This document shows positions 1-57,382 of a stretch of DNA of 57,382 nucleotides, piece by piece (the first letter of the stretch is position 1; each line of letters begins with the position of its first letter). This stretch comes from Flavobacteriales bacterium (GTDB lineage: Bacteria; Bacteroidota; Bacteroidia; Flavobacteriales_F; PHOS-HE28). The notes beneath the pieces were generated by a model that saw nothing but the letters and a program-made list of their open reading frames with translations, searched no databases and was not told the origin of the DNA. The stretch lies in assembly GCA_016788485.1 (NCBI GenBank), contig JAEUSV010000068.1, forward strand, positions 1 through 57,382, written 5' to 3'. A program made the position numbers and the translations under genes.

Positions 1-690
1 CGCGAGCCCGGCCACGCCGACCGCAGCTACCGCAGCATCGCGCAGGAGATGTTCGGCCTGGCCGACGCCGCCACCATGAGCGCCAAGAAGGACGCGCTGG
101 TGAACATGGGCGGCTTCCTCACCCTGCGCGACGACCGGCTCGCGGACGAGATCACGCAGCTGCTCATCATCACCGAGGGCTACACCACCTACGGCGGGCT
201 CTCGGGCCGCGACATGGAGGCGGTGGCGCAGGGACTGAAGGAGGTGTTCGATCCGGACTACCTGGACTACCGCATCACCAGCACGCGCTACCTGGGCGAG
301 CACCTCATGGCCCTGGGTGTGCCCATCATGCGGCCGGTGGGCGGCCATGCGGTGTACGTGGACGCGCGGGGGCTATACCCGCACATCCCGGTCGATAAGT
401 ACCCGGGCCAGGCGCTGGTGTGCGAGCTGTACCGCATCGGTGGCATCCGTTGCGTGGAGGTGGGCTCGGTGATGTTCGGCAAGTACGACCACGAGGGGCG
501 CCTGATCCCCGCCGCCATGGACCTTGTGCGGCTGGCGATCCCGCGGCGCGTGTACACGCAGAGCCACATCGACCACGTGGTGCAGAGCTTCGGACGCGTG
601 GTGAAGGAGCGCGACCGCGCCACGGGTTTCCGCATCACGAAGGAGCCGCGCTTCCTGCGGCACTTCACCGCGCACTTCGAGCCGGTGTAG
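1..690 (+). CDS. Tryptophanase or tyrosine phenol-lyase, C-terminal part (5' end cut by window)
   Basis: The reading frame is open from base 1, so only the C-terminal ~229 residues are present. The product is a PLP-dependent beta-eliminating lyase that cleaves tryptophan to indole, or tyrosine to phenol, with pyruvate and ammonia. It shows the REPGHADRS segment and the SAKKD motif (bases 79-93), which holds the lysine that forms the Schiff base with PLP, followed by the conserved VNMGGFL stretch and EGYTTYGGLSGRDM. Which of the two substrates it uses cannot be decided from this half: the lysine motif is tryptophanase-like, while the VN-GGFL stretch is closer to tyrosine phenol-lyase. It converges on dinB across a 99-base inverted-repeat gap. 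Confidence 0.9.
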   Translation, partial: REPGHADRSYRSIAQEMFGLADAATMSAKKDALVNMGGFLTLRDDRLADEITQLLIITEGYTTYGGLSGRDMEAVAQGLKEVFDPDYLDYRITSTRYLGEHLMALGVPIMRPVGGHAVYVDARGLYPHIPVDKYPGQALVCELYRIGGIRCVEVGSVMFGKYDHEGRLIPAAMDLVRLAIPRRVYTQSHIDHVVQSFGRVVKERDRATGFRITKEPRFLRHFTAHFEPV

Positions 691-789
691 CAAGACACGC
701 GCTCCAAGGCTCAAGGTTCAAGTGGTCAAGTTCGTACGCATGATGCACCTTGATGGCTTGTGTCTTGACACTTGTGACTTGAGACTTGC
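691..789. repeat. Imperfect inverted repeat built from CAAG/CTTG units
   Basis: The gap between the two convergent genes consists of CAAG-containing units on the left (about 691-730) and CTTG-containing units on the right (about 754-788). The segment 708-730 pairs with 764-785 with roughly 18 of 22 matches, and CAAGACA at 691-697 can pair with TGTCTTG at 761-767. The composition is clearly less G+C-rich than the flanking genes. A long stem could act as a two-way terminator for the facing genes. There is no T-tract, so that role is inferred. Confidence 0.55.
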
Positions 790-2007
790 CTACGTCCGCC
801 TGTTCGCCAGCAGCACGGGCGCCTGTCCGTCGAAGGGGTTGTCCATCCGGCCGATGCTCTTCGCATCCATGCCGCTGGCGCGCATCACGGTGCGGTCGCC
901 GAAGCGCTTGCGGACCCTGTCCATGGCCTGGTAGAGGCTCATGGCCTCCTCGGTGTCGGCGAAGGCGTCCATCTGGTGCCCGCCGCCCACCAGGTGGCTG
1001 AAGCGCACACCGATCAGGCGGATGCGCTGGCGTCGGTCGTACAGCGCGCGGAACAGTTCGTGCACCACGGGCAGGAGCAGGTGGTCGCACGCGGTGTAGG
1101 GGATGCGTTGCTGCCGCGTGTGGGTGTTGAAGTCGGCGTAGCGGACCTTCACGGCCACGCAGCTGGTGAGCTTGCCGCCCTTGCGCAGCTGGAAGGCGAG
1201 GCTCTCGGCCATGGCGGTGAGCATGCCGTGCAGCTTGGGCACGTCGATGGTGTCGCGTTCGAAGGTGCGCTCGGTGCTGATGCTCTTGCGTTCGTGCCAG
1301 GCCACCACGGGGCTGTCGTCGATGCCGTTGGCCTTGCGCCACAGCACGGGCCCATGCTCGCCCAGCAGGCGCTGCATCAGGTCGATGGGCACCTCCTGCA
1401 GGGTGTGGATCCTCGCCACGCCCATGCTGCGCAGCAGGTGCGCTGTCTTCTCGCCCACGCCGGGGATGCGTTCGATGGGCATGGGCGCCAGGAAGGGCTT
1501 CTCCGTGCCGGAGGGCACCTGCAGTGCGCCCGCGCCCTGCTTGGCCTCGCCGGTGGCCACCTTGCTCACCGTCTTGTTGATGCTGAGCCCGATGCTGTTG
1601 GGCAGCCCCGTCTCGTGCGCGATGCGCTGGCGCAGCTCCGTGGCCAGCTTCCAGCTGCCGTGGAACCGGTCGGTGCCGGTGAGGTCCACGTAGAACTCGT
1701 CCACGCTGCTCTTCTCGAAGAGCGGCACGTGCGCGCGGATCACCTCGGTCACCTCATCGCTCTTCCGCAGGTACAGCCCGCTGTCGCCGCGCAGGATGAT
1801 GGCCTCCGGGCACAGCTGCTTGGCCAGTTTCATGGGCATGGCGCTGCGCACCCCGAAGGTGCGGGCCTCGTAGCTGCAGCTGGCCACCACGCCGCGGTCG
1901 CTGTCGGCGCCGATCAGCACCGGGCGGCCTTCCAGCTTGGGCTCCCGCAGCCGCTCCACGCTCACGAAGAAGGTGTTGAGGTCCAGATGGAGGATGGTCC
2001 GTTCCAT
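790..2007 (-). CDS. dinB: DNA polymerase IV (Y-family translesion polymerase)
   Basis: This 405-residue protein has the normal length and order of a Y-family polymerase that copies past damaged bases. The N-terminal HLDLNTFFVSVE holds catalytic Asp9, and SVDEFYVDL holds Asp103-Glu104, the same positions as in E. coli DinB. The PGVGEKTAHLL helix-hairpin-helix of the thumb lies near the middle, and the little-finger domain follows. There is no obvious C-terminal beta-clamp motif, though the tail (PVLLANRRT) is short and could hide a weak one. The gene is divergent from an S24/XRE repressor 195 bases away, which suggests damage-controlled expression. Confidence 0.95.
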   Translation of the reverse strand: MERTILHLDLNTFFVSVERLREPKLEGRPVLIGADSDRGVVASCSYEARTFGVRSAMPMKLAKQLCPEAIILRGDSGLYLRKSDEVTEVIRAHVPLFEKSSVDEFYVDLTGTDRFHGSWKLATELRQRIAHETGLPNSIGLSINKTVSKVATGEAKQGAGALQVPSGTEKPFLAPMPIERIPGVGEKTAHLLRSMGVARIHTLQEVPIDLMQRLLGEHGPVLWRKANGIDDSPVVAWHERKSISTERTFERDTIDVPKLHGMLTAMAESLAFQLRKGGKLTSCVAVKVRYADFNTHTRQQRIPYTACDHLLLPVVHELFRALYDRRQRIRLIGVRFSHLVGGGHQMDAFADTEEAMSLYQAMDRVRKRFGDRTVMRASGMDAKSIGRMDNPFDGQAPVLLANRRT

Positions 2008-2033
2008 GGTCTTTGAATGACGGAATACGCGTC

Positions 2034-2052
2034 AATTTGCATCCGATAAATT
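2034..2052. promoter_or_regulatory. Possible repressor operator between dinB and the S24 repressor
   Basis: AATTT at 2034-2038 and AAATT at 2048-2052 form a 5-bp inverted repeat with a 9-base spacer. It lies inside the divergent intergenic region and covers the -33 element and spacer of the promoter read toward the repressor gene, a normal place for an autoregulatory operator. The arms are short, so chance is possible. Confidence 0.3.
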
Positions 2053-2066
2053 AGTCATTATGTTTG
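2036..2066 (+). promoter_or_regulatory. Bacteroidota-type promoter for the S24 repressor
   Basis: TTTG at 2036-2039, a 19-base spacer and TATGTTTG at 2059-2066 match the Bacteroidota sigma consensus (TTTG near -33, TAnnTTTG near -7). Transcription would start near 2070, giving a leader of about 130 bases before the preferred ATG at 2203. Confidence 0.6.
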
Positions 2067-2202
2067 CGCTGCCGGAAATCCGATCGCTGCATTGGCGAGA
2101 ACCACGTCGCTGGTGCACGGTCCCTTCCGGATGGAGATGCCGCGCCAGCGGCCTGGTCGCAAGCCCACGGAAGACCGAACGAACGAACAACCGCATATCA
2201 CC

Positions 2203-3030
2203 ATGGCAAGCCCTGTTTTCGGAGCCAACCTGAAGCTCCTGCGCCAGCGCCGCGGCCGCTCCCAGGAGGAGACGTCCATCGCGCTCGATGTGAAACGTTC
2301 CAGCTACAGCGGGTACGAGAACGGCAGCGCCGAGCCCTCGTTCGATCTGCTGGTGCGGATGAGCGATTACTTCAAGGTGAGCATCGACAAGCTGCTGAAG
2401 GACGACCTGACGGCCTTGAGCGAGAGCCAACTGGGGATCCTGGAGCGGGGCGGCGACATCGACCTCAGCGGCCGGCGCCTGCGCGTGCTGGCCACCACGG
2501 TGGACCGGGAGGACCGCGAGAACGTGGAGCTGGTGCCCGAGAAGGCCAAGGCCGGCTATGCGCTGGGCTATGCCGACCCGGAGTACATCAGCATCCTGCC
2601 CACTTTCCAGATGCCCTTCCTGGCGCGCGACCGCAAGTACCGCACCTTCCAGATCAGCGGCGACAGCATGCCCCCGGTGGCCGATGGGTCCTGGGTCACC
2701 GGTGAGTACGTGCAGAACTGGCAGACCCTGCGCGACGGCCAGCCCTACATCGTGGTGACCAAGGACGATGGCATCGTGTTCAAGGTGGTGTACAACCAGC
2801 TGAAGGACAAGGGCACGCTGCTGCTGTGCAGCACCAATCCGCTGTACGCGCCCTACGAGGTCCCTGTGGGCAACGTACTGGAGGTGTGGAAGTTCGTGCA
2901 TTTCATCAGCAGTGAGCTTCCCGAGCCGAACCTGAGCCGGGATGAGCTGGCCAAGAGCGTGGTGGAGCTGCGCAAGGAGGTGGGTCACCTGCGGCTCGCC
3001 ATGGAGCAGCAGGGCAGGTTGCCCCTCTGA
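2203..3030 (+). CDS. XRE-family repressor with LexA-like S24 self-cleavage domain
   Basis: The 275-residue protein has an N-terminal helix-turn-helix (about residues 4-65; RSQEETSIALDVKRSSYSG is the recognition region) and a C-terminal S24 peptidase fold. The catalytic pair is visible: Ser155 in SGDSMPP and Lys194 in GIVFKVVYN. Ala117-Gly118 in KAKAGY is a candidate cleavage bond. A coiled tail (about residues 243-270) follows. The family responds to DNA damage by cleaving itself. I start at ATG 2203 because the helix-turn-helix begins right after it; an in-frame ATG at 2092 would add 37 poorly conserved-looking residues. Divergent dinB is the likely target. It is not a canonical LexA, whose DNA-binding domain is a winged helix. 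Confidence 0.88.
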   Translation: MASPVFGANLKLLRQRRGRSQEETSIALDVKRSSYSGYENGSAEPSFDLLVRMSDYFKVSIDKLLKDDLTALSESQLGILERGGDIDLSGRRLRVLATTVDREDRENVELVPEKAKAGYALGYADPEYISILPTFQMPFLARDRKYRTFQISGDSMPPVADGSWVTGEYVQNWQTLRDGQPYIVVTKDDGIVFKVVYNQLKDKGTLLLCSTNPLYAPYEVPVGNVLEVWKFVHFISSELPEPNLSRDELAKSVVELRKEVGHLRLAMEQQGRLPL

Positions 3031-3072
3031 GGCCACCTTGGACTGTGGGAAACTTCCTGAGCCTCCGAGCGC

Positions 3073-3100
3073 TTGCGCAAGGGGGAGGTGGTTAGTTTTG
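3073..3100 (+). promoter_or_regulatory. Promoter upstream of the large T9SS protein
   Basis: TTG at 3073-3075 and TAGTTTTG at 3093-3100 match the Bacteroidota -33 and -7 elements with a slightly short 17-base spacer. The gap from the box to the ATG at 3150 is 49 bases. Confidence 0.5.
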
Positions 3101-3149
3101 AGCGCCCGCGGGTAAGGGTGACCTGTGCCCATCGCGGTGTCATAACTCT

Positions 3150-6100
3150 ATGAACGACATGGAACGTCGATACGCTTCGTTTTGCGCCAAGGGAATGGTG
3201 GCGGCCGCTGCGGCCTTCTGGCTGGCAGGGGTGCCCGTGAGCGCCCAGTTGAACATCGTAGCGCCCAACACCGCCTACACCGTGAACTTCGATGGCACGG
3301 TGGCCGGTGTGGCCAACGGTGCGTTCAATGGGACCGGGTTCCAGCCCGCGCCCACAGCCGGTCGCCTCGATTCCGATGCGTGGGCCATCACCGGCTGGAG
3401 CGATGGCGACCTGGCCTTCGGAGGCACCCGGATCACCTCGGGCACCGATTACCGCCGGGGCGCATCGGCCGTGGCCGTCACCACCGGGGGCATCTACTCC
3501 TTCACCGGTGCCGGCATCACGGGCAACGCGTTCGGTATCCAGCCCGGTGGCGCCGATTGGGCGCCCGGTACCATGACCCTGCGCATGGTGAACAACACCG
3601 GCAGCACGCTCACCCAGATCGCGGTGTCGTACAACGCGTACTACCGCGACGACCAAGGCCGTTCGAGCTCCTTCAACTTCAGCTACTCCTCCGACAACGC
3701 ATCGTACACCGCCGTGGGCGCGCTCGATGTGGTCTCGCCCGTGGGACCCGGTGGCGCCGCCTGGGTGCAGCAGCCGCGTTCCACCACCATCACCGGCCTC
3801 TTCATCCCCAATGGCGCCTCGTTCTACATCCGCTGGAGCGGTGCGGATGTGGGCGGTGCCGGCAGCCGTGATGAGTTCGCCCTCGATGACATCGTGATCA
3901 CGGCTCAGGCATACACCATGGTGCGCCTCACCGCCAGCAGCAGCTCGGCCAGCGAGGATGCCGGCACCACCACGGTGACGGCCTCCATCGTGAATCCGGA
4001 CCCGGTGATCCCCACCACGGTCGACCTGGCGCTGACCTCCGGTCCGGCGGCACGCATCGACAACTACACCACGCAGACCCTCAGCTTCCCCGGCGGCAGC
4101 CTGGCGAACCAGAGCGCGACCATCACCATCAGCGACAACGGCGCGTGCGATGGCGACGCCACCCTGGGCTTCCAGTTGCAGAACGTGGCCGGAGGCAACA
4201 ACTCCAGCATCGGCAGCCCCTCCACCCATACGCTCACCATCACCGACAATGAGACGGAGGCCGCCTCCTTCGTGCAGAACTTCGACAACGGCGGCGTGGA
4301 CGGCTGGGTGGTGACCGCGGGTGCGGGAGCGATCAGCTCGAACACCGGGGGAAGCGACTTCCCGGCCAGCCAGCGCGTGCTGAGCGCTCCGGCATCCTGG
4401 CAGGTGATCAACGGCACCGCCACGCTCGATCTCACGGCGGTATCCACCTTGGACTGGAGCAACGTGGTGATCACCGCGCGGCTCAGCTCCACCTCGACCA
4501 GCGGGACCAACGGTGCGGATGGAAGTGATGATGTCCGCTTCTTCGTGAACATCAACGGCGGTGGGTTCCCGGTGACCCCCGATATCACCGTGGCAGGCAA
4601 CACCAATGCGCGCTGGGGGTATGCGACCGGCACGGGCGTCGCTTCAGGCACCGCGGGCACTCCGGCATCCTTTGCTCCGGCCGGTGGTGGTGACCGGACC
4701 ACGGACGGCTACAGCACCGTGCAGATCAGCGTTCCGGGGAACCCGACGAGCGTGGCCCTGCGCGTGGTGGCGTTGAACAACAATGCCGCTGAGATCTGGA
4801 ACATCGAGGACGTGCAGATCACCGGCACCCTGTGCCAGCCGATCTACTTCAGCCGTGCTTCGGGCAGTGAGGCTTCGGCCACCTGGAGCACCTCGCGCAC
4901 GGGCAGCCCCGCGCCGGCCGCGGTGACCTTCAACAAGAACGCGAGCATGGTGGTGCAGAGCGGGCACGTGGTCACCACCACGGGCGCCAACTTCGATGTG
5001 CGCGACCTGGTGCTTGAGACCGGCAGTTCGATGACCCTGGGCGGCACGACCACCCTGGGCGTGAACGGCACCGAGTGCACCGCGGATGGCGGTCTTGTGG
5101 CGGCGAACGACCACATCAAGCTGCTCTTCTCCGCCGCGGGAACCCTTGGTGGCATCACCGGCACCCTCGCGGTGAACGACCTTACGGTGGACGGTGGAGA
5201 TGTGACGCTGGGCTTCAACACGCTCAACATCACCGGGACCCTGCAGGTGGACAGCGGCGATTTCAACGCCAATGGCAATGCGGTGGTACTGGTGAGCAAT
5301 ACCAGCGGTACCGCGCGCCTGGGTCCTGTGGGCGTTGACGGCTCCTACACCGGCAACATCACCATGCAGCGCTATATCCCTGGTGGGGTCACCGACTGGC
5401 GCCTGCTGGCCAGCCCGGTCTCCGGCCTCGACTTCAACTCGTGGAAGGATGACTTCTTCACGGCCGGCTTCCCGGGGTCGAACTACCCGCCCTTCTACGT
5501 GAACAACGTGCTGTGGCCGAGCATCCGCGAGTACGACGAGACCAACACCGGCGCGCTGTCGAGCGATGGGCTCATCGGCATCGGTAACATCACCGACGCC
5601 ATCACGGTGGGCCAGGGCTTCGCGGCCTACAGCGGCACCACGCTCGGTGGCACTACACCGTTCACGATCGACATGATCGGCGCCCCCACCGTGGCCGCCA
5701 CGCCCTTCACGCTGCCCATGACCTGGACCAACACCGGCAATGCCGCGGTCGACGGGTTGAACCTCGTGGGCAACCCGCTGCCGTCGCCCATCGACTTCAG
5801 CCTGATCTCCCTGGGTGCCGACGTGGACAACTTCTACTACATCTACAAGCCGGGAGCGGGCACCAACGCCGTGTGGGACGAGACCAACAGCCTGGGTACG
5901 CTCGGCACCAACGGCAACATCCAGAGCAGCCAGGCCTTCTGGCTGCACGCGACGGGCGCCGCCCTGACCACCACGGTCTCCGAGTCGGCCAAGGTGCTTG
6001 AGCCCAGTGCCGGCGGCATCTTCAGCCAGCAGGTGGACGACCGCCCTAAAGTGCGCCTGCGCTTGAACAACACGGCCAATGACTTCGTGGACGAGGCCAT

Positions 6101-7445
6101 CGTGCACTTCATCAGCGGCGACCCCGCCACGGGCGCCAGCGACATCGCCAAGTTCCCCTTCGTGCACCCCGAGGCCGTGTCCATCGCCACGCTCTCCACC
6201 AACGGCGACCCCATGACCATCAACGCCTATGGGACGCTCACCAGCACGTACGACATCCCCGTGGAGGTGGATGTGCAGGTGGACGGCGACTTCGCGATCA
6301 CCAGCAGCGACCTCGGCGAACTGGCCGGCACGGCCTGCCTGGTGCTTGAGGACCTTCAGACGGGAATCAGCACCAACCTCAGCGAAGGGGCGGTGTACAC
6401 GTTCTCGATGAACGCGGCCGATCCGGTGACGCCTGCGCGCTTCGTGCTGCATGTGTCCGTGGCCGCGAGCCGCGAGGCCACGGCGCTCACCTGTGCTGGC
6501 GCGAACGATGGCGCCATCACTGTCGCTGGCACCGGTACCGGTCCTTGGGATTACGTGCTGGCCGATGCCTTCGGTACCGTGCTTGCCCAGGAACTGGGCG
6601 CCACCGGCAGCCATGTGTTCGGCAACCTCGCCCCGGGCTCCTACCAGGTCGCGGTGAACGGATCATCCAGCTGCGGCGCCATCTCGGCCGCGGTGGTGGT
6701 GGACAGCCCGCTGCCGCTCGCTGCTGCGGCCACCGCTACGGGGGCCACCTGTGCCGCCTCGGCCGATGGCGGCGTGAACGTGGATGTGCAGGGTGGCACC
6801 GCGCCGTACACCTACGCCTGGTCCAATGGCGATCTCGGCGAGGACCTGGTGAACGTGCCCGCCGGCAGCTACACGCTTGCCCTTACTGATGCCAATGGCT
6901 GTGCCTACAACATGCCTGCCGCTGTGGTGTTCGCCGGCGCGGGCCCGGTCGCGACCTTCACGCCCAGCGCCACCACGGTGCTGGTCAACGAGCAGGTGGA
7001 GTTCTTCAACGCCAGCACCTCCGGCGCGTTCTACACCTGGGACTTCGGCGACGGACAGACCTCGAACGATGCGGAGCCTACGCACCTGTTCACACTGCCT
7101 GGTCTGTTCAACGTGACGCTGACCGTTGAGGAGGGCGATTGCGTGGCCCAGCACACCGAGGTGATCGCGGTGAGCACCTCCACGGGTGTCACCGAGCTCA
7201 GCACCGATGGCGTGCTCGCCTGGACCGAGGGTGGCCAGTTCGTGGTGCAATGGCAGGGCCTCGAGGCCTCCGGCGTGCAGGTGGACCTGCTGGACGCCGC
7301 TGGCAGGGTGGTCGCCCAGGACCGTGCACAAGGCACCATGGGGCGCATGACCATCGATGGTCAGCGATTGCCCACCGGTGTGTACCTGCTCCGTCTCGTC
7401 AGCGGCGATGCCCAACGAACCGTTCGCCTGCCGCTGGTGCGCTGA
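3150..7445 (+). CDS. Large T9SS-secreted adhesin-like protein (Calx-beta, SprB-type, PKD, sorting domain)
   Basis: This 1431-residue protein starts with a signal peptide ending near VSAQ (residue ~33). A Calx-beta-like region spans about residues 260-365 (SASEDAGTTTVTASI). The middle holds a long beta-rich region. Two SprB-type repeats lie at about 1105-1185 and 1190-1262; the second carries GGTAPYTYAWSNGD and LTDANGC. A PKD domain follows at about 1268-1345 (YTWDFGDGQTSNDAEPTH). The last ~85 residues are a type A T9SS sorting domain (LPTGVYLLRL, ending PLVR), which sends the protein through the outer membrane to the surface. No catalytic motif is visible, so an adhesive or gliding-related surface role is inferred from the repeats. 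An alternative ATG lies at 3159. Confidence 0.85.
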   Translation: MNDMERRYASFCAKGMVAAAAAFWLAGVPVSAQLNIVAPNTAYTVNFDGTVAGVANGAFNGTGFQPAPTAGRLDSDAWAITGWSDGDLAFGGTRITSGTDYRRGASAVAVTTGGIYSFTGAGITGNAFGIQPGGADWAPGTMTLRMVNNTGSTLTQIAVSYNAYYRDDQGRSSSFNFSYSSDNASYTAVGALDVVSPVGPGGAAWVQQPRSTTITGLFIPNGASFYIRWSGADVGGAGSRDEFALDDIVITAQAYTMVRLTASSSSASEDAGTTTVTASIVNPDPVIPTTVDLALTSGPAARIDNYTTQTLSFPGGSLANQSATITISDNGACDGDATLGFQLQNVAGGNNSSIGSPSTHTLTITDNETEAASFVQNFDNGGVDGWVVTAGAGAISSNTGGSDFPASQRVLSAPASWQVINGTATLDLTAVSTLDWSNVVITARLSSTSTSGTNGADGSDDVRFFVNINGGGFPVTPDITVAGNTNARWGYATGTGVASGTAGTPASFAPAGGGDRTTDGYSTVQISVPGNPTSVALRVVALNNNAAEIWNIEDVQITGTLCQPIYFSRASGSEASATWSTSRTGSPAPAAVTFNKNASMVVQSGHVVTTTGANFDVRDLVLETGSSMTLGGTTTLGVNGTECTADGGLVAANDHIKLLFSAAGTLGGITGTLAVNDLTVDGGDVTLGFNTLNITGTLQVDSGDFNANGNAVVLVSNTSGTARLGPVGVDGSYTGNITMQRYIPGGVTDWRLLASPVSGLDFNSWKDDFFTAGFPGSNYPPFYVNNVLWPSIREYDETNTGALSSDGLIGIGNITDAITVGQGFAAYSGTTLGGTTPFTIDMIGAPTVAATPFTLPMTWTNTGNAAVDGLNLVGNPLPSPIDFSLISLGADVDNFYYIYKPGAGTNAVWDETNSLGTLGTNGNIQSSQAFWLHATGAALTTTVSESAKVLEPSAGGIFSQQVDDRPKVRLRLNNTANDFVDEAIVHFISGDPATGASDIAKFPFVHPEAVSIATLSTNGDPMTINAYGTLTSTYDIPVEVDVQVDGDFAITSSDLGELAGTACLVLEDLQTGISTNLSEGAVYTFSMNAADPVTPARFVLHVSVAASREATALTCAGANDGAITVAGTGTGPWDYVLADAFGTVLAQELGATGSHVFGNLAPGSYQVAVNGSSSCGAISAAVVVDSPLPLAAAATATGATCAASADGGVNVDVQGGTAPYTYAWSNGDLGEDLVNVPAGSYTLALTDANGCAYNMPAAVVFAGAGPVATFTPSATTVLVNEQVEFFNASTSGAFYTWDFGDGQTSNDAEPTHLFTLPGLFNVTLTVEEGDCVAQHTEVIAVSTSTGVTELSTDGVLAWTEGGQFVVQWQGLEASGVQVDLLDAAGRVVAQDRAQGTMGRMTIDGQRLPTGVYLLRLVSGDAQRTVRLPLVR

Positions 7446-7465
7446 TGCGAGCCACGCTAGCATTT

Positions 7466-7497
7466 GAAAGGCCCTCCCCCCGGAGGGCCTTTCGTTT
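7466..7497 (+). terminator. Rho-independent terminator after the T9SS gene
   Basis: AAAGGCCCTCC (7467-7477) and GGAGGGCCTTT (7482-7492) form a perfect 11-bp stem with a 4-base loop, followed by CGTTT. It ends the T9SS transcription unit. Confidence 0.88.
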
Positions 7498-7525
7498 ACG
7501 GGACCGTGCGGCCGGGCATTGCTCG

Positions 7526-7533
7526 TACCTTGG
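7526..7533 (+). promoter_or_regulatory. -7 box of the lipoprotein gene
   Basis: TACCTTGG resembles TAnnTTTG with one mismatch and ends 12 bases before the ATG at 7546, directly downstream of the preceding terminator. No clear TTG lies at -33. Confidence 0.4.
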
Positions 7534-7545
7534 CCGGACGAACCC

Positions 7546-8226
7546 ATGTCCATGACACGTCTGCGTGCGCTTTTTGCCCTGGTCGCTGCCGCTGCGCTGC
7601 TGAGCAGTTGCCTCACGATCGAGGAGAACTACACCTTCAAGAAGGATGGGAGCGGAACCATGGAGTACGTCATCGATCTCAGCGCGTTCGCGGACCTGAT
7701 GAAGTCGATGGAAGGCCTGTCCGATGGGAAGAGCTCCACCGACGGCATGGGCGAGATGGACATGAAGGAGGAGTCGGCCCGACTGAAGGCCATCAAGGGC
7801 ATCTCGAAGGTGAAGGTGAAGGAGGAGAAGGACGGGTTCGTCCAGCGCCTGAGCTTCCGTTTCGCCGACATCAACGCCTTGAACGAGGCCTTGAACGTGC
7901 TCATGCCCGACAGCACGGGCCAGCAGCAGGGCTTCTTCAACTGGGAGGGCAATACGCTTGTGCGCCACACGAACCGGTTCGCGGAGGAGCTGGGTGGCGA
8001 CATGGCCAGCGGGGAAGAGGGCGATAGCACCGACGTCTCCGGCATCCTCAAGACCATGCAGTACAAGTTCAGCTACACCTTCGCCGAGGACATCGGGGAG
8101 GTGGGCATCGCCGAAGGCGTGCTGCGCGAGGACCCTTCGGCCCGCCAGGTGAAGCTCAGCACCGACTGGTCCGTGATCATGAAGGACCCGCAGGCCCTCG
8201 ACATGCGGATCGCCGTGAAGAAGTAA
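7546..8226 (+). CDS. Lipoprotein of unknown function
   Basis: The 226-residue product has a lipoprotein signal peptide with the lipobox LLSSC (cysteine at residue ~22), so it should be anchored in the periplasm or outer membrane. The mature part is charged and mixed alpha/beta (YTFKKDGSGTMEYVIDLSAF, then a lysine/glutamate-rich stretch). I do not recognise a function; similar lipoproteins occur in Bacteroidota. The start is set at ATG 7546 because the extra 9 residues of the longer frame (MLVPWPDEP) would spoil the signal peptide. ATG 7552 is also possible. The HD-domain gene follows 5 bases later. Confidence 0.7.
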   Translation: MSMTRLRALFALVAAAALLSSCLTIEENYTFKKDGSGTMEYVIDLSAFADLMKSMEGLSDGKSSTDGMGEMDMKEESARLKAIKGISKVKVKEEKDGFVQRLSFRFADINALNEALNVLMPDSTGQQQGFFNWEGNTLVRHTNRFAEELGGDMASGEEGDSTDVSGILKTMQYKFSYTFAEDIGEVGIAEGVLREDPSARQVKLSTDWSVIMKDPQALDMRIAVKK

Positions 8227-8231
8227 GCGCG

Positions 8232-8714
8232 ATGGACGACCTGCTTGAACGAGCCATCCGCCTGGCGGCCAAGGTGCACAAGGGCCAGGTCGACCGCTTC
8301 AACAAGCCTTACGTGCTGCACGTGATGCGCGTGATGATGCGCGGGCACGACAAGGAGGAACAGGTGCTGGGCGCCCTGCACGATGTGCTCGAGCGCAGCA
8401 CGCTCACCCTGGAGGACCTGGCCAAGAAGGATTTCCCCCCCCGCGTGCTCAAGGCCTTGGAGCACATCAGCCGTCGGGCCGAGGAGGACTACGACCAGTA
8501 CATCGACCGGGTGATGCAGGACCCGCTGGCCATCCGCGTGAAGCTGCATGATCTGGCGGACAAGATGGACCTGCTGCACGTGGACACCCTGAGCCATGCG
8601 GACCTGAAGCGCTACAACAAGCAGCTGGCCGCGTACCACCGCATGAAGAAGGTGGTGGAGGAGGCGCGGGCGCAGATGACCATCAACGCCCGCAAGGCCA
8701 AGGCCGGGGACTGA
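8232..8714 (+). CDS. Small stand-alone HD-domain phosphohydrolase (SpoT/MESH1-like)
   Basis: The 160-residue protein covers only an HD hydrolase domain of the RelA/SpoT type. Visible metal-binding elements are HVMRVM near residue 30, the LHDVLE histidine-aspartate pair near 50, and VKLHDLADKMD near 100, which matches the conserved VKLADRLHN region of SpoT hydrolases. There is no synthetase, TGS or ACT domain. Hydrolysis of (p)ppGpp is the family expectation but is not proven, since small HD proteins act on other nucleotides. It lies 5 bases after the lipoprotein gene and is probably co-transcribed with it. Confidence 0.72.
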   Translation: MDDLLERAIRLAAKVHKGQVDRFNKPYVLHVMRVMMRGHDKEEQVLGALHDVLERSTLTLEDLAKKDFPPRVLKALEHISRRAEEDYDQYIDRVMQDPLAIRVKLHDLADKMDLLHVDTLSHADLKRYNKQLAAYHRMKKVVEEARAQMTINARKAKAGD

Positions 8715-8737
8715 CCCTGCGGCTGGCGTGGCGGGGC

Positions 8738-8745
8738 TATCTTCG
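8738..8745 (+). promoter_or_regulatory. -7 box of the dipeptidyl peptidase III gene
   Basis: TATCTTCG, the G+C-shifted form of TAnnTTTG used repeatedly in this window, lies 32 bases before the ATG at 8778. Confidence 0.4.
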
Positions 8746-8777
8746 CGGCCGCTCCGCCGAGGGCGGACCCACACGCC

Positions 8778-10817
8778 ATGAAGAAAGCCCTTATCGCCCT
8801 GCTCCTGCTGCCGCTGTTCGCGGCCTGCGGGGGGAATGATGAACACGGTGCCAACGACCAAGGCGCCGATACGGCCGCGGCCGACTCCTTCCAGTGGGAG
8901 GTCGACCAGTTCGGCGATGCCCGCGTGCTGCGGTACCAGGTGCCCGGCTGGGAGCAGCTGAGCCTGCAGCAGAAGAAGCTCGCGTACTACCTCACCATGG
9001 CAGGCCTCAGCGGTCGCGACATCATGTGGGACCAGAACTACCGGCACAACCTGAAGGTGCGCCGGGCGCTGGAGGCCGTGCTCCGCAACTACAAGGGTGA
9101 GCGCAGCGGCGACCAGTGGGCCGCCTTCGAGCTCTATGCCAAGGAGGTCTTCTTCAGCAATGGCATCCATCACCACTACGGCATGGAGAAGTTCATCCCC
9201 GGCTGCCGGCGCAGCTGGCTCGACTCCCTGCTCACCGCCAGCGGCGCCAGCCTCGGCAAGGAGGTGGTCGATGTGCTCTTCGATCCGGCCTTCGACGCCA
9301 AGAAGGTGAACCTCGACCCCACGAAGGACCTTGTGCTTTCCAGCGCGGTCAACTTCTATGGCGAGGACGTGAACCAGAAGGAGGTGGAGGCCTTCTATGC
9401 GGCCATGGAGGTGAAGGGTGACACCACGCCCCTGAGCTACGGCATCAACAGCAAGGTCGTGCGTGGTGCCGACGGCAAGCTCCAGGAGAAGGTGTGGAAG
9501 GTGGGCGGCATGTACGGCCCTGCGCTGGAGCAGATGGTGATGTGGCTGGAGAAGGCCCAGGGCGTGGCCGAGAATCCCCAACAGGCCCGTGTGCTCGGGC
9601 TCCTCATCGAGTTCTACCGCACCGGCGACCTGCGTACGTGGGACAAGTTCAACATCGAGTGGGTGAAGGACAGCGCCTCCACCGTGGACCTGATCCAGGG
9701 CTTCGTGGAAGTGTACAACGACCCGCTGGGCAAGAAGGGCAGCTACGAGTCGTGCGTGGAGGTGATCGATCCGGTGGCCACGAAGAACATGCGCGCCATC
9801 CAGGAGAACGCCCAATGGTTCGAGGACCACTCTCCCCTCATGGACCAGCACAAGAAGGAAAAGGTGGTCGGCATCACCTACCGCTTCATCAATACGGTGG
9901 GCGAGGCCGGTGACGCGGCGCCCAGCACCCCGATCGGCGTGAACCTGCCCAATGCCGATTGGATCCGCCGCTCGGTCGGCAGCAAGAGCGTAAGCCTGGG
10001 CAATATCTCCGACGCCTACGACAAGAGCGGCGGCAAGGGCTCCCTGGAGGTCTTCTGCCACGACCCTGAGGAGGTGGAGCTCGCGGTGAAGCACGGCGCG
10101 CTCGCGGGCAAGCTGCACACCGCCCTGCACGAGGTCATCGGACATGCTAGTGGTCAGCTCGAGCCCGGGGTGAGCGGCACGGACATCACCTTGAAGAACT
10201 ATGCGAGCACCCTGGAGGAGGGCCGCGCCGACCTGGTGGCCCTCTACTACATGATGGACCCGCACATGGTGGAGATCGGGGTGATGCCCTCGCTGGAGGT
10301 GGGCAAGGCCGAGTACGACTCCTACATCCGCAACGGCCTGCTGGTGCAGCTGCGCCGCCTCAAGCCCGGTGCCGACATCGAGGAGGCCCACATGCGCAAC
10401 CGCCACTGGGTGAGCGCTTGGTGCTTCGAGAAGGGCATGAAGGACGGCGTGATCGTGAAGGTGGAGCGCAACGGGGAGACCTACTACGACATCCGCGACT
10501 ACGACAAGCTCCGCGAGCTCTTCGGTGAGCTGCTCCGCGAGGTGCAGCGCATCAAGAGCCAGGGCGACTACGAGGCGGGCAAGGCCCTCGTGGAGACCTA
10601 CGGCGTGAAGGTGGACCCGGCCCTGCACGCACAGGTGCTGGAGCGCGCCAAGAAGATCAAGACGGCTCCTTACGCCGGTTTCATCCAACCGCGCCTGGTG
10701 CCCGTGATGGACGCCAAGGGTGAGATCACGGACATCCGCATCGAGTACCCGACCGATTTCCTGGGTCAGATGCTCGAGTACGGCGAGAAGTTCAGCTTCC
10801 TGCCCGACGAGAACTGA
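8778..10817 (+). CDS. Dipeptidyl peptidase III (M49 zinc peptidase), lipoprotein
   Basis: This 679-residue enzyme removes dipeptides from peptide N-termini. The M49 zinc motif HEXXGH is present as His451-Glu-Val-Ile-Gly-His456 followed by ASGQ, and the third zinc ligand lies in EEGRAD (Glu480/Glu481). The N-terminus (MKKALIALLLLPLFAAC) is a lipoprotein signal with the lipid-modified Cys at ~17 and a disordered acidic linker, so it acts in the periplasm or on the outer membrane rather than in the cytoplasm like eukaryotic DPP III. Length agrees with bacterial family members. It ends in a strong terminator. Confidence 0.93.
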   Translation: MKKALIALLLLPLFAACGGNDEHGANDQGADTAAADSFQWEVDQFGDARVLRYQVPGWEQLSLQQKKLAYYLTMAGLSGRDIMWDQNYRHNLKVRRALEAVLRNYKGERSGDQWAAFELYAKEVFFSNGIHHHYGMEKFIPGCRRSWLDSLLTASGASLGKEVVDVLFDPAFDAKKVNLDPTKDLVLSSAVNFYGEDVNQKEVEAFYAAMEVKGDTTPLSYGINSKVVRGADGKLQEKVWKVGGMYGPALEQMVMWLEKAQGVAENPQQARVLGLLIEFYRTGDLRTWDKFNIEWVKDSASTVDLIQGFVEVYNDPLGKKGSYESCVEVIDPVATKNMRAIQENAQWFEDHSPLMDQHKKEKVVGITYRFINTVGEAGDAAPSTPIGVNLPNADWIRRSVGSKSVSLGNISDAYDKSGGKGSLEVFCHDPEEVELAVKHGALAGKLHTALHEVIGHASGQLEPGVSGTDITLKNYASTLEEGRADLVALYYMMDPHMVEIGVMPSLEVGKAEYDSYIRNGLLVQLRRLKPGADIEEAHMRNRHWVSAWCFEKGMKDGVIVKVERNGETYYDIRDYDKLRELFGELLREVQRIKSQGDYEAGKALVETYGVKVDPALHAQVLERAKKIKTAPYAGFIQPRLVPVMDAKGEITDIRIEYPTDFLGQMLEYGEKFSFLPDEN

Positions 10818-10836
10818 CCACCCTGTGGAATGCCCT

Positions 10837-10875
10837 AGGAAGGCGGCCCGGTCACGGGTCGCCTTCCTTTTTTTT
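10837..10875 (+). terminator. Rho-independent terminator after the M49 peptidase
   Basis: AGGAAGGCG-GCCCG (10837-10850) pairs with CGGG-TCGCCTTCCT (10855-10868), with one mismatch, and is followed by a run of eight T residues. Confidence 0.92.
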
Positions 10876-11187
10876 GTGGGTGCAACCCGCTGGTGTTCAG
10901 GGCTTGCGGTCGTGATGGTGGAAAAAATGCGTGCTCGCTGAAACCTTGTCCCCCTTTGCCACCGTTCAACTGCCTGTCCAAGTAGTTCAAAGGTCAATCT
11001 GAAGAGTCACGATTCCCCTGCCAAGGCTTCGCCTGGTGGGGGTTTCGTGCTTTCGGCCCCTTCGCATCACCAACTTCCGCGGGCATGGCGGCTGCCTGGC
11101 ACCGTTCCGATGCACTGGCCGGTATCCCTAGGTGGCGGAGAGGCCAGGCTTGCGGGCGCCAAGGTTCGCCTGCACCTATGAAATGCG
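10876..11187. other. Gene-poor stretch before tRNA-Leu
   Basis: About 310 bases hold no gene I can support. The short open frames here (for example 10994-11242 minus and 11067-11420 minus) overlap or approach the tRNA and show no family features. The only structure seen is an imperfect hairpin at 11009-11049. Confidence 0.6.
11009..11049 (+). other. Imperfect hairpin in the gene-poor stretch
   Basis: The arms 11009-11027 and 11031-11048 pair over most of their length (ACGA, CCCC, CC and AGGC blocks) around a TTC loop, and the right arm carries GGGGGTTTCG. It could be an old terminator, a repeat-family element or part of a small RNA. No promoter with a good -33/-7 pair was found next to it. 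Confidence 0.4.
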
Positions 11188-11217
11188 TTGCATGGTCCGT
11201 CCGGAGCACTATATTTG
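11188..11217 (+). promoter_or_regulatory. Promoter of tRNA-Leu
   Basis: TTG at 11188-11190, exactly 19 bases, then TATATTTG at 11210-11217: a full match to the Bacteroidota consensus. It ends 27 bases before the mature tRNA 5' end. Confidence 0.8.
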
Positions 11218-11244
11218 CGGCCCCATCCGCAAGGTGGGCCACTC

Positions 11245-11328
11245 ACCGGAGTGGCGGAATTGGTAGACGCGCACGTTTCAGGGGCGTGTGACCGTAAGGT
11301 TGTAAGGGTTCGAGTCCCTTCTCCGGTA
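11245..11328 (+). tRNA. tRNA-Leu (anticodon CAG)
   Basis: The 7-bp acceptor stem ACCGGAG/CTCCGGT is perfect. The D arm contains GCGGAATTGGTAGACGC. The anticodon stem CACGT/GCGTG encloses the loop TTCAGGG with anticodon CAG at 11279-11281. A class II variable arm follows, then the T arm with GGTTCGAGTCC. The discriminator is A and CCA is not encoded (ACAG follows). It reads CUG codons, which are abundant in this G+C-rich genome. Confidence 0.96.
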
Positions 11329-11329
11329 C

Positions 11330-11360
11330 AGCGAAGCGGCGAATGCCGCTTCGCTTCTTT
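11330..11360 (+). terminator. Terminator after tRNA-Leu
   Basis: AGCGAAGCGGC (11330-11340) and GCCGCTTCGCT (11345-11355) form a perfect 11-bp stem with a GAAT loop, followed by TCTTT. The tRNA therefore appears to be its own transcription unit. Confidence 0.85.
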
Positions 11361-11380
11361 ACGGCCCTTCCCAAGGCCGG

Positions 11381-11388
11381 TATCTTCG
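11381..11388 (+). promoter_or_regulatory. -7 box seven bases before the start codon at 11396
   Basis: TATCTTCG ends at 11388 and the ATG begins at 11396. A start point a few bases after the box would fall on or next to the start codon, which predicts a leaderless mRNA. Confidence 0.45.
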
Positions 11389-11395
11389 CGACGCC

Positions 11396-11977
11396 ATGCC
11401 CCGCAAGGAGTTCCATACACGCCGCCAGTGGCACAACACCACCATCTGGGCGGTGAGCGCGTTGATCCTCATGCTGCTCGGCGTGGTGATCGCCGCACGG
11501 TCCGGGCAGTGGTCCCTGTTGCTGGTGCTGGGCGCGGTGGTGGCGGTGGGGTTCGTGGTGAACTACTTCCAGGACCGCGCGGCCGATGCCAACTATTCCA
11601 TCGATGGGAGCACCTTGAGGCTCCACCTCCGCAAGGAGGACCAGGCCATTGAGCGCTCGGAGATCCGCGATGCGAGCCTCCTGGACCGGGCCGCAGCACG
11701 GAACTACATCCGGGAGAAGCTCGCCGTCGCCGTGGAAAAGGGATTGTCGAAGGCCGAGGCCAAGGCCCGGGAGAAGGGCTTCATCCGCTTCTGCACCGTT
11801 GACATCGGGCTGCGCAGTTTCACCTTCGGCATCGGCCGCCAGCTGGCGGACACGATGCCCAACGCGAAGAACGACCTGGTGCTGCTGCGGCTGCGGTCGG
11901 GCGAGGACCTGCTGTTGTCGCCGGAGTACAACCAGGCGTTCATCGAGAGCATCGGCCGGATGCTCGATCGGGCCTAG
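11396..11977 (+). CDS. Conserved two-helix membrane protein, function unknown
   Basis: The 193-residue protein has two adjacent membrane helices (about residues 18-36 and 40-58), then a soluble C-terminal domain of alternating strands and helices facing the cytoplasm if the basic N-terminus is inside. The region after the helices (YSIDGSTLRLHLRKEDQ) resembles the bacterial PH-like fold of small membrane proteins, but the match is too loose to name. A lysine-rich helix (GLSKAEAKAREKG) follows. It converges on the M23 peptidase with 19 bases between stops. Confidence 0.7.
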   Translation: MPRKEFHTRRQWHNTTIWAVSALILMLLGVVIAARSGQWSLLLVLGAVVAVGFVVNYFQDRAADANYSIDGSTLRLHLRKEDQAIERSEIRDASLLDRAAARNYIREKLAVAVEKGLSKAEAKAREKGFIRFCTVDIGLRSFTFGIGRQLADTMPNAKNDLVLLRLRSGEDLLLSPEYNQAFIESIGRMLDRA

Positions 11978-11996
11978 GCCTGCGCAAGGGAAGTGT

Positions 11997-12920
11997 TCAG
12001 GATACGCGGATCCGCTGGCCGATGCGCAGCTTGGAGCGCGTGCTGATCCGGTTCAGCTTGCACAGCCGGCTGACCGTGGTGCGGTTGCGGCGAGCGATCG
12101 CGGAAAGGGTATCGCCTTTGCGCACTGTGTGGTAGCGCTTGCCGCTCGCAGCGGCCGCGGCGCGCGTCCTTTCCAGATCGGCGAAGAACTTGCGGTCGAG
12201 GGTCAGGTCCTTTACGCGCAGTTCCCCCTCGGTCACATCGAAGATGAGCTGCGGGTCGATCGGCTGGTCGAGGTAGCGCACTTCGAAGTGGAGGTGGTCT
12301 CCGAACGAGCGGCCCGTATTGCCGCCGAGCCCCAGGAGCGTGCCTGCCTCCACGTGGTCGCCCACTTCCACGCTCCGCTGGCTCAGGTGGGCGTAGAGCG
12401 TCTCCAGGCCATTGCTGTGGCGCACCACCACCACGTTGCCGAACGTACGGTTGTAGCGCGATACGCGGACCATCCCCTCGAAGGCGGCCACCACGGGGTC
12501 GCCCTGGTCGAGCTCCAGGTCGATGCCGTAGTGCATCCGGCCGCGCCGGGGACCGAAGGGCGAGGTGAGCTCGCCGCAAACGGGCATGGTATGGTCGCAC
12601 GCGGCGTGCGTCAGGCGGATGTTCACCGTGTCGGTGATCTTCGCCGCCATGGTGGACCGCTCGAAAATGGTGCCGGTGTTCCAGCCTCCGTACAGCGCAT
12701 AGCCCGGGATCAGGGCCAGGGAGTCGGTGCGGTCGTCGATGGAGCGCAACACCGGCGAGGCCTCGTGCTCGTCGGCCGCGATCTCCTCCTCCACCTCCTC
12801 GTAAGGGGCGAGCTCTTCGGCACCGCCGATCGCCAGCGAGTCCGCCTGCTCCTGGGCGCACACACGCATGCCCGGCCAGAGGGCCAGGAGGCATGCGGAA
12901 AGGAGGGCGGTCTTTTTCAC
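11997..12920 (-). CDS. M23 peptidoglycan endopeptidase with C-terminal LysM domain
   Basis: The 307-residue protein starts at a GTG, giving VKKTALLSACLLALWPG as a signal peptide ending near CAQ. An acidic linker follows, then an M23 metallopeptidase domain with HYGIDLELDQGDPV and HLHFEVRY, which carry the zinc-binding and catalytic histidines, and a LysM domain at the end (HTVRKGDTLSAIARRN) that binds peptidoglycan. It should cut peptide cross-links in the periplasmic wall, or act as an activator if inactive. The frame stays open upstream to 13166, but the signal peptide and the promoter at 12929-12958 fix the start at 12920. Confidence 0.9.
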   Translation of the reverse strand: MKKTALLSACLLALWPGMRVCAQEQADSLAIGGAEELAPYEEVEEEIAADEHEASPVLRSIDDRTDSLALIPGYALYGGWNTGTIFERSTMAAKITDTVNIRLTHAACDHTMPVCGELTSPFGPRRGRMHYGIDLELDQGDPVVAAFEGMVRVSRYNRTFGNVVVVRHSNGLETLYAHLSQRSVEVGDHVEAGTLLGLGGNTGRSFGDHLHFEVRYLDQPIDPQLIFDVTEGELRVKDLTLDRKFFADLERTRAAAAASGKRYHTVRKGDTLSAIARRNRTTVSRLCKLNRISTRSKLRIGQRIRVS

Positions 12921-12928
12921 GGCGCGCG

Positions 12929-12958
12929 CAAAACTATCCTTTGACCCGGACCATGCAA
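12929..12958 (-). promoter_or_regulatory. Promoter of the M23/LysM gene, eight bases from the GTG
   Basis: Read on the minus strand: TTG (12958-12956), 19 bases, TAGTTTTG (12936-12929), then only 8 bases to the GTG at 12920. The full consensus match so close to the start supports both the GTG choice and a leaderless or nearly leaderless transcript. Confidence 0.78.
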
Positions 12959-13104
12959 CCCCATGATCCTTAAAAGGTTCTAACAGGCCATGAAGGGTGG
13001 CGGGGCGCCGACGAGCGCGGAACGAAGGCGGGTGCCGACCTTCGTGCCGATCGACCACCGGGATGGGCCGTCCGTTCCGGCATGGTCCATGTGAGCAGCA
13101 CCGC

Positions 13105-14025
13105 ATGGGCACGGCAACGACCGATACCGACGAGGGCTCCAGTGGCCTGGTGCACGGGGTGCTCATCTACCTCGTTGCCCTACTGTTGGCCCTTCCGCTC
13201 TTCCTGATCCTGTACCCCTTCACCCCGGTGATCATCGTGCCCGTGGGGAACGGCGTGCGTATCGACCAGGTGCTGGTCTTCGGCCTTGTGCTGGTGGCGC
13301 TGATCGTGCTGGTGCGGCGCTTTCAGGTGCTGGTGTACGCGCTGCTGGTGCTGGGCGTGGCCACCCTCACCGTCACCGGTCTCACGGGCGGCTACGGCTT
13401 CCGGGACCTTTACCGGGACTACGGGGTGTTCCTGCATTCGCTCAAGGAGAGTACCCATGCCCTGCCGGTGACCCGGGGGCTCCGTCCGTTCGCCGATGCC
13501 GACCTCCTCCAGGCGCGCATCGATCATGGCGACCCGGCACTGCGCAGCTTCGCGGTGGCCGCCGCCACGGCCCACTTCAACGAGCTGGCCCAGAAGCAGG
13601 ACGATCCCACCCTCATCCAGTGCTTCTCGGTCTTCCGTGAGATCAATTCACGGTGGCGCTATGTGAACGATGTGAAAGGGGGGGAGTACTTCGCCAAGGC
13701 CAGCGAGAGCGCGGTGCTGCTTGCCGGCGATTGCGACGACCATGCCGTGCTCATGGCGGCCTGCATCAAGGCCATCGGCGGGCGGGTGCGCCTTGTGCGC
13801 TCCACGGGCCACATCTATCCTGAGCTCCACGTGGGCGATGCCCACGGCATGGAGCACGCGGCCTGGTTGATCCGCACCAGGCTCTTCCCCGAGCAGGCCG
13901 CGCACGCCACGCTTTACTACCACACCGACGAGGCGGGCCAGCGGTGGATCAACCTCGACTACACCCGGACCTATCCCGGAGGAGAGGTGCTTGAGCCCGA
14001 GGTGGTGGGCACCCTGGAGCCCTGA
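13105..14025 (+). CDS. Transglutaminase-like membrane protein
   Basis: The 306-residue protein has three hydrophobic segments at its N-terminus (about residues 16-38, 48-65 and 68-85) and a C-terminal transglutaminase-like (papain fold) domain. The expected triad is visible as Cys210 in AGDCDDHAVL, His in TGHIYPELHVG and Asp in WINLDYTR. Such domains act as proteases or amide-transferring enzymes, and the substrate is unknown here. The start at ATG 13105 gives a short polar N-terminus before the first helix. The frame's earlier ATG (12997) would add 36 arginine-rich residues that look non-coding. Confidence 0.78.
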   Translation: MGTATTDTDEGSSGLVHGVLIYLVALLLALPLFLILYPFTPVIIVPVGNGVRIDQVLVFGLVLVALIVLVRRFQVLVYALLVLGVATLTVTGLTGGYGFRDLYRDYGVFLHSLKESTHALPVTRGLRPFADADLLQARIDHGDPALRSFAVAAATAHFNELAQKQDDPTLIQCFSVFREINSRWRYVNDVKGGEYFAKASESAVLLAGDCDDHAVLMAACIKAIGGRVRLVRSTGHIYPELHVGDAHGMEHAAWLIRTRLFPEQAAHATLYYHTDEAGQRWINLDYTRTYPGGEVLEPEVVGTLEP

Positions 14026-14050
14026 GCCCCGCCCGGCGCCCTGCCGCGTG

Positions 14051-14058
14051 TACATTTG
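14051..14058 (+). promoter_or_regulatory. -7 box of the OlsF-like gene
   Basis: TACATTTG is a full TAnnTTTG match, 11 bases before the ATG at 14070. No TTG is seen at the expected -33 position. Confidence 0.45.
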
Positions 14059-14069
14059 AGCACATCGCC

Positions 14070-15860
14070 ATGGCCGGCCCCGAAAAGAAGCTCATGCACC
14101 CCGCCGAACTGGCGAAGGCGAGCCACATGCGGCCGGGCGATCCCCGCATCGCGCTGCTGGCCGAGGTGAGCGGGCTGAACCGGCTCGAACGCTTCTACAA
14201 CGAGGTGGACCACAAGCCCGGCGGCGACTTCATCCAGGCCCTCTTCGACCACCTGGAGCTGGCCATCGATGTGGATGCCGAGGACCTGGCCCATGTGCCC
14301 AAGGAGGGCGGTGTGGTCTTCGTGGCGAACCATCCCTATGGCGCCATCGACGGGCTTGCGTTGATGCACGTGCTCGACCGCACGCGGAGCGATGTGAAGG
14401 TGATGGCCAACTTCATGCTGCAGCAGCTCGAGCCGCTGAAGGACCGCTTCATCGGCGTGAACCCCTTCGAGCAGCTCACCGCCCGCAGCAGCTTCCAGGG
14501 CATGCGGCAGGCGCTGGAGCACGTGGCGAAGGGCGGGGCCCTGGGGATCTTCCCGGCGGGCGAAGTGAGCAGCTACCGCACTGAGCTGAAGGCCGTGGCC
14601 GACCCCCGGTGGAAGGCGCCGGTCATCAAGCTCATCAAGCACGCCAACGTGCCGGTGGTCCCCATCTGGTTCGACGGGGCCAACAGCCGCATTTTCCAGA
14701 TGCTGGGCATGATCCATCCGAACCTGCGCACGCTGCAGCTGCCGCACGAGATGTTGCGGATGCGGGGCAAGCATGTGCGGTTGCGCATCGGCAAGCCCAT
14801 CGCCGCCAAGGACATCGCCGCGTTCGGCAGCGTGGAGCAGCTGGGCCGGTACCTCCGCGCCAAGACCTACGCCCTGGGCAGCGGTGTCCAGGTGAAGCGG
14901 GAGCAGTTCCGTCCACTGCGTTTCCCGCGTCGGCCGAAGCGCGTGGTGGACCCCGTGGAACACAGCGCCCTCATGCGCGAGGTGGCGGGCCTGGGCGACC
15001 TCAAGCTCAGCTCACAGGCCGAGTTCGACCTGTACCTGGCCCCGAGCGACCGCATCCCCCTGCTGCTGCGCGAGATCGGGCGCGAGCGCGAGATCACCTT
15101 CCGCGCCGTGGGCGAGGGCACCAACAAGCGCATCGACCTCGACGAGTTCGACCTCTATTACGACCACCTCTTCCTCTGGGACCGCGAGAAGGAGCGGCTG
15201 GCCGGCGCCTACCGCATCGGCGATGGGACCCGGATCATGGAGCGCTATGGCAAGCGGGGCTTCTACACGCACACGCTGTTCCGCATGGACAAGCCGATGG
15301 AGCGCATCCTCGGCAGCAGCTTCGAGCTGGGGCGCAGCTTCATCCCGCAGGATTACCAGCGCCACCGGCTGCCGCTGTACCTGCTGTGGCGCGGCCTGCT
15401 GATCCACATCCTCAACCACCCCGACCACCGCTACCTCATCGGTCCGGTGAGCATCAGCGGGTCGTACACGCGCCTGTCACGCGGGCTCATCATCGAGTTC
15501 GTGAAGCAGCACCACTACGACCACGACCTCGCGCGCAGCGTGCATCCGCGCAACCGCTTCGACATCCGTCACGAGCAGGCCGACAGCGAGGCCTTGGTGG
15601 CCGCCAGTGGCGAGGACCTGAAGAAGCTCGACCGGCTGATCGCCGACATCGAGCCCAGCGGCGGCACCGTGCCCGTGCTGCTGAAGAAGTACCTGCTGCT
15701 CAACGCCCGCATCGTGGGCTTCAACAGCGACCCGCGGTTCAACGATGCGTTGGACGGGATGATGGTGCTGGACCTCACCCGCGTGCCACAGCGCACCATC
15801 GAGGACCTGAAGCGCGGCATGAACGAGGCGATCGCCACGCCGAGCCCCGGGGCTCAGTAG
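14070..15860 (+). CDS. olsF: Bifunctional acyltransferase, probable ornithine-lipid synthase (OlsF type)
   Basis: This 596-residue protein joins two acyltransferases. The N-terminal ~290 residues are PlsC-like: the active-site block NHPYGAIDG holds His88, and FPAGEVSS and VVPIWFDG are later conserved blocks. The C-terminal part (about 320-560) is the OlsB/hemolysin-like GNAT domain (AGAYRIGDGT, LGRSFI, YLIGPVSISG). This arrangement is that of OlsF from Serratia and Flavobacterium, in which one protein N-acylates ornithine and then adds the second acyl chain. Substrate identity is inferred from architecture. It acts at the cytoplasmic membrane. It overlaps the convergent helicase gene by 7 bases. 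Confidence 0.8.
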   Translation: MAGPEKKLMHPAELAKASHMRPGDPRIALLAEVSGLNRLERFYNEVDHKPGGDFIQALFDHLELAIDVDAEDLAHVPKEGGVVFVANHPYGAIDGLALMHVLDRTRSDVKVMANFMLQQLEPLKDRFIGVNPFEQLTARSSFQGMRQALEHVAKGGALGIFPAGEVSSYRTELKAVADPRWKAPVIKLIKHANVPVVPIWFDGANSRIFQMLGMIHPNLRTLQLPHEMLRMRGKHVRLRIGKPIAAKDIAAFGSVEQLGRYLRAKTYALGSGVQVKREQFRPLRFPRRPKRVVDPVEHSALMREVAGLGDLKLSSQAEFDLYLAPSDRIPLLLREIGREREITFRAVGEGTNKRIDLDEFDLYYDHLFLWDREKERLAGAYRIGDGTRIMERYGKRGFYTHTLFRMDKPMERILGSSFELGRSFIPQDYQRHRLPLYLLWRGLLIHILNHPDHRYLIGPVSISGSYTRLSRGLIIEFVKQHHYDHDLARSVHPRNRFDIRHEQADSEALVAASGEDLKKLDRLIADIEPSGGTVPVLLKKYLLLNARIVGFNSDPRFNDALDGMMVLDLTRVPQRTIEDLKRGMNEAIATPSPGAQ

Positions 15861-17602
15861 CGCTTCTTGGTGAACTTCTTCGGCCCGAAGGGCTTCTTGT
15901 CACCGAAGGGCTTCCGGTCGACGTACGGCTTGCGCGGCCCGGCCTGTTCGCCGCGGGGCTGGTCACCGCCCCGTCCCTGCGGACCCTGCGCCTCGTCCAC
16001 ACGCACCTTGCGGCCGCGGTAGTTGGCGCCCTTGAAGGCCTCGAACACCTGCTCGAAGTAGGCCGGCTCAATGTCGATGAACGAGTACACGTCCTTGATG
16101 AGCATGCGGCCGATGTGCTCGCCGCTGATGCCCGAGATGCCGCACACATAGCCCAGCATGCGTCCCTTGTCGAGCCCGTCGGCGCTGCCGAGGTTGATGA
16201 ACAGCTGGCGGCCGGTGCTGAAGCGCTCGCGGGAGCTGGGCCGCTCCGCGCGGGCGGAATGGTCCTTCTGGCTCATGTCCACGTTGAGGTCGAAGGCTTC
16301 GCGGAACTGGTCGAGGATGCGCGCGAAGGTCACGCTCATGAAGCGCTGCAGCAGCTCCTCACGGTCGAGCTCCTTGAGCTCCTCCTGGGCCATGGGCAGC
16401 AGGTCGGCGAGGGCCTCGTGGTCCACGTCGGCGCCCTTGATGCGGTGGAGGAAGGACTTGAGCTGCGCCTTGCCGATGTCGCCACCGCCCGGTACGCGCA
16501 CGTAGGTGAAGTGGGTCTTCAGCATGCGCTCGAGCTGGCGCACCTTGCCCACGTCGCGCAGGCCGAGGATACTGAGGGAGATGCCGGAGCGGCCTGCGCG
16601 CGCGGTGCGCCCGCTGCGGTGGGTGTAGCTCTCAGGCTCGGCCGGCAGGTCGTAGTGGATCACGTGCGTCACATCGTTCACGTCGATGCCGCGTGCGGCC
16701 ACGTCGGTGGCGATGAGCAGCTGGAGCGTGCGGGCGCGGTAACGGCCCATCACGTGGTCGCGCTGGGCCTGGCTCAGGTCGCCGTGGATGGCGTCGGCCA
16801 CGTAGCCGTCCTTCACGAGCTGGGTGGCCAGCTCCTGCGTTTCGTGCTTCGTACGGCAGAACACGATGGCGAACAGGTCCGGGTCGGCGTCCACGAAGCG
16901 CTTCAGCGCGGCATAGCGGTCGCGGGCGTGCACCACGCAGTACTGGTGGAGGATGGCGGCCGCGGTGACGTTGCGTTCGCCGATCTGAAGCTCCTCGCTC
17001 TCGCGCATGTAGCGCTTGGCGATGCTCCGCACCTCGCTGCCCATGGTGGCACTGAACAGCCAGGTGCGCTTGTCCGGGGGCGTGGTCTGCAGGATGTCCG
17101 TGAGGTCCTCCTGGAAGCCCATGTTGAGCATCTCGTCGGCCTCATCGAGCACCACGATGCGCACGCGCGACAGGTCGAGGGCCTCGCGGCCGAGCAGGTC
17201 GAGCAGGCGGCCGGGGGTGGCCACCACGATGTTGGCGCCGCGCTGGATGGTGCGGATCTGCTCGCGGATGCTGGCGCCACCGTACACGGCCACGGGCTTC
17301 ACCCCCTTGAGCTGGGTGCTGAAGCGCTCCAGGTCGCCGGTGATCTGCACGCAGAGCTCGCGGGTGGGGGCGAGCACCAAGGCCTGCACCGCCCGCTCCT
17401 GCGGGTCGATGTCCTCCAGCAGCGGCAGGCCGAAAGCGGCGGTCTTGCCGGTGCCGGTCTGGGCCAGCACCACCTGGTCGTTGGGGCTGGTGAGCAGCAC
17501 GGGGATGGCCCGTTCCTGCACGGGGGTGGGGGTGGTGAAGCCCAGGTCGTTGAGGGCGTGCAGCAGCTCTGCCCGGAGGCCGAGCGATTGGAAATCGGAC
17601 AT
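15854..17602 (-). CDS. DEAD-box RNA helicase (DeaD/CsdA type) with DbpA-like RNA-binding domain
   Basis: The 582-residue protein unwinds RNA using ATP. Helicase motifs appear in order: a Q motif near residue 29 (TPVQERAIP), motif I AQTGTGKT with Lys53, DEAD as VLDEADEML, SATMG, and motif VI HRSGRTARAG. The C-terminal region holds a DbpA-type RNA-binding domain (INLGSADGLDKGRMLGYV to GRKVRVDEA) and a basic tail repeating KPFG/KKF units. This suits ribosome assembly or cold adaptation. The start at ATG 17602 places the Q motif normally; the longer frame to 17785 runs through the divergent promoter region. Confidence 0.93.
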   Translation of the reverse strand: MSDFQSLGLRAELLHALNDLGFTTPTPVQERAIPVLLTSPNDQVVLAQTGTGKTAAFGLPLLEDIDPQERAVQALVLAPTRELCVQITGDLERFSTQLKGVKPVAVYGGASIREQIRTIQRGANIVVATPGRLLDLLGREALDLSRVRIVVLDEADEMLNMGFQEDLTDILQTTPPDKRTWLFSATMGSEVRSIAKRYMRESEELQIGERNVTAAAILHQYCVVHARDRYAALKRFVDADPDLFAIVFCRTKHETQELATQLVKDGYVADAIHGDLSQAQRDHVMGRYRARTLQLLIATDVAARGIDVNDVTHVIHYDLPAEPESYTHRSGRTARAGRSGISLSILGLRDVGKVRQLERMLKTHFTYVRVPGGGDIGKAQLKSFLHRIKGADVDHEALADLLPMAQEELKELDREELLQRFMSVTFARILDQFREAFDLNVDMSQKDHSARAERPSSRERFSTGRQLFINLGSADGLDKGRMLGYVCGISGISGEHIGRMLIKDVYSFIDIEPAYFEQVFEAFKGANYRGRKVRVDEAQGPQGRGGDQPRGEQAGPRKPYVDRKPFGDKKPFGPKKFTKKRY

Positions 17603-17645
17603 GGTCGGGGGGAAGGGGAGGGCCCGGGGGCCCGGAAAGATGCCG

Positions 17646-17653
17646 CGAAGGTA
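17646..17653 (-). promoter_or_regulatory. -7 box of the helicase gene
   Basis: TACCTTCG on the minus strand (17653-17646) lies 43 bases before the ATG at 17602. The leader in between is G-rich on the plus strand and contains a GC-rich CCCGGGGGCCCGG self-pairing stretch, which might fold at low temperature. That is a guess. Confidence 0.4.
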
Positions 17654-17695
17654 CGGCAACGGCGCGGGGTGGGCGCAGGCTTGGGCGGGGCCGCC

Positions 17696-17703
17696 TACCT
17701 TCG
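17696..17703 (+). promoter_or_regulatory. -7 box five bases before the ATG at 17709
   Basis: TACCTTCG ends 5 bases before the start codon, mirroring the box of the divergent helicase gene 43 bases away. A leaderless transcript is predicted. Confidence 0.5.
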
Positions 17704-17708
17704 CCGCC

Positions 17709-17945
17709 ATGGTGCTGCTTTCCGCCATGGGTACCCTGCGCGCGATCCTCGTGCTGGTGATCGTGTGGCAGGTGCTCCGCATCATCGCCCGCGTGCAGGC
17801 CGAGCGCCGCTCGGGCGCCTACCACCACGCCCCGCCCGACCCGCGTTCCAAGGGCGAGGTGCGCATCGAGAAGGCCGACCGTTCCGGCCGCCCCGGAAGC
17901 ACCCCCGGCTCCATTGTGGACGCTGACTTCGAAGAGATCCGTTGA
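17709..17945 (+). CDS. Small membrane-anchored protein, DUF4834-like
   Basis: The 78-residue protein has one N-terminal membrane helix (about residues 7-27, RAILVLVIVWQVLRII) and a polar, proline-rich cytoplasmic tail ending GSIVDADFEEIR. This layout, with a short helix followed by a GEVRIEK-like block and a final DADFEEI, is that of the Bacteroidota DUF4834 family, whose function is unknown. It lies 13 bases before the YfhO-type gene, so the two are probably one transcript. ATG 17727 (MGTLRAIL) is an alternative start, but the promoter box spacing favours 17709. Confidence 0.72.
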   Translation: MVLLSAMGTLRAILVLVIVWQVLRIIARVQAERRSGAYHHAPPDPRSKGEVRIEKADRSGRPGSTPGSIVDADFEEIR

Positions 17946-17958
17946 ATCCGCACCGCGC

Positions 17959-20778
17959 ATGATCGACCTGAAGAAGCTGCTGCCCGTGGGCGCGGCCATC
18001 GCCCTGTTCGTCACCCTCAGCCTCGCCTACTTCAGCCCCGTGCTCGAAGGGTACAACCTGTCCCAGGGCGACATCAAGCAGTGGCAGGGCATGGCCCAGG
18101 AGATCGTGGAGTTCCGCGACAGCTATGGCACCGAGCCGCTCTGGACCAACAGCATGTTCAGCGGCATGCCCGCCTACCAGATCAGCGTGATCTGGGAAGG
18201 CAACGTGCTGCGGTGGGTCGACCGGCTTTTCCACGGGTTCCTGCCCCTGCCGGCGGGCTTCCTCTTCCTCTACCTCATCGGCATGTACATCCTGCTGATG
18301 TGCCTGCGGGTGGACCCCTGGCTGGCCATCGTGGGCAGCCTCGCCTTCGCCTTCAGCTCCTACTTCTTCGTGATCCTGGAGGCCGGGCACAACAGCAAGG
18401 CCAACGCGGTGGGCTACATGCCCGCGGTGCTCGGCGGCCTGTACCTGCTGTACAGGGGGCGCGTGTGGGTGGGCTTCGCGGTGTTCGCGCTCTTCATGGC
18501 CCTGGAGGTGAGCATGAACCACGTGCAGGTCACCTACTACCTCGGCATGCTCATGCTGCTCTTCGTGCTCGCCGAGGCGTGGCGCAGCGTGCAGGAGAAG
18601 CAGCTGCCGCGCTTCCTGCAGGGCAGCGCCCTTGCGCTGGTGGCCGTGGTGCTCGCCCTGGCGTGCAACGCCGGACTGCTGTGGAGCACCTACGAGTACG
18701 GCTCGTTCAGCACGCGCGGCAAGGGCGAGCTCACCATCAACGCCGACGGCAGCTCGGCCCAGGCCAACACCACCGGCGGGCTTGACCGTGATTATGTCGT
18801 GCAGTGGAGCTACGGCAAGCAGGAGAGCTTCAGCCTGCTGGTGCCCAATGCCAAGGGCGGCGACAGCCGTTCGATGATCAGCACACGCGAGGACCTCGAC
18901 GCCATCAAGGACCCCGCCCTGCGCAACAGCATCCTGAAGGTGTACCAGGACGGCGGCTATGTGAACGCCTACTGGGGCGACCAGATGTTCACCAGCGGCC
19001 CGGTGTACCTGGGCGCGGTGGTGGTGCTGTTGATGCTGCTGGCGCTGGGACGGGCCGAAGGCCATGGCCGTTGGTGGGTGCTGGGCGCCCTGGTGGTGGT
19101 GCCGCTGATGCTCGCCATCTCCAGCCCGGTGGGGGCCTTCGCCCTGCTCGCCGCGTACCTGCTCGCGGGCATCTTCCTGTGGCGCGACACCCTCGGTTAC
19201 GCCCTCTTCGCCGGGCTGCTCCTGACCCTCGCGCTCTCCTGGGGCAGCAACTACATGCCCCTCACCGATTTCTTCCTCGATCACATCCCCGGCTACAACA
19301 AGTTCCGCGCGGTCACCATCATCCTGGTGATCGTGGAGCTCTGCGCCCCGGTGCTGGCCGTGCTGTACCTGGACAAGCTGCTGAAGGAGGAGCGTTGGGA
19401 CACCGAGCGCCTGCGCAGCTTCCTGGTGCCTGCCGGCGCGCTAGCCTTGCTGCTGCTCGCCATGGCCGCGATGCCCGGCACGTTGTTCGACTTCATCAGC
19501 GAGCAGGAGCGCGACCGGTTCGTGGCACAGGCCGAGGCCGGTGGCCCGGCCGCCGCGCAGGTCTCGGCCTACGTGGATGGCCTCAAGGCGTTGCGCATGG
19601 ACGTGTTCCGGGCGGATGTGCTGCGCAGCCTGCTGTTCGTGCTGGCCGCCGGTGCGCTGGTGTTCCTTGCGGGCCGTCGTGTGATCGGCCGTTCGCCCCT
19701 GCTGGCGGGCCTGGGCCTCTTGATCCTCGTGGACCAATGGGCCGTGGACAAGCGCTACGTGAACAACGAACAGGAAAAGGGGCGCTACCTGCGCTGGGAG
19801 CGCAAGGACGAGACCCGCGTGCAGCGCGCACCGGACAAGGCCGACATGGCCATCTACCAGGCCGAGGCCACGCCGGCGGTGGAGGCCGAGTTCAAGGCCA
19901 TGCTCGCGCAGGTGAAGGAGCGCAAGTCCGCTGCAGGGGTGAAGGGCGCGCTGGTGAACGAGGCGGAACAGGCCGTGCTGCGTTTCAGTGCATTGCGCCG
20001 GCACGTGAGCTACCGGGTGGCGAAACTGCGCGACCCCTTCCAGGACGCGACGGTGAGCTACCTGCACCGCAGCATCGGCGGTTACCACGGGGCCAAGCTG
20101 AAGCGCTACCAGGAGCTCATCGAGTTCCACCTGGTCCCGGAGCTGGGCCGCATGGCGGCGCTCTTCCAGGGTGGAACCACCCAGCGCGAGGTCGATTCCG
20201 TGATGGCGGGCATGAACGGCTTCAACATGCTCAACACGCGCTACTTCATCTACGACCCGTCCAAGCCGCCGCTGCGCAACCCGCATGGTTGCGGGGCGGC
20301 CTGGTTCGCCCGCGAGCTGCGCTGGGTGAAGAGCGCCGACGAGGAGATCACCGCCCTGCGCACCATCGACCCGCGCACCACCGTGCTCGTGGATGAGCGT
20401 TTCCGCACGGCGATCGGCGAGGGTGCGGTCGAAGCGGACAGCACCGCCACCGTCGCGCTCACCGACTACCGCACGGACCACCTGACCTACAAGGCGCGAT
20501 CGGCCAGGGGTGGCGTGGTGGTGTTCAGCGAGATCTGGTACGGCCCCGACTGGCACGCCTACGTGGACGGCCAGCCGGTGGAGCATGCCCGCGTGAACTA
20601 TGTGCTCCGCGGTCTGCGCGTGCCCTCTGGTGAGCACACCATCGAGTTCCGCATCGAGAGCAGGCCCTACACCACGGGAGGCCGCATCACCATGGCGGGC
20701 TCCATCGTGGTGTTGCTGCTCGCCCTCGGCGTGCTCGGCATGGAGCTGTGGCGCCGCCGGAAGGAAGGCGCGGCATGA
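17959..20778 (+). CDS. YfhO-family polytopic membrane protein
   Basis: This 939-residue protein begins with a membrane helix (LLPVGAAIALFVTLSLAYF) and then SQGDIKQWQGMAQE, typical of YfhO/GT-C-like proteins. About 12 further helices fill residues ~85-580 (for example LPLPAGFLFLYLIGMYILL). A soluble C-terminal beta domain with VVFSEIWYGPDWHAYVDGQ, also typical of YfhO proteins, precedes a last helix. The family is linked to glycosylation of cell-envelope polymers, probably using lipid-linked sugars. The sugar cannot be told. The start at ATG 17959 is chosen because the first helix follows directly. It overlaps the next glycosyltransferase by 4 bases (ATGA). Confidence 0.87.
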   Translation: MIDLKKLLPVGAAIALFVTLSLAYFSPVLEGYNLSQGDIKQWQGMAQEIVEFRDSYGTEPLWTNSMFSGMPAYQISVIWEGNVLRWVDRLFHGFLPLPAGFLFLYLIGMYILLMCLRVDPWLAIVGSLAFAFSSYFFVILEAGHNSKANAVGYMPAVLGGLYLLYRGRVWVGFAVFALFMALEVSMNHVQVTYYLGMLMLLFVLAEAWRSVQEKQLPRFLQGSALALVAVVLALACNAGLLWSTYEYGSFSTRGKGELTINADGSSAQANTTGGLDRDYVVQWSYGKQESFSLLVPNAKGGDSRSMISTREDLDAIKDPALRNSILKVYQDGGYVNAYWGDQMFTSGPVYLGAVVVLLMLLALGRAEGHGRWWVLGALVVVPLMLAISSPVGAFALLAAYLLAGIFLWRDTLGYALFAGLLLTLALSWGSNYMPLTDFFLDHIPGYNKFRAVTIILVIVELCAPVLAVLYLDKLLKEERWDTERLRSFLVPAGALALLLLAMAAMPGTLFDFISEQERDRFVAQAEAGGPAAAQVSAYVDGLKALRMDVFRADVLRSLLFVLAAGALVFLAGRRVIGRSPLLAGLGLLILVDQWAVDKRYVNNEQEKGRYLRWERKDETRVQRAPDKADMAIYQAEATPAVEAEFKAMLAQVKERKSAAGVKGALVNEAEQAVLRFSALRRHVSYRVAKLRDPFQDATVSYLHRSIGGYHGAKLKRYQELIEFHLVPELGRMAALFQGGTTQREVDSVMAGMNGFNMLNTRYFIYDPSKPPLRNPHGCGAAWFARELRWVKSADEEITALRTIDPRTTVLVDERFRTAIGEGAVEADSTATVALTDYRTDHLTYKARSARGGVVVFSEIWYGPDWHAYVDGQPVEHARVNYVLRGLRVPSGEHTIEFRIESRPYTTGGRITMAGSIVVLLLALGVLGMELWRRRKEGAA

Positions 20779-22037
20779 AGCGGCTGCTGATCATCACGTA
20801 CTACTGGCCGCCCAATGGCGGGGCCGGAGTGCAGCGCTGGCTCAAGTTCACCAAGTACCTGCCGCAGCACGGCTGGCAGCCCGTGGTGTACACCCCCTCG
20901 AACCCCGAGGTCATCCTGCCCGATCCGGCCCTCGAGCGCGAAGTGCCCGCGGAGGCGGAGATCGTGAAGCGGCCCATCACCGAGCCCTACGGGTTCTACA
21001 AGCGCCTCACCGGCCGCGGCAGGGATGCCAAGGTGCACACCGCCTTCCTCAGCGAGGAGAAGAAGCAGGGCTGGCGCGAGGACCTGGCGCTGTGGGTGCG
21101 CAGCAACCTCTTCATCCCCGATGCACGGGTCTGGTGGGTGCGGCCGAGCATCCGGCACCTCAAGGCCTACCTGAAGGACCATCCGGTGGACGCTGTGGTA
21201 ACCACGGGCCCGCCGCACAGCCTGCACCTCATCGGGCGCGCGCTCAAGCGTGAGCTGGGCCTGCCGTGGATCGCGGACTGGCGCGATCCCTGGACGAACA
21301 TCGACTTCTACCAGCAGCTGAAGCTCACCGGCATGGCCGACCGCAAGCACCGGCGCCTGGAGCGCGCCGTGCTGGCCGAGGCGGACCGCACCATCGCGGT
21401 GGGCTGGACCATGGCCGCGGAGCTGGAGGCCCTGGGCGCGAAGCATGTGGACGTGATCACCAACGGCTACGACCCGGCCGATGTGCCCGCACCGCCCGAG
21501 CCAGCGGACGAGGTGTTCTCCCTGGTGCACGTGGGCTCGCTTACGGCCACGCGCAACGCGCCGGGCCTGTGGCGGGCCCTCGCCGAGGCCTGCCGGCGCG
21601 ATCCGGTGTTCGCGTCGAAGCTGAAGCTGCGGTTCGTGGGCGCCATCGACCATTCCGCACTGTCCAGCATCGCCGAGGCCGGGCTGTCCGACAAGGTGGA
21701 GCGCATCGGTCCGGTGGACCATGCCGAGGCCATGCGTCACATGCAGCGGGCGCGCGTGCTGCTGTTGCTGCTCAACGACACCGCCAACGCCAAAGGCATC
21801 CTCACGAGCAAGCTCTTCGAGTACCTGAGCGTGGGCCGGCCCCTGCTCACGATCGGTCCGCGCGATGGCGACGTGGCGCGTGTGATCGGGCCCGAACGCA
21901 TCATCGCGCGTGGCACGGAGGCCGCCGCGGTGGATGCCATCCGCGCCCTGTTCAACGGATTACCCGAAGCGGCCGGGATGTACACGGCCTATTCGAGGCC
22001 CGTCCTCACCGGGAAGCTGGTGGGACTGTTGGGGTGA
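20775..22037 (+). CDS. Glycosyltransferase, GT4-like
   Basis: The 420-residue protein has a GT-B fold. The N-terminus shows ITYYWPPNGGAGVQRWLKF, the usual acceptor-binding start of GT4 enzymes that read a surface glycan, and WIADWRDPWTN is a second conserved block. The C-terminal half has HVGSLTATRNAPGLW and LFEYLSVGRPLL, the region that binds the sugar nucleotide. It is a cytoplasmic or peripheral membrane enzyme. Translation is coupled to the YfhO gene, so the two probably serve one pathway. Its stop codon abuts that of the convergent T9SS gene (TGATCA at 22035-22040). Confidence 0.85.
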   Translation: MKRLLIITYYWPPNGGAGVQRWLKFTKYLPQHGWQPVVYTPSNPEVILPDPALEREVPAEAEIVKRPITEPYGFYKRLTGRGRDAKVHTAFLSEEKKQGWREDLALWVRSNLFIPDARVWWVRPSIRHLKAYLKDHPVDAVVTTGPPHSLHLIGRALKRELGLPWIADWRDPWTNIDFYQQLKLTGMADRKHRRLERAVLAEADRTIAVGWTMAAELEALGAKHVDVITNGYDPADVPAPPEPADEVFSLVHVGSLTATRNAPGLWRALAEACRRDPVFASKLKLRFVGAIDHSALSSIAEAGLSDKVERIGPVDHAEAMRHMQRARVLLLLLNDTANAKGILTSKLFEYLSVGRPLLTIGPRDGDVARVIGPERIIARGTEAAAVDAIRALFNGLPEAAGMYTAYSRPVLTGKLVGLLG

Positions 22038-23027
22038 TCAGCGTGCGATCAGCAGCCTTGCCGTCCTGACCTCGCCATTGGCCGGAACCGCGGCCAGCAC
22101 GTACGTACCTGCGGCAAGGTCGCCGATCGGCCAATCGAGTGCCGGACCTGCGACCGAGGATCTGCGTGTCACGGTACGGCCCATGGCATCCATGAGGACA
22201 AGGTCCGTTGGGCCTCCGGGGAGTCCTTGGATGCGGACGATCTGCTCACCAGGTCCGAGCAGGTTGGTGAGCAGCGTCAGTTCGGGCTTCGCTTCGCCTT
22301 CGAACCCGGTCGTGGAGGGCGTGTAGGCGATGTCACAGAAGACCGGGTCGCCATTGTCCGTATGTGGGAGGATGCAGATGTCGTCGATGTAATACTCGTT
22401 ATGCACGTAAGGGCAGCTCGGGCATACCGTGCTCACGGTGGTGTTGGCATCGGTGTGGAAGTTGCCCACCGCGATATAAGCATAGGCGCTGTCGGCGAAG
22501 AGACTGGCCGTCAGTGTGACCCAGTTCACGTGGTCGTCGAGTATCGCGGTCGCGTGCAGATGGTCGGTGTTGTCGATGGGAAAGGCCGTTGTCGTCGAGA
22601 GCTTGATGCCAAGGTTGTTCGTCGCACCCGCGGACAGGTCGGTATGGGAGACCTTCATGCTGATCGTGTAGAACGCTCCTGGAGTGAGGGGCTCGATCAA
22701 CTGCGCATAGATGTTCTCGCGGTAGTCCGGGGCAAGGGGGGATCGGGTGGAAATGGCGGCATGGGCCTGGCCTGTCGATGGCAGTTGGTTCCCCCAGAAC
22801 CCACCCGGCACTTCGAATCCCCCCGAACCGCAGGTGTGGAAATAGTCCACATGATGGGGCGCCACGTTGTTCAGCAAGTGCTTGTTCCAGCCGGTGGCCA
22901 GTTGGATCTGGTTGAATTGGGAAGGGCATTGCACGTGGTCCTCGAAACTCCAGTTCGGGACGTAGTTCTGGGCATTCAAGTTGAATGCCACCAGCGCCGG
23001 GAGCGATACAAGAAGCCTGCGGTACAT
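22038..23027 (-). CDS. T9SS-secreted protein with jelly-roll-like N-terminal domain
   Basis: The 329-residue protein has a signal peptide (YRRLLVSLPALVAFNLNAQ), then NYVPNWSFEDHVQCPSQFNQ, a start typical of secreted carbohydrate-binding or galactose-binding-like domains of Bacteroidota, running to about residue 240. The last ~85 residues form a T9SS sorting domain (LMDAMGRTV, LAAGTYVLAAV, ending LLIAR). No active site is seen. Cargo role and surface location are firm; ligand binding is inferred. The frame is open upstream to 23132, but the signal peptide fixes ATG 23027. Confidence 0.82.
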   Translation of the reverse strand: MYRRLLVSLPALVAFNLNAQNYVPNWSFEDHVQCPSQFNQIQLATGWNKHLLNNVAPHHVDYFHTCGSGGFEVPGGFWGNQLPSTGQAHAAISTRSPLAPDYRENIYAQLIEPLTPGAFYTISMKVSHTDLSAGATNNLGIKLSTTTAFPIDNTDHLHATAILDDHVNWVTLTASLFADSAYAYIAVGNFHTDANTTVSTVCPSCPYVHNEYYIDDICILPHTDNGDPVFCDIAYTPSTTGFEGEAKPELTLLTNLLGPGEQIVRIQGLPGGPTDLVLMDAMGRTVTRRSSVAGPALDWPIGDLAAGTYVLAAVPANGEVRTARLLIAR

Positions 23028-23049
23028 GATCTCAAAATAGCCACTTCGG

Positions 23050-23057
23050 TACATTCG
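23050..23057 (+). promoter_or_regulatory. -7 box of the polysaccharide operon, five bases before ATG 23063
   Basis: TACATTCG resembles TAnnTTTG with one mismatch and ends 5 bases before the start codon. On the opposite strand CTATTTTG ends 5 bases before the start of the divergent T9SS gene, so the two start regions are only 35 bases apart. Confidence 0.45.
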
Positions 23058-23062
23058 CCGTG

Positions 23063-23560
23063 ATGGCAGGCCTGTTCTCCATACTTCGCGCTTACCGTTC
23101 CTACCGGATCCGCCGGCGATTCGGCCTGTCATCGTCCGTGGCCTTGGGTGATGTGGTCATCCAGGGTCGCGGGTTGACCATCGGCAACGATACCTACTTC
23201 AACAGCGGACGCATCGCGAGCACCGGCGAGGCCCCCGTGCGCATCGGTAAGTGGTGCGCGATAGGCTACAATGTCACCATCCTTGCGGTGACCCACGACC
23301 TGAACTTCCCCACCGGGCCGGAGCACCTGCGGCCGCTGAAGAAGGGCGCGGTGACCATTGGTGACGGGGTCTGGGTCGGGTCCAATGCGATGGTCCTGCC
23401 GGGTGTCACCATCGGTGATTTCGCTGTCATAGGGGCGAACACCGTGGTCCGCAAGGACGTGCCCGCCTTCGCGGTGGTGGTGGGGAACCCCGCCGAAGTG
23501 GTCCTGATGAAGGACCCCGAGCGCTGCCGGGAGCACGTTACTTTTGTGCGCCAGCATTGA
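23063..23560 (+). CDS. Hexapeptide-repeat acyltransferase
   Basis: The 165-residue protein is a left-handed beta-helix acyltransferase of the LacA/WcaF/MaeB kind, which moves acetyl groups from acetyl-CoA to sugar hydroxyls. Hexapeptide rungs are visible (VTIGDGVWVGSNAMVLPGVTIG, cut here by description; residues ~108-130), as is the catalytic His in LAVTHDLNFP. It begins the polysaccharide operon and probably O-acetylates the sugar made by the genes that follow. I use ATG 23063; a GTG directly before it (23060) is less likely. Confidence 0.8.
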   Translation: MAGLFSILRAYRSYRIRRRFGLSSSVALGDVVIQGRGLTIGNDTYFNSGRIASTGEAPVRIGKWCAIGYNVTILAVTHDLNFPTGPEHLRPLKKGAVTIGDGVWVGSNAMVLPGVTIGDFAVIGANTVVRKDVPAFAVVVGNPAEVVLMKDPERCREHVTFVRQH

Positions 23561-23570
23561 GGCAAGGAAC

Positions 23571-24539
23571 GTGCGCATACTCATCACCGGCGGCGCGGGC
23601 TACATCGGTTCCGTCCTGACCAACCAGGCCCTGCAACGGGGCCACGACGTAACGGCTGTGGACCTGCTCTGGTTCGACCGCCGCATCCCCACCATCCACC
23701 TGAGCGACCCGAAGTACACCTTCGTGCGTGGCGACATCGGCGACAAGGCGTTGATGGAGCCCCTGCTCAAGGGCGTGGACTTCGTGATCCACACCGCGGC
23801 GGTGGTGGGCGATCCCGCCAGCAAGCTCTTCCCCGAGCTCACCCAGCGCGTGAACGAGGACGCCTCCATCCAGCTCATCGGCCTGGCGCGCAAGGCCGGG
23901 GTGAAGGGCTTCATCTTCTTCAGCACCTGCTCCAACTATGGCGTGGCCGACACCCTGGCCACCGAGGAGAGCCCGCTGAACCCGCTCTCGCTGTACGCCC
24001 AGAGCAAGGTGAACGTGGAACGCCACCTGATGGACGAGGTGACCGACATGGACTGGGTGATCGGCCGCCTGTCCACGATCTACGGGGCCTCACCGCGCAT
24101 GCGCTTCGACCTTACGGTGAACGACTTCACCCTGGCCGGCTGGCGCGACAAGCTGCTGCAGATCTTCCTGCCCGAGTCGTACCGCCCGTACATCCACGTG
24201 CTGGACCTCGCGCGCATCATGATGACGGTGGTGGACCGCTTCGATACGGTGAGGAACAACGTGTTCAACATCGGCTTCCCCGGCGAGAACTACCAGAAGA
24301 TCCGCATCGCCGAGCTGGTACAGCAGGAGATCTCCGGCGTGAAGGTGGAGATCCTCCGCGAAGGCGGTGACAAGCGCGATTACCAGGTCGATTTCACGAA
24401 GCTGCACAAGGCGTTGAACGTGCAGCAGGTCTTCAACGTGGAGCGCAGCGTGAAGGAGATCCACCGCATGCTGCGCGAGGGCTACGTGGCCGACCCCGCG
24501 GCGCCGATCCACTACAACACCACGCCGGACCTCTCGTGA
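23571..24539 (+). CDS. NAD-dependent sugar epimerase/dehydratase (extended SDR)
   Basis: The 322-residue protein has the NAD-binding motif TGGAGYIGS at its N-terminus and an active-site YAQSK (Tyr/Lys) near residue 144. Substrate-domain blocks such as RLSTIYGASPRMR and PYIHVLDLARIM match nucleotide-sugar epimerases. The exact sugar is unknown. It lacks the full pattern of known 4,6-dehydratases such as LegB or PglF. The GTG at 23571 is preferred because AAGGAA just upstream resembles a ribosome-binding site and RILITGG begins immediately. It shares GTGA (24536-24539) with the aminotransferase gene. Confidence 0.85.
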   Translation: MRILITGGAGYIGSVLTNQALQRGHDVTAVDLLWFDRRIPTIHLSDPKYTFVRGDIGDKALMEPLLKGVDFVIHTAAVVGDPASKLFPELTQRVNEDASIQLIGLARKAGVKGFIFFSTCSNYGVADTLATEESPLNPLSLYAQSKVNVERHLMDEVTDMDWVIGRLSTIYGASPRMRFDLTVNDFTLAGWRDKLLQIFLPESYRPYIHVLDLARIMMTVVDRFDTVRNNVFNIGFPGENYQKIRIAELVQQEISGVKVEILREGGDKRDYQVDFTKLHKALNVQQVFNVERSVKEIHRMLREGYVADPAAPIHYNTTPDLS

Positions 24540-25678
24540 ACGCCACGGACGCCACCGCCTTCATCCGCAGCATCTACGGTGCCGAGGGCTTCATTCCCCT
24601 GCATGCCCCGGTGTTCGTGGGCAACGAGAAGGCCTACCTCGCCGAGTGCATCGACACCACCTTCGTGTCCTATGTGGGCAAGTTCGTGGAGCGCTTCGAG
24701 CAGGCCGTGAAGGACCATACCGGCGCGAAGCATGCCGTGGCCTGCTCCAGCGGCACGGCGGCCCTGCACATGGCGCTGGTGGCCGGGGGCGTGCGGCCGG
24801 GCGACCTGGTGCTGATGCCCGCGCTCACCTTCGTGGCCACGGCCAACGCAGTGCGCTACTGCCAGGCCGATCCCTTCTTCATCGACACGGACCGGCGCGA
24901 TCTCGGCTTCGACCTGGACCAGCTCGCCGACCACCTCGCCAACGGCACGGAGCGCAGGGCGGACGGCGTGTACGATAAGGGCACGGGCCGCCGCATCGGG
25001 GCCTGCCTGCCCGTGCACCTCTTCGGCCACGTGGCCCGGTTGGACGAGCTCGTTGAGCTGTGCGCGAAGCATGGCATCACCCTCATCGAGGATTCCGCCG
25101 AGGCCATGGGTTCCTTCTTCAAGGGCCGGCATGCGGGCACCTTCGGGCGCATCGGCGTGCTCAGCTTCAACGGCAACAAGACCATCACCACCGGTGGTGG
25201 TGGCATGGTGATCACGGACGACGAGGCCGTCGCGAAGCGCATCCGGCACGTCACCACCACGGCGAAGGTGCCGCACCGCTGGGAGTTCTTCCACGATGAG
25301 CTCGGTTACAACTACCGCCTCACCAACGTGAACGCGGCCATCGGGCTCGCGCAGATGGAACAGTTGGAGCGCTACATCACCAGCAAGCGCACCATTGCCG
25401 GGAAGTACGCCGCCTTCTTCAACGAGGGGCCCTACCGCCACTTCGCCGAGCCGAAGGATTGTCGGAGCAACTACTGGCTCAACGTGCTGCTGCTGCCCGA
25501 CCGTTCGGAGCGCGATGCATTCCTTGCGCACAGCAATGACAACGGCGTGATGACACGTCCGGCCTGGACGCTCATGAACAAGCTGCCGATGTACAAGGAT
25601 TGTCCGGCCCTGTCGCTGGAAGGCGCGCAGTGGTTGGAGGATCGCCTGGTGAACATCCCCAGCACACCCCTCGTGTGA
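24536..25678 (+). CDS. DegT/DnrJ-family sugar aminotransferase (LegC/PglE-like)
   Basis: The 380-residue PLP enzyme transfers an amino group to a keto-sugar nucleotide. Visible motifs are SSGTAALHMAL near residue 65 (phosphate grip), VHLFGHVARLDEL, EDSAEAMGS (cofactor-binding Asp) and FNGNKTITTGGGGM, with the PLP lysine at Lys215. The NGNK-TTGGGG signature is that of the LegC and PglE subgroup, which acts at C4 of UDP-4-keto-6-deoxy amino sugars. The GTG start overlaps the stop of the epimerase gene. Its neighbours (NeuD-like acetyltransferase and nucleotidyltransferase) support amino-sugar synthesis. Confidence 0.88.
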   Translation: MNATDATAFIRSIYGAEGFIPLHAPVFVGNEKAYLAECIDTTFVSYVGKFVERFEQAVKDHTGAKHAVACSSGTAALHMALVAGGVRPGDLVLMPALTFVATANAVRYCQADPFFIDTDRRDLGFDLDQLADHLANGTERRADGVYDKGTGRRIGACLPVHLFGHVARLDELVELCAKHGITLIEDSAEAMGSFFKGRHAGTFGRIGVLSFNGNKTITTGGGGMVITDDEAVAKRIRHVTTTAKVPHRWEFFHDELGYNYRLTNVNAAIGLAQMEQLERYITSKRTIAGKYAAFFNEGPYRHFAEPKDCRSNYWLNVLLLPDRSERDAFLAHSNDNGVMTRPAWTLMNKLPMYKDCPALSLEGAQWLEDRLVNIPSTPLV

Positions 25679-25679
25679 C

Positions 25680-26267
25680 ATGACCAAGCCCTCGCTCATC
25701 CTGGTCGGTGCCGGTGGGCATTGCCGCTCGTGCATCGACGTGATCGAGCTCGAAGGGCGTTGGACCATCGCCGGCATCGTGGGCAGGCCGCAGGAGCGGG
25801 GCATCACCGTGCTCGGTCATGCCGTGAACCACGCCGACGAGGACCTTCCTGCCCTGGTGGCGGCGGGTCATGCGTTCCTGCTCACCATCGGGCAGATCGG
25901 GGCGCCCGGTATGCGCCAGGTGCTCTTTGAACGGCTGCGGGCCCTGGGTGCCGGAATGGCCACCATCATCTCGCCGCGTGCCTACGTTTCGGCGCACGCG
26001 CAAGTGGGCCCGGGCACCATCGTCATGCACCACGCCCTGGTGAACGCCGCAGCGATCGTCGGCGCCAACTGCATCATCAATTCGAAGGCGCTGGTCGAGC
26101 ATGATGCGGAAGTGGGCGATCACTGCCATGTGGCGACCACAGCGGTGGTGAACGGTGGCGTCCGCGTCGGCGATGGCTCCTTCATCGGCAGCGGCGCCGT
26201 GCTCAAGGAGTACATCACCCTCCCTTCGGGTAGCTTCGTCAAGGCCAACGCCATACACAAGGGCTGA
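25680..26267 (+). CDS. NeuD/PglD-like sugar N- or O-acetyltransferase
   Basis: The 195-residue protein begins SLILVGAGGHCRSCIDVIE, the small Rossmann-like N-terminal domain of the NeuD family that binds the nucleotide sugar. It continues as a left-handed beta-helix (ISPRAYVSAHAQVGPGTIV, INSKALVEHDAEVGDHCH), where the His in VEHDAEVGDHCH is the usual catalytic base. In PglD it acetylates the amine made by PglE, so acetylation of the product of the preceding gene is the simplest reading. It starts one base after the aminotransferase stop. Confidence 0.85.
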   Translation: MTKPSLILVGAGGHCRSCIDVIELEGRWTIAGIVGRPQERGITVLGHAVNHADEDLPALVAAGHAFLLTIGQIGAPGMRQVLFERLRALGAGMATIISPRAYVSAHAQVGPGTIVMHHALVNAAAIVGANCIINSKALVEHDAEVGDHCHVATTAVVNGGVRVGDGSFIGSGAVLKEYITLPSGSFVKANAIHKG

Positions 26268-26270
26268 ACC

Positions 26271-27356
26271 ATGCCGATCTCCGAGAAGGCCCAGCGCATC
26301 ACCGTCGCGCACGACCTCACCCTCGTGCAGGCCATGCGCCGCATGGACGAGCTGGACCGCAAGCTGCTGCTCGTGTTCAAGGGGAGCGCATTCCTCGGGG
26401 TGCTCAGCGTGGGCGACATCCAGCGGGCCATCATCCGCAACCTGCCGCTGGACACCCCGGTGGCCGACGTGATGCGGGCGAACATGCGGATGGCCAGGGA
26501 CACGGACGAGCGCGAAGCGGTGCGACAGCTCATGCTCGACTTCCGCACGGAGTGCATGCCGGTGGTGGATGAGGGCGGGGCGCTGGTCGATGTGCTCTTC
26601 TGGGAGGATGAGTTCCCGGTGACGCTCCATCGCGACGAGCGCATGCTGGACCTGCCCGTGGTGATCATGGCCGGGGGGCTGGGAAGCCGCCTGAAGCCGC
26701 TCACGAACATCATCCCCAAGCCGTTGGTGCCCATCGGGGAGAAGCCCATCATCCAGCTCATCATCGAGGGGTTCCGCAGGCTCGGGGTGAAGGAGTTCCA
26801 CCTGACGGTGAACTACAAGCACGAGATGATCCGCTACTTCTTCGAGCACCTCGAAGGGCGCGATTATTCGGTGGACTATGTGCTCGAGGACAAGCCGCTG
26901 GGCACGGCGGGCAGCCTGCAACTGCTGAAGGACCGCTTGAAGGGGCGCTTCTTCGTGTCGAACTGCGACATCCTTGTCGACCAGGACCACCGGGCCATCC
27001 ACGACTACCACCTGGAGAACCGGAACGACATCACCCTGGTGGGCGTGCTCAAGAACTACCACATCCCCTACGGCACCTTGGAGACCGGTGAGGGGGGCGA
27101 GCTGCTCGGCATGCGCGAGAAGCCCGACCTCAACTTCATGATCAACTCGGGCCTCTACCTCCTGGAGCGCCATGTGATCGACGAGATCCCTTCCGGCGGG
27201 CACATGGACATCACCACGCTGATCGAGAAGGTGAGGGGGAAGGGCGGACGTGTGGGCGTGTTCCCGGTGAGCGAGCGCTCGTGGTTCGACATCGGGGAGT
27301 GGAACGAGTACCAGACCACCCTGAAGGAGGCGGGCCGCCGGTTCGACCTCGGTTGA
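26271..27356 (+). CDS. CBS-domain nucleotidyltransferase (PtmE-like)
   Basis: The 361-residue protein joins a CBS pair (about residues 5-120; FLGVLSVGDIQRAII and CMPVVDEGGALV) to a sugar-phosphate nucleotidyltransferase (from ~128). The latter has MAGGLGSRLKPLT and IPKPLVPIGEKPI, the nucleotide and sugar-phosphate loops, and NCDILVDQD for the metal. This fusion is that of PtmE, the GlcN-1-phosphate guanylyltransferase of the Campylobacter legionaminic acid pathway. It would charge a sugar-1-phosphate to the NDP-sugar. The CBS pair may sense adenine nucleotides. The NDP and sugar are unproven. Confidence 0.85.
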   Translation: MPISEKAQRITVAHDLTLVQAMRRMDELDRKLLLVFKGSAFLGVLSVGDIQRAIIRNLPLDTPVADVMRANMRMARDTDEREAVRQLMLDFRTECMPVVDEGGALVDVLFWEDEFPVTLHRDERMLDLPVVIMAGGLGSRLKPLTNIIPKPLVPIGEKPIIQLIIEGFRRLGVKEFHLTVNYKHEMIRYFFEHLEGRDYSVDYVLEDKPLGTAGSLQLLKDRLKGRFFVSNCDILVDQDHRAIHDYHLENRNDITLVGVLKNYHIPYGTLETGEGGELLGMREKPDLNFMINSGLYLLERHVIDEIPSGGHMDITTLIEKVRGKGGRVGVFPVSERSWFDIGEWNEYQTTLKEAGRRFDLG

Positions 27357-27359
27357 GCC

Positions 27360-28487
27360 ATGCGCCTGCTCTACATCGGCAATGCCGACAACCCGTTGCT
27401 GGTGGACCTCGCGCTGGAGGTGAAGCGCCTCCGGCCTGACGTTGTCATCGATATCATCTCCGAGCGCGAAAGCCGCCATCCACGGGCGCATCAGGCCTTT
27501 GATCGCATCATGTCACCTTCGGGCGCGGGCTGGATGCGAACGACCCGCGGCGTGAAATTCCTTTGGTACATGGCCAAGTACCGGGCCCTGCTTGCCAGGA
27601 CCGATGGGAGGTACGATGCCGTTCATGTGTTCTACCTGTCCGCCATCTGGGGCGCGCTTGCGAACGGGTTGCGCGCACGTGGAGGGCGGTTGATCGTCTC
27701 GCTGTTCGGTAGTGACGTGTACCGGACCACGGGCCTGCTCCAGCCGCTCCAAGCACACTTGCTGCGAGCGGCGGACCATGTCACAGCGGCCAATGCGGAC
27801 ACCTTGGATGCGGCAAGCCGCATGCACGTCGATCTTTCGGAGCGCAGCTCGCTGGTCCGTTTCGGTCTGCGCCCCTTGGAGCATGTGCAGCGATTGCGAC
27901 GCACGGGCGACCGCGTGATGCACCGGGCCGCGCTGGGGCTGCCCGCGGATCGCATCATCGTTGTGGCCGGTTACAACGCTTCGATGAACCAGCGGCATGC
28001 GGCGATCATCGAGGCGCTCGATGTGCTCCCGACGGCGTTGCGCGACCGCCTGTTCGTTGTGCTGCCCATGACCATGGGCGGTGATGAGGCTTATCGCATG
28101 GAGGTCCGTACCCTGATCGGGCTCACGGGCATTCCGCACCGCATCTTCAGCGACCTGATGACCGATGAGGATGTGGCCCGCCTGCGTCTTGCAGCGGACA
28201 TCCTGGTTCAGGTGCAGGCCACCGATCAGCTCGCCGGCGCCATGCAGGAGCATCTCTGCGCCGGTACCGTGGTGATCACCGGGGCATGGTTGCCGTATGC
28301 CGTGCTACACGATGCGGGCGTTCGGTTCTGGGCCATTGAGGGATTGAACGACCTGCCTGCGGCAGTGCGGGAGGCGCTGGACGAACTGGAAGCGCGCAGA
28401 GAACAGTGCCAGGACAACGAGGGTCCCATCCTCGAACTGAGCTCCTGGTCACACACCGCCCCGCGCTGGTCGGCGTTGTACGACTGA
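27360..28487 (+). CDS. Glycosyltransferase, GT-B fold, family uncertain
   Basis: The 375-residue protein has a GT-B layout: an N-terminal half with LYIGNADNPLLVDLALEV and LIVSLFGSDVYRTTG, and a C-terminal half with ADILVQVQATDQLAGAMQE and GTVVITGAWLPY, which fit the donor-binding end of GT4-like enzymes. The usual E-x7-E is replaced by a looser acidic pattern. It closes the amino-sugar operon and probably adds that sugar to a glycan. It converges on the DUF2147 gene with 7 bases between. Confidence 0.72.
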   Translation: MRLLYIGNADNPLLVDLALEVKRLRPDVVIDIISERESRHPRAHQAFDRIMSPSGAGWMRTTRGVKFLWYMAKYRALLARTDGRYDAVHVFYLSAIWGALANGLRARGGRLIVSLFGSDVYRTTGLLQPLQAHLLRAADHVTAANADTLDAASRMHVDLSERSSLVRFGLRPLEHVQRLRRTGDRVMHRAALGLPADRIIVVAGYNASMNQRHAAIIEALDVLPTALRDRLFVVLPMTMGGDEAYRMEVRTLIGLTGIPHRIFSDLMTDEDVARLRLAADILVQVQATDQLAGAMQEHLCAGTVVITGAWLPYAVLHDAGVRFWAIEGLNDLPAAVREALDELEARREQCQDNEGPILELSSWSHTAPRWSALYD

Positions 28488-28494
28488 GCCGCGT

Positions 28495-28926
28495 TCACTT
28501 ACCCTGCTCGCGAAGCCAGGTCTGCGTGCGGTAGAAGAAGGCCACGTAGCCGCGCACCTTCAGTTGGCCGTTCTCCAGCCAAAGTTTGCAGTCGTACACA
28601 CTGCCGTTCTTGGGGTCGAGGATGGTGCCGTCCCCCCATTCCTCCCCATCGCGCACAAGACCGCGGATGATCTCCATGCCGATCACCTTCCTGCCGTGCC
28701 GGTCGTCATCCGTCGCGCACTTCGTGCATATGGGGTCCGGGTCCTCGCCGGGGTCGCGGAAGAGCTGGACGATGCGACCGTAGAGCCGGCCTCCACGCTC
28801 GGTGATCTCGACCACGCTCCGTCGCTTGCCGGTCTCGTCGTCCACCGTGACCCAGCGGCCCGTCACGGTCTGGGCGAAGGCGAGGTGCGTGAGCAGCAGC
28901 AGGGGGAGGAGCAGGGTGATGCGCAT
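28495..28926 (-). CDS. Secreted DUF2147-family protein
   Basis: The 143-residue protein has a signal peptide (MRITLLLPLLLLTHLAFAQ) and one DUF2147 domain, a small beta-rich lipocalin-like fold. Family features are TGRWVTVDDETGKRRSVVEI, GRLYGRIVQLF, the CTKC pair, GMEIIRGL, and YDCKLWLENGQL. The CTKC cysteines may bind metal or form a disulfide. The function is unknown. It is the last gene of the operon running from 34411, five bases after the M1 peptidase gene. Confidence 0.87.
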   Translation of the reverse strand: MRITLLLPLLLLTHLAFAQTVTGRWVTVDDETGKRRSVVEITERGGRLYGRIVQLFRDPGEDPDPICTKCATDDDRHGRKVIGMEIIRGLVRDGEEWGDGTILDPKNGSVYDCKLWLENGQLKVRGYVAFFYRTQTWLREQGK

Positions 28927-28931
28927 GGCGG

Positions 28932-31900
28932 TCAGAAGGTGCGTCCAATGCCCACAACGTACCGGAACGCGAAGTGTTCGTCCTCACCGGCGGGCAGGGC
29001 GCTCAGGACCAAGGGCATGTCGAAGCGGATGGTGAAGGGCTTCAGGTCGACGAGGGGGCCCCAGCGCTTGATGGTGAACGCGGCACCGATGCCTGCATCT
29101 GCGCGGGGACGGGCGAGCTCGAGCCGCTGCCCGTCCGAGGTGCTGGTGCGGTAGCCCATGGAGCCCATGTCGCCGAAGAGGTACACGTCCAGGTGCAGGT
29201 AGCGGGCGAGCGCGCCGGGCCGTATGTCCACCAGGCCGTCGAGGTCGAGCTCGGCGCTGGCCGACACACCGGTGTTGCCGGCGTAGGTGAGCACCTGGTC
29301 GGCACCGGTCCCTTCCGGGGCATAGTAGCCGGCGTAGCCGCGCAGGTTCAGGCCGCCGCCGTGCTGGAAATGGTTCACGCCGCCGCTGTACCCGAGCCAG
29401 TCGTAGGGCACGAAGCCGATGCTGCGCACGAACTTGTCATCCATGTACCCCTCGGGATTGGCACCGGCGAGGTAGAGCTGGCTTTCGCGCGGTGTGCTGC
29501 CCGTGCCGTATTGCCCGAACGCCCGTGTGCGCAGCAGCCAACGGCCGAATCGGTTGTCGTTGATGGCGGTGAGCGACGCCTGTGCGTAGCCCCGGGCTGA
29601 CCCGATGGTGCTGTTGCGCACGTTGAAGGTGATCCGCCCTTCGCCGCGCCCATACGTGTAGCCGTGACGCAGGCCGTTGTCCCAGGCGCTGTTCAGGGCG
29701 TCGAGCTCCCATTGCCCCGGGTAGTTCAGGTAGGTGAGGTCGCTCGAATCGCGGCGCAGGAAGAACTTCAGCCCGGTGTAGAGCTCGGTGCTCCCGTTGG
29801 GAAGCTGCCACTTGAAGCCGGCACCGTATTGCTCCAGCCCGTCGAGGAGCCGCGCGTGCACGTTCACGCTGGAGCCCTTGAGCAGCTTCTCGGTGCCGGT
29901 CTCGTACCGGAAATTGAAGTTGAACGGGTCGTACCGGGTGTCGCGGTTGTCCGGCACGGGATCGAAGCTCGCGGCGCTGTTGGTGGACGGCAGATGCTGC
30001 AGGAATCCCGTGTTGATCCATGCGGAGAACCACACCTTGTGCCTGTAGCGCATGTGGTCGCCGTGGAAGTGCACGCCGAGCTTCAGCCCGTCGTAGCCGT
30101 TCCACCAGAGGTCGGGCCTGCCGAAGGCCTCGTAGGTGCGCCGGTCGGGCCGGTTGTACACGTGGTGGTCGAAGGTGAGCTCCACGGGCGGTCGAAGGCT
30201 GTTGTTCAGCGGGTCGTGGTCCGCCAGGCGGAAGGTGGTGTCGATGCGCACCTCCGCGATGCCGGAGGGGATGTCCACGCGTACCTCATGGTCGCGATGC
30301 AGCTCGTCCCAGCCGATCCAGCGCGGCATCACCTGCGCGGTCGTGGGCTTGGTGTACCAGGTGTTGGGGATGTGCAGGTCGTAGTTCCGCCCATCCTTGG
30401 CGGTCACGCGCAGGTCCAGCGGCATCTGCATGCTGCCTTTGCGCCGCAGCCGGATCACCTGCCCGCTGTCGGCGTGGCGGTCGCGCACGCCCACCACGGC
30501 GTAGTCGATGCGCTTGTCGGTCTCGATCCACTGGTCGAAGAACCAGTTGAGGTCCACCCCGGTGAACTGGATCACGCTGTTGCGGAAGTCCTCGACGTAG
30601 GGGTGGCACATGCGCCACTGGTCGAAGTTGTGCCGCATCGCGGCCAGGAACACGCTGTCGCCGAGCACGTACTGCAGGTTGTACAGCATGGTGGCGGTCT
30701 TGTAGTACACATGCCCATATCCGCCGCCGCGCCCTTCGACGTGCGCGAACTCGTCGCTGTGGGTGTTGATCGGCGGCAGCTCGTCGCGGACGGCATCGCG
30801 CATGTAGCCGTAGTACACCTCGCTCTCGCGCACCAGCCCGGGTTTCGTGTACCGGCGCACGTACGTGTTGCCTGGCTCCTCCTCCACCAGGGTGTCGCCG
30901 TCCACATGTTCAAGCCCCCAGCTGGTGATGAACTGCGTGAAGCCCTCATCGAGCATGGCGCGGTAGGTCTCGTTGTTGCCCACCATGCCGTAGAACCAGT
31001 TGTGGCCGATCTCGTGCATGAACAACCCGCGGTAGTTCGGGTCGTTGCCGCTGTCGAGCGTGAGCATGGGGTATTCCATGCCGTCCTGCGCATCGGCCAC
31101 CACCATCTTGGGATAGGCGTACATGCCGATCTGCTCGCTGTGCACCCGGATGCACTTGGCGCAATAGTCCGCCGCGTTCTGCCAGCCGCTGGCGTGGGGC
31201 TCCTCGGCCACGGCCACGCACCTCACGCCGTTCCATTCGGTCTCGCCGATACGGTAGGTGGGGTCGGCCGTGAAGGCGAAGTCGTGCACGTTCTCGGCGT
31301 GGTAGCGCCACACCTTGCGCACGGTGCTGTCATAGGGCGTGATCACGCTGGGCGCCTCGCCCCATGGCTTGTCCTTGAAGTTGGCCAGGTCGAGGCGGCG
31401 GCGCAGCTCGGGGGGCAGCACCTCGGAGGGGTTCTGCAGCCAGCCGGTGGCCTCCACCACCATGTCGTTGGGCATGTCGAGCTCCACATCGTAGGTGCCG
31501 AAGTCGCCGTACAGCTCGTTGCCCAGGTGCTGCTGCGTGTCCCAGCCCATCTTGCGGTCGTACACGGCGATGCGCGGGTACCAGTGCACGCCATCGTAGT
31601 GCTTGAAACCCCAGGCGTTGAAGAGCTTCATTCGCCGCCAGGCATCGCTGGCCCAGTGCGTGCGGAAGTTGCCTGTGAAGCGCACCTTGCCGCCCGGGGG
31701 GAGCGGGGCGTTCAGCCAGGCCTTGAGCACCGTGTTGTCGAGCTCGGTGCGCAGCGGCACGCCATCGCAGCGGAGGTCGGAGAGGTCGGTGCCGCGCTCC
31801 TTCGTGGTGTCGCCGATGGCCTCGGAGGGGCGCGCGCCGCCGCTCAGGTGGGCGTAGGATCCAGCGTTGTACGCGTTCTGGTAGAGGTGGAAGAAGACGT

Positions 31901-32162
31901 GCCGGAGCGTGTCGGGGCTGTTGTTCCAGTACACGAGGTCCACGGAGCCATCGGCCACGTCGGTTCGCTCATCGAGCCGTGCGTGGATCCGGTAGTGCAC
32001 GTCCTGCTGCCAGTACCCTTCGTGTGGCGGCCGGTTCTTCCAGTAGTGCGGATTGTCCGCGTTGCGGTAGGTGTTGGGCGGATGTAGCGGGTCGAAGCGC
32101 TGGGCGTGCAGGGCGGCCGGGGCGGTGAGCGCCAGTATCCACAGGGCGGCGTAGGTCCTCAT
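28932..32162 (-). CDS. M1-family zinc aminopeptidase with probable C-terminal outer-membrane barrel
   Basis: This 1076-residue protein has a signal peptide ending HAQ (residue ~21), then an M1 catalytic region. DGMEYP corresponds to the substrate-binding GAMEN motif, the zinc motif is His383-Glu-Ile-Gly-His387, and the third ligand is Glu406, exactly 18 residues later (LDEGF). The last ~350 residues differ from soluble M1 enzymes: alternating aromatic/polar strands, GLNLRGYAGYYAPEG, GIGAAFTIKRWGPLVDLKPF and a terminal GIGRTF resemble the barrel of BamA-like surface antigens. The peptidase is therefore probably anchored to the outer membrane by its own barrel. The barrel is inferred. Confidence 0.85.
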   Translation of the reverse strand: MRTYAALWILALTAPAALHAQRFDPLHPPNTYRNADNPHYWKNRPPHEGYWQQDVHYRIHARLDERTDVADGSVDLVYWNNSPDTLRHVFFHLYQNAYNAGSYAHLSGGARPSEAIGDTTKERGTDLSDLRCDGVPLRTELDNTVLKAWLNAPLPPGGKVRFTGNFRTHWASDAWRRMKLFNAWGFKHYDGVHWYPRIAVYDRKMGWDTQQHLGNELYGDFGTYDVELDMPNDMVVEATGWLQNPSEVLPPELRRRLDLANFKDKPWGEAPSVITPYDSTVRKVWRYHAENVHDFAFTADPTYRIGETEWNGVRCVAVAEEPHASGWQNAADYCAKCIRVHSEQIGMYAYPKMVVADAQDGMEYPMLTLDSGNDPNYRGLFMHEIGHNWFYGMVGNNETYRAMLDEGFTQFITSWGLEHVDGDTLVEEEPGNTYVRRYTKPGLVRESEVYYGYMRDAVRDELPPINTHSDEFAHVEGRGGGYGHVYYKTATMLYNLQYVLGDSVFLAAMRHNFDQWRMCHPYVEDFRNSVIQFTGVDLNWFFDQWIETDKRIDYAVVGVRDRHADSGQVIRLRRKGSMQMPLDLRVTAKDGRNYDLHIPNTWYTKPTTAQVMPRWIGWDELHRDHEVRVDIPSGIAEVRIDTTFRLADHDPLNNSLRPPVELTFDHHVYNRPDRRTYEAFGRPDLWWNGYDGLKLGVHFHGDHMRYRHKVWFSAWINTGFLQHLPSTNSAASFDPVPDNRDTRYDPFNFNFRYETGTEKLLKGSSVNVHARLLDGLEQYGAGFKWQLPNGSTELYTGLKFFLRRDSSDLTYLNYPGQWELDALNSAWDNGLRHGYTYGRGEGRITFNVRNSTIGSARGYAQASLTAINDNRFGRWLLRTRAFGQYGTGSTPRESQLYLAGANPEGYMDDKFVRSIGFVPYDWLGYSGGVNHFQHGGGLNLRGYAGYYAPEGTGADQVLTYAGNTGVSASAELDLDGLVDIRPGALARYLHLDVYLFGDMGSMGYRTSTSDGQRLELARPRADAGIGAAFTIKRWGPLVDLKPFTIRFDMPLVLSALPAGEDEHFAFRYVVGIGRTF

Positions 32163-32172
32163 GGCGGGACCG

Positions 32173-32180
32173 GCAAGTTA
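32173..32180 (-). promoter_or_regulatory. -7 box of the M1 peptidase gene
   Basis: TAACTTGC on the minus strand, 10 bases before the ATG at 32162, lies in the 43-base gap after the YihY gene and could give the M1 and DUF2147 genes a separate promoter. Confidence 0.35.
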
Positions 32181-32205
32181 CCGGATCGCGCCCTGCATGG
32201 GCGGT

Positions 32206-33162
32206 TCAGCCCCGGGTGGTCTCGGGACGAAGGCTCTCCCGGCTCTCCACACGGGCGCGCGAGATGCTGGCGTTGAGCTCGAAGCCGATGAGCAGCACGA
32301 TCATGTTGAAGTAGATCCAGAGCTGCACGGCGAGGATGGCGCCGATCGAGCCGTAAAGGGCGTTGTAATCGGTGATCCGGCCGAAGAAGAAGACGAGCGC
32401 CTGGCTCATGAGCAGCGACAGCACCACCGCCAGGATCGCTCCGGGTGTGATCAGCTTGAACCGTCGCGCGCCGGGATCCCCCGCGTTGTAGAGGAGCGAG
32501 ATGCTGCCCATCATCATGAGCACGGTGGTGCCCCACTTGGCGGCCAGCAGCCCGAAGTGCTCCAGCTGGCTCAACACGTAGCCGCTGTCGTTGATCAGGG
32601 AGATGGCCCAGTTGCTGAGGCTCAGCAGGGCCATGGCGATCACCATCATCACGGTGAGCACCACCAGCAGGCCCAGGCTCAGCAGCCGCTGCTTGAAGGC
32701 GCTGTGCCAGCGTGTCACATGGTAGCTTGCGCTGAAGCCGTCCAGGATCGCGTCCATGCAATTGCTGGCCAGGTACAGCCCGGTGATGAAGCTGACGGAG
32801 AGCAGGGTGCTGTGCTTCTTCACCACCAGGTCGTGCAGCATGCCCTCGATGAACGCATAGACCTCGTAAGGCATCATGGCCCGGAAGTTGGCCAGCAGCA
32901 TGGCCTGGAAATCCTGCACCGGGATGTACGGGATCAGGGTGAGGAGCATGATCAGGGCCGGAAAGAAGGCCAGGAAGAGCTTGAAGGCGATGGCCGATGC
33001 CCGGTTGATGATCTGCCCCTGCTGCAGGGCCAGGAAAAAGAAGCGGGAGATGTGATAGAGGCTGAACCCCTCGAAGCCGGGCAGCACGATGCGCTGGGAC
33101 CACCGGATCATCCGCCGGTTGCTGGACGAGTACAGCAGCTTGCGGCGCACCCGGTGGATCAT
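32206..33162 (-). CDS. YihY/virulence factor BrkB-family membrane protein
   Basis: The 318-residue protein has six strong membrane helices, starting after a basic N-terminal stretch, with the family block RASAIAFKLFLAFFPALIMLLTLIP near residue 55 (here noted by position), GLYLASNCMDAILDGF, and YGSIGAILAVQLWIYF near the end. It is an inner-membrane protein. YihY was once thought to be RNase BN, but that was withdrawn, and its function is uncertain. It starts 3 bases after nadC ends, so it is co-transcribed. Confidence 0.9.
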   Translation of the reverse strand: MIHRVRRKLLYSSSNRRMIRWSQRIVLPGFEGFSLYHISRFFFLALQQGQIINRASAIAFKLFLAFFPALIMLLTLIPYIPVQDFQAMLLANFRAMMPYEVYAFIEGMLHDLVVKKHSTLLSVSFITGLYLASNCMDAILDGFSASYHVTRWHSAFKQRLLSLGLLVVLTVMMVIAMALLSLSNWAISLINDSGYVLSQLEHFGLLAAKWGTTVLMMMGSISLLYNAGDPGARRFKLITPGAILAVVLSLLMSQALVFFFGRITDYNALYGSIGAILAVQLWIYFNMIVLLIGFELNASISRARVESRESLRPETTRG

Positions 33163-33165
33163 GGC

Positions 33166-34011
33166 TCAGGACAGGGCTTTCAGGCTCAGGTCCATGCTTC
33201 CGGCGGAGTGGGTGAGGGCCCCGACGGAGATGAAGTCCACGCCGCAGAGGGCGTATTGGCGGGCGTTCTCCAAGGTGATGCCGCCGCTGGCCTCGGTCTC
33301 GAAGCGACCTGCGATGCGGGCCACGGCCGTGCGCAGGTCTTCCAAGGCGTAGTTGTCCAGCATGATGCGCTGGATGCCACCGGTGGCGAGCACCTGGTCC
33401 AGCTCGCCGAGGTTGCGGGTCTCCACCTCGATGGGGAGCTGCATCCCGCGCTGTTCAAGGTAGCTCCGTGCCGCGGCGATGGCCTTGGGGATGCCCCCGG
33501 CCATGTCGGCGTGGTTGTCCTTGATCATGATCATGTCGTACAGCCCGTGGCGGTGGTTGCGGCCCCCACCGATGCGCACGGCCCATTTCTCGATCGCGCG
33601 CAGGGAGGGAGTGGTCTTCCGCGTGTCCAGCACCTGGCAACCCGTTCCATCGAGCTCCTGGACGAACCGCCGCGTGAGCGACGCGATGCCGCTCATGCGC
33701 TGCATGAAGTTCAGCACAAGGCGCTCCACCACCAGGATGCTCCGGGAGGGGCCGGTAAGGGTGAAGGCCACGTCGCCCGGGACCACCTGCGCACCGTCCT
33801 GGATCAGCACACGCATGCGCAACGCGGGGTCGTAGCGCTGGCAGATGGCTTCGGCGAGCTCCACGCCGGCAAGGACGCCGGTGCCTTTCACCAGCAGCCG
33901 GGCTCCGCCGTGCGCCTCAGGGGGGATGGTGGACAGGCTGGTGTGGTCACCGTCACCGATGTCCTCGCGCAAGGACCGGTCGATGAGGTCGAGGGTGCCT
34001 TCGGGCAGCAC
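33166..34011 (-). CDS. nadC: Nicotinate-nucleotide pyrophosphorylase (quinolinate phosphoribosyltransferase)
   Basis: The 281-residue enzyme turns quinolinate and PRPP into nicotinate mononucleotide in NAD synthesis. Family blocks are EDIGDGDHTSLSTIP near the start, RMSGIASLTRRFV, DTRKTTPSLRAIEKWAV (quinolinate-binding), GGGRNHRHGLYDMIMIKDNH, and EASGGITLENARQYA (PRPP phosphate). All are intact. It begins at a GTG one base after the stop of the DUF4783-type gene, so translation is coupled. nadA and nadB are not in the window. Confidence 0.95.
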   Translation of the reverse strand: MLPEGTLDLIDRSLREDIGDGDHTSLSTIPPEAHGGARLLVKGTGVLAGVELAEAICQRYDPALRMRVLIQDGAQVVPGDVAFTLTGPSRSILVVERLVLNFMQRMSGIASLTRRFVQELDGTGCQVLDTRKTTPSLRAIEKWAVRIGGGRNHRHGLYDMIMIKDNHADMAGGIPKAIAAARSYLEQRGMQLPIEVETRNLGELDQVLATGGIQRIMLDNYALEDLRTAVARIAGRFETEASGGITLENARQYALCGVDFISVGALTHSAGSMDLSLKALS

Positions 34012-34012
34012 G

Positions 34013-34411
34013 TCAGAGGTCGCCTTTGGCCGGTTCGATCCGCAGCTGCTTCACCTGGTAGCCGCCGGCACCCTGCTTCAGGAAGAAGGTGACGCGCATG
34101 TCGCCCCGGGCGGTGCGGAGCTTCCCGATGTAGTAGCGGTCGCCGAGCTTGCTCACGCCCTCGTGCTCGATGGTGAGGCCCTGGGGGTCATGCTCGTCGA
34201 AGAACTTGCGCAGGATCTGCTCGCTCTGGGCCTTGCTGTACACATCGCTGGTGCTCAGCACCGTCAGGTCCACGTTGGGCTGCAGGTGCTTGGCCAGGGC
34301 CGGCGCATTGCCGCTGCCGATGGCCGCGACCACCTGGTCCTTCACCTCGGCCTGGCCATGGGTCAGCAGGCCGATCAACACGGACAGCACCAACAGGGGG
34401 ATGCGTTTCAT
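34013..34411 (-). CDS. Secreted DUF4783-like protein
   Basis: The 132-residue protein has a signal peptide (KRIPLLVLSVLIGLLTHGQ) and a compact SnoaL/NTF2-like domain (VVAAIGSGNAPALAKHL, LRKFFDEHDPQGL, YYIGKLRTARGDMRVTFFL), as in the Bacteroidota DUF4783 family, which often sits next to nadC. The function is unknown. The frame is open to 34495, but the signal peptide sets ATG 34411. A weak GATGTTTG box lies 32 bases upstream. Confidence 0.82.
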   Translation of the reverse strand: MKRIPLLVLSVLIGLLTHGQAEVKDQVVAAIGSGNAPALAKHLQPNVDLTVLSTSDVYSKAQSEQILRKFFDEHDPQGLTIEHEGVSKLGDRYYIGKLRTARGDMRVTFFLKQGAGGYQVKQLRIEPAKGDL

Positions 34412-34500
34412 CGTCGGGATCTCGGATGGTTGAGCGAATTTCGCAAACATCAGGCCAAAGGAACGTCCTGGGGCCGATCGAATTACCAACACCACATGGC

Positions 34501-34962
34501 ATGAAGGTGCGGTTGATCCTGGTGGGGCGGACGGAGCGGGGGTTCGTGGCCGATGGCATGGACCATTACCTGGAGCGGGTGCGCCGTTCGGTGCCGGTGG
34601 ACGTGGTGGTGCTGCCCGAGGCGGGGGGGGGCGATGCCGCGCACCAGCAGCGGGTCGAGGGGGCGCGCATCCTGGCCGCGCTGGGCCCGGGTGAGCGGGT
34701 GGTGGTGCTGGATGAACGCGGCATGGGCCTCACCTCCCCGGCCTTCGCATCGCGACTGGGCGCCTGGCGCGACCAGGGGGTGCGGCAGGTGGCCTTCGTG
34801 GTGGGCGGTGCCTACGGCCATACGGATGAGGTGCGCCGGCGTGCCGACCTGCTCCTGGCCCTTTCGGCCATGACCTTCCCGCACCAGCTGGTGCGGGTGC
34901 TGTTCGCCGAGCAGCTCTACAGGGCCTACCAGATCCTGGCCGGCCGTCCCTACCACCATTGA
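34501..34962 (+). CDS. rlmH: 23S rRNA (pseudouridine1915-N3)-methyltransferase RlmH
   Basis: The 153-residue protein is a SPOUT methyltransferase that modifies helix 69 of 23S rRNA in assembled ribosomes. The knotted SAM site is visible as VVVLDERGMGLTSPAFA near residue 73, FVVGGAYGHTDEV near 105, and LSAMTFPHQLVRVLFAEQLYRA near 128, with the C-terminal PYHH typical of RlmH. Length is normal. I start at ATG 34501, because the family begins MKVRLI; the frame is open from 34426. Confidence 0.96.
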   Translation: MKVRLILVGRTERGFVADGMDHYLERVRRSVPVDVVVLPEAGGGDAAHQQRVEGARILAALGPGERVVVLDERGMGLTSPAFASRLGAWRDQGVRQVAFVVGGAYGHTDEVRRRADLLLALSAMTFPHQLVRVLFAEQLYRAYQILAGRPYHH

Positions 34963-35001
34963 GGGCGCCGGCCCCGGTGGAGATTGCGATCTTTGACGCT
35001 C

Positions 35002-36465
35002 ATGTACCTGGAGTACCACGGCTGGATCAACATCGAGTACTGGGAGTACGCGATGTTGTTCTTCTATCTCGTGGTGATCTACATGTACTTCGCCCGCCGC
35101 AAGAACCTCATGGTGAAGAAGCGGCCGGAGTACCGGTACCTGCTGTGGGGGCTCTATGCCAAACTGCTCGGCGGAGTGGCCTTCAGCCTCATCTATTTCT
35201 ATTACTACGGAGGCGGGGATACGATCGGCTACTTCAGCTGCACGCTGGCCATGAGCAAGCTGTTCATGAAGTCGCCGGTGGACTTCTTCAAGGTGCTCTT
35301 CGGGCCCGGTACCGCCGAGATGCGTCAGTATTTCGATACGGAAACGGGGTGGCCCTACCTGTATGTGCTCACCGACGCGCACCAATGGACCGTGGTGCGT
35401 CTTGTGAGTCCGCTCACCATCCTGTCCTTCAACAGCTACATCATCACCACGGTGATGGTGGCGGGCCTTACCTACGCCGGCATCTGGAGGTTGTATGTGA
35501 CCCTGTACCGCTATTTCCCGAGCCTTCACCTGGAGCTTGCGGTCGCTGTGCTGTTCATGCCCTCCTGCATCCTATGGGGGTCGGCGATCCTGAAGGACTC
35601 GTTCACGTTCACCTCCTTCTGCTGGTTCATCTACGCCGTCGATCGCTTGTTCTTCGTGCGCAAGGACCAGGTCTCGGCCACCGTGGCGTTCGCGCTGAGC
35701 AGTCTGGTGATGCTGGCGATCAAGCCGTACATCTTCATGGCCATCTTCCCGACCAGCCTGCTGTGGGTGATGTACAAGCGTCTGGCTGCCATCCGCAACG
35801 CCTTGGTCAAGTACATCCTGCTTCCGGTCGGATTCTTCGCCATGATCGCGCTCTCGTTCGTGGTGCTTGATGCCCTGGGTGACAGCCTGGGGAAGTTCTC
35901 GTTGGACAGCGCGTTGGAAACGGTGGTCATCACCCAGACCGACCTGAAGCGCTCCGAGGAGTACGGGCACAATTACTTCGATGTGGGGGAACTTGATGCG
36001 AGCTGGGGAAGCGTGCTGTCGAAGTTCCCGGTGGCCTTGAACGCAGCGCTCTTCAGGCCGTACCTGGTCGAATGCCACAACTTCACCATGGTGATGTCAG
36101 GCCTGGAGAACCTGTGGCTCCTCATCCTGTTCATACGCGTGCTCTGGATGACCCGTGTGGTGCACCTTGTCACCTGCATCACCAAGAACCCGCTCGTGCT
36201 CACCTGCATCAGCTTCACCGTCGTGTTCGGGTTCATAACGGGCATCACGACGCCGAACTTCGGCGCCCTGGTGCGCTTCAAGATCCCGCTGCTGCCCATG
36301 TTCGTGGCGGGCATGTACATCATCCGCTTCCTCATGACAGAGCGGCACCAGCGCCTCGTGCAGGGTCGGAAGTTCAGGTACGAGGATTACCGCAACGGTG
36401 AGCCGGGATCGCTCGCGGCGCGCAACGTGATCCACCTGGAGGAGCAACGCAGGAAGGGCCGATGA
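35002..36465 (+). CDS. Polytopic membrane protein, candidate polysaccharide polymerase (Wzy-like)
   Basis: The 487-residue protein has about ten membrane helices, starting after MYLEYHGWINIEYWEY. A periplasmic stretch of ~60 residues lies near 270-340 (SEEYGHNYFDVGELDAS), as in O-antigen or exopolysaccharide polymerases of the EpsG/Wzy kind. ILWGSAILKDSFTF recalls the SGxxKD block of such polymerases. No defined family can be assigned. Its 4-base overlap with the next glycosyltransferase gene, and the flippase later in the locus, support a polysaccharide role. GATCTTTG ends 6 bases before ATG 35002, which favours this start over upstream TTG codons. Confidence 0.65.
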   Translation: MYLEYHGWINIEYWEYAMLFFYLVVIYMYFARRKNLMVKKRPEYRYLLWGLYAKLLGGVAFSLIYFYYYGGGDTIGYFSCTLAMSKLFMKSPVDFFKVLFGPGTAEMRQYFDTETGWPYLYVLTDAHQWTVVRLVSPLTILSFNSYIITTVMVAGLTYAGIWRLYVTLYRYFPSLHLELAVAVLFMPSCILWGSAILKDSFTFTSFCWFIYAVDRLFFVRKDQVSATVAFALSSLVMLAIKPYIFMAIFPTSLLWVMYKRLAAIRNALVKYILLPVGFFAMIALSFVVLDALGDSLGKFSLDSALETVVITQTDLKRSEEYGHNYFDVGELDASWGSVLSKFPVALNAALFRPYLVECHNFTMVMSGLENLWLLILFIRVLWMTRVVHLVTCITKNPLVLTCISFTVVFGFITGITTPNFGALVRFKIPLLPMFVAGMYIIRFLMTERHQRLVQGRKFRYEDYRNGEPGSLAARNVIHLEEQRRKGR

Positions 36466-37688
36466 GCGTTGCAGCGAGAGGTGCCGGCACCATCGTGTTC
36501 CTCAGCTACTGGGGCTCGGACGAACCGCTCACGTTCTCCACCGTGCTGCCCACGTTGCGCATGCTCGTGGCGGAAGGGATGGCCAGGCGGGTGGTGCTGT
36601 GCACGGTGGAGCGCCCGGGGCGCCGGCCTCCCATGCTCACGGTGCCGCCCGGCTGCACGCATGTGCAATGGTCGTCGACCACGGGACTCCCGAAGCCATT
36701 GGCACGGGCGGTGGATGTCCTGCGCATGCGGCGACGCCTCGCCCATGTGCTCCGGCACGAGTCGCCCGACCTTGTGATGGCGAGGGGTGTGATCGCCGGA
36801 GGCCTTGCGCATCGGGTGGCCACGCGCCTCCGCATCCCTTATGCCGTCGACTACTTCGAGCCGCATGCCGACTACATGGCCGATGTCGGCGTGTGGAGCC
36901 GGGGAGGCCTGATGTACAGGGGGCTCAAGCGGTTGATCACGGCGCAGACGCGGACCGCCCTTCGCATGGTGTGCGTATCGCATAACTACCGGCGCATGCT
37001 CATGGCCGAGGGCGTTGATGGGGACCGCATCCTGGTGGCGCCCTGCCCGGTGGACGCGGCGCTCATGCGCTTCGACGGGTCGGCGCGCGTGCGCAACCGG
37101 GCATGCCTGGGCATCGGCGCCGGACCAGTGGCGATCTACCTGGGGAAGTTCGGAGGGCTCTACCACCGCGAGCATGCCTTCAGGGCCTTCGCGCGGTTCC
37201 TTGAGCGGGCAGGTCATGATGCCCACATGATCATCCGGACCCCCGAGCCCGTGGAGCATGTCCTTGATGGCATGCGCCGCGCGGGCGCCGATCCGCACCG
37301 CGTTCATGTGGGATTCGCCAGGCATGACGAGGTCCCCGGATGGCTTTCCGCCTCGGACATCGCGTTCGCGCCCTACCGCGGTACACCGAGCAGTGCATGC
37401 ATCAGCCCCATGAAGATCGGCGAGTACTGGGCGAACGGTCTGCCCGTGGTATTGACGAGGGGGGTGGGTGACGACAGTGCGATCATCGATGCCGAGCCAT
37501 TGGGCGGTGCCGTGTTCGATCCCGAGGGCGATGACCTGGACGATGCGCTGGACCGGGTGCTTGCCGTGGTGTGCACGCCGGGTCAACGTTCAGCCACCGC
37601 CGCGCTTGCTGAGCGCCACCGTTCCATGGCGCTTACGCGCGAGGCATACGCACGGATCCTGGAAGCATGGGCGGCCATCCGCCCATGA
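36462..37688 (+). CDS. Glycosyltransferase, GT4-like
   Basis: The 408-residue GT-B enzyme has an N-terminal VFLSYWGSDEPLTFSTVLP, a middle IPYAVDYFEPHADYMADVG, and a C-terminal IYLGKFGGLYHREHAF plus PYRGTPSSACISPMKIGEYWANGLPVV (positions ~305-330), which contain the donor-binding region. It overlaps the preceding membrane protein gene by ATGA. Its 3' end overlaps the convergent GT2 gene by 56 bases (37633-37688), so both C-termini are read from the two strands of the same DNA. Confidence 0.82.
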   Translation: MSVAARGAGTIVFLSYWGSDEPLTFSTVLPTLRMLVAEGMARRVVLCTVERPGRRPPMLTVPPGCTHVQWSSTTGLPKPLARAVDVLRMRRRLAHVLRHESPDLVMARGVIAGGLAHRVATRLRIPYAVDYFEPHADYMADVGVWSRGGLMYRGLKRLITAQTRTALRMVCVSHNYRRMLMAEGVDGDRILVAPCPVDAALMRFDGSARVRNRACLGIGAGPVAIYLGKFGGLYHREHAFRAFARFLERAGHDAHMIIRTPEPVEHVLDGMRRAGADPHRVHVGFARHDEVPGWLSASDIAFAPYRGTPSSACISPMKIGEYWANGLPVVLTRGVGDDSAIIDAEPLGGAVFDPEGDDLDDALDRVLAVVCTPGQRSATAALAERHRSMALTREAYARILEAWAAIRP

Positions 37689-38511
37689 ACCAGGCGAGCA
37701 CCGCTCGGATGGGCCGTCCTGCATGCCAGTAGGCACCCGACATCATGCGCCGGATCAGGTAGAGGTTGACGATGCGCGTACGCCGGTCGAAGAGCTCCGG
37801 GTGTTCCTCCACCCAGCGGTGAACGAAATGGTACGAGCGCTCGAGCCCTTCCAACCGGCTCATGCTGGATGAACCCGTGATCCGGTAATGGAGCACGGGT
37901 CGGGTGGTGTGCCCGTACCGGCGGCCTGCGGCGATGTTGAGGTAGAAGAGCAGGTCCTCCACATGGGAGATCGCGCCTTCGAACCGGTGGCCCTGGGCGG
38001 CCTCCCGGCGGATCATCCACGTGTTCCCGAAGAAGCAGGCGGGGTCGAACCGCGCCAGCAGCTGGATCGGTTCACCGGTGAATGACGGGGTGTGCACGCG
38101 GCTCACGGTGCGCAGGTCCCGGTCGTAATAGAGCACCGCACCGTCCACGAAGGAGAGGGAAGGATCGCGTTCGAAAACGGCCAGCCTGTCGCCCACGGAT
38201 CCCGGTGGCATCACATCGTCCGCGTCCAGGAAGCACAGGTAGTCGCCGCGTGCGATGGCCAATCCGGCGTTGCGGGCCATGCCGATGCCCTGGTTGTGCT
38301 GGTGGATCACCTTCAGACGCGGATCATCGAACCGGGCGATGCGCGCGTCCGTGCCGTCCGTGCTTCCATCGTTCACCACGATGAGCTCGATGGGGTCGTG
38401 CTCCTGTGCCAGTGCCGAGGCGATGGCCTCCTCGATGTAGGGCTCCGCGTTGTAGGCCGCCATGATGATGCTCACCAACGGCCGCGGTCGCATCGATGAT
38501 GGCTGGCTCAT
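37633..38511 (-). CDS. Glycosyltransferase family 2
   Basis: The 292-residue GT-A enzyme shows the family pattern: SIIMAAYNAEPYIEEAIASAL, IVVNDGSTDGTDARI, NQGIGMARNAGLAIARGDYL (residue ~80-100) and FLDADDV, which is the metal-binding DxD. It has no membrane helices, so it transfers a sugar on the cytoplasmic side. Its start overlaps the end of the next upstream gene by 4 bases. The C-terminal ~18 codons lie inside the end of the opposing glycosyltransferase gene. Confidence 0.9.
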   Translation of the reverse strand: MSQPSSMRPRPLVSIIMAAYNAEPYIEEAIASALAQEHDPIELIVVNDGSTDGTDARIARFDDPRLKVIHQHNQGIGMARNAGLAIARGDYLCFLDADDVMPPGSVGDRLAVFERDPSLSFVDGAVLYYDRDLRTVSRVHTPSFTGEPIQLLARFDPACFFGNTWMIRREAAQGHRFEGAISHVEDLLFYLNIAAGRRYGHTTRPVLHYRITGSSSMSRLEGLERSYHFVHRWVEEHPELFDRRTRIVNLYLIRRMMSGAYWHAGRPIRAVLAWFMGGWPPMLPGSVRMPRA

Positions 38512-39644
38512 GGCGTGTTGACCGATCCGCCGTGGCTGTGCGTGCGGCCGTGCGTGGCGATCAGGCCCGCCACGCGCTCCAGCAGGCGGTCCATGGTGCG
38601 GCCCCCGGCGAACGCGATGCGCTCGGCGCGGCGCTCGGCCGTGTTCAGTTCCGCATAGCGCGCAACGGTGTCCGCGAAGGTGGCCACGAAGTCGTTGCGG
38701 TCGCGGGCCATCTGCAGCAGGTGCGCATGCGGCTCGTACTCCAGCGTCCAGGAGCCCATGATCACGTTGCCGGTGGACAGGTACTCCAACACCTTGTGGG
38801 GGTTGGCCCGCTCCAACATCCGCTTGTCGGTCATGAAGCTGAACACGAGGATGTCGGCCTCGCGCACGCGGGGGATCAGCTGGTCCTTGGTCACCAGTCC
38901 GGTGAACTCCACGTTGGGCTCGCGCCGCAATTGCTGGAAGGCGCCATCGGGGAAGTCCGGGTCGAGGTTGCCGATGTAGCGGAAGTGGAGGCCTCGGTGC
39001 TCACGGGCCACGGTGAGGAGCGCCGTCCAGTCGATGTAGGTGTTGAAGAACTGACCGGCGTAGACCACCAGGTGGGGCGTATCGCCACGCGGGGTCACCA
39101 GCGCCTCGGCGCCCATCGTCCAACGTGCATCGAGCGCATGGCCCACCTTGTGCACTGTGGCCTTCGGGGCGATCTCAAGCGCACGCCGGCTGATGATGTC
39201 GGCCGTGGTGACCACCAGGTCCGCGGAGCGCATGAGCCCGTGGCCCTGGTACATGATGTCGTAATCGACCAGGTGGAGCAGGCGGTACCACGGACCGCTG
39301 GGGAACCACTGCAGGCGGCTGGTGTCGAAGCACCAGATGATGTCGAAGCGAACGCCGGCGGCGCGTTCGATGGCGCGCACCTGGCGGCGGTAGTACCACT
39401 TGTTGGCGGCCGGCGGCAGCTTGTTCACGCCCTTGAACCAGTGCGGGGTGGTGACGGTGCGCAGGGGGCCTTGACCCTTGAGCTCGAGCTGTTTCGCGCC
39501 CGCCACGGGGGGCTCCCAGAACACCACGCGGTTGCCGCGGGCCACCAGGCCTTGCGAAACGTGGTGCTTGCTCATGTGGAGCCCGTTCCAAGGCTCCGGC
39601 GAGATCACCAGGATGTCCAGCCCCTTCAGTGCAGCGATCGCCAT
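38508..39644 (-). CDS. Glycosyltransferase, GT1/GT4-like
   Basis: The 378-residue GT-B protein starts DILVISPEPWNGLHMSKHHVS and carries YYRRQVRAIERAAGVRFDIIW, then in the donor domain VYAGQFFNTYIDW, FRYIGNLDPDFPDGA and NPHKVLEYLSTGNVIMG, where the KVLEYLSTG block matches other bacterial teichuronic or polysaccharide glycosyltransferases. The family remains broad. It is 4 bases downstream of the next glycosyltransferase gene (39649 stop) on the same strand. Confidence 0.82.
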   Translation of the reverse strand: MAIAALKGLDILVISPEPWNGLHMSKHHVSQGLVARGNRVVFWEPPVAGAKQLELKGQGPLRTVTTPHWFKGVNKLPPAANKWYYRRQVRAIERAAGVRFDIIWCFDTSRLQWFPSGPWYRLLHLVDYDIMYQGHGLMRSADLVVTTADIISRRALEIAPKATVHKVGHALDARWTMGAEALVTPRGDTPHLVVYAGQFFNTYIDWTALLTVAREHRGLHFRYIGNLDPDFPDGAFQQLRREPNVEFTGLVTKDQLIPRVREADILVFSFMTDKRMLERANPHKVLEYLSTGNVIMGSWTLEYEPHAHLLQMARDRNDFVATFADTVARYAELNTAERRAERIAFAGGRTMDRLLERVAGLIATHGRTHSHGGSVNTP

Positions 39645-39648
39645 GCCG

Positions 39649-40821
39649 TCACATCGAATCGTAGAGGCGGTTCAGGTCCTGCATCTTCAGGCGGATGTCC
39701 AGCACCCCGCGGAGCACGCCGGTATTGTGTGCCGCGAACGCGCTGCGCGCCGAGGTGTCCGGGGGCTCCTTCAACCAGGCGTTCACCGCCGCGGTGATCG
39801 AGGCCTTGTCCTTGAACGGCACCATGCGCACCCCCTGCAGCTTCTCCACCTCCAGGTCGTGCATGATGCCGCTGCGCGAGAACACGCACGGCACCCCGGA
39901 CATCATGGATTCGATGTACACGAGCCCGAACGCCTCGGCATGCTGGTCCTCGGGCACATGCACGAACACATCGAACGCATGGAAGAGCTTCACCACCTGC
40001 GGCTCGAAGTGGACCGTGTGCCAGGAGCCCGAAGGCAGCGAGCCGAGCAGCTGCTCGTACCGGTGCGTGTGCGGGGTGCCCTTCCAGTTGAAGATGACCA
40101 GCTTGGCGTTGGGATGCGTGTTCAGCACATCGCGGAAGGCGGGGATGGCGTGGTCCAGCCCCTTCCATTCGAAGGGGCGGGCGATCATGCCGATCACGGG
40201 TGCACGGCCGTCGGTGCCGATGCCATGGCGGGCGGCCAGGGTGCGCACTTCGGCGGGGTCGTGGCCGGGCACCTGGGCCATGTCGTACCCATGGTAGATC
40301 AGCACCACCTTCTCCTTGGGCACCTGTTCCCAATCGAGCAGGATCTCCTCCGTGCTTCGCGTGATGGCGATGATGCGGTCGGTCCACCGGTTGCAGAGCC
40401 GGTCGTACATCACGCCCCGGCCCTGGTGGTACTTGTGGTTGTGCGTGCTGTGGTGGCGCGTGTACACCGTGCGGCCGATACCGGTGAGCTTCGCGGCGAT
40501 CAGGCCGTAGAAGGTGGCCTCCAGCAGGTTCAGGTGGATGATGTCCGGACGGGAGGCACGGTAAAGGCGCATCAGGCCCACGATGGCCTTCAGCGCGTGC
40601 TTGCGGCCCCGGTAGATGATCGTGGAGCTCTTGAAGCCGGCGTTGCGCAGGTGGCGCTGCAGGTTGCAGTCGGCCTCGGGGTTCAGGAACACGAACTCGA
40701 GGTCGAACCGCGAGCGGTCCCAGTGCGCCACCAACAGCTCGTACTCGGTGCTGTCGGTGACGTTGCTGATGACGTACAGGACTTTCTTGCGGGTCATCGT
40801 TCGTTCGGGAGGGACGGTCAT
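39649..40821 (-). CDS. Glycosyltransferase family 4
   Basis: The 390-residue GT-B enzyme has VLYVISNVTDSTEYELLVAHW, TRHHSTHNHKYHQGRG near residue 125, HGYDMAQVPGHDP, IGMIARPFEWKGLDHAIPAF (the GT4 donor domain start), and EAFGLVYIESMMSGVPCV, which holds the E-x7-E motif of the family. All expected elements are intact. ATG codons occur at residues 1 and 9 (MTRKKVLY), and the second may be the real start, since it gives a normal N-terminus. It overlaps the next gene upstream by 4 bases. Confidence 0.9.
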   Translation of the reverse strand: MTVPPERTMTRKKVLYVISNVTDSTEYELLVAHWDRSRFDLEFVFLNPEADCNLQRHLRNAGFKSSTIIYRGRKHALKAIVGLMRLYRASRPDIIHLNLLEATFYGLIAAKLTGIGRTVYTRHHSTHNHKYHQGRGVMYDRLCNRWTDRIIAITRSTEEILLDWEQVPKEKVVLIYHGYDMAQVPGHDPAEVRTLAARHGIGTDGRAPVIGMIARPFEWKGLDHAIPAFRDVLNTHPNAKLVIFNWKGTPHTHRYEQLLGSLPSGSWHTVHFEPQVVKLFHAFDVFVHVPEDQHAEAFGLVYIESMMSGVPCVFSRSGIMHDLEVEKLQGVRMVPFKDKASITAAVNAWLKEPPDTSARSAFAAHNTGVLRGVLDIRLKMQDLNRLYDSM

Positions 40822-41822
40822 GCCTGGGTCAGTTCACGGTGCACATGGTGGTGCACCTCTTCCATGGTGCGGCAGGCGATGATCCGGGCATCGGAGAGCT
40901 TGGGATAGATGGTCTTGAACTCGCCAAAGTAATGTTCGTGCCCCTTCACCGAAAGGATGATGTTCACCCCGCCGAAATAACTCGCCAGGGTGGCGGTGCC
41001 GCCGTGGATGGAGATGAAGCGCTCGCAATTGGCGTAGACCATGAGCTGCAGCGCGTTCAGGTCGCCGGCCGGGGCCCCGGGGCGCGTCATCAGGTCCTCC
41101 AGCAGCACCAGGTCGGGGAACTCCCTCCGCAAGGCCTCTTTCTCGCCCAGGTCGAGCACCGCGCTCTCGTCATTGACGATGGCAGCGGGGCTGGGGCGGT
41201 TGTACACCACCTGGTACCGCGGCGAGAGCGCGGTGATCAACCGGCGCAGCTCGTCAAGGCCGAAGTAGCTCACGGGAGGGCCGCCCCATTCCATGTTGTA
41301 CCGGTTGGCGATCACGACCATGGGCCTGTCGAACACGAAATGCGGGTTGCGGTAGTGCGCCTTCAGGGGCACCTGCGCCCACTTCGACAGGTCGTAGCGC
41401 AGGTCATGGTCGTGGCTGTTCGGTATCTCCAGCTGGAAGTGGAAGTCGTTGAAGTGACGCTCGTTGAACCGCTCCTCGTGGTCGGGGCTGAAGAAGTACA
41501 ACGCCCGGGTGTGCCTGCAGCCAACGGTGCGCATCAGGGTGCCGTTGAGGTGGTGCCAATACGCGAAGGGGAGCACGAACTTGAGCTCGGGCGAGAACTC
41601 ACCGTCGTAGATCACCTCCTTGTATGGCCGGCGCAGCAGGCGGTCACGCAGCCAATAGCGCAGCTGGAAGAGCCGTCCGAGGTGGCCCTGGCGCACGAAA
41701 TAGCGCAGGCCGGGGTCCATGCCGGGGTGGCGCAACCGCACGTAGCGCGTCACCAGCCAGGCCAGGGCCCTCCAGGGAAGGCCTTCCGTGTCGGAGGTGC
41801 GGTAGGCGTGCCGTTCGCTCAT
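40818..41822 (-). CDS. Putative glycosyltransferase, GT61-like end
   Basis: The 334-residue protein has no named family that I can assign with confidence. Its N-terminal half contains basic and aromatic segments (YFVRQGHLGRLFQLRYWL) and PFAYWHHLNGTLMRTVGCRHT. The C-terminal part, LMVYANCERFISIHGGTATLASYFGG, has the pattern of GT61-type enzymes, in which a hydrophobic stretch leads to HG plus a small-residue loop. ATG 41822 gives a normal polar start (MSERHAYRTSDTEG). It overlaps the flippase gene by 4 bases, so it belongs to the polysaccharide operon. Confidence 0.6.
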   Translation of the reverse strand: MSERHAYRTSDTEGLPWRALAWLVTRYVRLRHPGMDPGLRYFVRQGHLGRLFQLRYWLRDRLLRRPYKEVIYDGEFSPELKFVLPFAYWHHLNGTLMRTVGCRHTRALYFFSPDHEERFNERHFNDFHFQLEIPNSHDHDLRYDLSKWAQVPLKAHYRNPHFVFDRPMVVIANRYNMEWGGPPVSYFGLDELRRLITALSPRYQVVYNRPSPAAIVNDESAVLDLGEKEALRREFPDLVLLEDLMTRPGAPAGDLNALQLMVYANCERFISIHGGTATLASYFGGVNIILSVKGHEHYFGEFKTIYPKLSDARIIACRTMEEVHHHVHRELTQA

Positions 41823-43255
41823 TGCAGGGCAGGGGCGAAGGTGCCGAGCACAAGGTACCGGGCCCCGGCGAAGAGCGCACAGGCGGCGATGGTGAGCCCG
41901 ATGGCCCGCACGGTGGGGCGCCATGGCTCACAGCCGGCGAGCCGCAGCAGCCTCACGCTCAGGTCCAGGTACAGCACGGTGTTGCACGCGGCGAACAGGG
42001 CGATCATGCCGCCCGCGCTCCGGAGCACGTGCGTGCCAACCAGCACGGCGGCCAGGTTCACTGCCATCGCGGTGGCATAGAACCCGAGCATCTTCCGTTC
42101 CTTGCCGAGCACGCTGAACAGGGTCACCAACGGTTCGCTCAGCAGGCGGAAGAAGTAGAACACACCCATGAGCGCAGTGTAGGTTCCGGCCAGGGTCCAG
42201 GCTTCGCCCAGCACAAGGGCGAAGACCGCATCGCCGAAGAAGGTGATGAAGGTGAAAGGCAGGAGGCCGAGCATCACCAGTCGGGCATGCAGGCGTGCGG
42301 TGATCGAGGCCACGGCCTGTGGGCCGGCATCGCGGGCTTCGGCGGCCTTCTGGTAGAACACCCCGGCCAGGCTGTAGCCGAAGAGGCGCAGCGGCATCAG
42401 CAGCAGGCCGCTGCCCAGTGTGAACTGCCCCGCCGCGCGCGTATCGCCCAGGGTGATGAGCCCGAACACCGGCAGCTGCGTGGAGAAGAGCGCGAGCCAG
42501 CGGCTGGGGAACACGAAGAGCGGATGGCTCCGGTGCTCGCGCAGCGCAGCCTTCATCGCACCCATGTCGTACGGTCCGCGGAGCAGGCGGATGCCGTGGC
42601 GCTTGAGGCCCACCAGGAAGGCGCCCACACTCGCCGTTCGCACGACAAGCTCACCCGCGATGAGGCCCCAGGTGGCGCCCTGGGTGGCCGTTCCGACGGC
42701 AAGGTTCACCGCACGCAAACCCACGTTCGCTGCGGGGCCGATCTTGGCATTGAGGGAGAAGGCCTTCGCCCTGGCCGCCCAGGCGTTGAAGTACTGCACC
42801 AGCGCCAGGAGCAGCACCATCAGCGGTATCGCATAGGTCCAATGGCCCATCACGCGCAAGGCCGGAGCGATGCGGAAGAGGGCTTCGTGCCACATGAACA
42901 GTGGGGTGATGAGCAGGGTCATGCCCACGATCAGCGCGAAGGTGGCCCTCGCCAGCCGCTGGAACCCGTCCTCGTCGCGGGGAAGCACAAGGGCGTTCGG
43001 ATAGGCCAGCCCCACGATGAGGCTGAGGTTGGTGGCGATGGTGATGAAGAGGCCGTACACCCCGTAAGGCTCGGGACCGTACAGGCGGGCCACCAGCGGT
43101 GTCAGGATCAGCTGGGCCAGCACGTTCACCAGGGCGTCGGAGAAGGTGAAGAGCGCGTTGCGCGCGAAGCTGCCCCGCTGCCGGGCGGCCTTCACATCGG
43201 CCCAGAAACGGCCCACGATGCCACGGAAACGGTCACGCATGCCCATGGGGTCCAT
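41819..43255 (-). CDS. Polysaccharide flippase (Wzx/MATE-like)
   Basis: The 478-residue protein has about 12 membrane helices, typical of Wzx-type lipid-linked oligosaccharide flippases: NALFTFSDALVNVLAQLILTPLVARLYGP near residue 26, LGDTRAAGQFTLGSGLLLMPLRLFGYSLA near 265, and FRLLSEPLVTLFSVLGKERKM. It would move lipid-linked repeat units across the inner membrane. The start is uncertain: ATG at 43255, 43246 and 43240 are all possible; the frame's upstream part to 43480 runs through the divergent rdgB start. It is the first gene of the minus-strand glycosyltransferase operon. Confidence 0.85.
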   Translation of the reverse strand: MDPMGMRDRFRGIVGRFWADVKAARQRGSFARNALFTFSDALVNVLAQLILTPLVARLYGPEPYGVYGLFITIATNLSLIVGLAYPNALVLPRDEDGFQRLARATFALIVGMTLLITPLFMWHEALFRIAPALRVMGHWTYAIPLMVLLLALVQYFNAWAARAKAFSLNAKIGPAANVGLRAVNLAVGTATQGATWGLIAGELVVRTASVGAFLVGLKRHGIRLLRGPYDMGAMKAALREHRSHPLFVFPSRWLALFSTQLPVFGLITLGDTRAAGQFTLGSGLLLMPLRLFGYSLAGVFYQKAAEARDAGPQAVASITARLHARLVMLGLLPFTFITFFGDAVFALVLGEAWTLAGTYTALMGVFYFFRLLSEPLVTLFSVLGKERKMLGFYATAMAVNLAAVLVGTHVLRSAGGMIALFAACNTVLYLDLSVRLLRLAGCEPWRPTVRAIGLTIAACALFAGARYLVLGTFAPALQ

Positions 43256-43289
43256 CGGAACGGTCGGGAGCGGCATCTTTGCGGGCATC

Positions 43290-43889
43290 ATGCGCATCCA
43301 CGACCAACTGGTGCTCTGCACCGGCAACCCCGGCAAGGTGGCCGAGCTGCAGGCGCTGCTTCCCTCCGGGATCACGGTGCGCTCCCTGGCTGACGTGGGC
43401 ATCGGCCCCGAGTTGCCTGAGACGGGCGAAACGCTCGAGGCCAACGCCGCCCAGAAGGCGGAGCACGTGCACCGCCTCACCGGTCTTCCCTGCCTGGCCG
43501 ACGATACCGGCCTGGAGGTGGATGCGCTCGGCGGGGATCCGGGTGTGCGCAGCGCCCGCTACGCCGGCGAGGCCAAGGACCCTGCGGCCAACATGGCCCT
43601 GCTCCTCGAGCGGCTCCACGGTGCCGCCGACCGCGGTGCGCGTTTCCGCACGGTGCTCGCGTTCACCACCACCGAAGGCACCACCCTGTTCGAAGGGGAG
43701 GTGCGCGGAACCATCACCGCCGCACCGTGCGGCACGGGCGGCTTCGGCTACGATCCGGTCTTCCTTCCGGAGATGAGCGACCTCACCTTCGCGGAGCTTC
43801 CCGCGACGAAGAAGAACGCGATCAGCCACCGGGGTCGGGCGATGTGGCGGTTCGCGCAATGGCTGCATGAGCAGGGCGTTCAGCGCTGA
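43290..43889 (+). CDS. rdgB: Non-canonical purine NTP pyrophosphatase (ITPase, RdgB/HAM1)
   Basis: The 199-residue enzyme removes ITP, dITP and XTP from the nucleotide pool. Family motifs are intact: LCTGNPGKVAEL near the start, ETGETLEANAAQKAEH, LADDTGLEVDALGG with catalytic Asp residues, SARYAGEAKD, GGFGYDPVFLPE, and SHRGRAM at the end. CATCTTTG ends 8 bases before the ATG at 43290, fixing the start. It converges on ddl, overlapping its 3' end by 10 bases. Confidence 0.96.
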   Translation: MRIHDQLVLCTGNPGKVAELQALLPSGITVRSLADVGIGPELPETGETLEANAAQKAEHVHRLTGLPCLADDTGLEVDALGGDPGVRSARYAGEAKDPAANMALLLERLHGAADRGARFRTVLAFTTTEGTTLFEGEVRGTITAAPCGTGGFGYDPVFLPEMSDLTFAELPATKKNAISHRGRAMWRFAQWLHEQGVQR

Positions 43890-44881
43890 AGGCATTCGGC
43901 GATGAGGCCGTTCACCGCGGCGGGCACGCCGATGCCGCACACCTCGAGCATCTTGGGGTAGATGCTCGCCGGGCTGAACCCTGGCGTGGTGTTCACTTCG
44001 ATGGTCACCACACCGCCATCGGGCCCCTGGTCGTTGCCGGTGTAGAAGTGGTCCACGCGCACCATGCCGCGGCAGTCGAGCGCACGGTAGATGGCCTCGC
44101 TGCGCTGCTGTACCAGCCGCGTGACCGCATCGGGCAGCGGCGCGGGGATCAGCTCCTCGGTGTCCTTCGCGTGGTACTTGGCCTCGTAGTCGAAGAACTC
44201 GTGCGTGTGGCGGATCTCGCACACCGGGAGGGCGGTCACCTTCCCGTTCAGGCGGATCACGCCGCAGGTGAGCTCGCGTCCCTGTACGAAGGCCTCGGCC
44301 ATCACCACGTCGCCCTCGGCGAAGGCCTTGTCCAGCGCGGGGGGCAGCTCCTCGGGGGTGCGCACCTTGCTGATGCCGATGCTGCTGCCGCTCTGATCGG
44401 GCTTCACGAAGCAGGGCAGGCCCACCTCGCGGAGCACCCGCTCACGGATCCCGGGGTCGCCCTTCATCAGCAGCACGCTCGCTGCCACGGGAAAGCCCAG
44501 CTGGCGCAGCATGCCGGTGGTGGTGTACTTGCTGAAGGTGACGGCCATGTTCAGCACGCCGCCGGTCTGGTAGGGGATGCGCAGCATGTCCAGCAGGCCC
44601 TGCAGCTTGCCGTCCTCCCCGGGCGCCCCGTGGATGGCGATCAGCGCTGCGTTCACCGAACGAAGGCCGCTGCCGGTGTCCACGCGCAGCAGGGCGCGGT
44701 CGAAGCTCAGGGCGCCGCCATCGGGGGCCTCGCAGCTCCAGGCCTCGGGGGTGAGCGTGATGTACACGGGTTCGTAGCGGGCGGTGTCCACGGCCTCCAG
44801 CATGCGCCGGGCGCTCTGGTGGCTGATGACGGACTCGCCGGAGTAGCCGCCGCGGAACACGGCGATCAGGGGGCGTTGCAT
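43880..44881 (-). CDS. ddl: D-alanine--D-alanine ligase
   Basis: The 333-residue ATP-grasp enzyme makes the D-Ala-D-Ala dipeptide for peptidoglycan. Conserved blocks are AVFRGGYSGESVISHQSA at the N-terminus, ALIAIHGAPGEDGKLQGLLD (substrate loop), PCFVKPDQSGSSIGISKV (ATP grip), VQGRELTCGVI, and IEVNTTPGFSPASIYPKML (metal and D-Ala site). ATG 44881 is preferred because MQRPLIAVFRGG is the family start. It is divergent from the PASTA protein gene by 134 bases. Confidence 0.96.
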   Translation of the reverse strand: MQRPLIAVFRGGYSGESVISHQSARRMLEAVDTARYEPVYITLTPEAWSCEAPDGGALSFDRALLRVDTGSGLRSVNAALIAIHGAPGEDGKLQGLLDMLRIPYQTGGVLNMAVTFSKYTTTGMLRQLGFPVAASVLLMKGDPGIRERVLREVGLPCFVKPDQSGSSIGISKVRTPEELPPALDKAFAEGDVVMAEAFVQGRELTCGVIRLNGKVTALPVCEIRHTHEFFDYEAKYHAKDTEELIPAPLPDAVTRLVQQRSEAIYRALDCRGMVRVDHFYTGNDQGPDGGVVTIEVNTTPGFSPASIYPKMLEVCGIGVPAAVNGLIAECLQR

Positions 44882-44989
44882 GGGGATGCGGATGGCGCCC
44901 AAAGCTGGCTCCTTCCCGCACGGAGGGCAGCCCCGGCCGCGTTCCATCTGTGAACCGGCGCCTGTGAACTGCCACCCACGGCCCGGGCC

Positions 44990-44997
44990 TATCTTCG
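44990..44997 (+). promoter_or_regulatory. -7 box of the PASTA operon
   Basis: TATCTTCG, 18 bases before the ATG at 45016, in the divergent ddl/PASTA region. A -33 TTG is not evident. Confidence 0.4.
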
Positions 44998-45015
44998 CCG
45001 ACCGCCATCGGAGCC

Positions 45016-45837
45016 ATGACCCAACGCACCTTCCTGCGCATGCTCACCCCCATCGGTGTCGCCCTGTTGCTCGTGGGCCTCGGGTGGGTGTGGCTGCGGG
45101 CCTACACCCGGCACGATTCCGCCGTGGAGGTGCCCGACCTCAAGGGCATGACCCTGGAGGAGGCATCCGCCGCGCTCACTGCCCGCGACCTGCTGGTGGA
45201 GGTGATCGACTCGGTATACAACGACGAGGCCCCGAAGGGCACCGTGGTGCAGCAGGACCCGCCCTCCGGACGAACGGTGAAGCCCGAACGCCGCATCTAC
45301 GTGGTGATGAACGCCAGCCAGCCGAAGATGATCGACATGCCGGCGCTGGTGAACCTGAGCAAGCGCCAGGCCATCAGCGTGCTGGAGATCGTGGGCCTGA
45401 AGGTGAAGGAGATGCAGTACAGGCCCGACCCCTGCGTGGACTGCGTGATCGCCCAGCTCTATCGGGGGAAGCCCATCGCCGCCGAGGAACGCATCCGGCG
45501 GGGCGAGGCGGTGACGCTGGTGCTGGGCAGCGGGGAGAGCAATGAACGCGTCCCTGTACCGGACCTGCGCGGACTGGCGCTGGCCGACGTGCGGATGGTG
45601 CTGAACATGAGCTCGCTGAACCTGGGTGTGGTGGTGGAGTGCCGCGGGTGCAATACCAAGGCCGATTCGGCGTTCGCCCGGGTGTTCCGCCAGTCGCCCG
45701 GCTCCTCGGCCAACAACCTCATCGCCATGGGCGGCGGGGTGGACGTGTGGCTCGATACCGATACCACCGACCTGGCCCCGGCCATCAACTGGCGCGACTC
45801 CCTCACCAACCGGAACGACACCGATGCGGTCGAATAG
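45016..45837 (+). CDS. Membrane-anchored three-PASTA protein
   Basis: The 273-residue protein has one N-terminal membrane helix (about residues 12-29) and three periplasmic PASTA domains: about 37-100 (VEVPDLKGMTLEEASAAL), 105-175 (MIDMPALVNLSKRQAISVL), and 180-250 (VPVPDLRGLALADVRMVL). PASTA domains bind uncross-linked peptidoglycan. In Firmicutes and Actinobacteria they cap kinases or PBPs, but here there is no kinase or penicillin-binding domain. It sits between ddl and rluD, a conserved Bacteroidota arrangement, suggesting a wall-linked role. It overlaps the next gene by 14 bases. Confidence 0.88.
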   Translation: MTQRTFLRMLTPIGVALLLVGLGWVWLRAYTRHDSAVEVPDLKGMTLEEASAALTARDLLVEVIDSVYNDEAPKGTVVQQDPPSGRTVKPERRIYVVMNASQPKMIDMPALVNLSKRQAISVLEIVGLKVKEMQYRPDPCVDCVIAQLYRGKPIAAEERIRRGEAVTLVLGSGESNERVPVPDLRGLALADVRMVLNMSSLNLGVVVECRGCNTKADSAFARVFRQSPGSSANNLIAMGGGVDVWLDTDTTDLAPAINWRDSLTNRNDTDAVE

Positions 45838-48073
45838 CCTCTTCATCACGCTGCTGCTCCTCGCCAACGCGGCGCAGGCCCAGGTGCTGGGCCCCGAGGA
45901 GCTCGGGCCGCTCCACGCCAGGCCCATGGGCGAAGCCCCCGGTGAGCTGCGGTCCACCCTCAACGAGCTGTTCATCTACCAGTACCTGCCCCAGGAGGTG
46001 CCGGTGGAGGACGATTTCTCCACCGACCGCACGCGCCACCTCACCGCGCAGGCGGGCGATGCCGATGTCTCCCTCACCAACACGTACTACCACCTGGAAG
46101 TGGGCGGGGTGAGCACGGCGGACATGGCCTATAGCACGGACACGACCTACCGTTACACCTTCGACGTGTCCGATCCCGACACCGTGATCAAGGACACCAT
46201 CCCGAACCCCGTGGTGGTGCTCACGGTGTACGACCTTGGCGTGAACCCGCCCACATCCACCGTCGTCGACGCCTGGCTCCCCTTCAACATCATCGACACC
46301 CTCGGGGTCAGCATCACCAATGAGCAGCTCACGCCCGACCTGGTGCAGGACTCGCTTTTCGTGTACGCCGTGGCCGCCGATGCGCGCACCTACCAGCAGG
46401 GCCTCACGCAGGTGCCGCTGGTGCTGTGGGAGAGCGATCATGCCTATGTGAACCGCACCTACGCTGTGGACCCGCCCACCATCGGCATCGCCACCTTCGA
46501 CGGGCTCGACCGCACCGGCTTCCCCTACGATGTGTCCACCGCGCTGCCCTACGGCGAATGCGACCGGCTCACCTCGGTGCCCATCGACCTGCAGTACCCC
46601 GCCGGCGACAGCGTGTACCTCAGCTTCATGGTGCAGCCCCAGGGCCTCAGCGGCGACGACCAGATCCAGGTGCAGGACAGCCTGGTGCTCGACCTCTATG
46701 CCCCGAACGACGACGAGTGGGTGCAGGTGTGGAGCAGCGAGTACACCAGCGTGCAGCCCTTCCGCCAGGTGATGCTGCCCATCACCGAGACCCGCTTCCT
46801 CCAGCAGGGCTTCCGCATGCGGTGGCGCAACTACGGCACGCGCAGCGGCGCGCTCGACCAGTGGCACCTCGATTACGTGCGCCTCGGCCGCAACCGCAGC
46901 TTCGACGATACCGTGCTGGTGGACGTGGCCTTCGTGATGCCCGAGGCCTCGCTGCTCGAGACCTACACCTCGGTGCCCTTCGCCAAGTTCAGCGCATCGC
47001 CTTCCAGCTACATGGCCCAGGACGTGGAGCTCACCATGAAGAACCTCGACGTGAACGACAAGTTCATCACCTGGGGCTACTTCGCGGACATCGATGGTGA
47101 TCCGGCACCGCCGTTCGAGGAATGCGAGAACTACGGCAACAACATCAGCAACAACGCGGAGACGACCTTCACGACGACCCATCCCATCGCGGCGGGCGCT
47201 TGCGGCTTCACCTACGATCCCGCGCTCAGCACCGACGCGGCCTTCTGGCGGAACACGTTCTGGCTCGATGCCACGCCGAACGTGATCCCCTACAACGACA
47301 CCATGTCGTTCGTGCAGGAGCTCAGCAACTACTACAGCTACGATGATGGCAGTGCCGAGGCGGGCTACAGCCTGAACCAGCAGGGCGCCAAGGTGGCCGT
47401 GCGCTTCGACACGCAGGGGAGCGATTCGCTCCGGGCCGTGCGCATGTACTTCGATCCCATCTTCAGCGAGAACGATCCCACCGACGGCAACTTCCTGATC
47501 ACCGTGTGGACAAGCCTGAGCCCCGAGGTGATCCAGTTCCAGAACGTGTCCTTCACCAGCCCCACCTACCGGTACGACGGCCCCAACAAGTTCGTGGAGT
47601 TCGCGCTGGACAGCACCATCGCCGTGCAGGGCACCTTCTACGTGGGGTGGACGCAGACGAACGCCATCAAGATGAACGTGGGCTTCGACAAGAACCGGAA
47701 CAACCAGGACAAGATCTACTACAAGGTCAGCGGCCCGTTCGCGAACACCGGCTTCGAAGGCTCATTGATGCTGCGCCCGGTGATGGTGAGCGCGGTGGAC
47801 CCCTGGGCCTCGGTGCCGGAGCCTGAAGAGGAGCGTACGCTGGAAGTATTTCCGAACCCCGTGGGCGACCTGCTCAACGTGCGCCTGCAGGACGATGGTG
47901 CGGCCACCGGTGTGGAACTGCTGGACGCCATGGGCCGTGTGGTGCGCCGCGAGGGCTACCGCTCGGGGCTTGCGGTGGGGGTGAGCGATCTGGCCCCCGG
48001 ACTTTACGTGGTGCGCGTGGTCGACGCACAAGGCATGGCCCTGGGCCAGCAACGCATACTGGTACAACGCTGA
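45824..48073 (+). CDS. T9SS-secreted protein of unknown function
   Basis: The 749-residue protein has a signal peptide (RSNSLFITLLLLANAAQAQ), a large beta-rich body without a recognised catalytic site, and a C-terminal T9SS type A sorting domain (LEVFPNPVGDLLNVRL, ELLDAMGRVV, LAPGLYVVRVV, ending ILVQR). FPNPV followed by ~70 residues is the hallmark of this domain. Its start at ATG 45824 lies inside the PASTA gene, and its stop shares one base with the rluD start, so all three are translated as one operon. The frame open from 45626 is the PASTA gene's other frame and is not real. Confidence 0.85.
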   Translation: MRSNSLFITLLLLANAAQAQVLGPEELGPLHARPMGEAPGELRSTLNELFIYQYLPQEVPVEDDFSTDRTRHLTAQAGDADVSLTNTYYHLEVGGVSTADMAYSTDTTYRYTFDVSDPDTVIKDTIPNPVVVLTVYDLGVNPPTSTVVDAWLPFNIIDTLGVSITNEQLTPDLVQDSLFVYAVAADARTYQQGLTQVPLVLWESDHAYVNRTYAVDPPTIGIATFDGLDRTGFPYDVSTALPYGECDRLTSVPIDLQYPAGDSVYLSFMVQPQGLSGDDQIQVQDSLVLDLYAPNDDEWVQVWSSEYTSVQPFRQVMLPITETRFLQQGFRMRWRNYGTRSGALDQWHLDYVRLGRNRSFDDTVLVDVAFVMPEASLLETYTSVPFAKFSASPSSYMAQDVELTMKNLDVNDKFITWGYFADIDGDPAPPFEECENYGNNISNNAETTFTTTHPIAAGACGFTYDPALSTDAAFWRNTFWLDATPNVIPYNDTMSFVQELSNYYSYDDGSAEAGYSLNQQGAKVAVRFDTQGSDSLRAVRMYFDPIFSENDPTDGNFLITVWTSLSPEVIQFQNVSFTSPTYRYDGPNKFVEFALDSTIAVQGTFYVGWTQTNAIKMNVGFDKNRNNQDKIYYKVSGPFANTGFEGSLMLRPVMVSAVDPWASVPEPEEERTLEVFPNPVGDLLNVRLQDDGAATGVELLDAMGRVVRREGYRSGLAVGVSDLAPGLYVVRVVDAQGMALGQQRILVQR

Positions 48074-49128
48074 TGGTGGACGAGGACATCGAGACAGGCT
48101 CGGAGGAGCAGGAGCTCTACGAGCACCACCGCATCGTGTGCGATGCCGGGCAGACCCTGATCCGGCTGGACAAGTTCCTCTTCGACCGGCTGCCCAACAC
48201 CTCGCGGAACCGCGTGGCGGTGGCGGCGAAGGCGGGCAACGTGCTCGTGAACGGCAAGGCCGAGAAGCCGAGCTACAAGGTGAAACCGAAGGATGAGATC
48301 AGCATCGTACTGCCCTACCCGGTGCGCGAGGTGGAGCTCATCCCGGAGGACATCCCCCTGAAGGTGCTCTACGAGGACGAGCACATCCTGATCATCGACA
48401 AGCAGGCCGGCCTGGTGGTGCACCCCGGCCACGGCAACTGGACCGGCACGCTGGTGAACGCGCTGCTCTTCCACTTCGGCAAGCTGCCCTCCTCGCCCAA
48501 CCAGCCCACGCCGCGCCCCGGCCTGGTGCATCGCCTGGACAAGAACACCAGCGGCGTGATGGTGATCGGCAAGACCGAGGAGGCGCTCACGCACCTGGCC
48601 CGCCAGTTCTACGACCGCACCAACGACCGGCGCTACCAGGCGCTCGTGTGGGGCGACATGGAGGAGGCCGAGGGCACCATCGAGGGGCACATCGGTCGGT
48701 CGTACAAGGACCGCACGGTGATGCAGGTGTTCCACGACGGCGCGCACGGCAAGCCGGCCATCACGCATTGGAAGGTGGTGGAGCGCTTCACCTACGTGTG
48801 CCTGGTGGAGTGCAAGCTCGAGACCGGCCGTACGCACCAGATCCGGGCGCACATGGCGTGGAAGGGGCATCCGCTCTTCAACGATGCGGAGTACGGTGGC
48901 GACCGCGTGCTCAAGGGCACGGTCTTCACCAAGTACAAGCAGTTCGTGGAGAACGCCTTCGCCCTCTGCCAGCGCCAGGCCCTGCACGCCTGCATGCTCG
49001 AGATCGACCACCCCGCCACGGGCAAGCGCATGCGCTTCGAGAGCCCGATGCCCGCTGACATGGAGGCGTTGGTGGCCAAGTGGCGCGCGTACGCCAACGG
49101 GCCGCTCCAGGCGCAGCAGCCCGACTAG
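48073..49128 (+). CDS. rluD: 23S rRNA pseudouridine synthase (RluA/RluD family)
   Basis: The 351-residue enzyme has an N-terminal S4 RNA-binding domain (about 30-90; LIRLDKFLFDRLPNTSR) and a pseudouridine synthase domain with the family motif HRLDKNTSG, in which Asp156 is the catalytic residue. LIIDKQAGLVVHPGHGN and GRTHQIRAHMAW are further family blocks. It probably modifies uridines of helix 69 of 23S rRNA, as RluD does, but RluA-family members differ in target. The ATG shares one base with the stop of the T9SS gene. Its last codons are repeated at 50371-50386, a duplication trace. Confidence 0.92.
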   Translation: MVDEDIETGSEEQELYEHHRIVCDAGQTLIRLDKFLFDRLPNTSRNRVAVAAKAGNVLVNGKAEKPSYKVKPKDEISIVLPYPVREVELIPEDIPLKVLYEDEHILIIDKQAGLVVHPGHGNWTGTLVNALLFHFGKLPSSPNQPTPRPGLVHRLDKNTSGVMVIGKTEEALTHLARQFYDRTNDRRYQALVWGDMEEAEGTIEGHIGRSYKDRTVMQVFHDGAHGKPAITHWKVVERFTYVCLVECKLETGRTHQIRAHMAWKGHPLFNDAEYGGDRVLKGTVFTKYKQFVENAFALCQRQALHACMLEIDHPATGKRMRFESPMPADMEALVAKWRAYANGPLQAQQPD

Positions 49129-50252
49129 CCCCGCACGATGTAGGCGAAGCGGTCCTTGAGCCGCAGGAAGGGCCGTTCGAACCAGCGGTGGCTCGCCCAA
49201 GCGAGCACGAAGGTGAGCACCAGGGCCAGCCCGGGCTGCCAGATCAGCGCGCACCAAACGGTGTGGTCGAGGCCGGTGCGTTGCATCACCTGGATCGCCA
49301 CCAGCACGGCGATGGGGTGCAGGCAGTACAGGCCATAGCTGATGCGTCCGGCCCATTGCAGCACGGGGGAGTGCGTAAGGCGCAGCCGCGTGGGCATCCC
49401 CTGCACCTGGTAGAGCAGGAGCGAGGCTGCGCTCGCGGCGAACAGGGTGCGGTCCAGGATGCCCGGAATGAACCAAGGCATGAGCAGCTTGTCACGGAAA
49501 ATGTACAACACCAGGAAGGCCAGATGCAGGAGCAGGATGGTGGGACGTCCCCATCCTGCAACCCAGGAACGACCGCGTTCGCTGAACAGCGCCATGGAGG
49601 CCCATCCCCCGATCGCCATGTCGTTCACGCAGCTCAGCGTATGGCATTCATAGGCGAAGGCATCGTTCACAATGCCTCGGAACACGATGCCCATGGCGAC
49701 CACCGATGCGAAAAGCCACGGCAGCCGGCGCTCGGGTACAATGGCGATAAGAACGGGCCAGAACAGATAGAACTGCTCCTCCACCGCGATGCTCCACAGG
49801 ATGCTCACCACGGAGGAGGCCGGGAACTCGCCGCGCGCTTGGTCGAAGTTGCCCGTGAACGTGAGGTAGTGCAGCAGGTCGGCCGTTTCCGGCTCGGGCT
49901 GTCCGATGGCTGCTTTCACCGCAGGGATGAGGAAGAAGCCCACGACCAGGGTGGCGTAATACAACGGCCAGATGCGCAGCACGCGGCGCAGCCAGAAGCG
50001 AGGCACATCGATACGGCCGTTCAGGCGTTTCTCCGCTAGAAGCAGGTACGTGATGAGGAAACCACTGAGCACGAAGAAGACGTTGACACCCAGTCCGCCG
50101 TCGCCGAACAAATGAACCTTGAAGAACCTGTAGCGCGCATCCGCGATCACCGCGGGGTCCGTGGCATAGAGCGCATGGAAGAAGAAAACGGAAAGGAAAC
50201 AGAGCGTGCGCACGGCATCGAGTTCCGGGAAGGAGACGCTGCGCTTGCCCAT
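49125..50252 (-). CDS. Acyltransferase family 3 (OafA/YrhL-like), copy 1
   Basis: The 375-residue membrane protein has about ten helices and acyltransferase-3 signatures: FPELDAVRTLCFLSVFFFHAL at the start, where the conserved His sits, and GGLGVNVFFVLSGFLITYLLL near residue 50, then RFWLRRVLRIWPLYY. Members O-acylate polysaccharides or lipids at the inner membrane. The ATG at 50252 lies 5 bases after a TACCTTGC box; an in-frame TTG at 50261 would fall inside that box. It is a tandem paralog of the gene at 50383-51513, sharing the C-terminal RFAYIVRG. It overlaps the end of rluD by 4 bases. Confidence 0.88.
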   Translation of the reverse strand: MGKRSVSFPELDAVRTLCFLSVFFFHALYATDPAVIADARYRFFKVHLFGDGGLGVNVFFVLSGFLITYLLLAEKRLNGRIDVPRFWLRRVLRIWPLYYATLVVGFFLIPAVKAAIGQPEPETADLLHYLTFTGNFDQARGEFPASSVVSILWSIAVEEQFYLFWPVLIAIVPERRLPWLFASVVAMGIVFRGIVNDAFAYECHTLSCVNDMAIGGWASMALFSERGRSWVAGWGRPTILLLHLAFLVLYIFRDKLLMPWFIPGILDRTLFAASAASLLLYQVQGMPTRLRLTHSPVLQWAGRISYGLYCLHPIAVLVAIQVMQRTGLDHTVWCALIWQPGLALVLTFVLAWASHRWFERPFLRLKDRFAYIVRG

Positions 50253-50257
50253 GGGTG

Positions 50258-50265
50258 GCAAGGTA
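50258..50265 (-). promoter_or_regulatory. -7 box five bases before copy 1 of the acyltransferase
   Basis: TACCTTGC on the minus strand (50265-50258) ends 5 bases before the ATG at 50252, the same spacing as for copy 2. Confidence 0.45.
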
Positions 50266-50320
50266 GCAGGCCGGTCGCGATGCGCGCTCAGCGCTTCATC
50301 CGCACAAGGCCGCTCCTGTC

Positions 50321-50367
50321 AAAAAAATGGCACGGCCTTCACGGGCCTTCGTCAGCGGCAGGCCGTG
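50321..50367 (-). terminator. Terminator after acyltransferase copy 2
   Basis: On the minus strand CACGGCCT (50367-50360) pairs with AGGCCGTG (50338-50331), an 8-bp stem around a 21-base loop, followed after CCA by seven T residues (50327-50321). It separates the two acyltransferase copies. Confidence 0.7.
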
Positions 50368-50370
50368 GGT

Positions 50371-50391
50371 GCAGCAGCCCGACTAGCCCCG
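50371..50391. repeat. Relic of the rluD 3' end, repeated between the acyltransferase copies
   Basis: These 21 bases are identical to 49113-49133, which encode the last codons and stop of rluD plus the first bases beyond, and similarity continues with one mismatch through 50415 (49157). The relic is outside any coding frame of rluD here. It shows that a segment reaching from the rluD tail into the acyltransferase gene was copied as one block. Confidence 0.75.
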
Positions 50392-51513
50392 TACGATGTA
50401 GGCGAAGCGGTCCTTTAGCCGGAGGAAAGGACGCTCGAGGTAACGATGGCTCAGGGCCGCCAGCACGATGCTCAGCAAAAGCGCGGCCAAGGACTGGATC
50501 ACAAGTACGTGCCACACCTCATGGCCGAGCCCCACCCGTTGCATCACCTGCAGCACGGCCAGAACGGCAAGCATGTGAAGGCAGTAAAGTCCGTAGGAGA
50601 TGCGGCCAATGGCGGGTAGCGCGCCTCGGGAGGGTAGGCGTGAGCGCTGGTGGCCACCGGCGCATTGCAGTAGGATCGTTCCGGTGGCGGATACGGCGAA
50701 TATGAACGGGTACACGGCCATGCCGCCGAACATCTCCTGCGCCGGGCCGACGAAGAAGAACAGGATGAGCGTGGAGGCATACCACAGGACCGACGTCACG
50801 GGGCCCGCCCTGGAGATCAAAGCCTGCCCTTTCTCGCTGGCCAGTACATACGCGCCGAGGGCCCCCGTGGCAAGGTCACCCATACAGGAGAACGTATGCC
50901 AGAGCTGCATTGAAATGTCCGGGTTCAGGGCACGGAAGAGGATGGACGCACCGATAAGGCCGATGCAGGCCCAGGGCGACCTGCGCATGCCGGCCAGCAT
51001 GAGCAGGACGGGCCAGACCAGGTAGAACTGCTCCTCCACGGCTATGCTCCATAGCACGGAGAGCGAGGAGGAGGCAGGCTCGTAGCCGCTCGCCTTGGCC
51101 AGGTTGCTGATGAACAGCAAATAGTGCCAGGGTTCCGCCGTCTCCAACTCCCGGACGCCCGCCTGTTGCTTGATCCAGGGAACCACGACGAACCCCAATA
51201 CGACCACGGTGAAGTAGAGCGGCCAGATGCGCAGGATGCGCCTCAGCCAGAACCGCGGCACATCGATGCGGCCGTTGGTCCGCTCCTCTTGGATCAGCAG
51301 GAAGGTGATGAGGAAGCCGCTCAAGCTGAAGAACACGTTAACCCCAAGCGCGCCCGGACCGAACACCGAGGCGGATACGAAGCGGTAGACCGGGTCGGTG
51401 ATCACCGCTGGGTCAACGGAATGGAACGTGTGACATCCGAACACGGCCAGGAAGCACAGGCCGCGAAGCGCATCCAGCGCAGGAAAGCTCAATCGCTTTG
51501 CCGTTCCGATCAC
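50383..51513 (-). CDS. Acyltransferase family 3 (OafA/YrhL-like), copy 2
   Basis: The 376-residue protein resembles copy 1 over its whole length: FPALDALRGLCFLAVFGCHTF at the start, GALGVNVFFSLSGFLITFLLI, RFWLRRILRIWPLYF and the C-terminal LERPFLRLKDRFAYIVRG. The membrane helices and the conserved His near residue 28 are kept, so both copies look functional. The middle and C-terminal loop differ more, which suggests divergence in acceptor or acyl choice. It starts at a GTG, with TACCTTTC 5 bases upstream. Together with copy 1 it is a tandem duplication. Confidence 0.88.
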   Translation of the reverse strand: MIGTAKRLSFPALDALRGLCFLAVFGCHTFHSVDPAVITDPVYRFVSASVFGPGALGVNVFFSLSGFLITFLLIQEERTNGRIDVPRFWLRRILRIWPLYFTVVVLGFVVVPWIKQQAGVRELETAEPWHYLLFISNLAKASGYEPASSSLSVLWSIAVEEQFYLVWPVLLMLAGMRRSPWACIGLIGASILFRALNPDISMQLWHTFSCMGDLATGALGAYVLASEKGQALISRAGPVTSVLWYASTLILFFFVGPAQEMFGGMAVYPFIFAVSATGTILLQCAGGHQRSRLPSRGALPAIGRISYGLYCLHMLAVLAVLQVMQRVGLGHEVWHVLVIQSLAALLLSIVLAALSHRYLERPFLRLKDRFAYIVRG

Positions 51514-51518
51514 GGCTT

Positions 51519-51526
51519 GAAAGGTA
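51519..51526 (-). promoter_or_regulatory. -7 box five bases before copy 2 of the acyltransferase
   Basis: TACCTTTC on the minus strand (51526-51519) ends 5 bases before the GTG at 51513. Box and spacing match copy 1, so the promoter was probably duplicated with the gene. Confidence 0.45.
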
Positions 51527-51547
51527 CACGAAGGGGAACACCCGCCT

Positions 51548-52615
51548 TCACCGCCTCAACTTTCCCGAGGTCGTACGGTCGAACGCCGACACGGCCGTCA
51601 CACGCCTGGGCATCTCCCAATCCTCGAGCACGCCGGCCAGCAGGTCCATCACCTCGGGCACCACCACGGAGGCGGGCTGCTCGGTCTCCACCACGAGCCC
51701 CACGCATTCGCCCAGCTTGTCGTCGGGCCGTGCGGTGAAATAGTGCGCATAGGGCAGCACGCCCGCCGTGCGCGCCTCGAGCTGCTCGGGGAAGATCTTG
51801 CGGCCCCCGCTCAGGATCACGTTGTCGTGCCGGCCGAGCCAACGGAAGCGGCGCTCGTCGAGCAGCTCCACCACGTCGTTGGTCACATGGTCCTTGGTGC
51901 GCAGGTGCGGCGTGTGCACCACCAGGCAGCCGCGCTCGTCGAGCTCGAAAGTGATGTCGCCGATGGCGTGGGACCACTCCTGTCGGCGCGGACCGTTCAG
52001 CCGGCGCAGGGCCACGTGCGTGAGCGTTTCCGTGCTGCCATAGCCGTGGTACACCTCCACGCCGAGGTCCTGCACATCCTCTTCGAGCGCGCTGCTCACC
52101 GGACCGCCGCCGAGCAGGATGGTGCCGAATTGCCGCTCGAGCCGGGCACGGTCGTCCTGCAGGGCACGGTGCAGCTGGTTCGGCACCATGGCCGCGCACC
52201 GGAAGCGGTCGGTGGTGCGCAGGTTGTTGAGCACGCCGCCGGCCGGGTCGATCACGTGCAGGTCGAGGCCGATCACGAAGCCGCGCACGAGCATCAGCTT
52301 GCCGGCGACGAAGCTGCAGGGCAGGCAGAGCAGCGCCCGGTCGCCGTGCTTCAGGTGGAAGGTGTGCCCCGTGAGCCGCGCGCTGGAGCGCAGGTCGTTG
52401 GGGTGCAGCTTCAGCTCCTTCGGCGGACCGGTGGTGCCGCTGGTGTGCGCGGTGAGCGTGCCATCGCCGGTGCACAGTTCGCGCAGCGTGTCGCGCACCT
52501 CCACGGCCCAGCGCGCTTCGTTGTGCGATGCCACGAGCGCATCCGCCCATTGCAGGATTGCATCGCCCTCCAGCCGCTGCCCGTCGAGGGTAAGGGTGGT
52601 GAAGGGCGTGGGCAT
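51548..52615 (-). CDS. menE: O-succinylbenzoate--CoA ligase (MenE-like)
   Basis: The 355-residue AMP-forming ligase activates o-succinylbenzoate in menaquinone synthesis. It has the P-loop HTSGTTGPPKELKL near residue 55, YGSTETLTHVALR (AMP site), and the C-terminal TTSGKLRR with the catalytic lysine. It is about 100 residues shorter than E. coli MenE, as is usual for Bacteroidota MenE. The stretch between these motifs (MLVRGFVIGLDLHVIDP) is intact. It lies 6 bases after menC, and the neighbours menC and menA fix the pathway. Confidence 0.9.
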   Translation of the reverse strand: MPTPFTTLTLDGQRLEGDAILQWADALVASHNEARWAVEVRDTLRELCTGDGTLTAHTSGTTGPPKELKLHPNDLRSSARLTGHTFHLKHGDRALLCLPCSFVAGKLMLVRGFVIGLDLHVIDPAGGVLNNLRTTDRFRCAAMVPNQLHRALQDDRARLERQFGTILLGGGPVSSALEEDVQDLGVEVYHGYGSTETLTHVALRRLNGPRRQEWSHAIGDITFELDERGCLVVHTPHLRTKDHVTNDVVELLDERRFRWLGRHDNVILSGGRKIFPEQLEARTAGVLPYAHYFTARPDDKLGECVGLVVETEQPASVVVPEVMDLLAGVLEDWEMPRRVTAVSAFDRTTSGKLRR

Positions 52616-52621
52616 GGCGGC

Positions 52622-53677
52622 TCAGGATCGGAACGCGGAGAGGTCCCAATCGCCTTCAGGACGGTACCGCAGCAAGCCCTTCTCCGCCAGCAAGGGCGAG
52701 GCGATGTTGTTGGCGTACACCCGGCCCGTGCCCAGCCCCTGCGCCAGGGTCACCTGCTGCAGTGCGGTGAACTGGGCGATGGCATGTAGGCCGATGCTGC
52801 TCTCCAGCGCCGAGGTGATCCACCAGCCGATGCCACGCGCCTTGGCCAGGTCGATCCATTCCTGCGTGGCCGCCCAGCCGCCCACCAGGCTCGGCTTGAT
52901 CACGATGTATTGCGGGCGCACGTGGTCGAGCAGGTCCACCTTGGCATCGTACGTGTTCTGCCCGATGAGGTCCTCGTCGAGCCCGATGGGGACGGGGGTG
53001 TCCGCGCAGAGCTCGGCCATCACCTCGTACTGGCCGGGCGGTACGGGCTGCTCGATGCTGTGCACGTGCAGGTCGGCCAGCCGCTTCAGCACCTCGGGCG
53101 CCTGCCGTGCGGTGAAGGCGCCGTTGGCGTCCACGCGCAGGGTGATGTCGGAAGGCGCGTACTCCTTCCGCACCGCCTTCAGCAGCCCGAGCTCGTCGTC
53201 GATGCCGATGGCGCCGATCTTCATCTTCACGGTGGTGTAGCCGCCATCGAGCTGCTCGCGGATGCGCTGCTTCATGGTGGCCTTGTCGCCCATCCATACC
53301 AGGCCGTTGATGGGGATCGCCTGGCGGCCGAGCGTGAAGTCGGAGGGGAAGAGCGTCTTGGTGCCGCCTGCGGCCAGGTCCTTCAGGCATTGCTCCACGG
53401 CGAAGCGCACGCTGGGCACGTCCACCAGGTCGCCGTTCAGCCTGCGCTCCCAATCGCCGGTCTCCATGCACAGCTCTAGGAGCTTGGTGCGCACATCGGC
53501 GGGGAACTCCTTGCTGTGCCCCGGGAAGAGCGCGGCCTCGCCGATGCCCATCACCTCGGGCCGCTCGTGGTGCCAGGCGATGAGGTACCACACGGTGCGC
53601 GCGGTGATGGCGCCCTTGCTGGTGCCCAGCTCGAAGCGGGGCTCCAGGGTGCGTTCGGTCCAGCGCGCGCGCAGCAT
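52622..53677 (-). CDS. menC: O-succinylbenzoate synthase (enolase superfamily)
   Basis: The 351-residue enzyme dehydrates SHCHC to o-succinylbenzoate. Enolase-superfamily marks are TVKMKIGAIGIDDEL with the KxK pair (general acid/base), RVDANGAFT (Asp metal ligand), SIEQPVPPGQYE (Glu ligand), IGLDEDLIG (Asp ligand), and IKPSLVGGWAAT (the other lysine). All are intact. The frame is open to 53782, but MLRARWTERTLEP at 53677 starts at the menA stop (TGATG, one base shared), so that start is preferred. Confidence 0.93.
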   Translation of the reverse strand: MLRARWTERTLEPRFELGTSKGAITARTVWYLIAWHHERPEVMGIGEAALFPGHSKEFPADVRTKLLELCMETGDWERRLNGDLVDVPSVRFAVEQCLKDLAAGGTKTLFPSDFTLGRQAIPINGLVWMGDKATMKQRIREQLDGGYTTVKMKIGAIGIDDELGLLKAVRKEYAPSDITLRVDANGAFTARQAPEVLKRLADLHVHSIEQPVPPGQYEVMAELCADTPVPIGLDEDLIGQNTYDAKVDLLDHVRPQYIVIKPSLVGGWAATQEWIDLAKARGIGWWITSALESSIGLHAIAQFTALQQVTLAQGLGTGRVYANNIASPLLAEKGLLRYRPEGDWDLSAFRS

Positions 53678-54612
53678 CACGCAAGGATAAGGCCCAGCGA
53701 GAACAGGAGCGCTGTGAGGAAGGTGCCCATCGCAAGCACTTTCAGCTGGGGGTCCAGGTCGCGCGGTTCCTTGGTCGTCCACACGCGCTTCAGGTGGATG
53801 ATGAAACCCGGTGCGGAAAGCAGGAAGAGCCAGGTGGTCCAGCCGGCCTGGATGAAGAGCGTGAAGCCGATCAAGCAGAGCTCAGCGCCCACGACCAGGG
53901 TCGTGTGGTATATCCGTGCGTTCGCGCTACCCATCCGCACCACCAGCGTTCGCTTTCCGCTCGCCGCATCGTTGTGGATGTCGCGCATGTTGTTCACGTT
54001 GAGCACCCCGGAGCTGAGCAGGCCGAAGGCAATGGCAGGCGCAAGTACCAAGGGTTCGAACCGGTTGGTGTGGAGGTAATAGGTCCCGCATACGCCGACC
54101 AGTCCAAAGAAGATGAATACGCTTACATCCCCCAGGCCTGCGTATCCGTATGGGTTCTTCCCGAAGGTGTACTTCACCGCCGCGCCGATGGCCAGTAGAC
54201 CGAGCAAGAGAAAGACCATCATCTTCAGCGTCAGACCAAGCGACCCAACGATCAGGATGCTTCCGCTCGCGAAGGCCAGCACGCCGCAGATCACCATCGC
54301 ACGCTTCATGGTCGCCGGTGGGATCGCACCGCTCTGTACGGTACGTTGTGGGCCCACGCGATCGGCATTGTCCGTACCGTGAACGTGGTCGCCAAGGTCG
54401 TTGGCGAGGTTGCTGAGGATTTGGAGGAGGATGGCTGTGAGCAAAGCGAGCACGAGGACCATCGGATCACAACTGGTCGCATGACAACTGATCCAGCCCC
54501 AGTCGCTGGCCAAGGCACTCCCCACCAGGATGCTGCTCACAGCGAGCGGCAGCGTGCGCAGGCGGAAGGCGTGGAGCCAGTGCTTCAGGGAGGGGGAGGA
54601 GGGAGCGCTCAT
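53677..54612 (-). CDS. menA: 1,4-dihydroxy-2-naphthoate prenyltransferase
   Basis: The 311-residue UbiA-family membrane enzyme attaches the isoprenoid tail to dihydroxynaphthoate. It has about eight helices and two Asp-rich sites: LSNLANDLGDHVHG (first, near residue 68) and NVNNMRDIHNDAASGKRT (second). The motif GPQRTVQSGAI follows the first, as in MenA. Its ATG at 54612 (MSAPSSPSLKHWL) shares one base with the stop of the TPR gene; a GTG directly before it is also possible. The base composition is less G+C-rich than the neighbours, mainly in the helices. Confidence 0.93.
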   Translation of the reverse strand: MSAPSSPSLKHWLHAFRLRTLPLAVSSILVGSALASDWGWISCHATSCDPMVLVLALLTAILLQILSNLANDLGDHVHGTDNADRVGPQRTVQSGAIPPATMKRAMVICGVLAFASGSILIVGSLGLTLKMMVFLLLGLLAIGAAVKYTFGKNPYGYAGLGDVSVFIFFGLVGVCGTYYLHTNRFEPLVLAPAIAFGLLSSGVLNVNNMRDIHNDAASGKRTLVVRMGSANARIYHTTLVVGAELCLIGFTLFIQAGWTTWLFLLSAPGFIIHLKRVWTTKEPRDLDPQLKVLAMGTFLTALLFSLGLILA

Positions 54613-55562
54613 CACCGGCAGTAGGTGTCCTTCATCTGCTTCACCTCGGGCCCGTAGCGCATGGTGAAGCCGAGGTCGAGCGCGCGCTCATAGGCCTCGC
54701 ACGCCTTGGTGAGGTCGCCCTTCTCCTTCCACACATGCCCCAGGTTGCGGAACGCGTAGGAGTTGCTCGGGTCGAGCTGGATGGAGCGCTGCACGAGGGC
54801 AAGCGCGGCATCGCTGTTGCCCGCCCGCAGCTCGGCATAGCCCAGGTTGTTCATCGCATAGGGACTGTTGGGCTCGGCCTCCAGGGCCTCGCGGTACCAG
54901 CGCACCGACGCCTTGTGTTCGTTGAGCCGGGTGTGGTGGTAGCCGAGGTTATTGAGCACGCTGCTGTTCCGGGGCTCGAGCTCATAGGCCTTCATCAGTT
55001 CTGTCAAGCCCTCTTGTGTGCGCCCAAGCTCATCGAGCGCGAGCGACCGGTTCACCAGCACACCGATGTTGGTGCTGTCGAGGGCGCGGGCCTCATCGAG
55101 CACGATGAGGGCTTCCTTCCATTGCCGCATGTGGGCATGTGCACTGGCCAGGTTCGCCATGGCCTTGACGCGTTCCGCCGTGTCACTGGAGAGCTCGACG
55201 GTACGCCGGAGGTCCGCCACCGCCTTCGAGGGCATGTTCAGCTCCATGTAGTACAGGCCGCGTTCGTTGAAGCCCGCAGGGTCGTGTGGATGCCAGGCGA
55301 TGGAAGCATCGTAGCTGGCGAGGGCTTCCACGGGCTTGCCCTGGTGCATGCCAAGGCAATCGGCCTTCAGGCGCAGGGTCAGCGCGCGCATCGCGGTATC
55401 CGCAGCGAGCTCGTCATACGCCTTGCAGGCCGCTTCGTGCCTTCCCTTCTCCTCCAGCTTGCTGATGCGCAGGACGCGCGGGTCGTTCAGCAGCAGGCTG
55501 TCCGTCTGGGCGGCGAGCGTCCCGGTACGCAACAGGGCGAGCAGCACCACCACCGACCTCAT
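54612..55562 (-). CDS. Secreted TPR-repeat protein
   Basis: The 316-residue protein has a signal peptide (RSVVVLLALLRTGTLAAQ) and about seven tetratricopeptide repeats filling residues ~30-305, such as SSVLNNLGYHHTRLNEHKAS and YAFRNLGHVWKEKGDL. TPRs form a helical scaffold for binding other proteins or peptidoglycan. There is no catalytic domain. It is co-directional with the men genes and is joined to menA by a one-base overlap. A role in menaquinone synthesis is unlikely, so it is probably a passenger in the operon. Confidence 0.85.
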   Translation of the reverse strand: MRSVVVLLALLRTGTLAAQTDSLLLNDPRVLRISKLEEKGRHEAACKAYDELAADTAMRALTLRLKADCLGMHQGKPVEALASYDASIAWHPHDPAGFNERGLYYMELNMPSKAVADLRRTVELSSDTAERVKAMANLASAHAHMRQWKEALIVLDEARALDSTNIGVLVNRSLALDELGRTQEGLTELMKAYELEPRNSSVLNNLGYHHTRLNEHKASVRWYREALEAEPNSPYAMNNLGYAELRAGNSDAALALVQRSIQLDPSNSYAFRNLGHVWKEKGDLTKACEAYERALDLGFTMRYGPEVKQMKDTYCR

Positions 55563-55567
55563 TCGCG

Positions 55568-56278
55568 TCAGTTGCTCTGCTTGCCCCGTCCTTTCTGGAG
55601 GCCGAAATGGAACACAATGCCCAGGCTTGCCCCGCCGCCATCGCCGTTGTTCTTCGTACGCGGGTAAACGGTCTGGCTGCCGTCGGAGAAGGTGGTGGTG
55701 GTGGTGGTCTGGGCGTAGAGGAGGTAGTAGTGGGCCATGAGCTCCAACCCGATCACCTGCTTGTAGTAGACTGCGAGGCCGGCACCGAAGTCGTAGGCCT
55801 GGAAGGAGCCGTCCTTCACCTGCTTCACGGGCTGACCGTTGGCGGTCTCATTGTTCACGGCGTTCTGCTCGATGTTGCCGAAGAACGCCCCGAACTGGCC
55901 GAAGGCCGCGATCTTGGGTCCGCCCAGGTAGCCGCGCACCGTGGGCCCGAGCGCACCCCACTTCGTCTCCTCATCCTTGTACGTGCTGGTGCCGATGGCG
56001 GTGTTCTCCTGCAGGTAAGTGAAGTCGTGGATGCCCACCACGCCACCGAAGCCGACCGCCAGCCTGTCCCGAACGAAGTAGCCGACCATGGGTTCCAGGT
56101 TCCACTGCGAGATGTCCTTGAGGTCGTAATCCTGCACCTTCCAGCTTGCCGCGGCCGACACGTAGAACCGTCCCTTCTCGAACATGCGCGGTGTCGGCAA
56201 CCGCTCGTCGTCCTGCGCCATCACGGAAGAGGCGAGGGCCGTGAACAGGAGCACGAGGAGATGGCGTTGGCGCAGCAT
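55568..56278 (-). CDS. Outer-membrane beta-barrel protein
   Basis: The 236-residue protein has a signal peptide (RHLLVLLFTALASSVMAQ) and alternating strands with aromatic ends typical of small (8-stranded) outer-membrane barrels: WKVQDYDLKDISQWNLEPMV, LAVGFGGVVGIHDF, VRGYLGGPKIAAFGQFG and a final GIVFHFGLQ. The tail after that strand (KGRGKQSN) is unusual, as most barrels end in an aromatic residue. The ligand or role is unknown. CATCTTTG ends 4 bases before its ATG. Confidence 0.75.
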   Translation of the reverse strand: MLRQRHLLVLLFTALASSVMAQDDERLPTPRMFEKGRFYVSAAASWKVQDYDLKDISQWNLEPMVGYFVRDRLAVGFGGVVGIHDFTYLQENTAIGTSTYKDEETKWGALGPTVRGYLGGPKIAAFGQFGAFFGNIEQNAVNNETANGQPVKQVKDGSFQAYDFGAGLAVYYKQVIGLELMAHYYLLYAQTTTTTTFSDGSQTVYPRTKNNGDGGGASLGIVFHFGLQKGRGKQSN

Positions 56279-56282
56279 GCAC

Positions 56283-56290
56283 CAAAGATG
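56283..56290 (-). promoter_or_regulatory. -7 box four bases before the barrel gene
   Basis: CATCTTTG on the minus strand (56290-56283) ends 4 bases before the ATG at 56278. It matches six to seven positions of TAnnTTTG and has the same close spacing as several other genes. Confidence 0.35.
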
Positions 56291-56324
56291 GGCATTGGGC
56301 CGCCTTCGCCCAAGCCATTTCGCC

Positions 56325-56795
56325 TCAGATGCGGTACTCCAGCCGGCAGCTCAGGCGGATCCTTGGTGTGATCAGGTCCTTGTCCGGGCGAGGTTCCTTC
56401 GCCTCGATGATCCCGTCGAACGTGTAGATGGCCCCCTCCGGCGAGCCGCGGTCGCTGGACACCACCTGGAAGGTGTTCGGTACGGCCCAGAAACGGAACC
56501 ACACCGGGCCATCGGGCGTGCTGTGCGAGAAGGTGATGGTGAACACGCCGTTCGCCGGGTCCCACACCACATCTCCGGTGTCGCCATCACCGGCTTCGGG
56601 GAACGCCAGGGCCACCCCATCGATGGTGAGCAAGCCACCTTCGAAAATACCGACGATGTCCTGCAGGTTCGCCGTGAACGTGGTGCGGCCCGAGGCCGAG
56701 GTGCAGGTGAGCTTGGCGGTGCCGGAGCCGGCGTGAACGAAGCCCGCGGTCAGCAGTGCCAACGCGATCGTCAGGGAACGAAGAAGCGGGCTCAC
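56325..56795 (-). CDS. Small secreted protein of unknown function
   Basis: The 156-residue protein has a signal peptide ([18 protein letters not shown]) and a beta-rich mature part ([50 protein letters not shown]). I do not recognise a family. The cysteines (CTS, LSCRL) could form a disulfide. It overlaps the menB stop by 4 bases (ATGA), so it is translated with menB, though a part in menaquinone synthesis is not obvious. Confidence 0.7.
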
Positions 56796-57382
56796 GGGAA
56801 CTTGGGGAACTTCTGGAAGTCGGGCGGGCGCTTCTCCAGGAAGGCATTACGGCCCTCCTGCGCCTCGTCCATCAGGTAGTACATCAGCGTGGCATCGCCG
56901 GCGAACTCCATCAGGCCGCGCTGGCCATCGAGCTCGGCGTTGAGGCCGCGCTTGATCATGCGCAGGGCGAGCGGGCTGCGCTGCATCATGATGCGGCACC
57001 ATTCCACCGTGGTGTCCTCCAGCTCGGCCAGCGGCACCACCTTGTTCACCATGCCCATGTCGTAGGCCTCCTGCGCGCTGTACTGCAGGCACAGGAACCA
57101 GATCTCGCGGGCCCTCTTCTGGCCCACGTGGCGCGCCAGGTAGTTGCTGCCGAAACCGGCGTCGAAGCTGCCCACCTTGGGACCGGTCTGCCCGAAGCGC
57201 GCGTGGTCCGCGGCGATGGTGAGATCGCACACCACGTGCAGCACGTGGCCGCCGCCGATGGCGTAGCCGTTCACCATGGCCACCACGGGCTTCGGCAGCT
57301 CGCGGATGCGCTTGTGCAGGTCGAGCACGTTGAGGCGCGGCACACCGTCGGTGCCGATGTAGCCGCCGCGGCCCTTCACGTT
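56792..57382 (-). CDS. menB: 1,4-dihydroxy-2-naphthoyl-CoA synthase (5' end cut by window)
   Basis: The crotonase-fold enzyme closes the second ring of the naphthoquinone. The part present (~196 residues) begins [10 protein letters not shown] and includes [22 protein letters not shown], the oxyanion-hole region, [21 protein letters not shown] with the catalytic aspartate region of MenB, and the C-terminal [10 protein letters not shown] that is typical of MenB. The N-terminal ~75 residues lie outside the window. The GTG at 57379 is an internal valine, not a start. It is the first visible gene of the men operon here. Confidence 0.94.

Follow-up and report, generated by a model that had tools for sequence, protein, structure and literature searches.

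Two acyltransferase genes stand side by side between rluD and menE in the genome of a Flavobacteriales bacterium, and a short piece of the rluD end recurs downstream of the second of them, where there is no rluD gene. The question raised by this arrangement is how the pair came about, and whether the stray piece of rluD records the event. A sequence-only reading of the locus had proposed that one block, made of the rluD tail, an acyltransferase gene and its promoter, was copied once, and that the two proteins then diverged while a terminator was inserted between the copies. We examined this proposal within a window of 57,382 nucleotides (the whole stretch of DNA that was analysed), and compared the locus with 45 genomes of the genus, which are also all those of the family and order in the collection. 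The source genome is a 3.58 Mb metagenome-assembled genome (MAG), 84% complete and held in 168 contigs, in which rluD is present once.

Layout of the locus

The rluD-like gene (positions 48073–49128, forward strand) encodes a 23S rRNA pseudouridine synthase with S4 and PseudoU_synth_2 domains, as assigned by Pfam and NCBIfam, and its product ends in WRAYANGPLQAQQPD before the stop codon. Facing it on the reverse strand are two genes of the acyltransferase-3 family (PF01757, by Pfam): AT1 (49125–50252, 375 amino acids, ATG start at 50252) and AT2 (50383–51513, 376 amino acids, GTG start at 51513). These constitute a tandem pair, with rluD on one side and a vitamin K gene on the other, the menE-like gene for o-succinylbenzoate-CoA ligase (51548–52615, reverse strand; Pfam and NCBIfam), which is the right-hand neighbour of AT2. 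rluD and AT1 are convergent, and their stops overlap in the four bases CTAG (49125–49128), which provide a TAG stop on each strand. Further along the window, the open reading frames of menC and menA (52622–54615) overlap on the same strand by about 100 bases as listed, which suggests a later start codon for menC.

Each acyltransferase gene is preceded on the reverse strand by a TACCTT box, located at 50260–50265 for AT1 and at 51521–51526 for AT2. The boxes themselves are real, but they lie 7 bases before the likely ATG and GTG starts rather than the 5 bases first reported, and we treat them as candidate elements only. The spacer that follows the AT1 box (50266–50341) shows no terminator in a consensus scan and folds no better than shuffled sequences (z = 0.45), and thus the terminator insertion that formed part of the proposed history finds no support in it. 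This spacer has no counterpart that we could find in the genus. It was also considered as a dispersed repeat, and this was rejected: the only sequences that it matches strongly are its own and the rluD end, and the best weaker match falls inside a transporter-like reading frame with which it aligns by composition only.

Divergence of the two acyltransferases

AT1 and AT2 align from end to end with 51% amino-acid identity, which bears out the earlier view that they are paralogous along their length, and they do share a C-terminus (LKDRFAYIVRG). Both match the PF01757 profile over their full length, with scores of 107.4 and 101 bits against a gathering cut-off of 31 (E values of 1e-29 to 1e-31). 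Their DNA sequences are 57% identical, with a synonymous divergence (dS) of 1.34 and identity at 41 of 107 fourfold-degenerate sites (38%). A recent tandem block duplication is expected to leave copies that are each other's closest relatives and have a low dS. These values are far from low, and the sister relation of AT1 and AT2 is not significant in the tree analysis described below. The two genes are thus too old and too different for a simple recent copy. Another Bacteroidota genome carries two same-strand tandem acyltransferase-3 genes of the AT1/AT2 family (L124, 5001–7348).

An exact repeat and a near-identical 3′ island

The 21-base sequence GCAGCAGCCCGACTAGCCCCG at 49113–49133 recurs exactly at 50371–50391, as had been reported. 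Its 16-base core occurs at only these two sites in the 3.58 Mb genome when up to one mismatch is allowed, and a reversed control gives none. The repeat straddles the overlapping rluD and AT1 stops, such that 9 of its 21 bases fall within the acyltransferase frame and 12 lie beyond the acyltransferase stop. The bases outside the acyltransferase frames (49113–49124 and 50371–50382) are identical at all 12 positions. In the sole relevant register, and given the fourfold-site identity of 41/107 between AT1 and AT2, a 12/12 match has a probability of roughly 1e-5, and therefore these shared bases are not due to chance.

The repeat is part of a longer island of near-identity. Copy 1 (49113–49169) covers the 12 bases inside rluD and the last 45 bases of AT1, and copy 2 (50371–50427) covers the corresponding 12 bases downstream of AT2 and the last 45 bases of that gene. 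The two agree in 54 of 57 columns, compared with 57% DNA identity across the whole acyltransferase genes, and none of 5,000 shuffles reaches this value. Near the C-termini of the proteins, 10 of 12 codons are identical in the best window, and identical codons for the last residues can be attributed in part to protein conservation and codon bias. A value of 40/45 is reached in another conserved stretch. The 12 non-coding bases in copy 2 have no selective reason for identity, however, and decay alone fails to explain the island.

The similarity between the copies runs on past their coding ends, as a tandem block duplication would require. Past the 12 exact bases, the next 33 match at 17 positions (p of about 0.006 when compared with every other place in the window). 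The 45 bases after these match at 15, which is the chance level.

A probable relic of an rluD end

Read in the rluD frame on the forward strand, positions 50342–50386 give RAFVSGRPWVQQPD followed by a stop, with the last 15 bases and the stop partly overlapping the AT2 stop. The relic is probably about 45 bases in length, and thus longer than the 21-base repeat through which it was first noticed. Compared with a protein profile of the rluD tails of the genus, the relic in this frame scores with p = 0.0013 per position, and its eight codons RAFVSGRP resemble 37 such tails with p of about 2e-4 (roughly 2 in 10,000 places in the window). These tests and the 17/33 match overlap and are not independent, and they concern a short relic, scored in a single frame and register that we chose. 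When the spacer is aligned locally with rluD ends over its whole length, the result does not exceed that of shuffled sequences (p = 0.22 and 0.6), and for this reason we claim no more than the last 45 bases as relic.

The relic retains a codon (within GRP) that is missing from the current rluD tails of both this genome and its closest relative. It matches an ordinary tail of the genus (L031) at 18 of 24 positions and this genome's own rluD tail at 14 of 24. Together with the exact bases and the similarity beyond them, the likeness of the relic to rluD tails of the genus upholds the claim that the unit that was copied or transferred included an rluD end.

The site in related genomes

In the closest relative by rluD (G031; rluD 86–90% identical, menE 79%), only 7 bases separate rluD from menE, and the rluD product ends in WRAYANGPAMANMPEPDEPEV, which differs from that of this genome after ANGP. 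The G031 genome is a 69% complete MAG in which no acyltransferase match was found at E ≤ 1e-40, but a single contig spans the empty site. The dS between the two genomes is 0.86 for part of rluD and 0.97 for menE, both below the 1.34 that separates AT1 from AT2. If the copy had been made within this lineage alone, the two copies should be younger than the split from G031, whereas the observed dS is greater.

A second genome of the genus (G018) carries a single acyltransferase that is convergent with rluD and 47–48% identical to AT1 and AT2, roughly as distant from either as the two are from each other. This gene lies 9 bases from rluD with no overlap, the G018 rluD lacks the QQPD tail, and the genes beyond are different. 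AT1, AT2 and the G018 gene form one clade with full support (100/100), and this clade occurs in only 2 of the 45 genus genomes, this one and G018, in both cases beside rluD. A further 80 homologues taken from public genomes and 10 found in the class include a single one that adjoins rluD, the G018 record. A first tree grouped AT2 with the G018 gene (98/91). We dropped this grouping, since removal of long branches and of the 3′ tract reduces its support to 84/70, with p-AU = 0.28 for the alternative. The three genes are therefore best described as a three-way split whose order is not significant, and because of this the trees do not support a copy made within this lineage alone.

The junction at the rluD end varies within the genus. 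Its C-terminal tail varies strongly in length and sequence after a conserved WR-x-Y (L035, 6318–6345, is included in this pattern), and the tails of this genome and G031 have in common a one-codon shortening (YANGP versus YTxxRP). The gene beyond rluD also varies: in most genomes menE follows directly or within about 1.3 kb, and in roughly ten there are other genes. No other rluD in the genus ends in QQPD. Because the tail varies throughout the genus, the changed C-terminus in this genome is probably neutral or dispensable.

Possible histories of the pair

We favour a history, with a probability of roughly 0.5, in which the acyltransferase unit, either old or imported, carried an rluD end along with it, and the 3′ ends recombined locally at a later time. 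The unit that was copied or imported would have comprised the end of an rluD gene and a convergent acyltransferase gene overlapping the rluD stop. Copy 1 would have become joined to the working rluD, while copy 2 would still carry, as a relic, some 45 bases from the end of an rluD gene. AT1 and AT2 would then be old paralogues, or alleles from different lineages, rather than a recent copy. Later recombination, or the joining itself, is invoked because the 54/57 island contrasts with the age of the two genes. Specifically, a short gene conversion between the 3′ ends of the tandem genes may have homogenized the final 45 or so coding bases together with the 12 beyond, or the likeness may have arisen when the unit joined the resident rluD. 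Gene conversion is expected to leave a sharp block of near-identity between diverged paralogues. The 54/57 island may be such a block, but protein conservation contributes to it, and no close relative carries both genes and so offers a comparison of before and after.

An alternative, which we regard as unlikely, is that the donor and the recipient strain each had its own acyltransferase allele at the rluD end, and that the two were brought side by side by recombination anchored in rluD, the displaced rluD end becoming the relic. The greater likeness of the relic to ordinary tails of the genus than to this genome's own, the patchy presence of the clade always next to rluD and the first tree's placement of AT2 are all consistent with this idea. 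However, that placement lost significance once the 3′ tract was cut and the long branches were removed, and no strain was found that has AT1 or AT2 singly together with a QQPD tail.

The single block copy in this lineage, followed by divergence of the proteins, would account for the tandem order, the full-length homology and the rluD-tail relic, and the identity between AT1 and AT2 slightly exceeds that of either to the G018 gene. We nevertheless consider this history decidedly unlikely, because copies at a dS of about 1.3 should not keep 12 unselected bases identical (a probability of about 1e-5). The empty site in a relative less diverged than the two copies are from each other also speaks against it, as does the lack of an inserted terminator in the spacer. 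Nor need the place of copy 1 beside rluD be the original one, since the present rluD end may have arrived with the acyltransferase unit.

The direction of transfer could also be the reverse, such that the 12 bases are an acyltransferase 3′ flank and the incoming unit wrote the last codons of rluD (QQPD and the stop). The uniqueness of QQPD in the genus fits such an origin, as do the different tail and the missing acyltransferases at the G031 site. Against this, bases further upstream in the relic also resemble rluD tails, and an unusual end is weak evidence where rluD ends vary genus-wide, and we judge this direction to be quite improbable. Finally, strain variants at the rluD end might have been misjoined at the 21-base repeat in this 168-contig MAG, but this is hardly credible, as a misjoin at a repeat would exchange one gene for another without adding any, and the junction of spacer and relic would still require a real molecule.

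Meaning of the relic and comparison with known systems

The value of a leftover from an adjacent gene's end is that it marks out the copied or transferred unit and supplies an internal clock, which is here at odds with the divergence of the proteins. Setting the two clocks against each other distinguishes a simple recent duplication from a pair that is old or imported and was homogenized later. A broader and doubtful conjecture is that the rluD 3′ end serves as a recombination anchor in the genus, whereby convergent cargo such as acyltransferases moves between lineages with a piece of the rluD end, recaps the C-terminus, stacks and leaves relics that record each event. The case in hand is an ordinary tandem pair, made by gene duplication or transfer, with an instructive scar. 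Its biological consequence is limited: the pair probably encodes surface-sugar acyltransferases, and the rluD tail is altered but probably dispensable.

The function of AT1 and AT2 is assigned from family knowledge. NCBIfam offers no named subfamily for them, and a sequence search of solved structures returned no match. Acyltransferase-3 proteins such as OafB of Salmonella are described as having R-X10-H and RXXR motifs (PMC9833829). AT1 and AT2 are like OafB in matching PF01757 over their full length and in carrying these motifs at the expected places in the alignment: R15 and H26 in the first helix and RVLR in AT1, and R17 and H28 in the first helix and RILR in AT2. As members of this family, they are probably membrane enzymes with a role in the O-acylation of a sugar at the cell surface or outside the cell. 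Unlike OafB-type proteins, neither has an SGNH partner domain within its 375 or 376 residues.

For the overlapping convergent stops, we found nothing pertinent in the literature. A PE_PGRS gene pair of tubercle bacilli provides a published case of gene conversion between duplicated bacterial genes (PMC1762029). The likeness is that a short stretch of neighbouring paralogues is far more alike than the remainder, and the difference is that the stretch described here passes the stop and takes in the end of a convergent gene that is unrelated.
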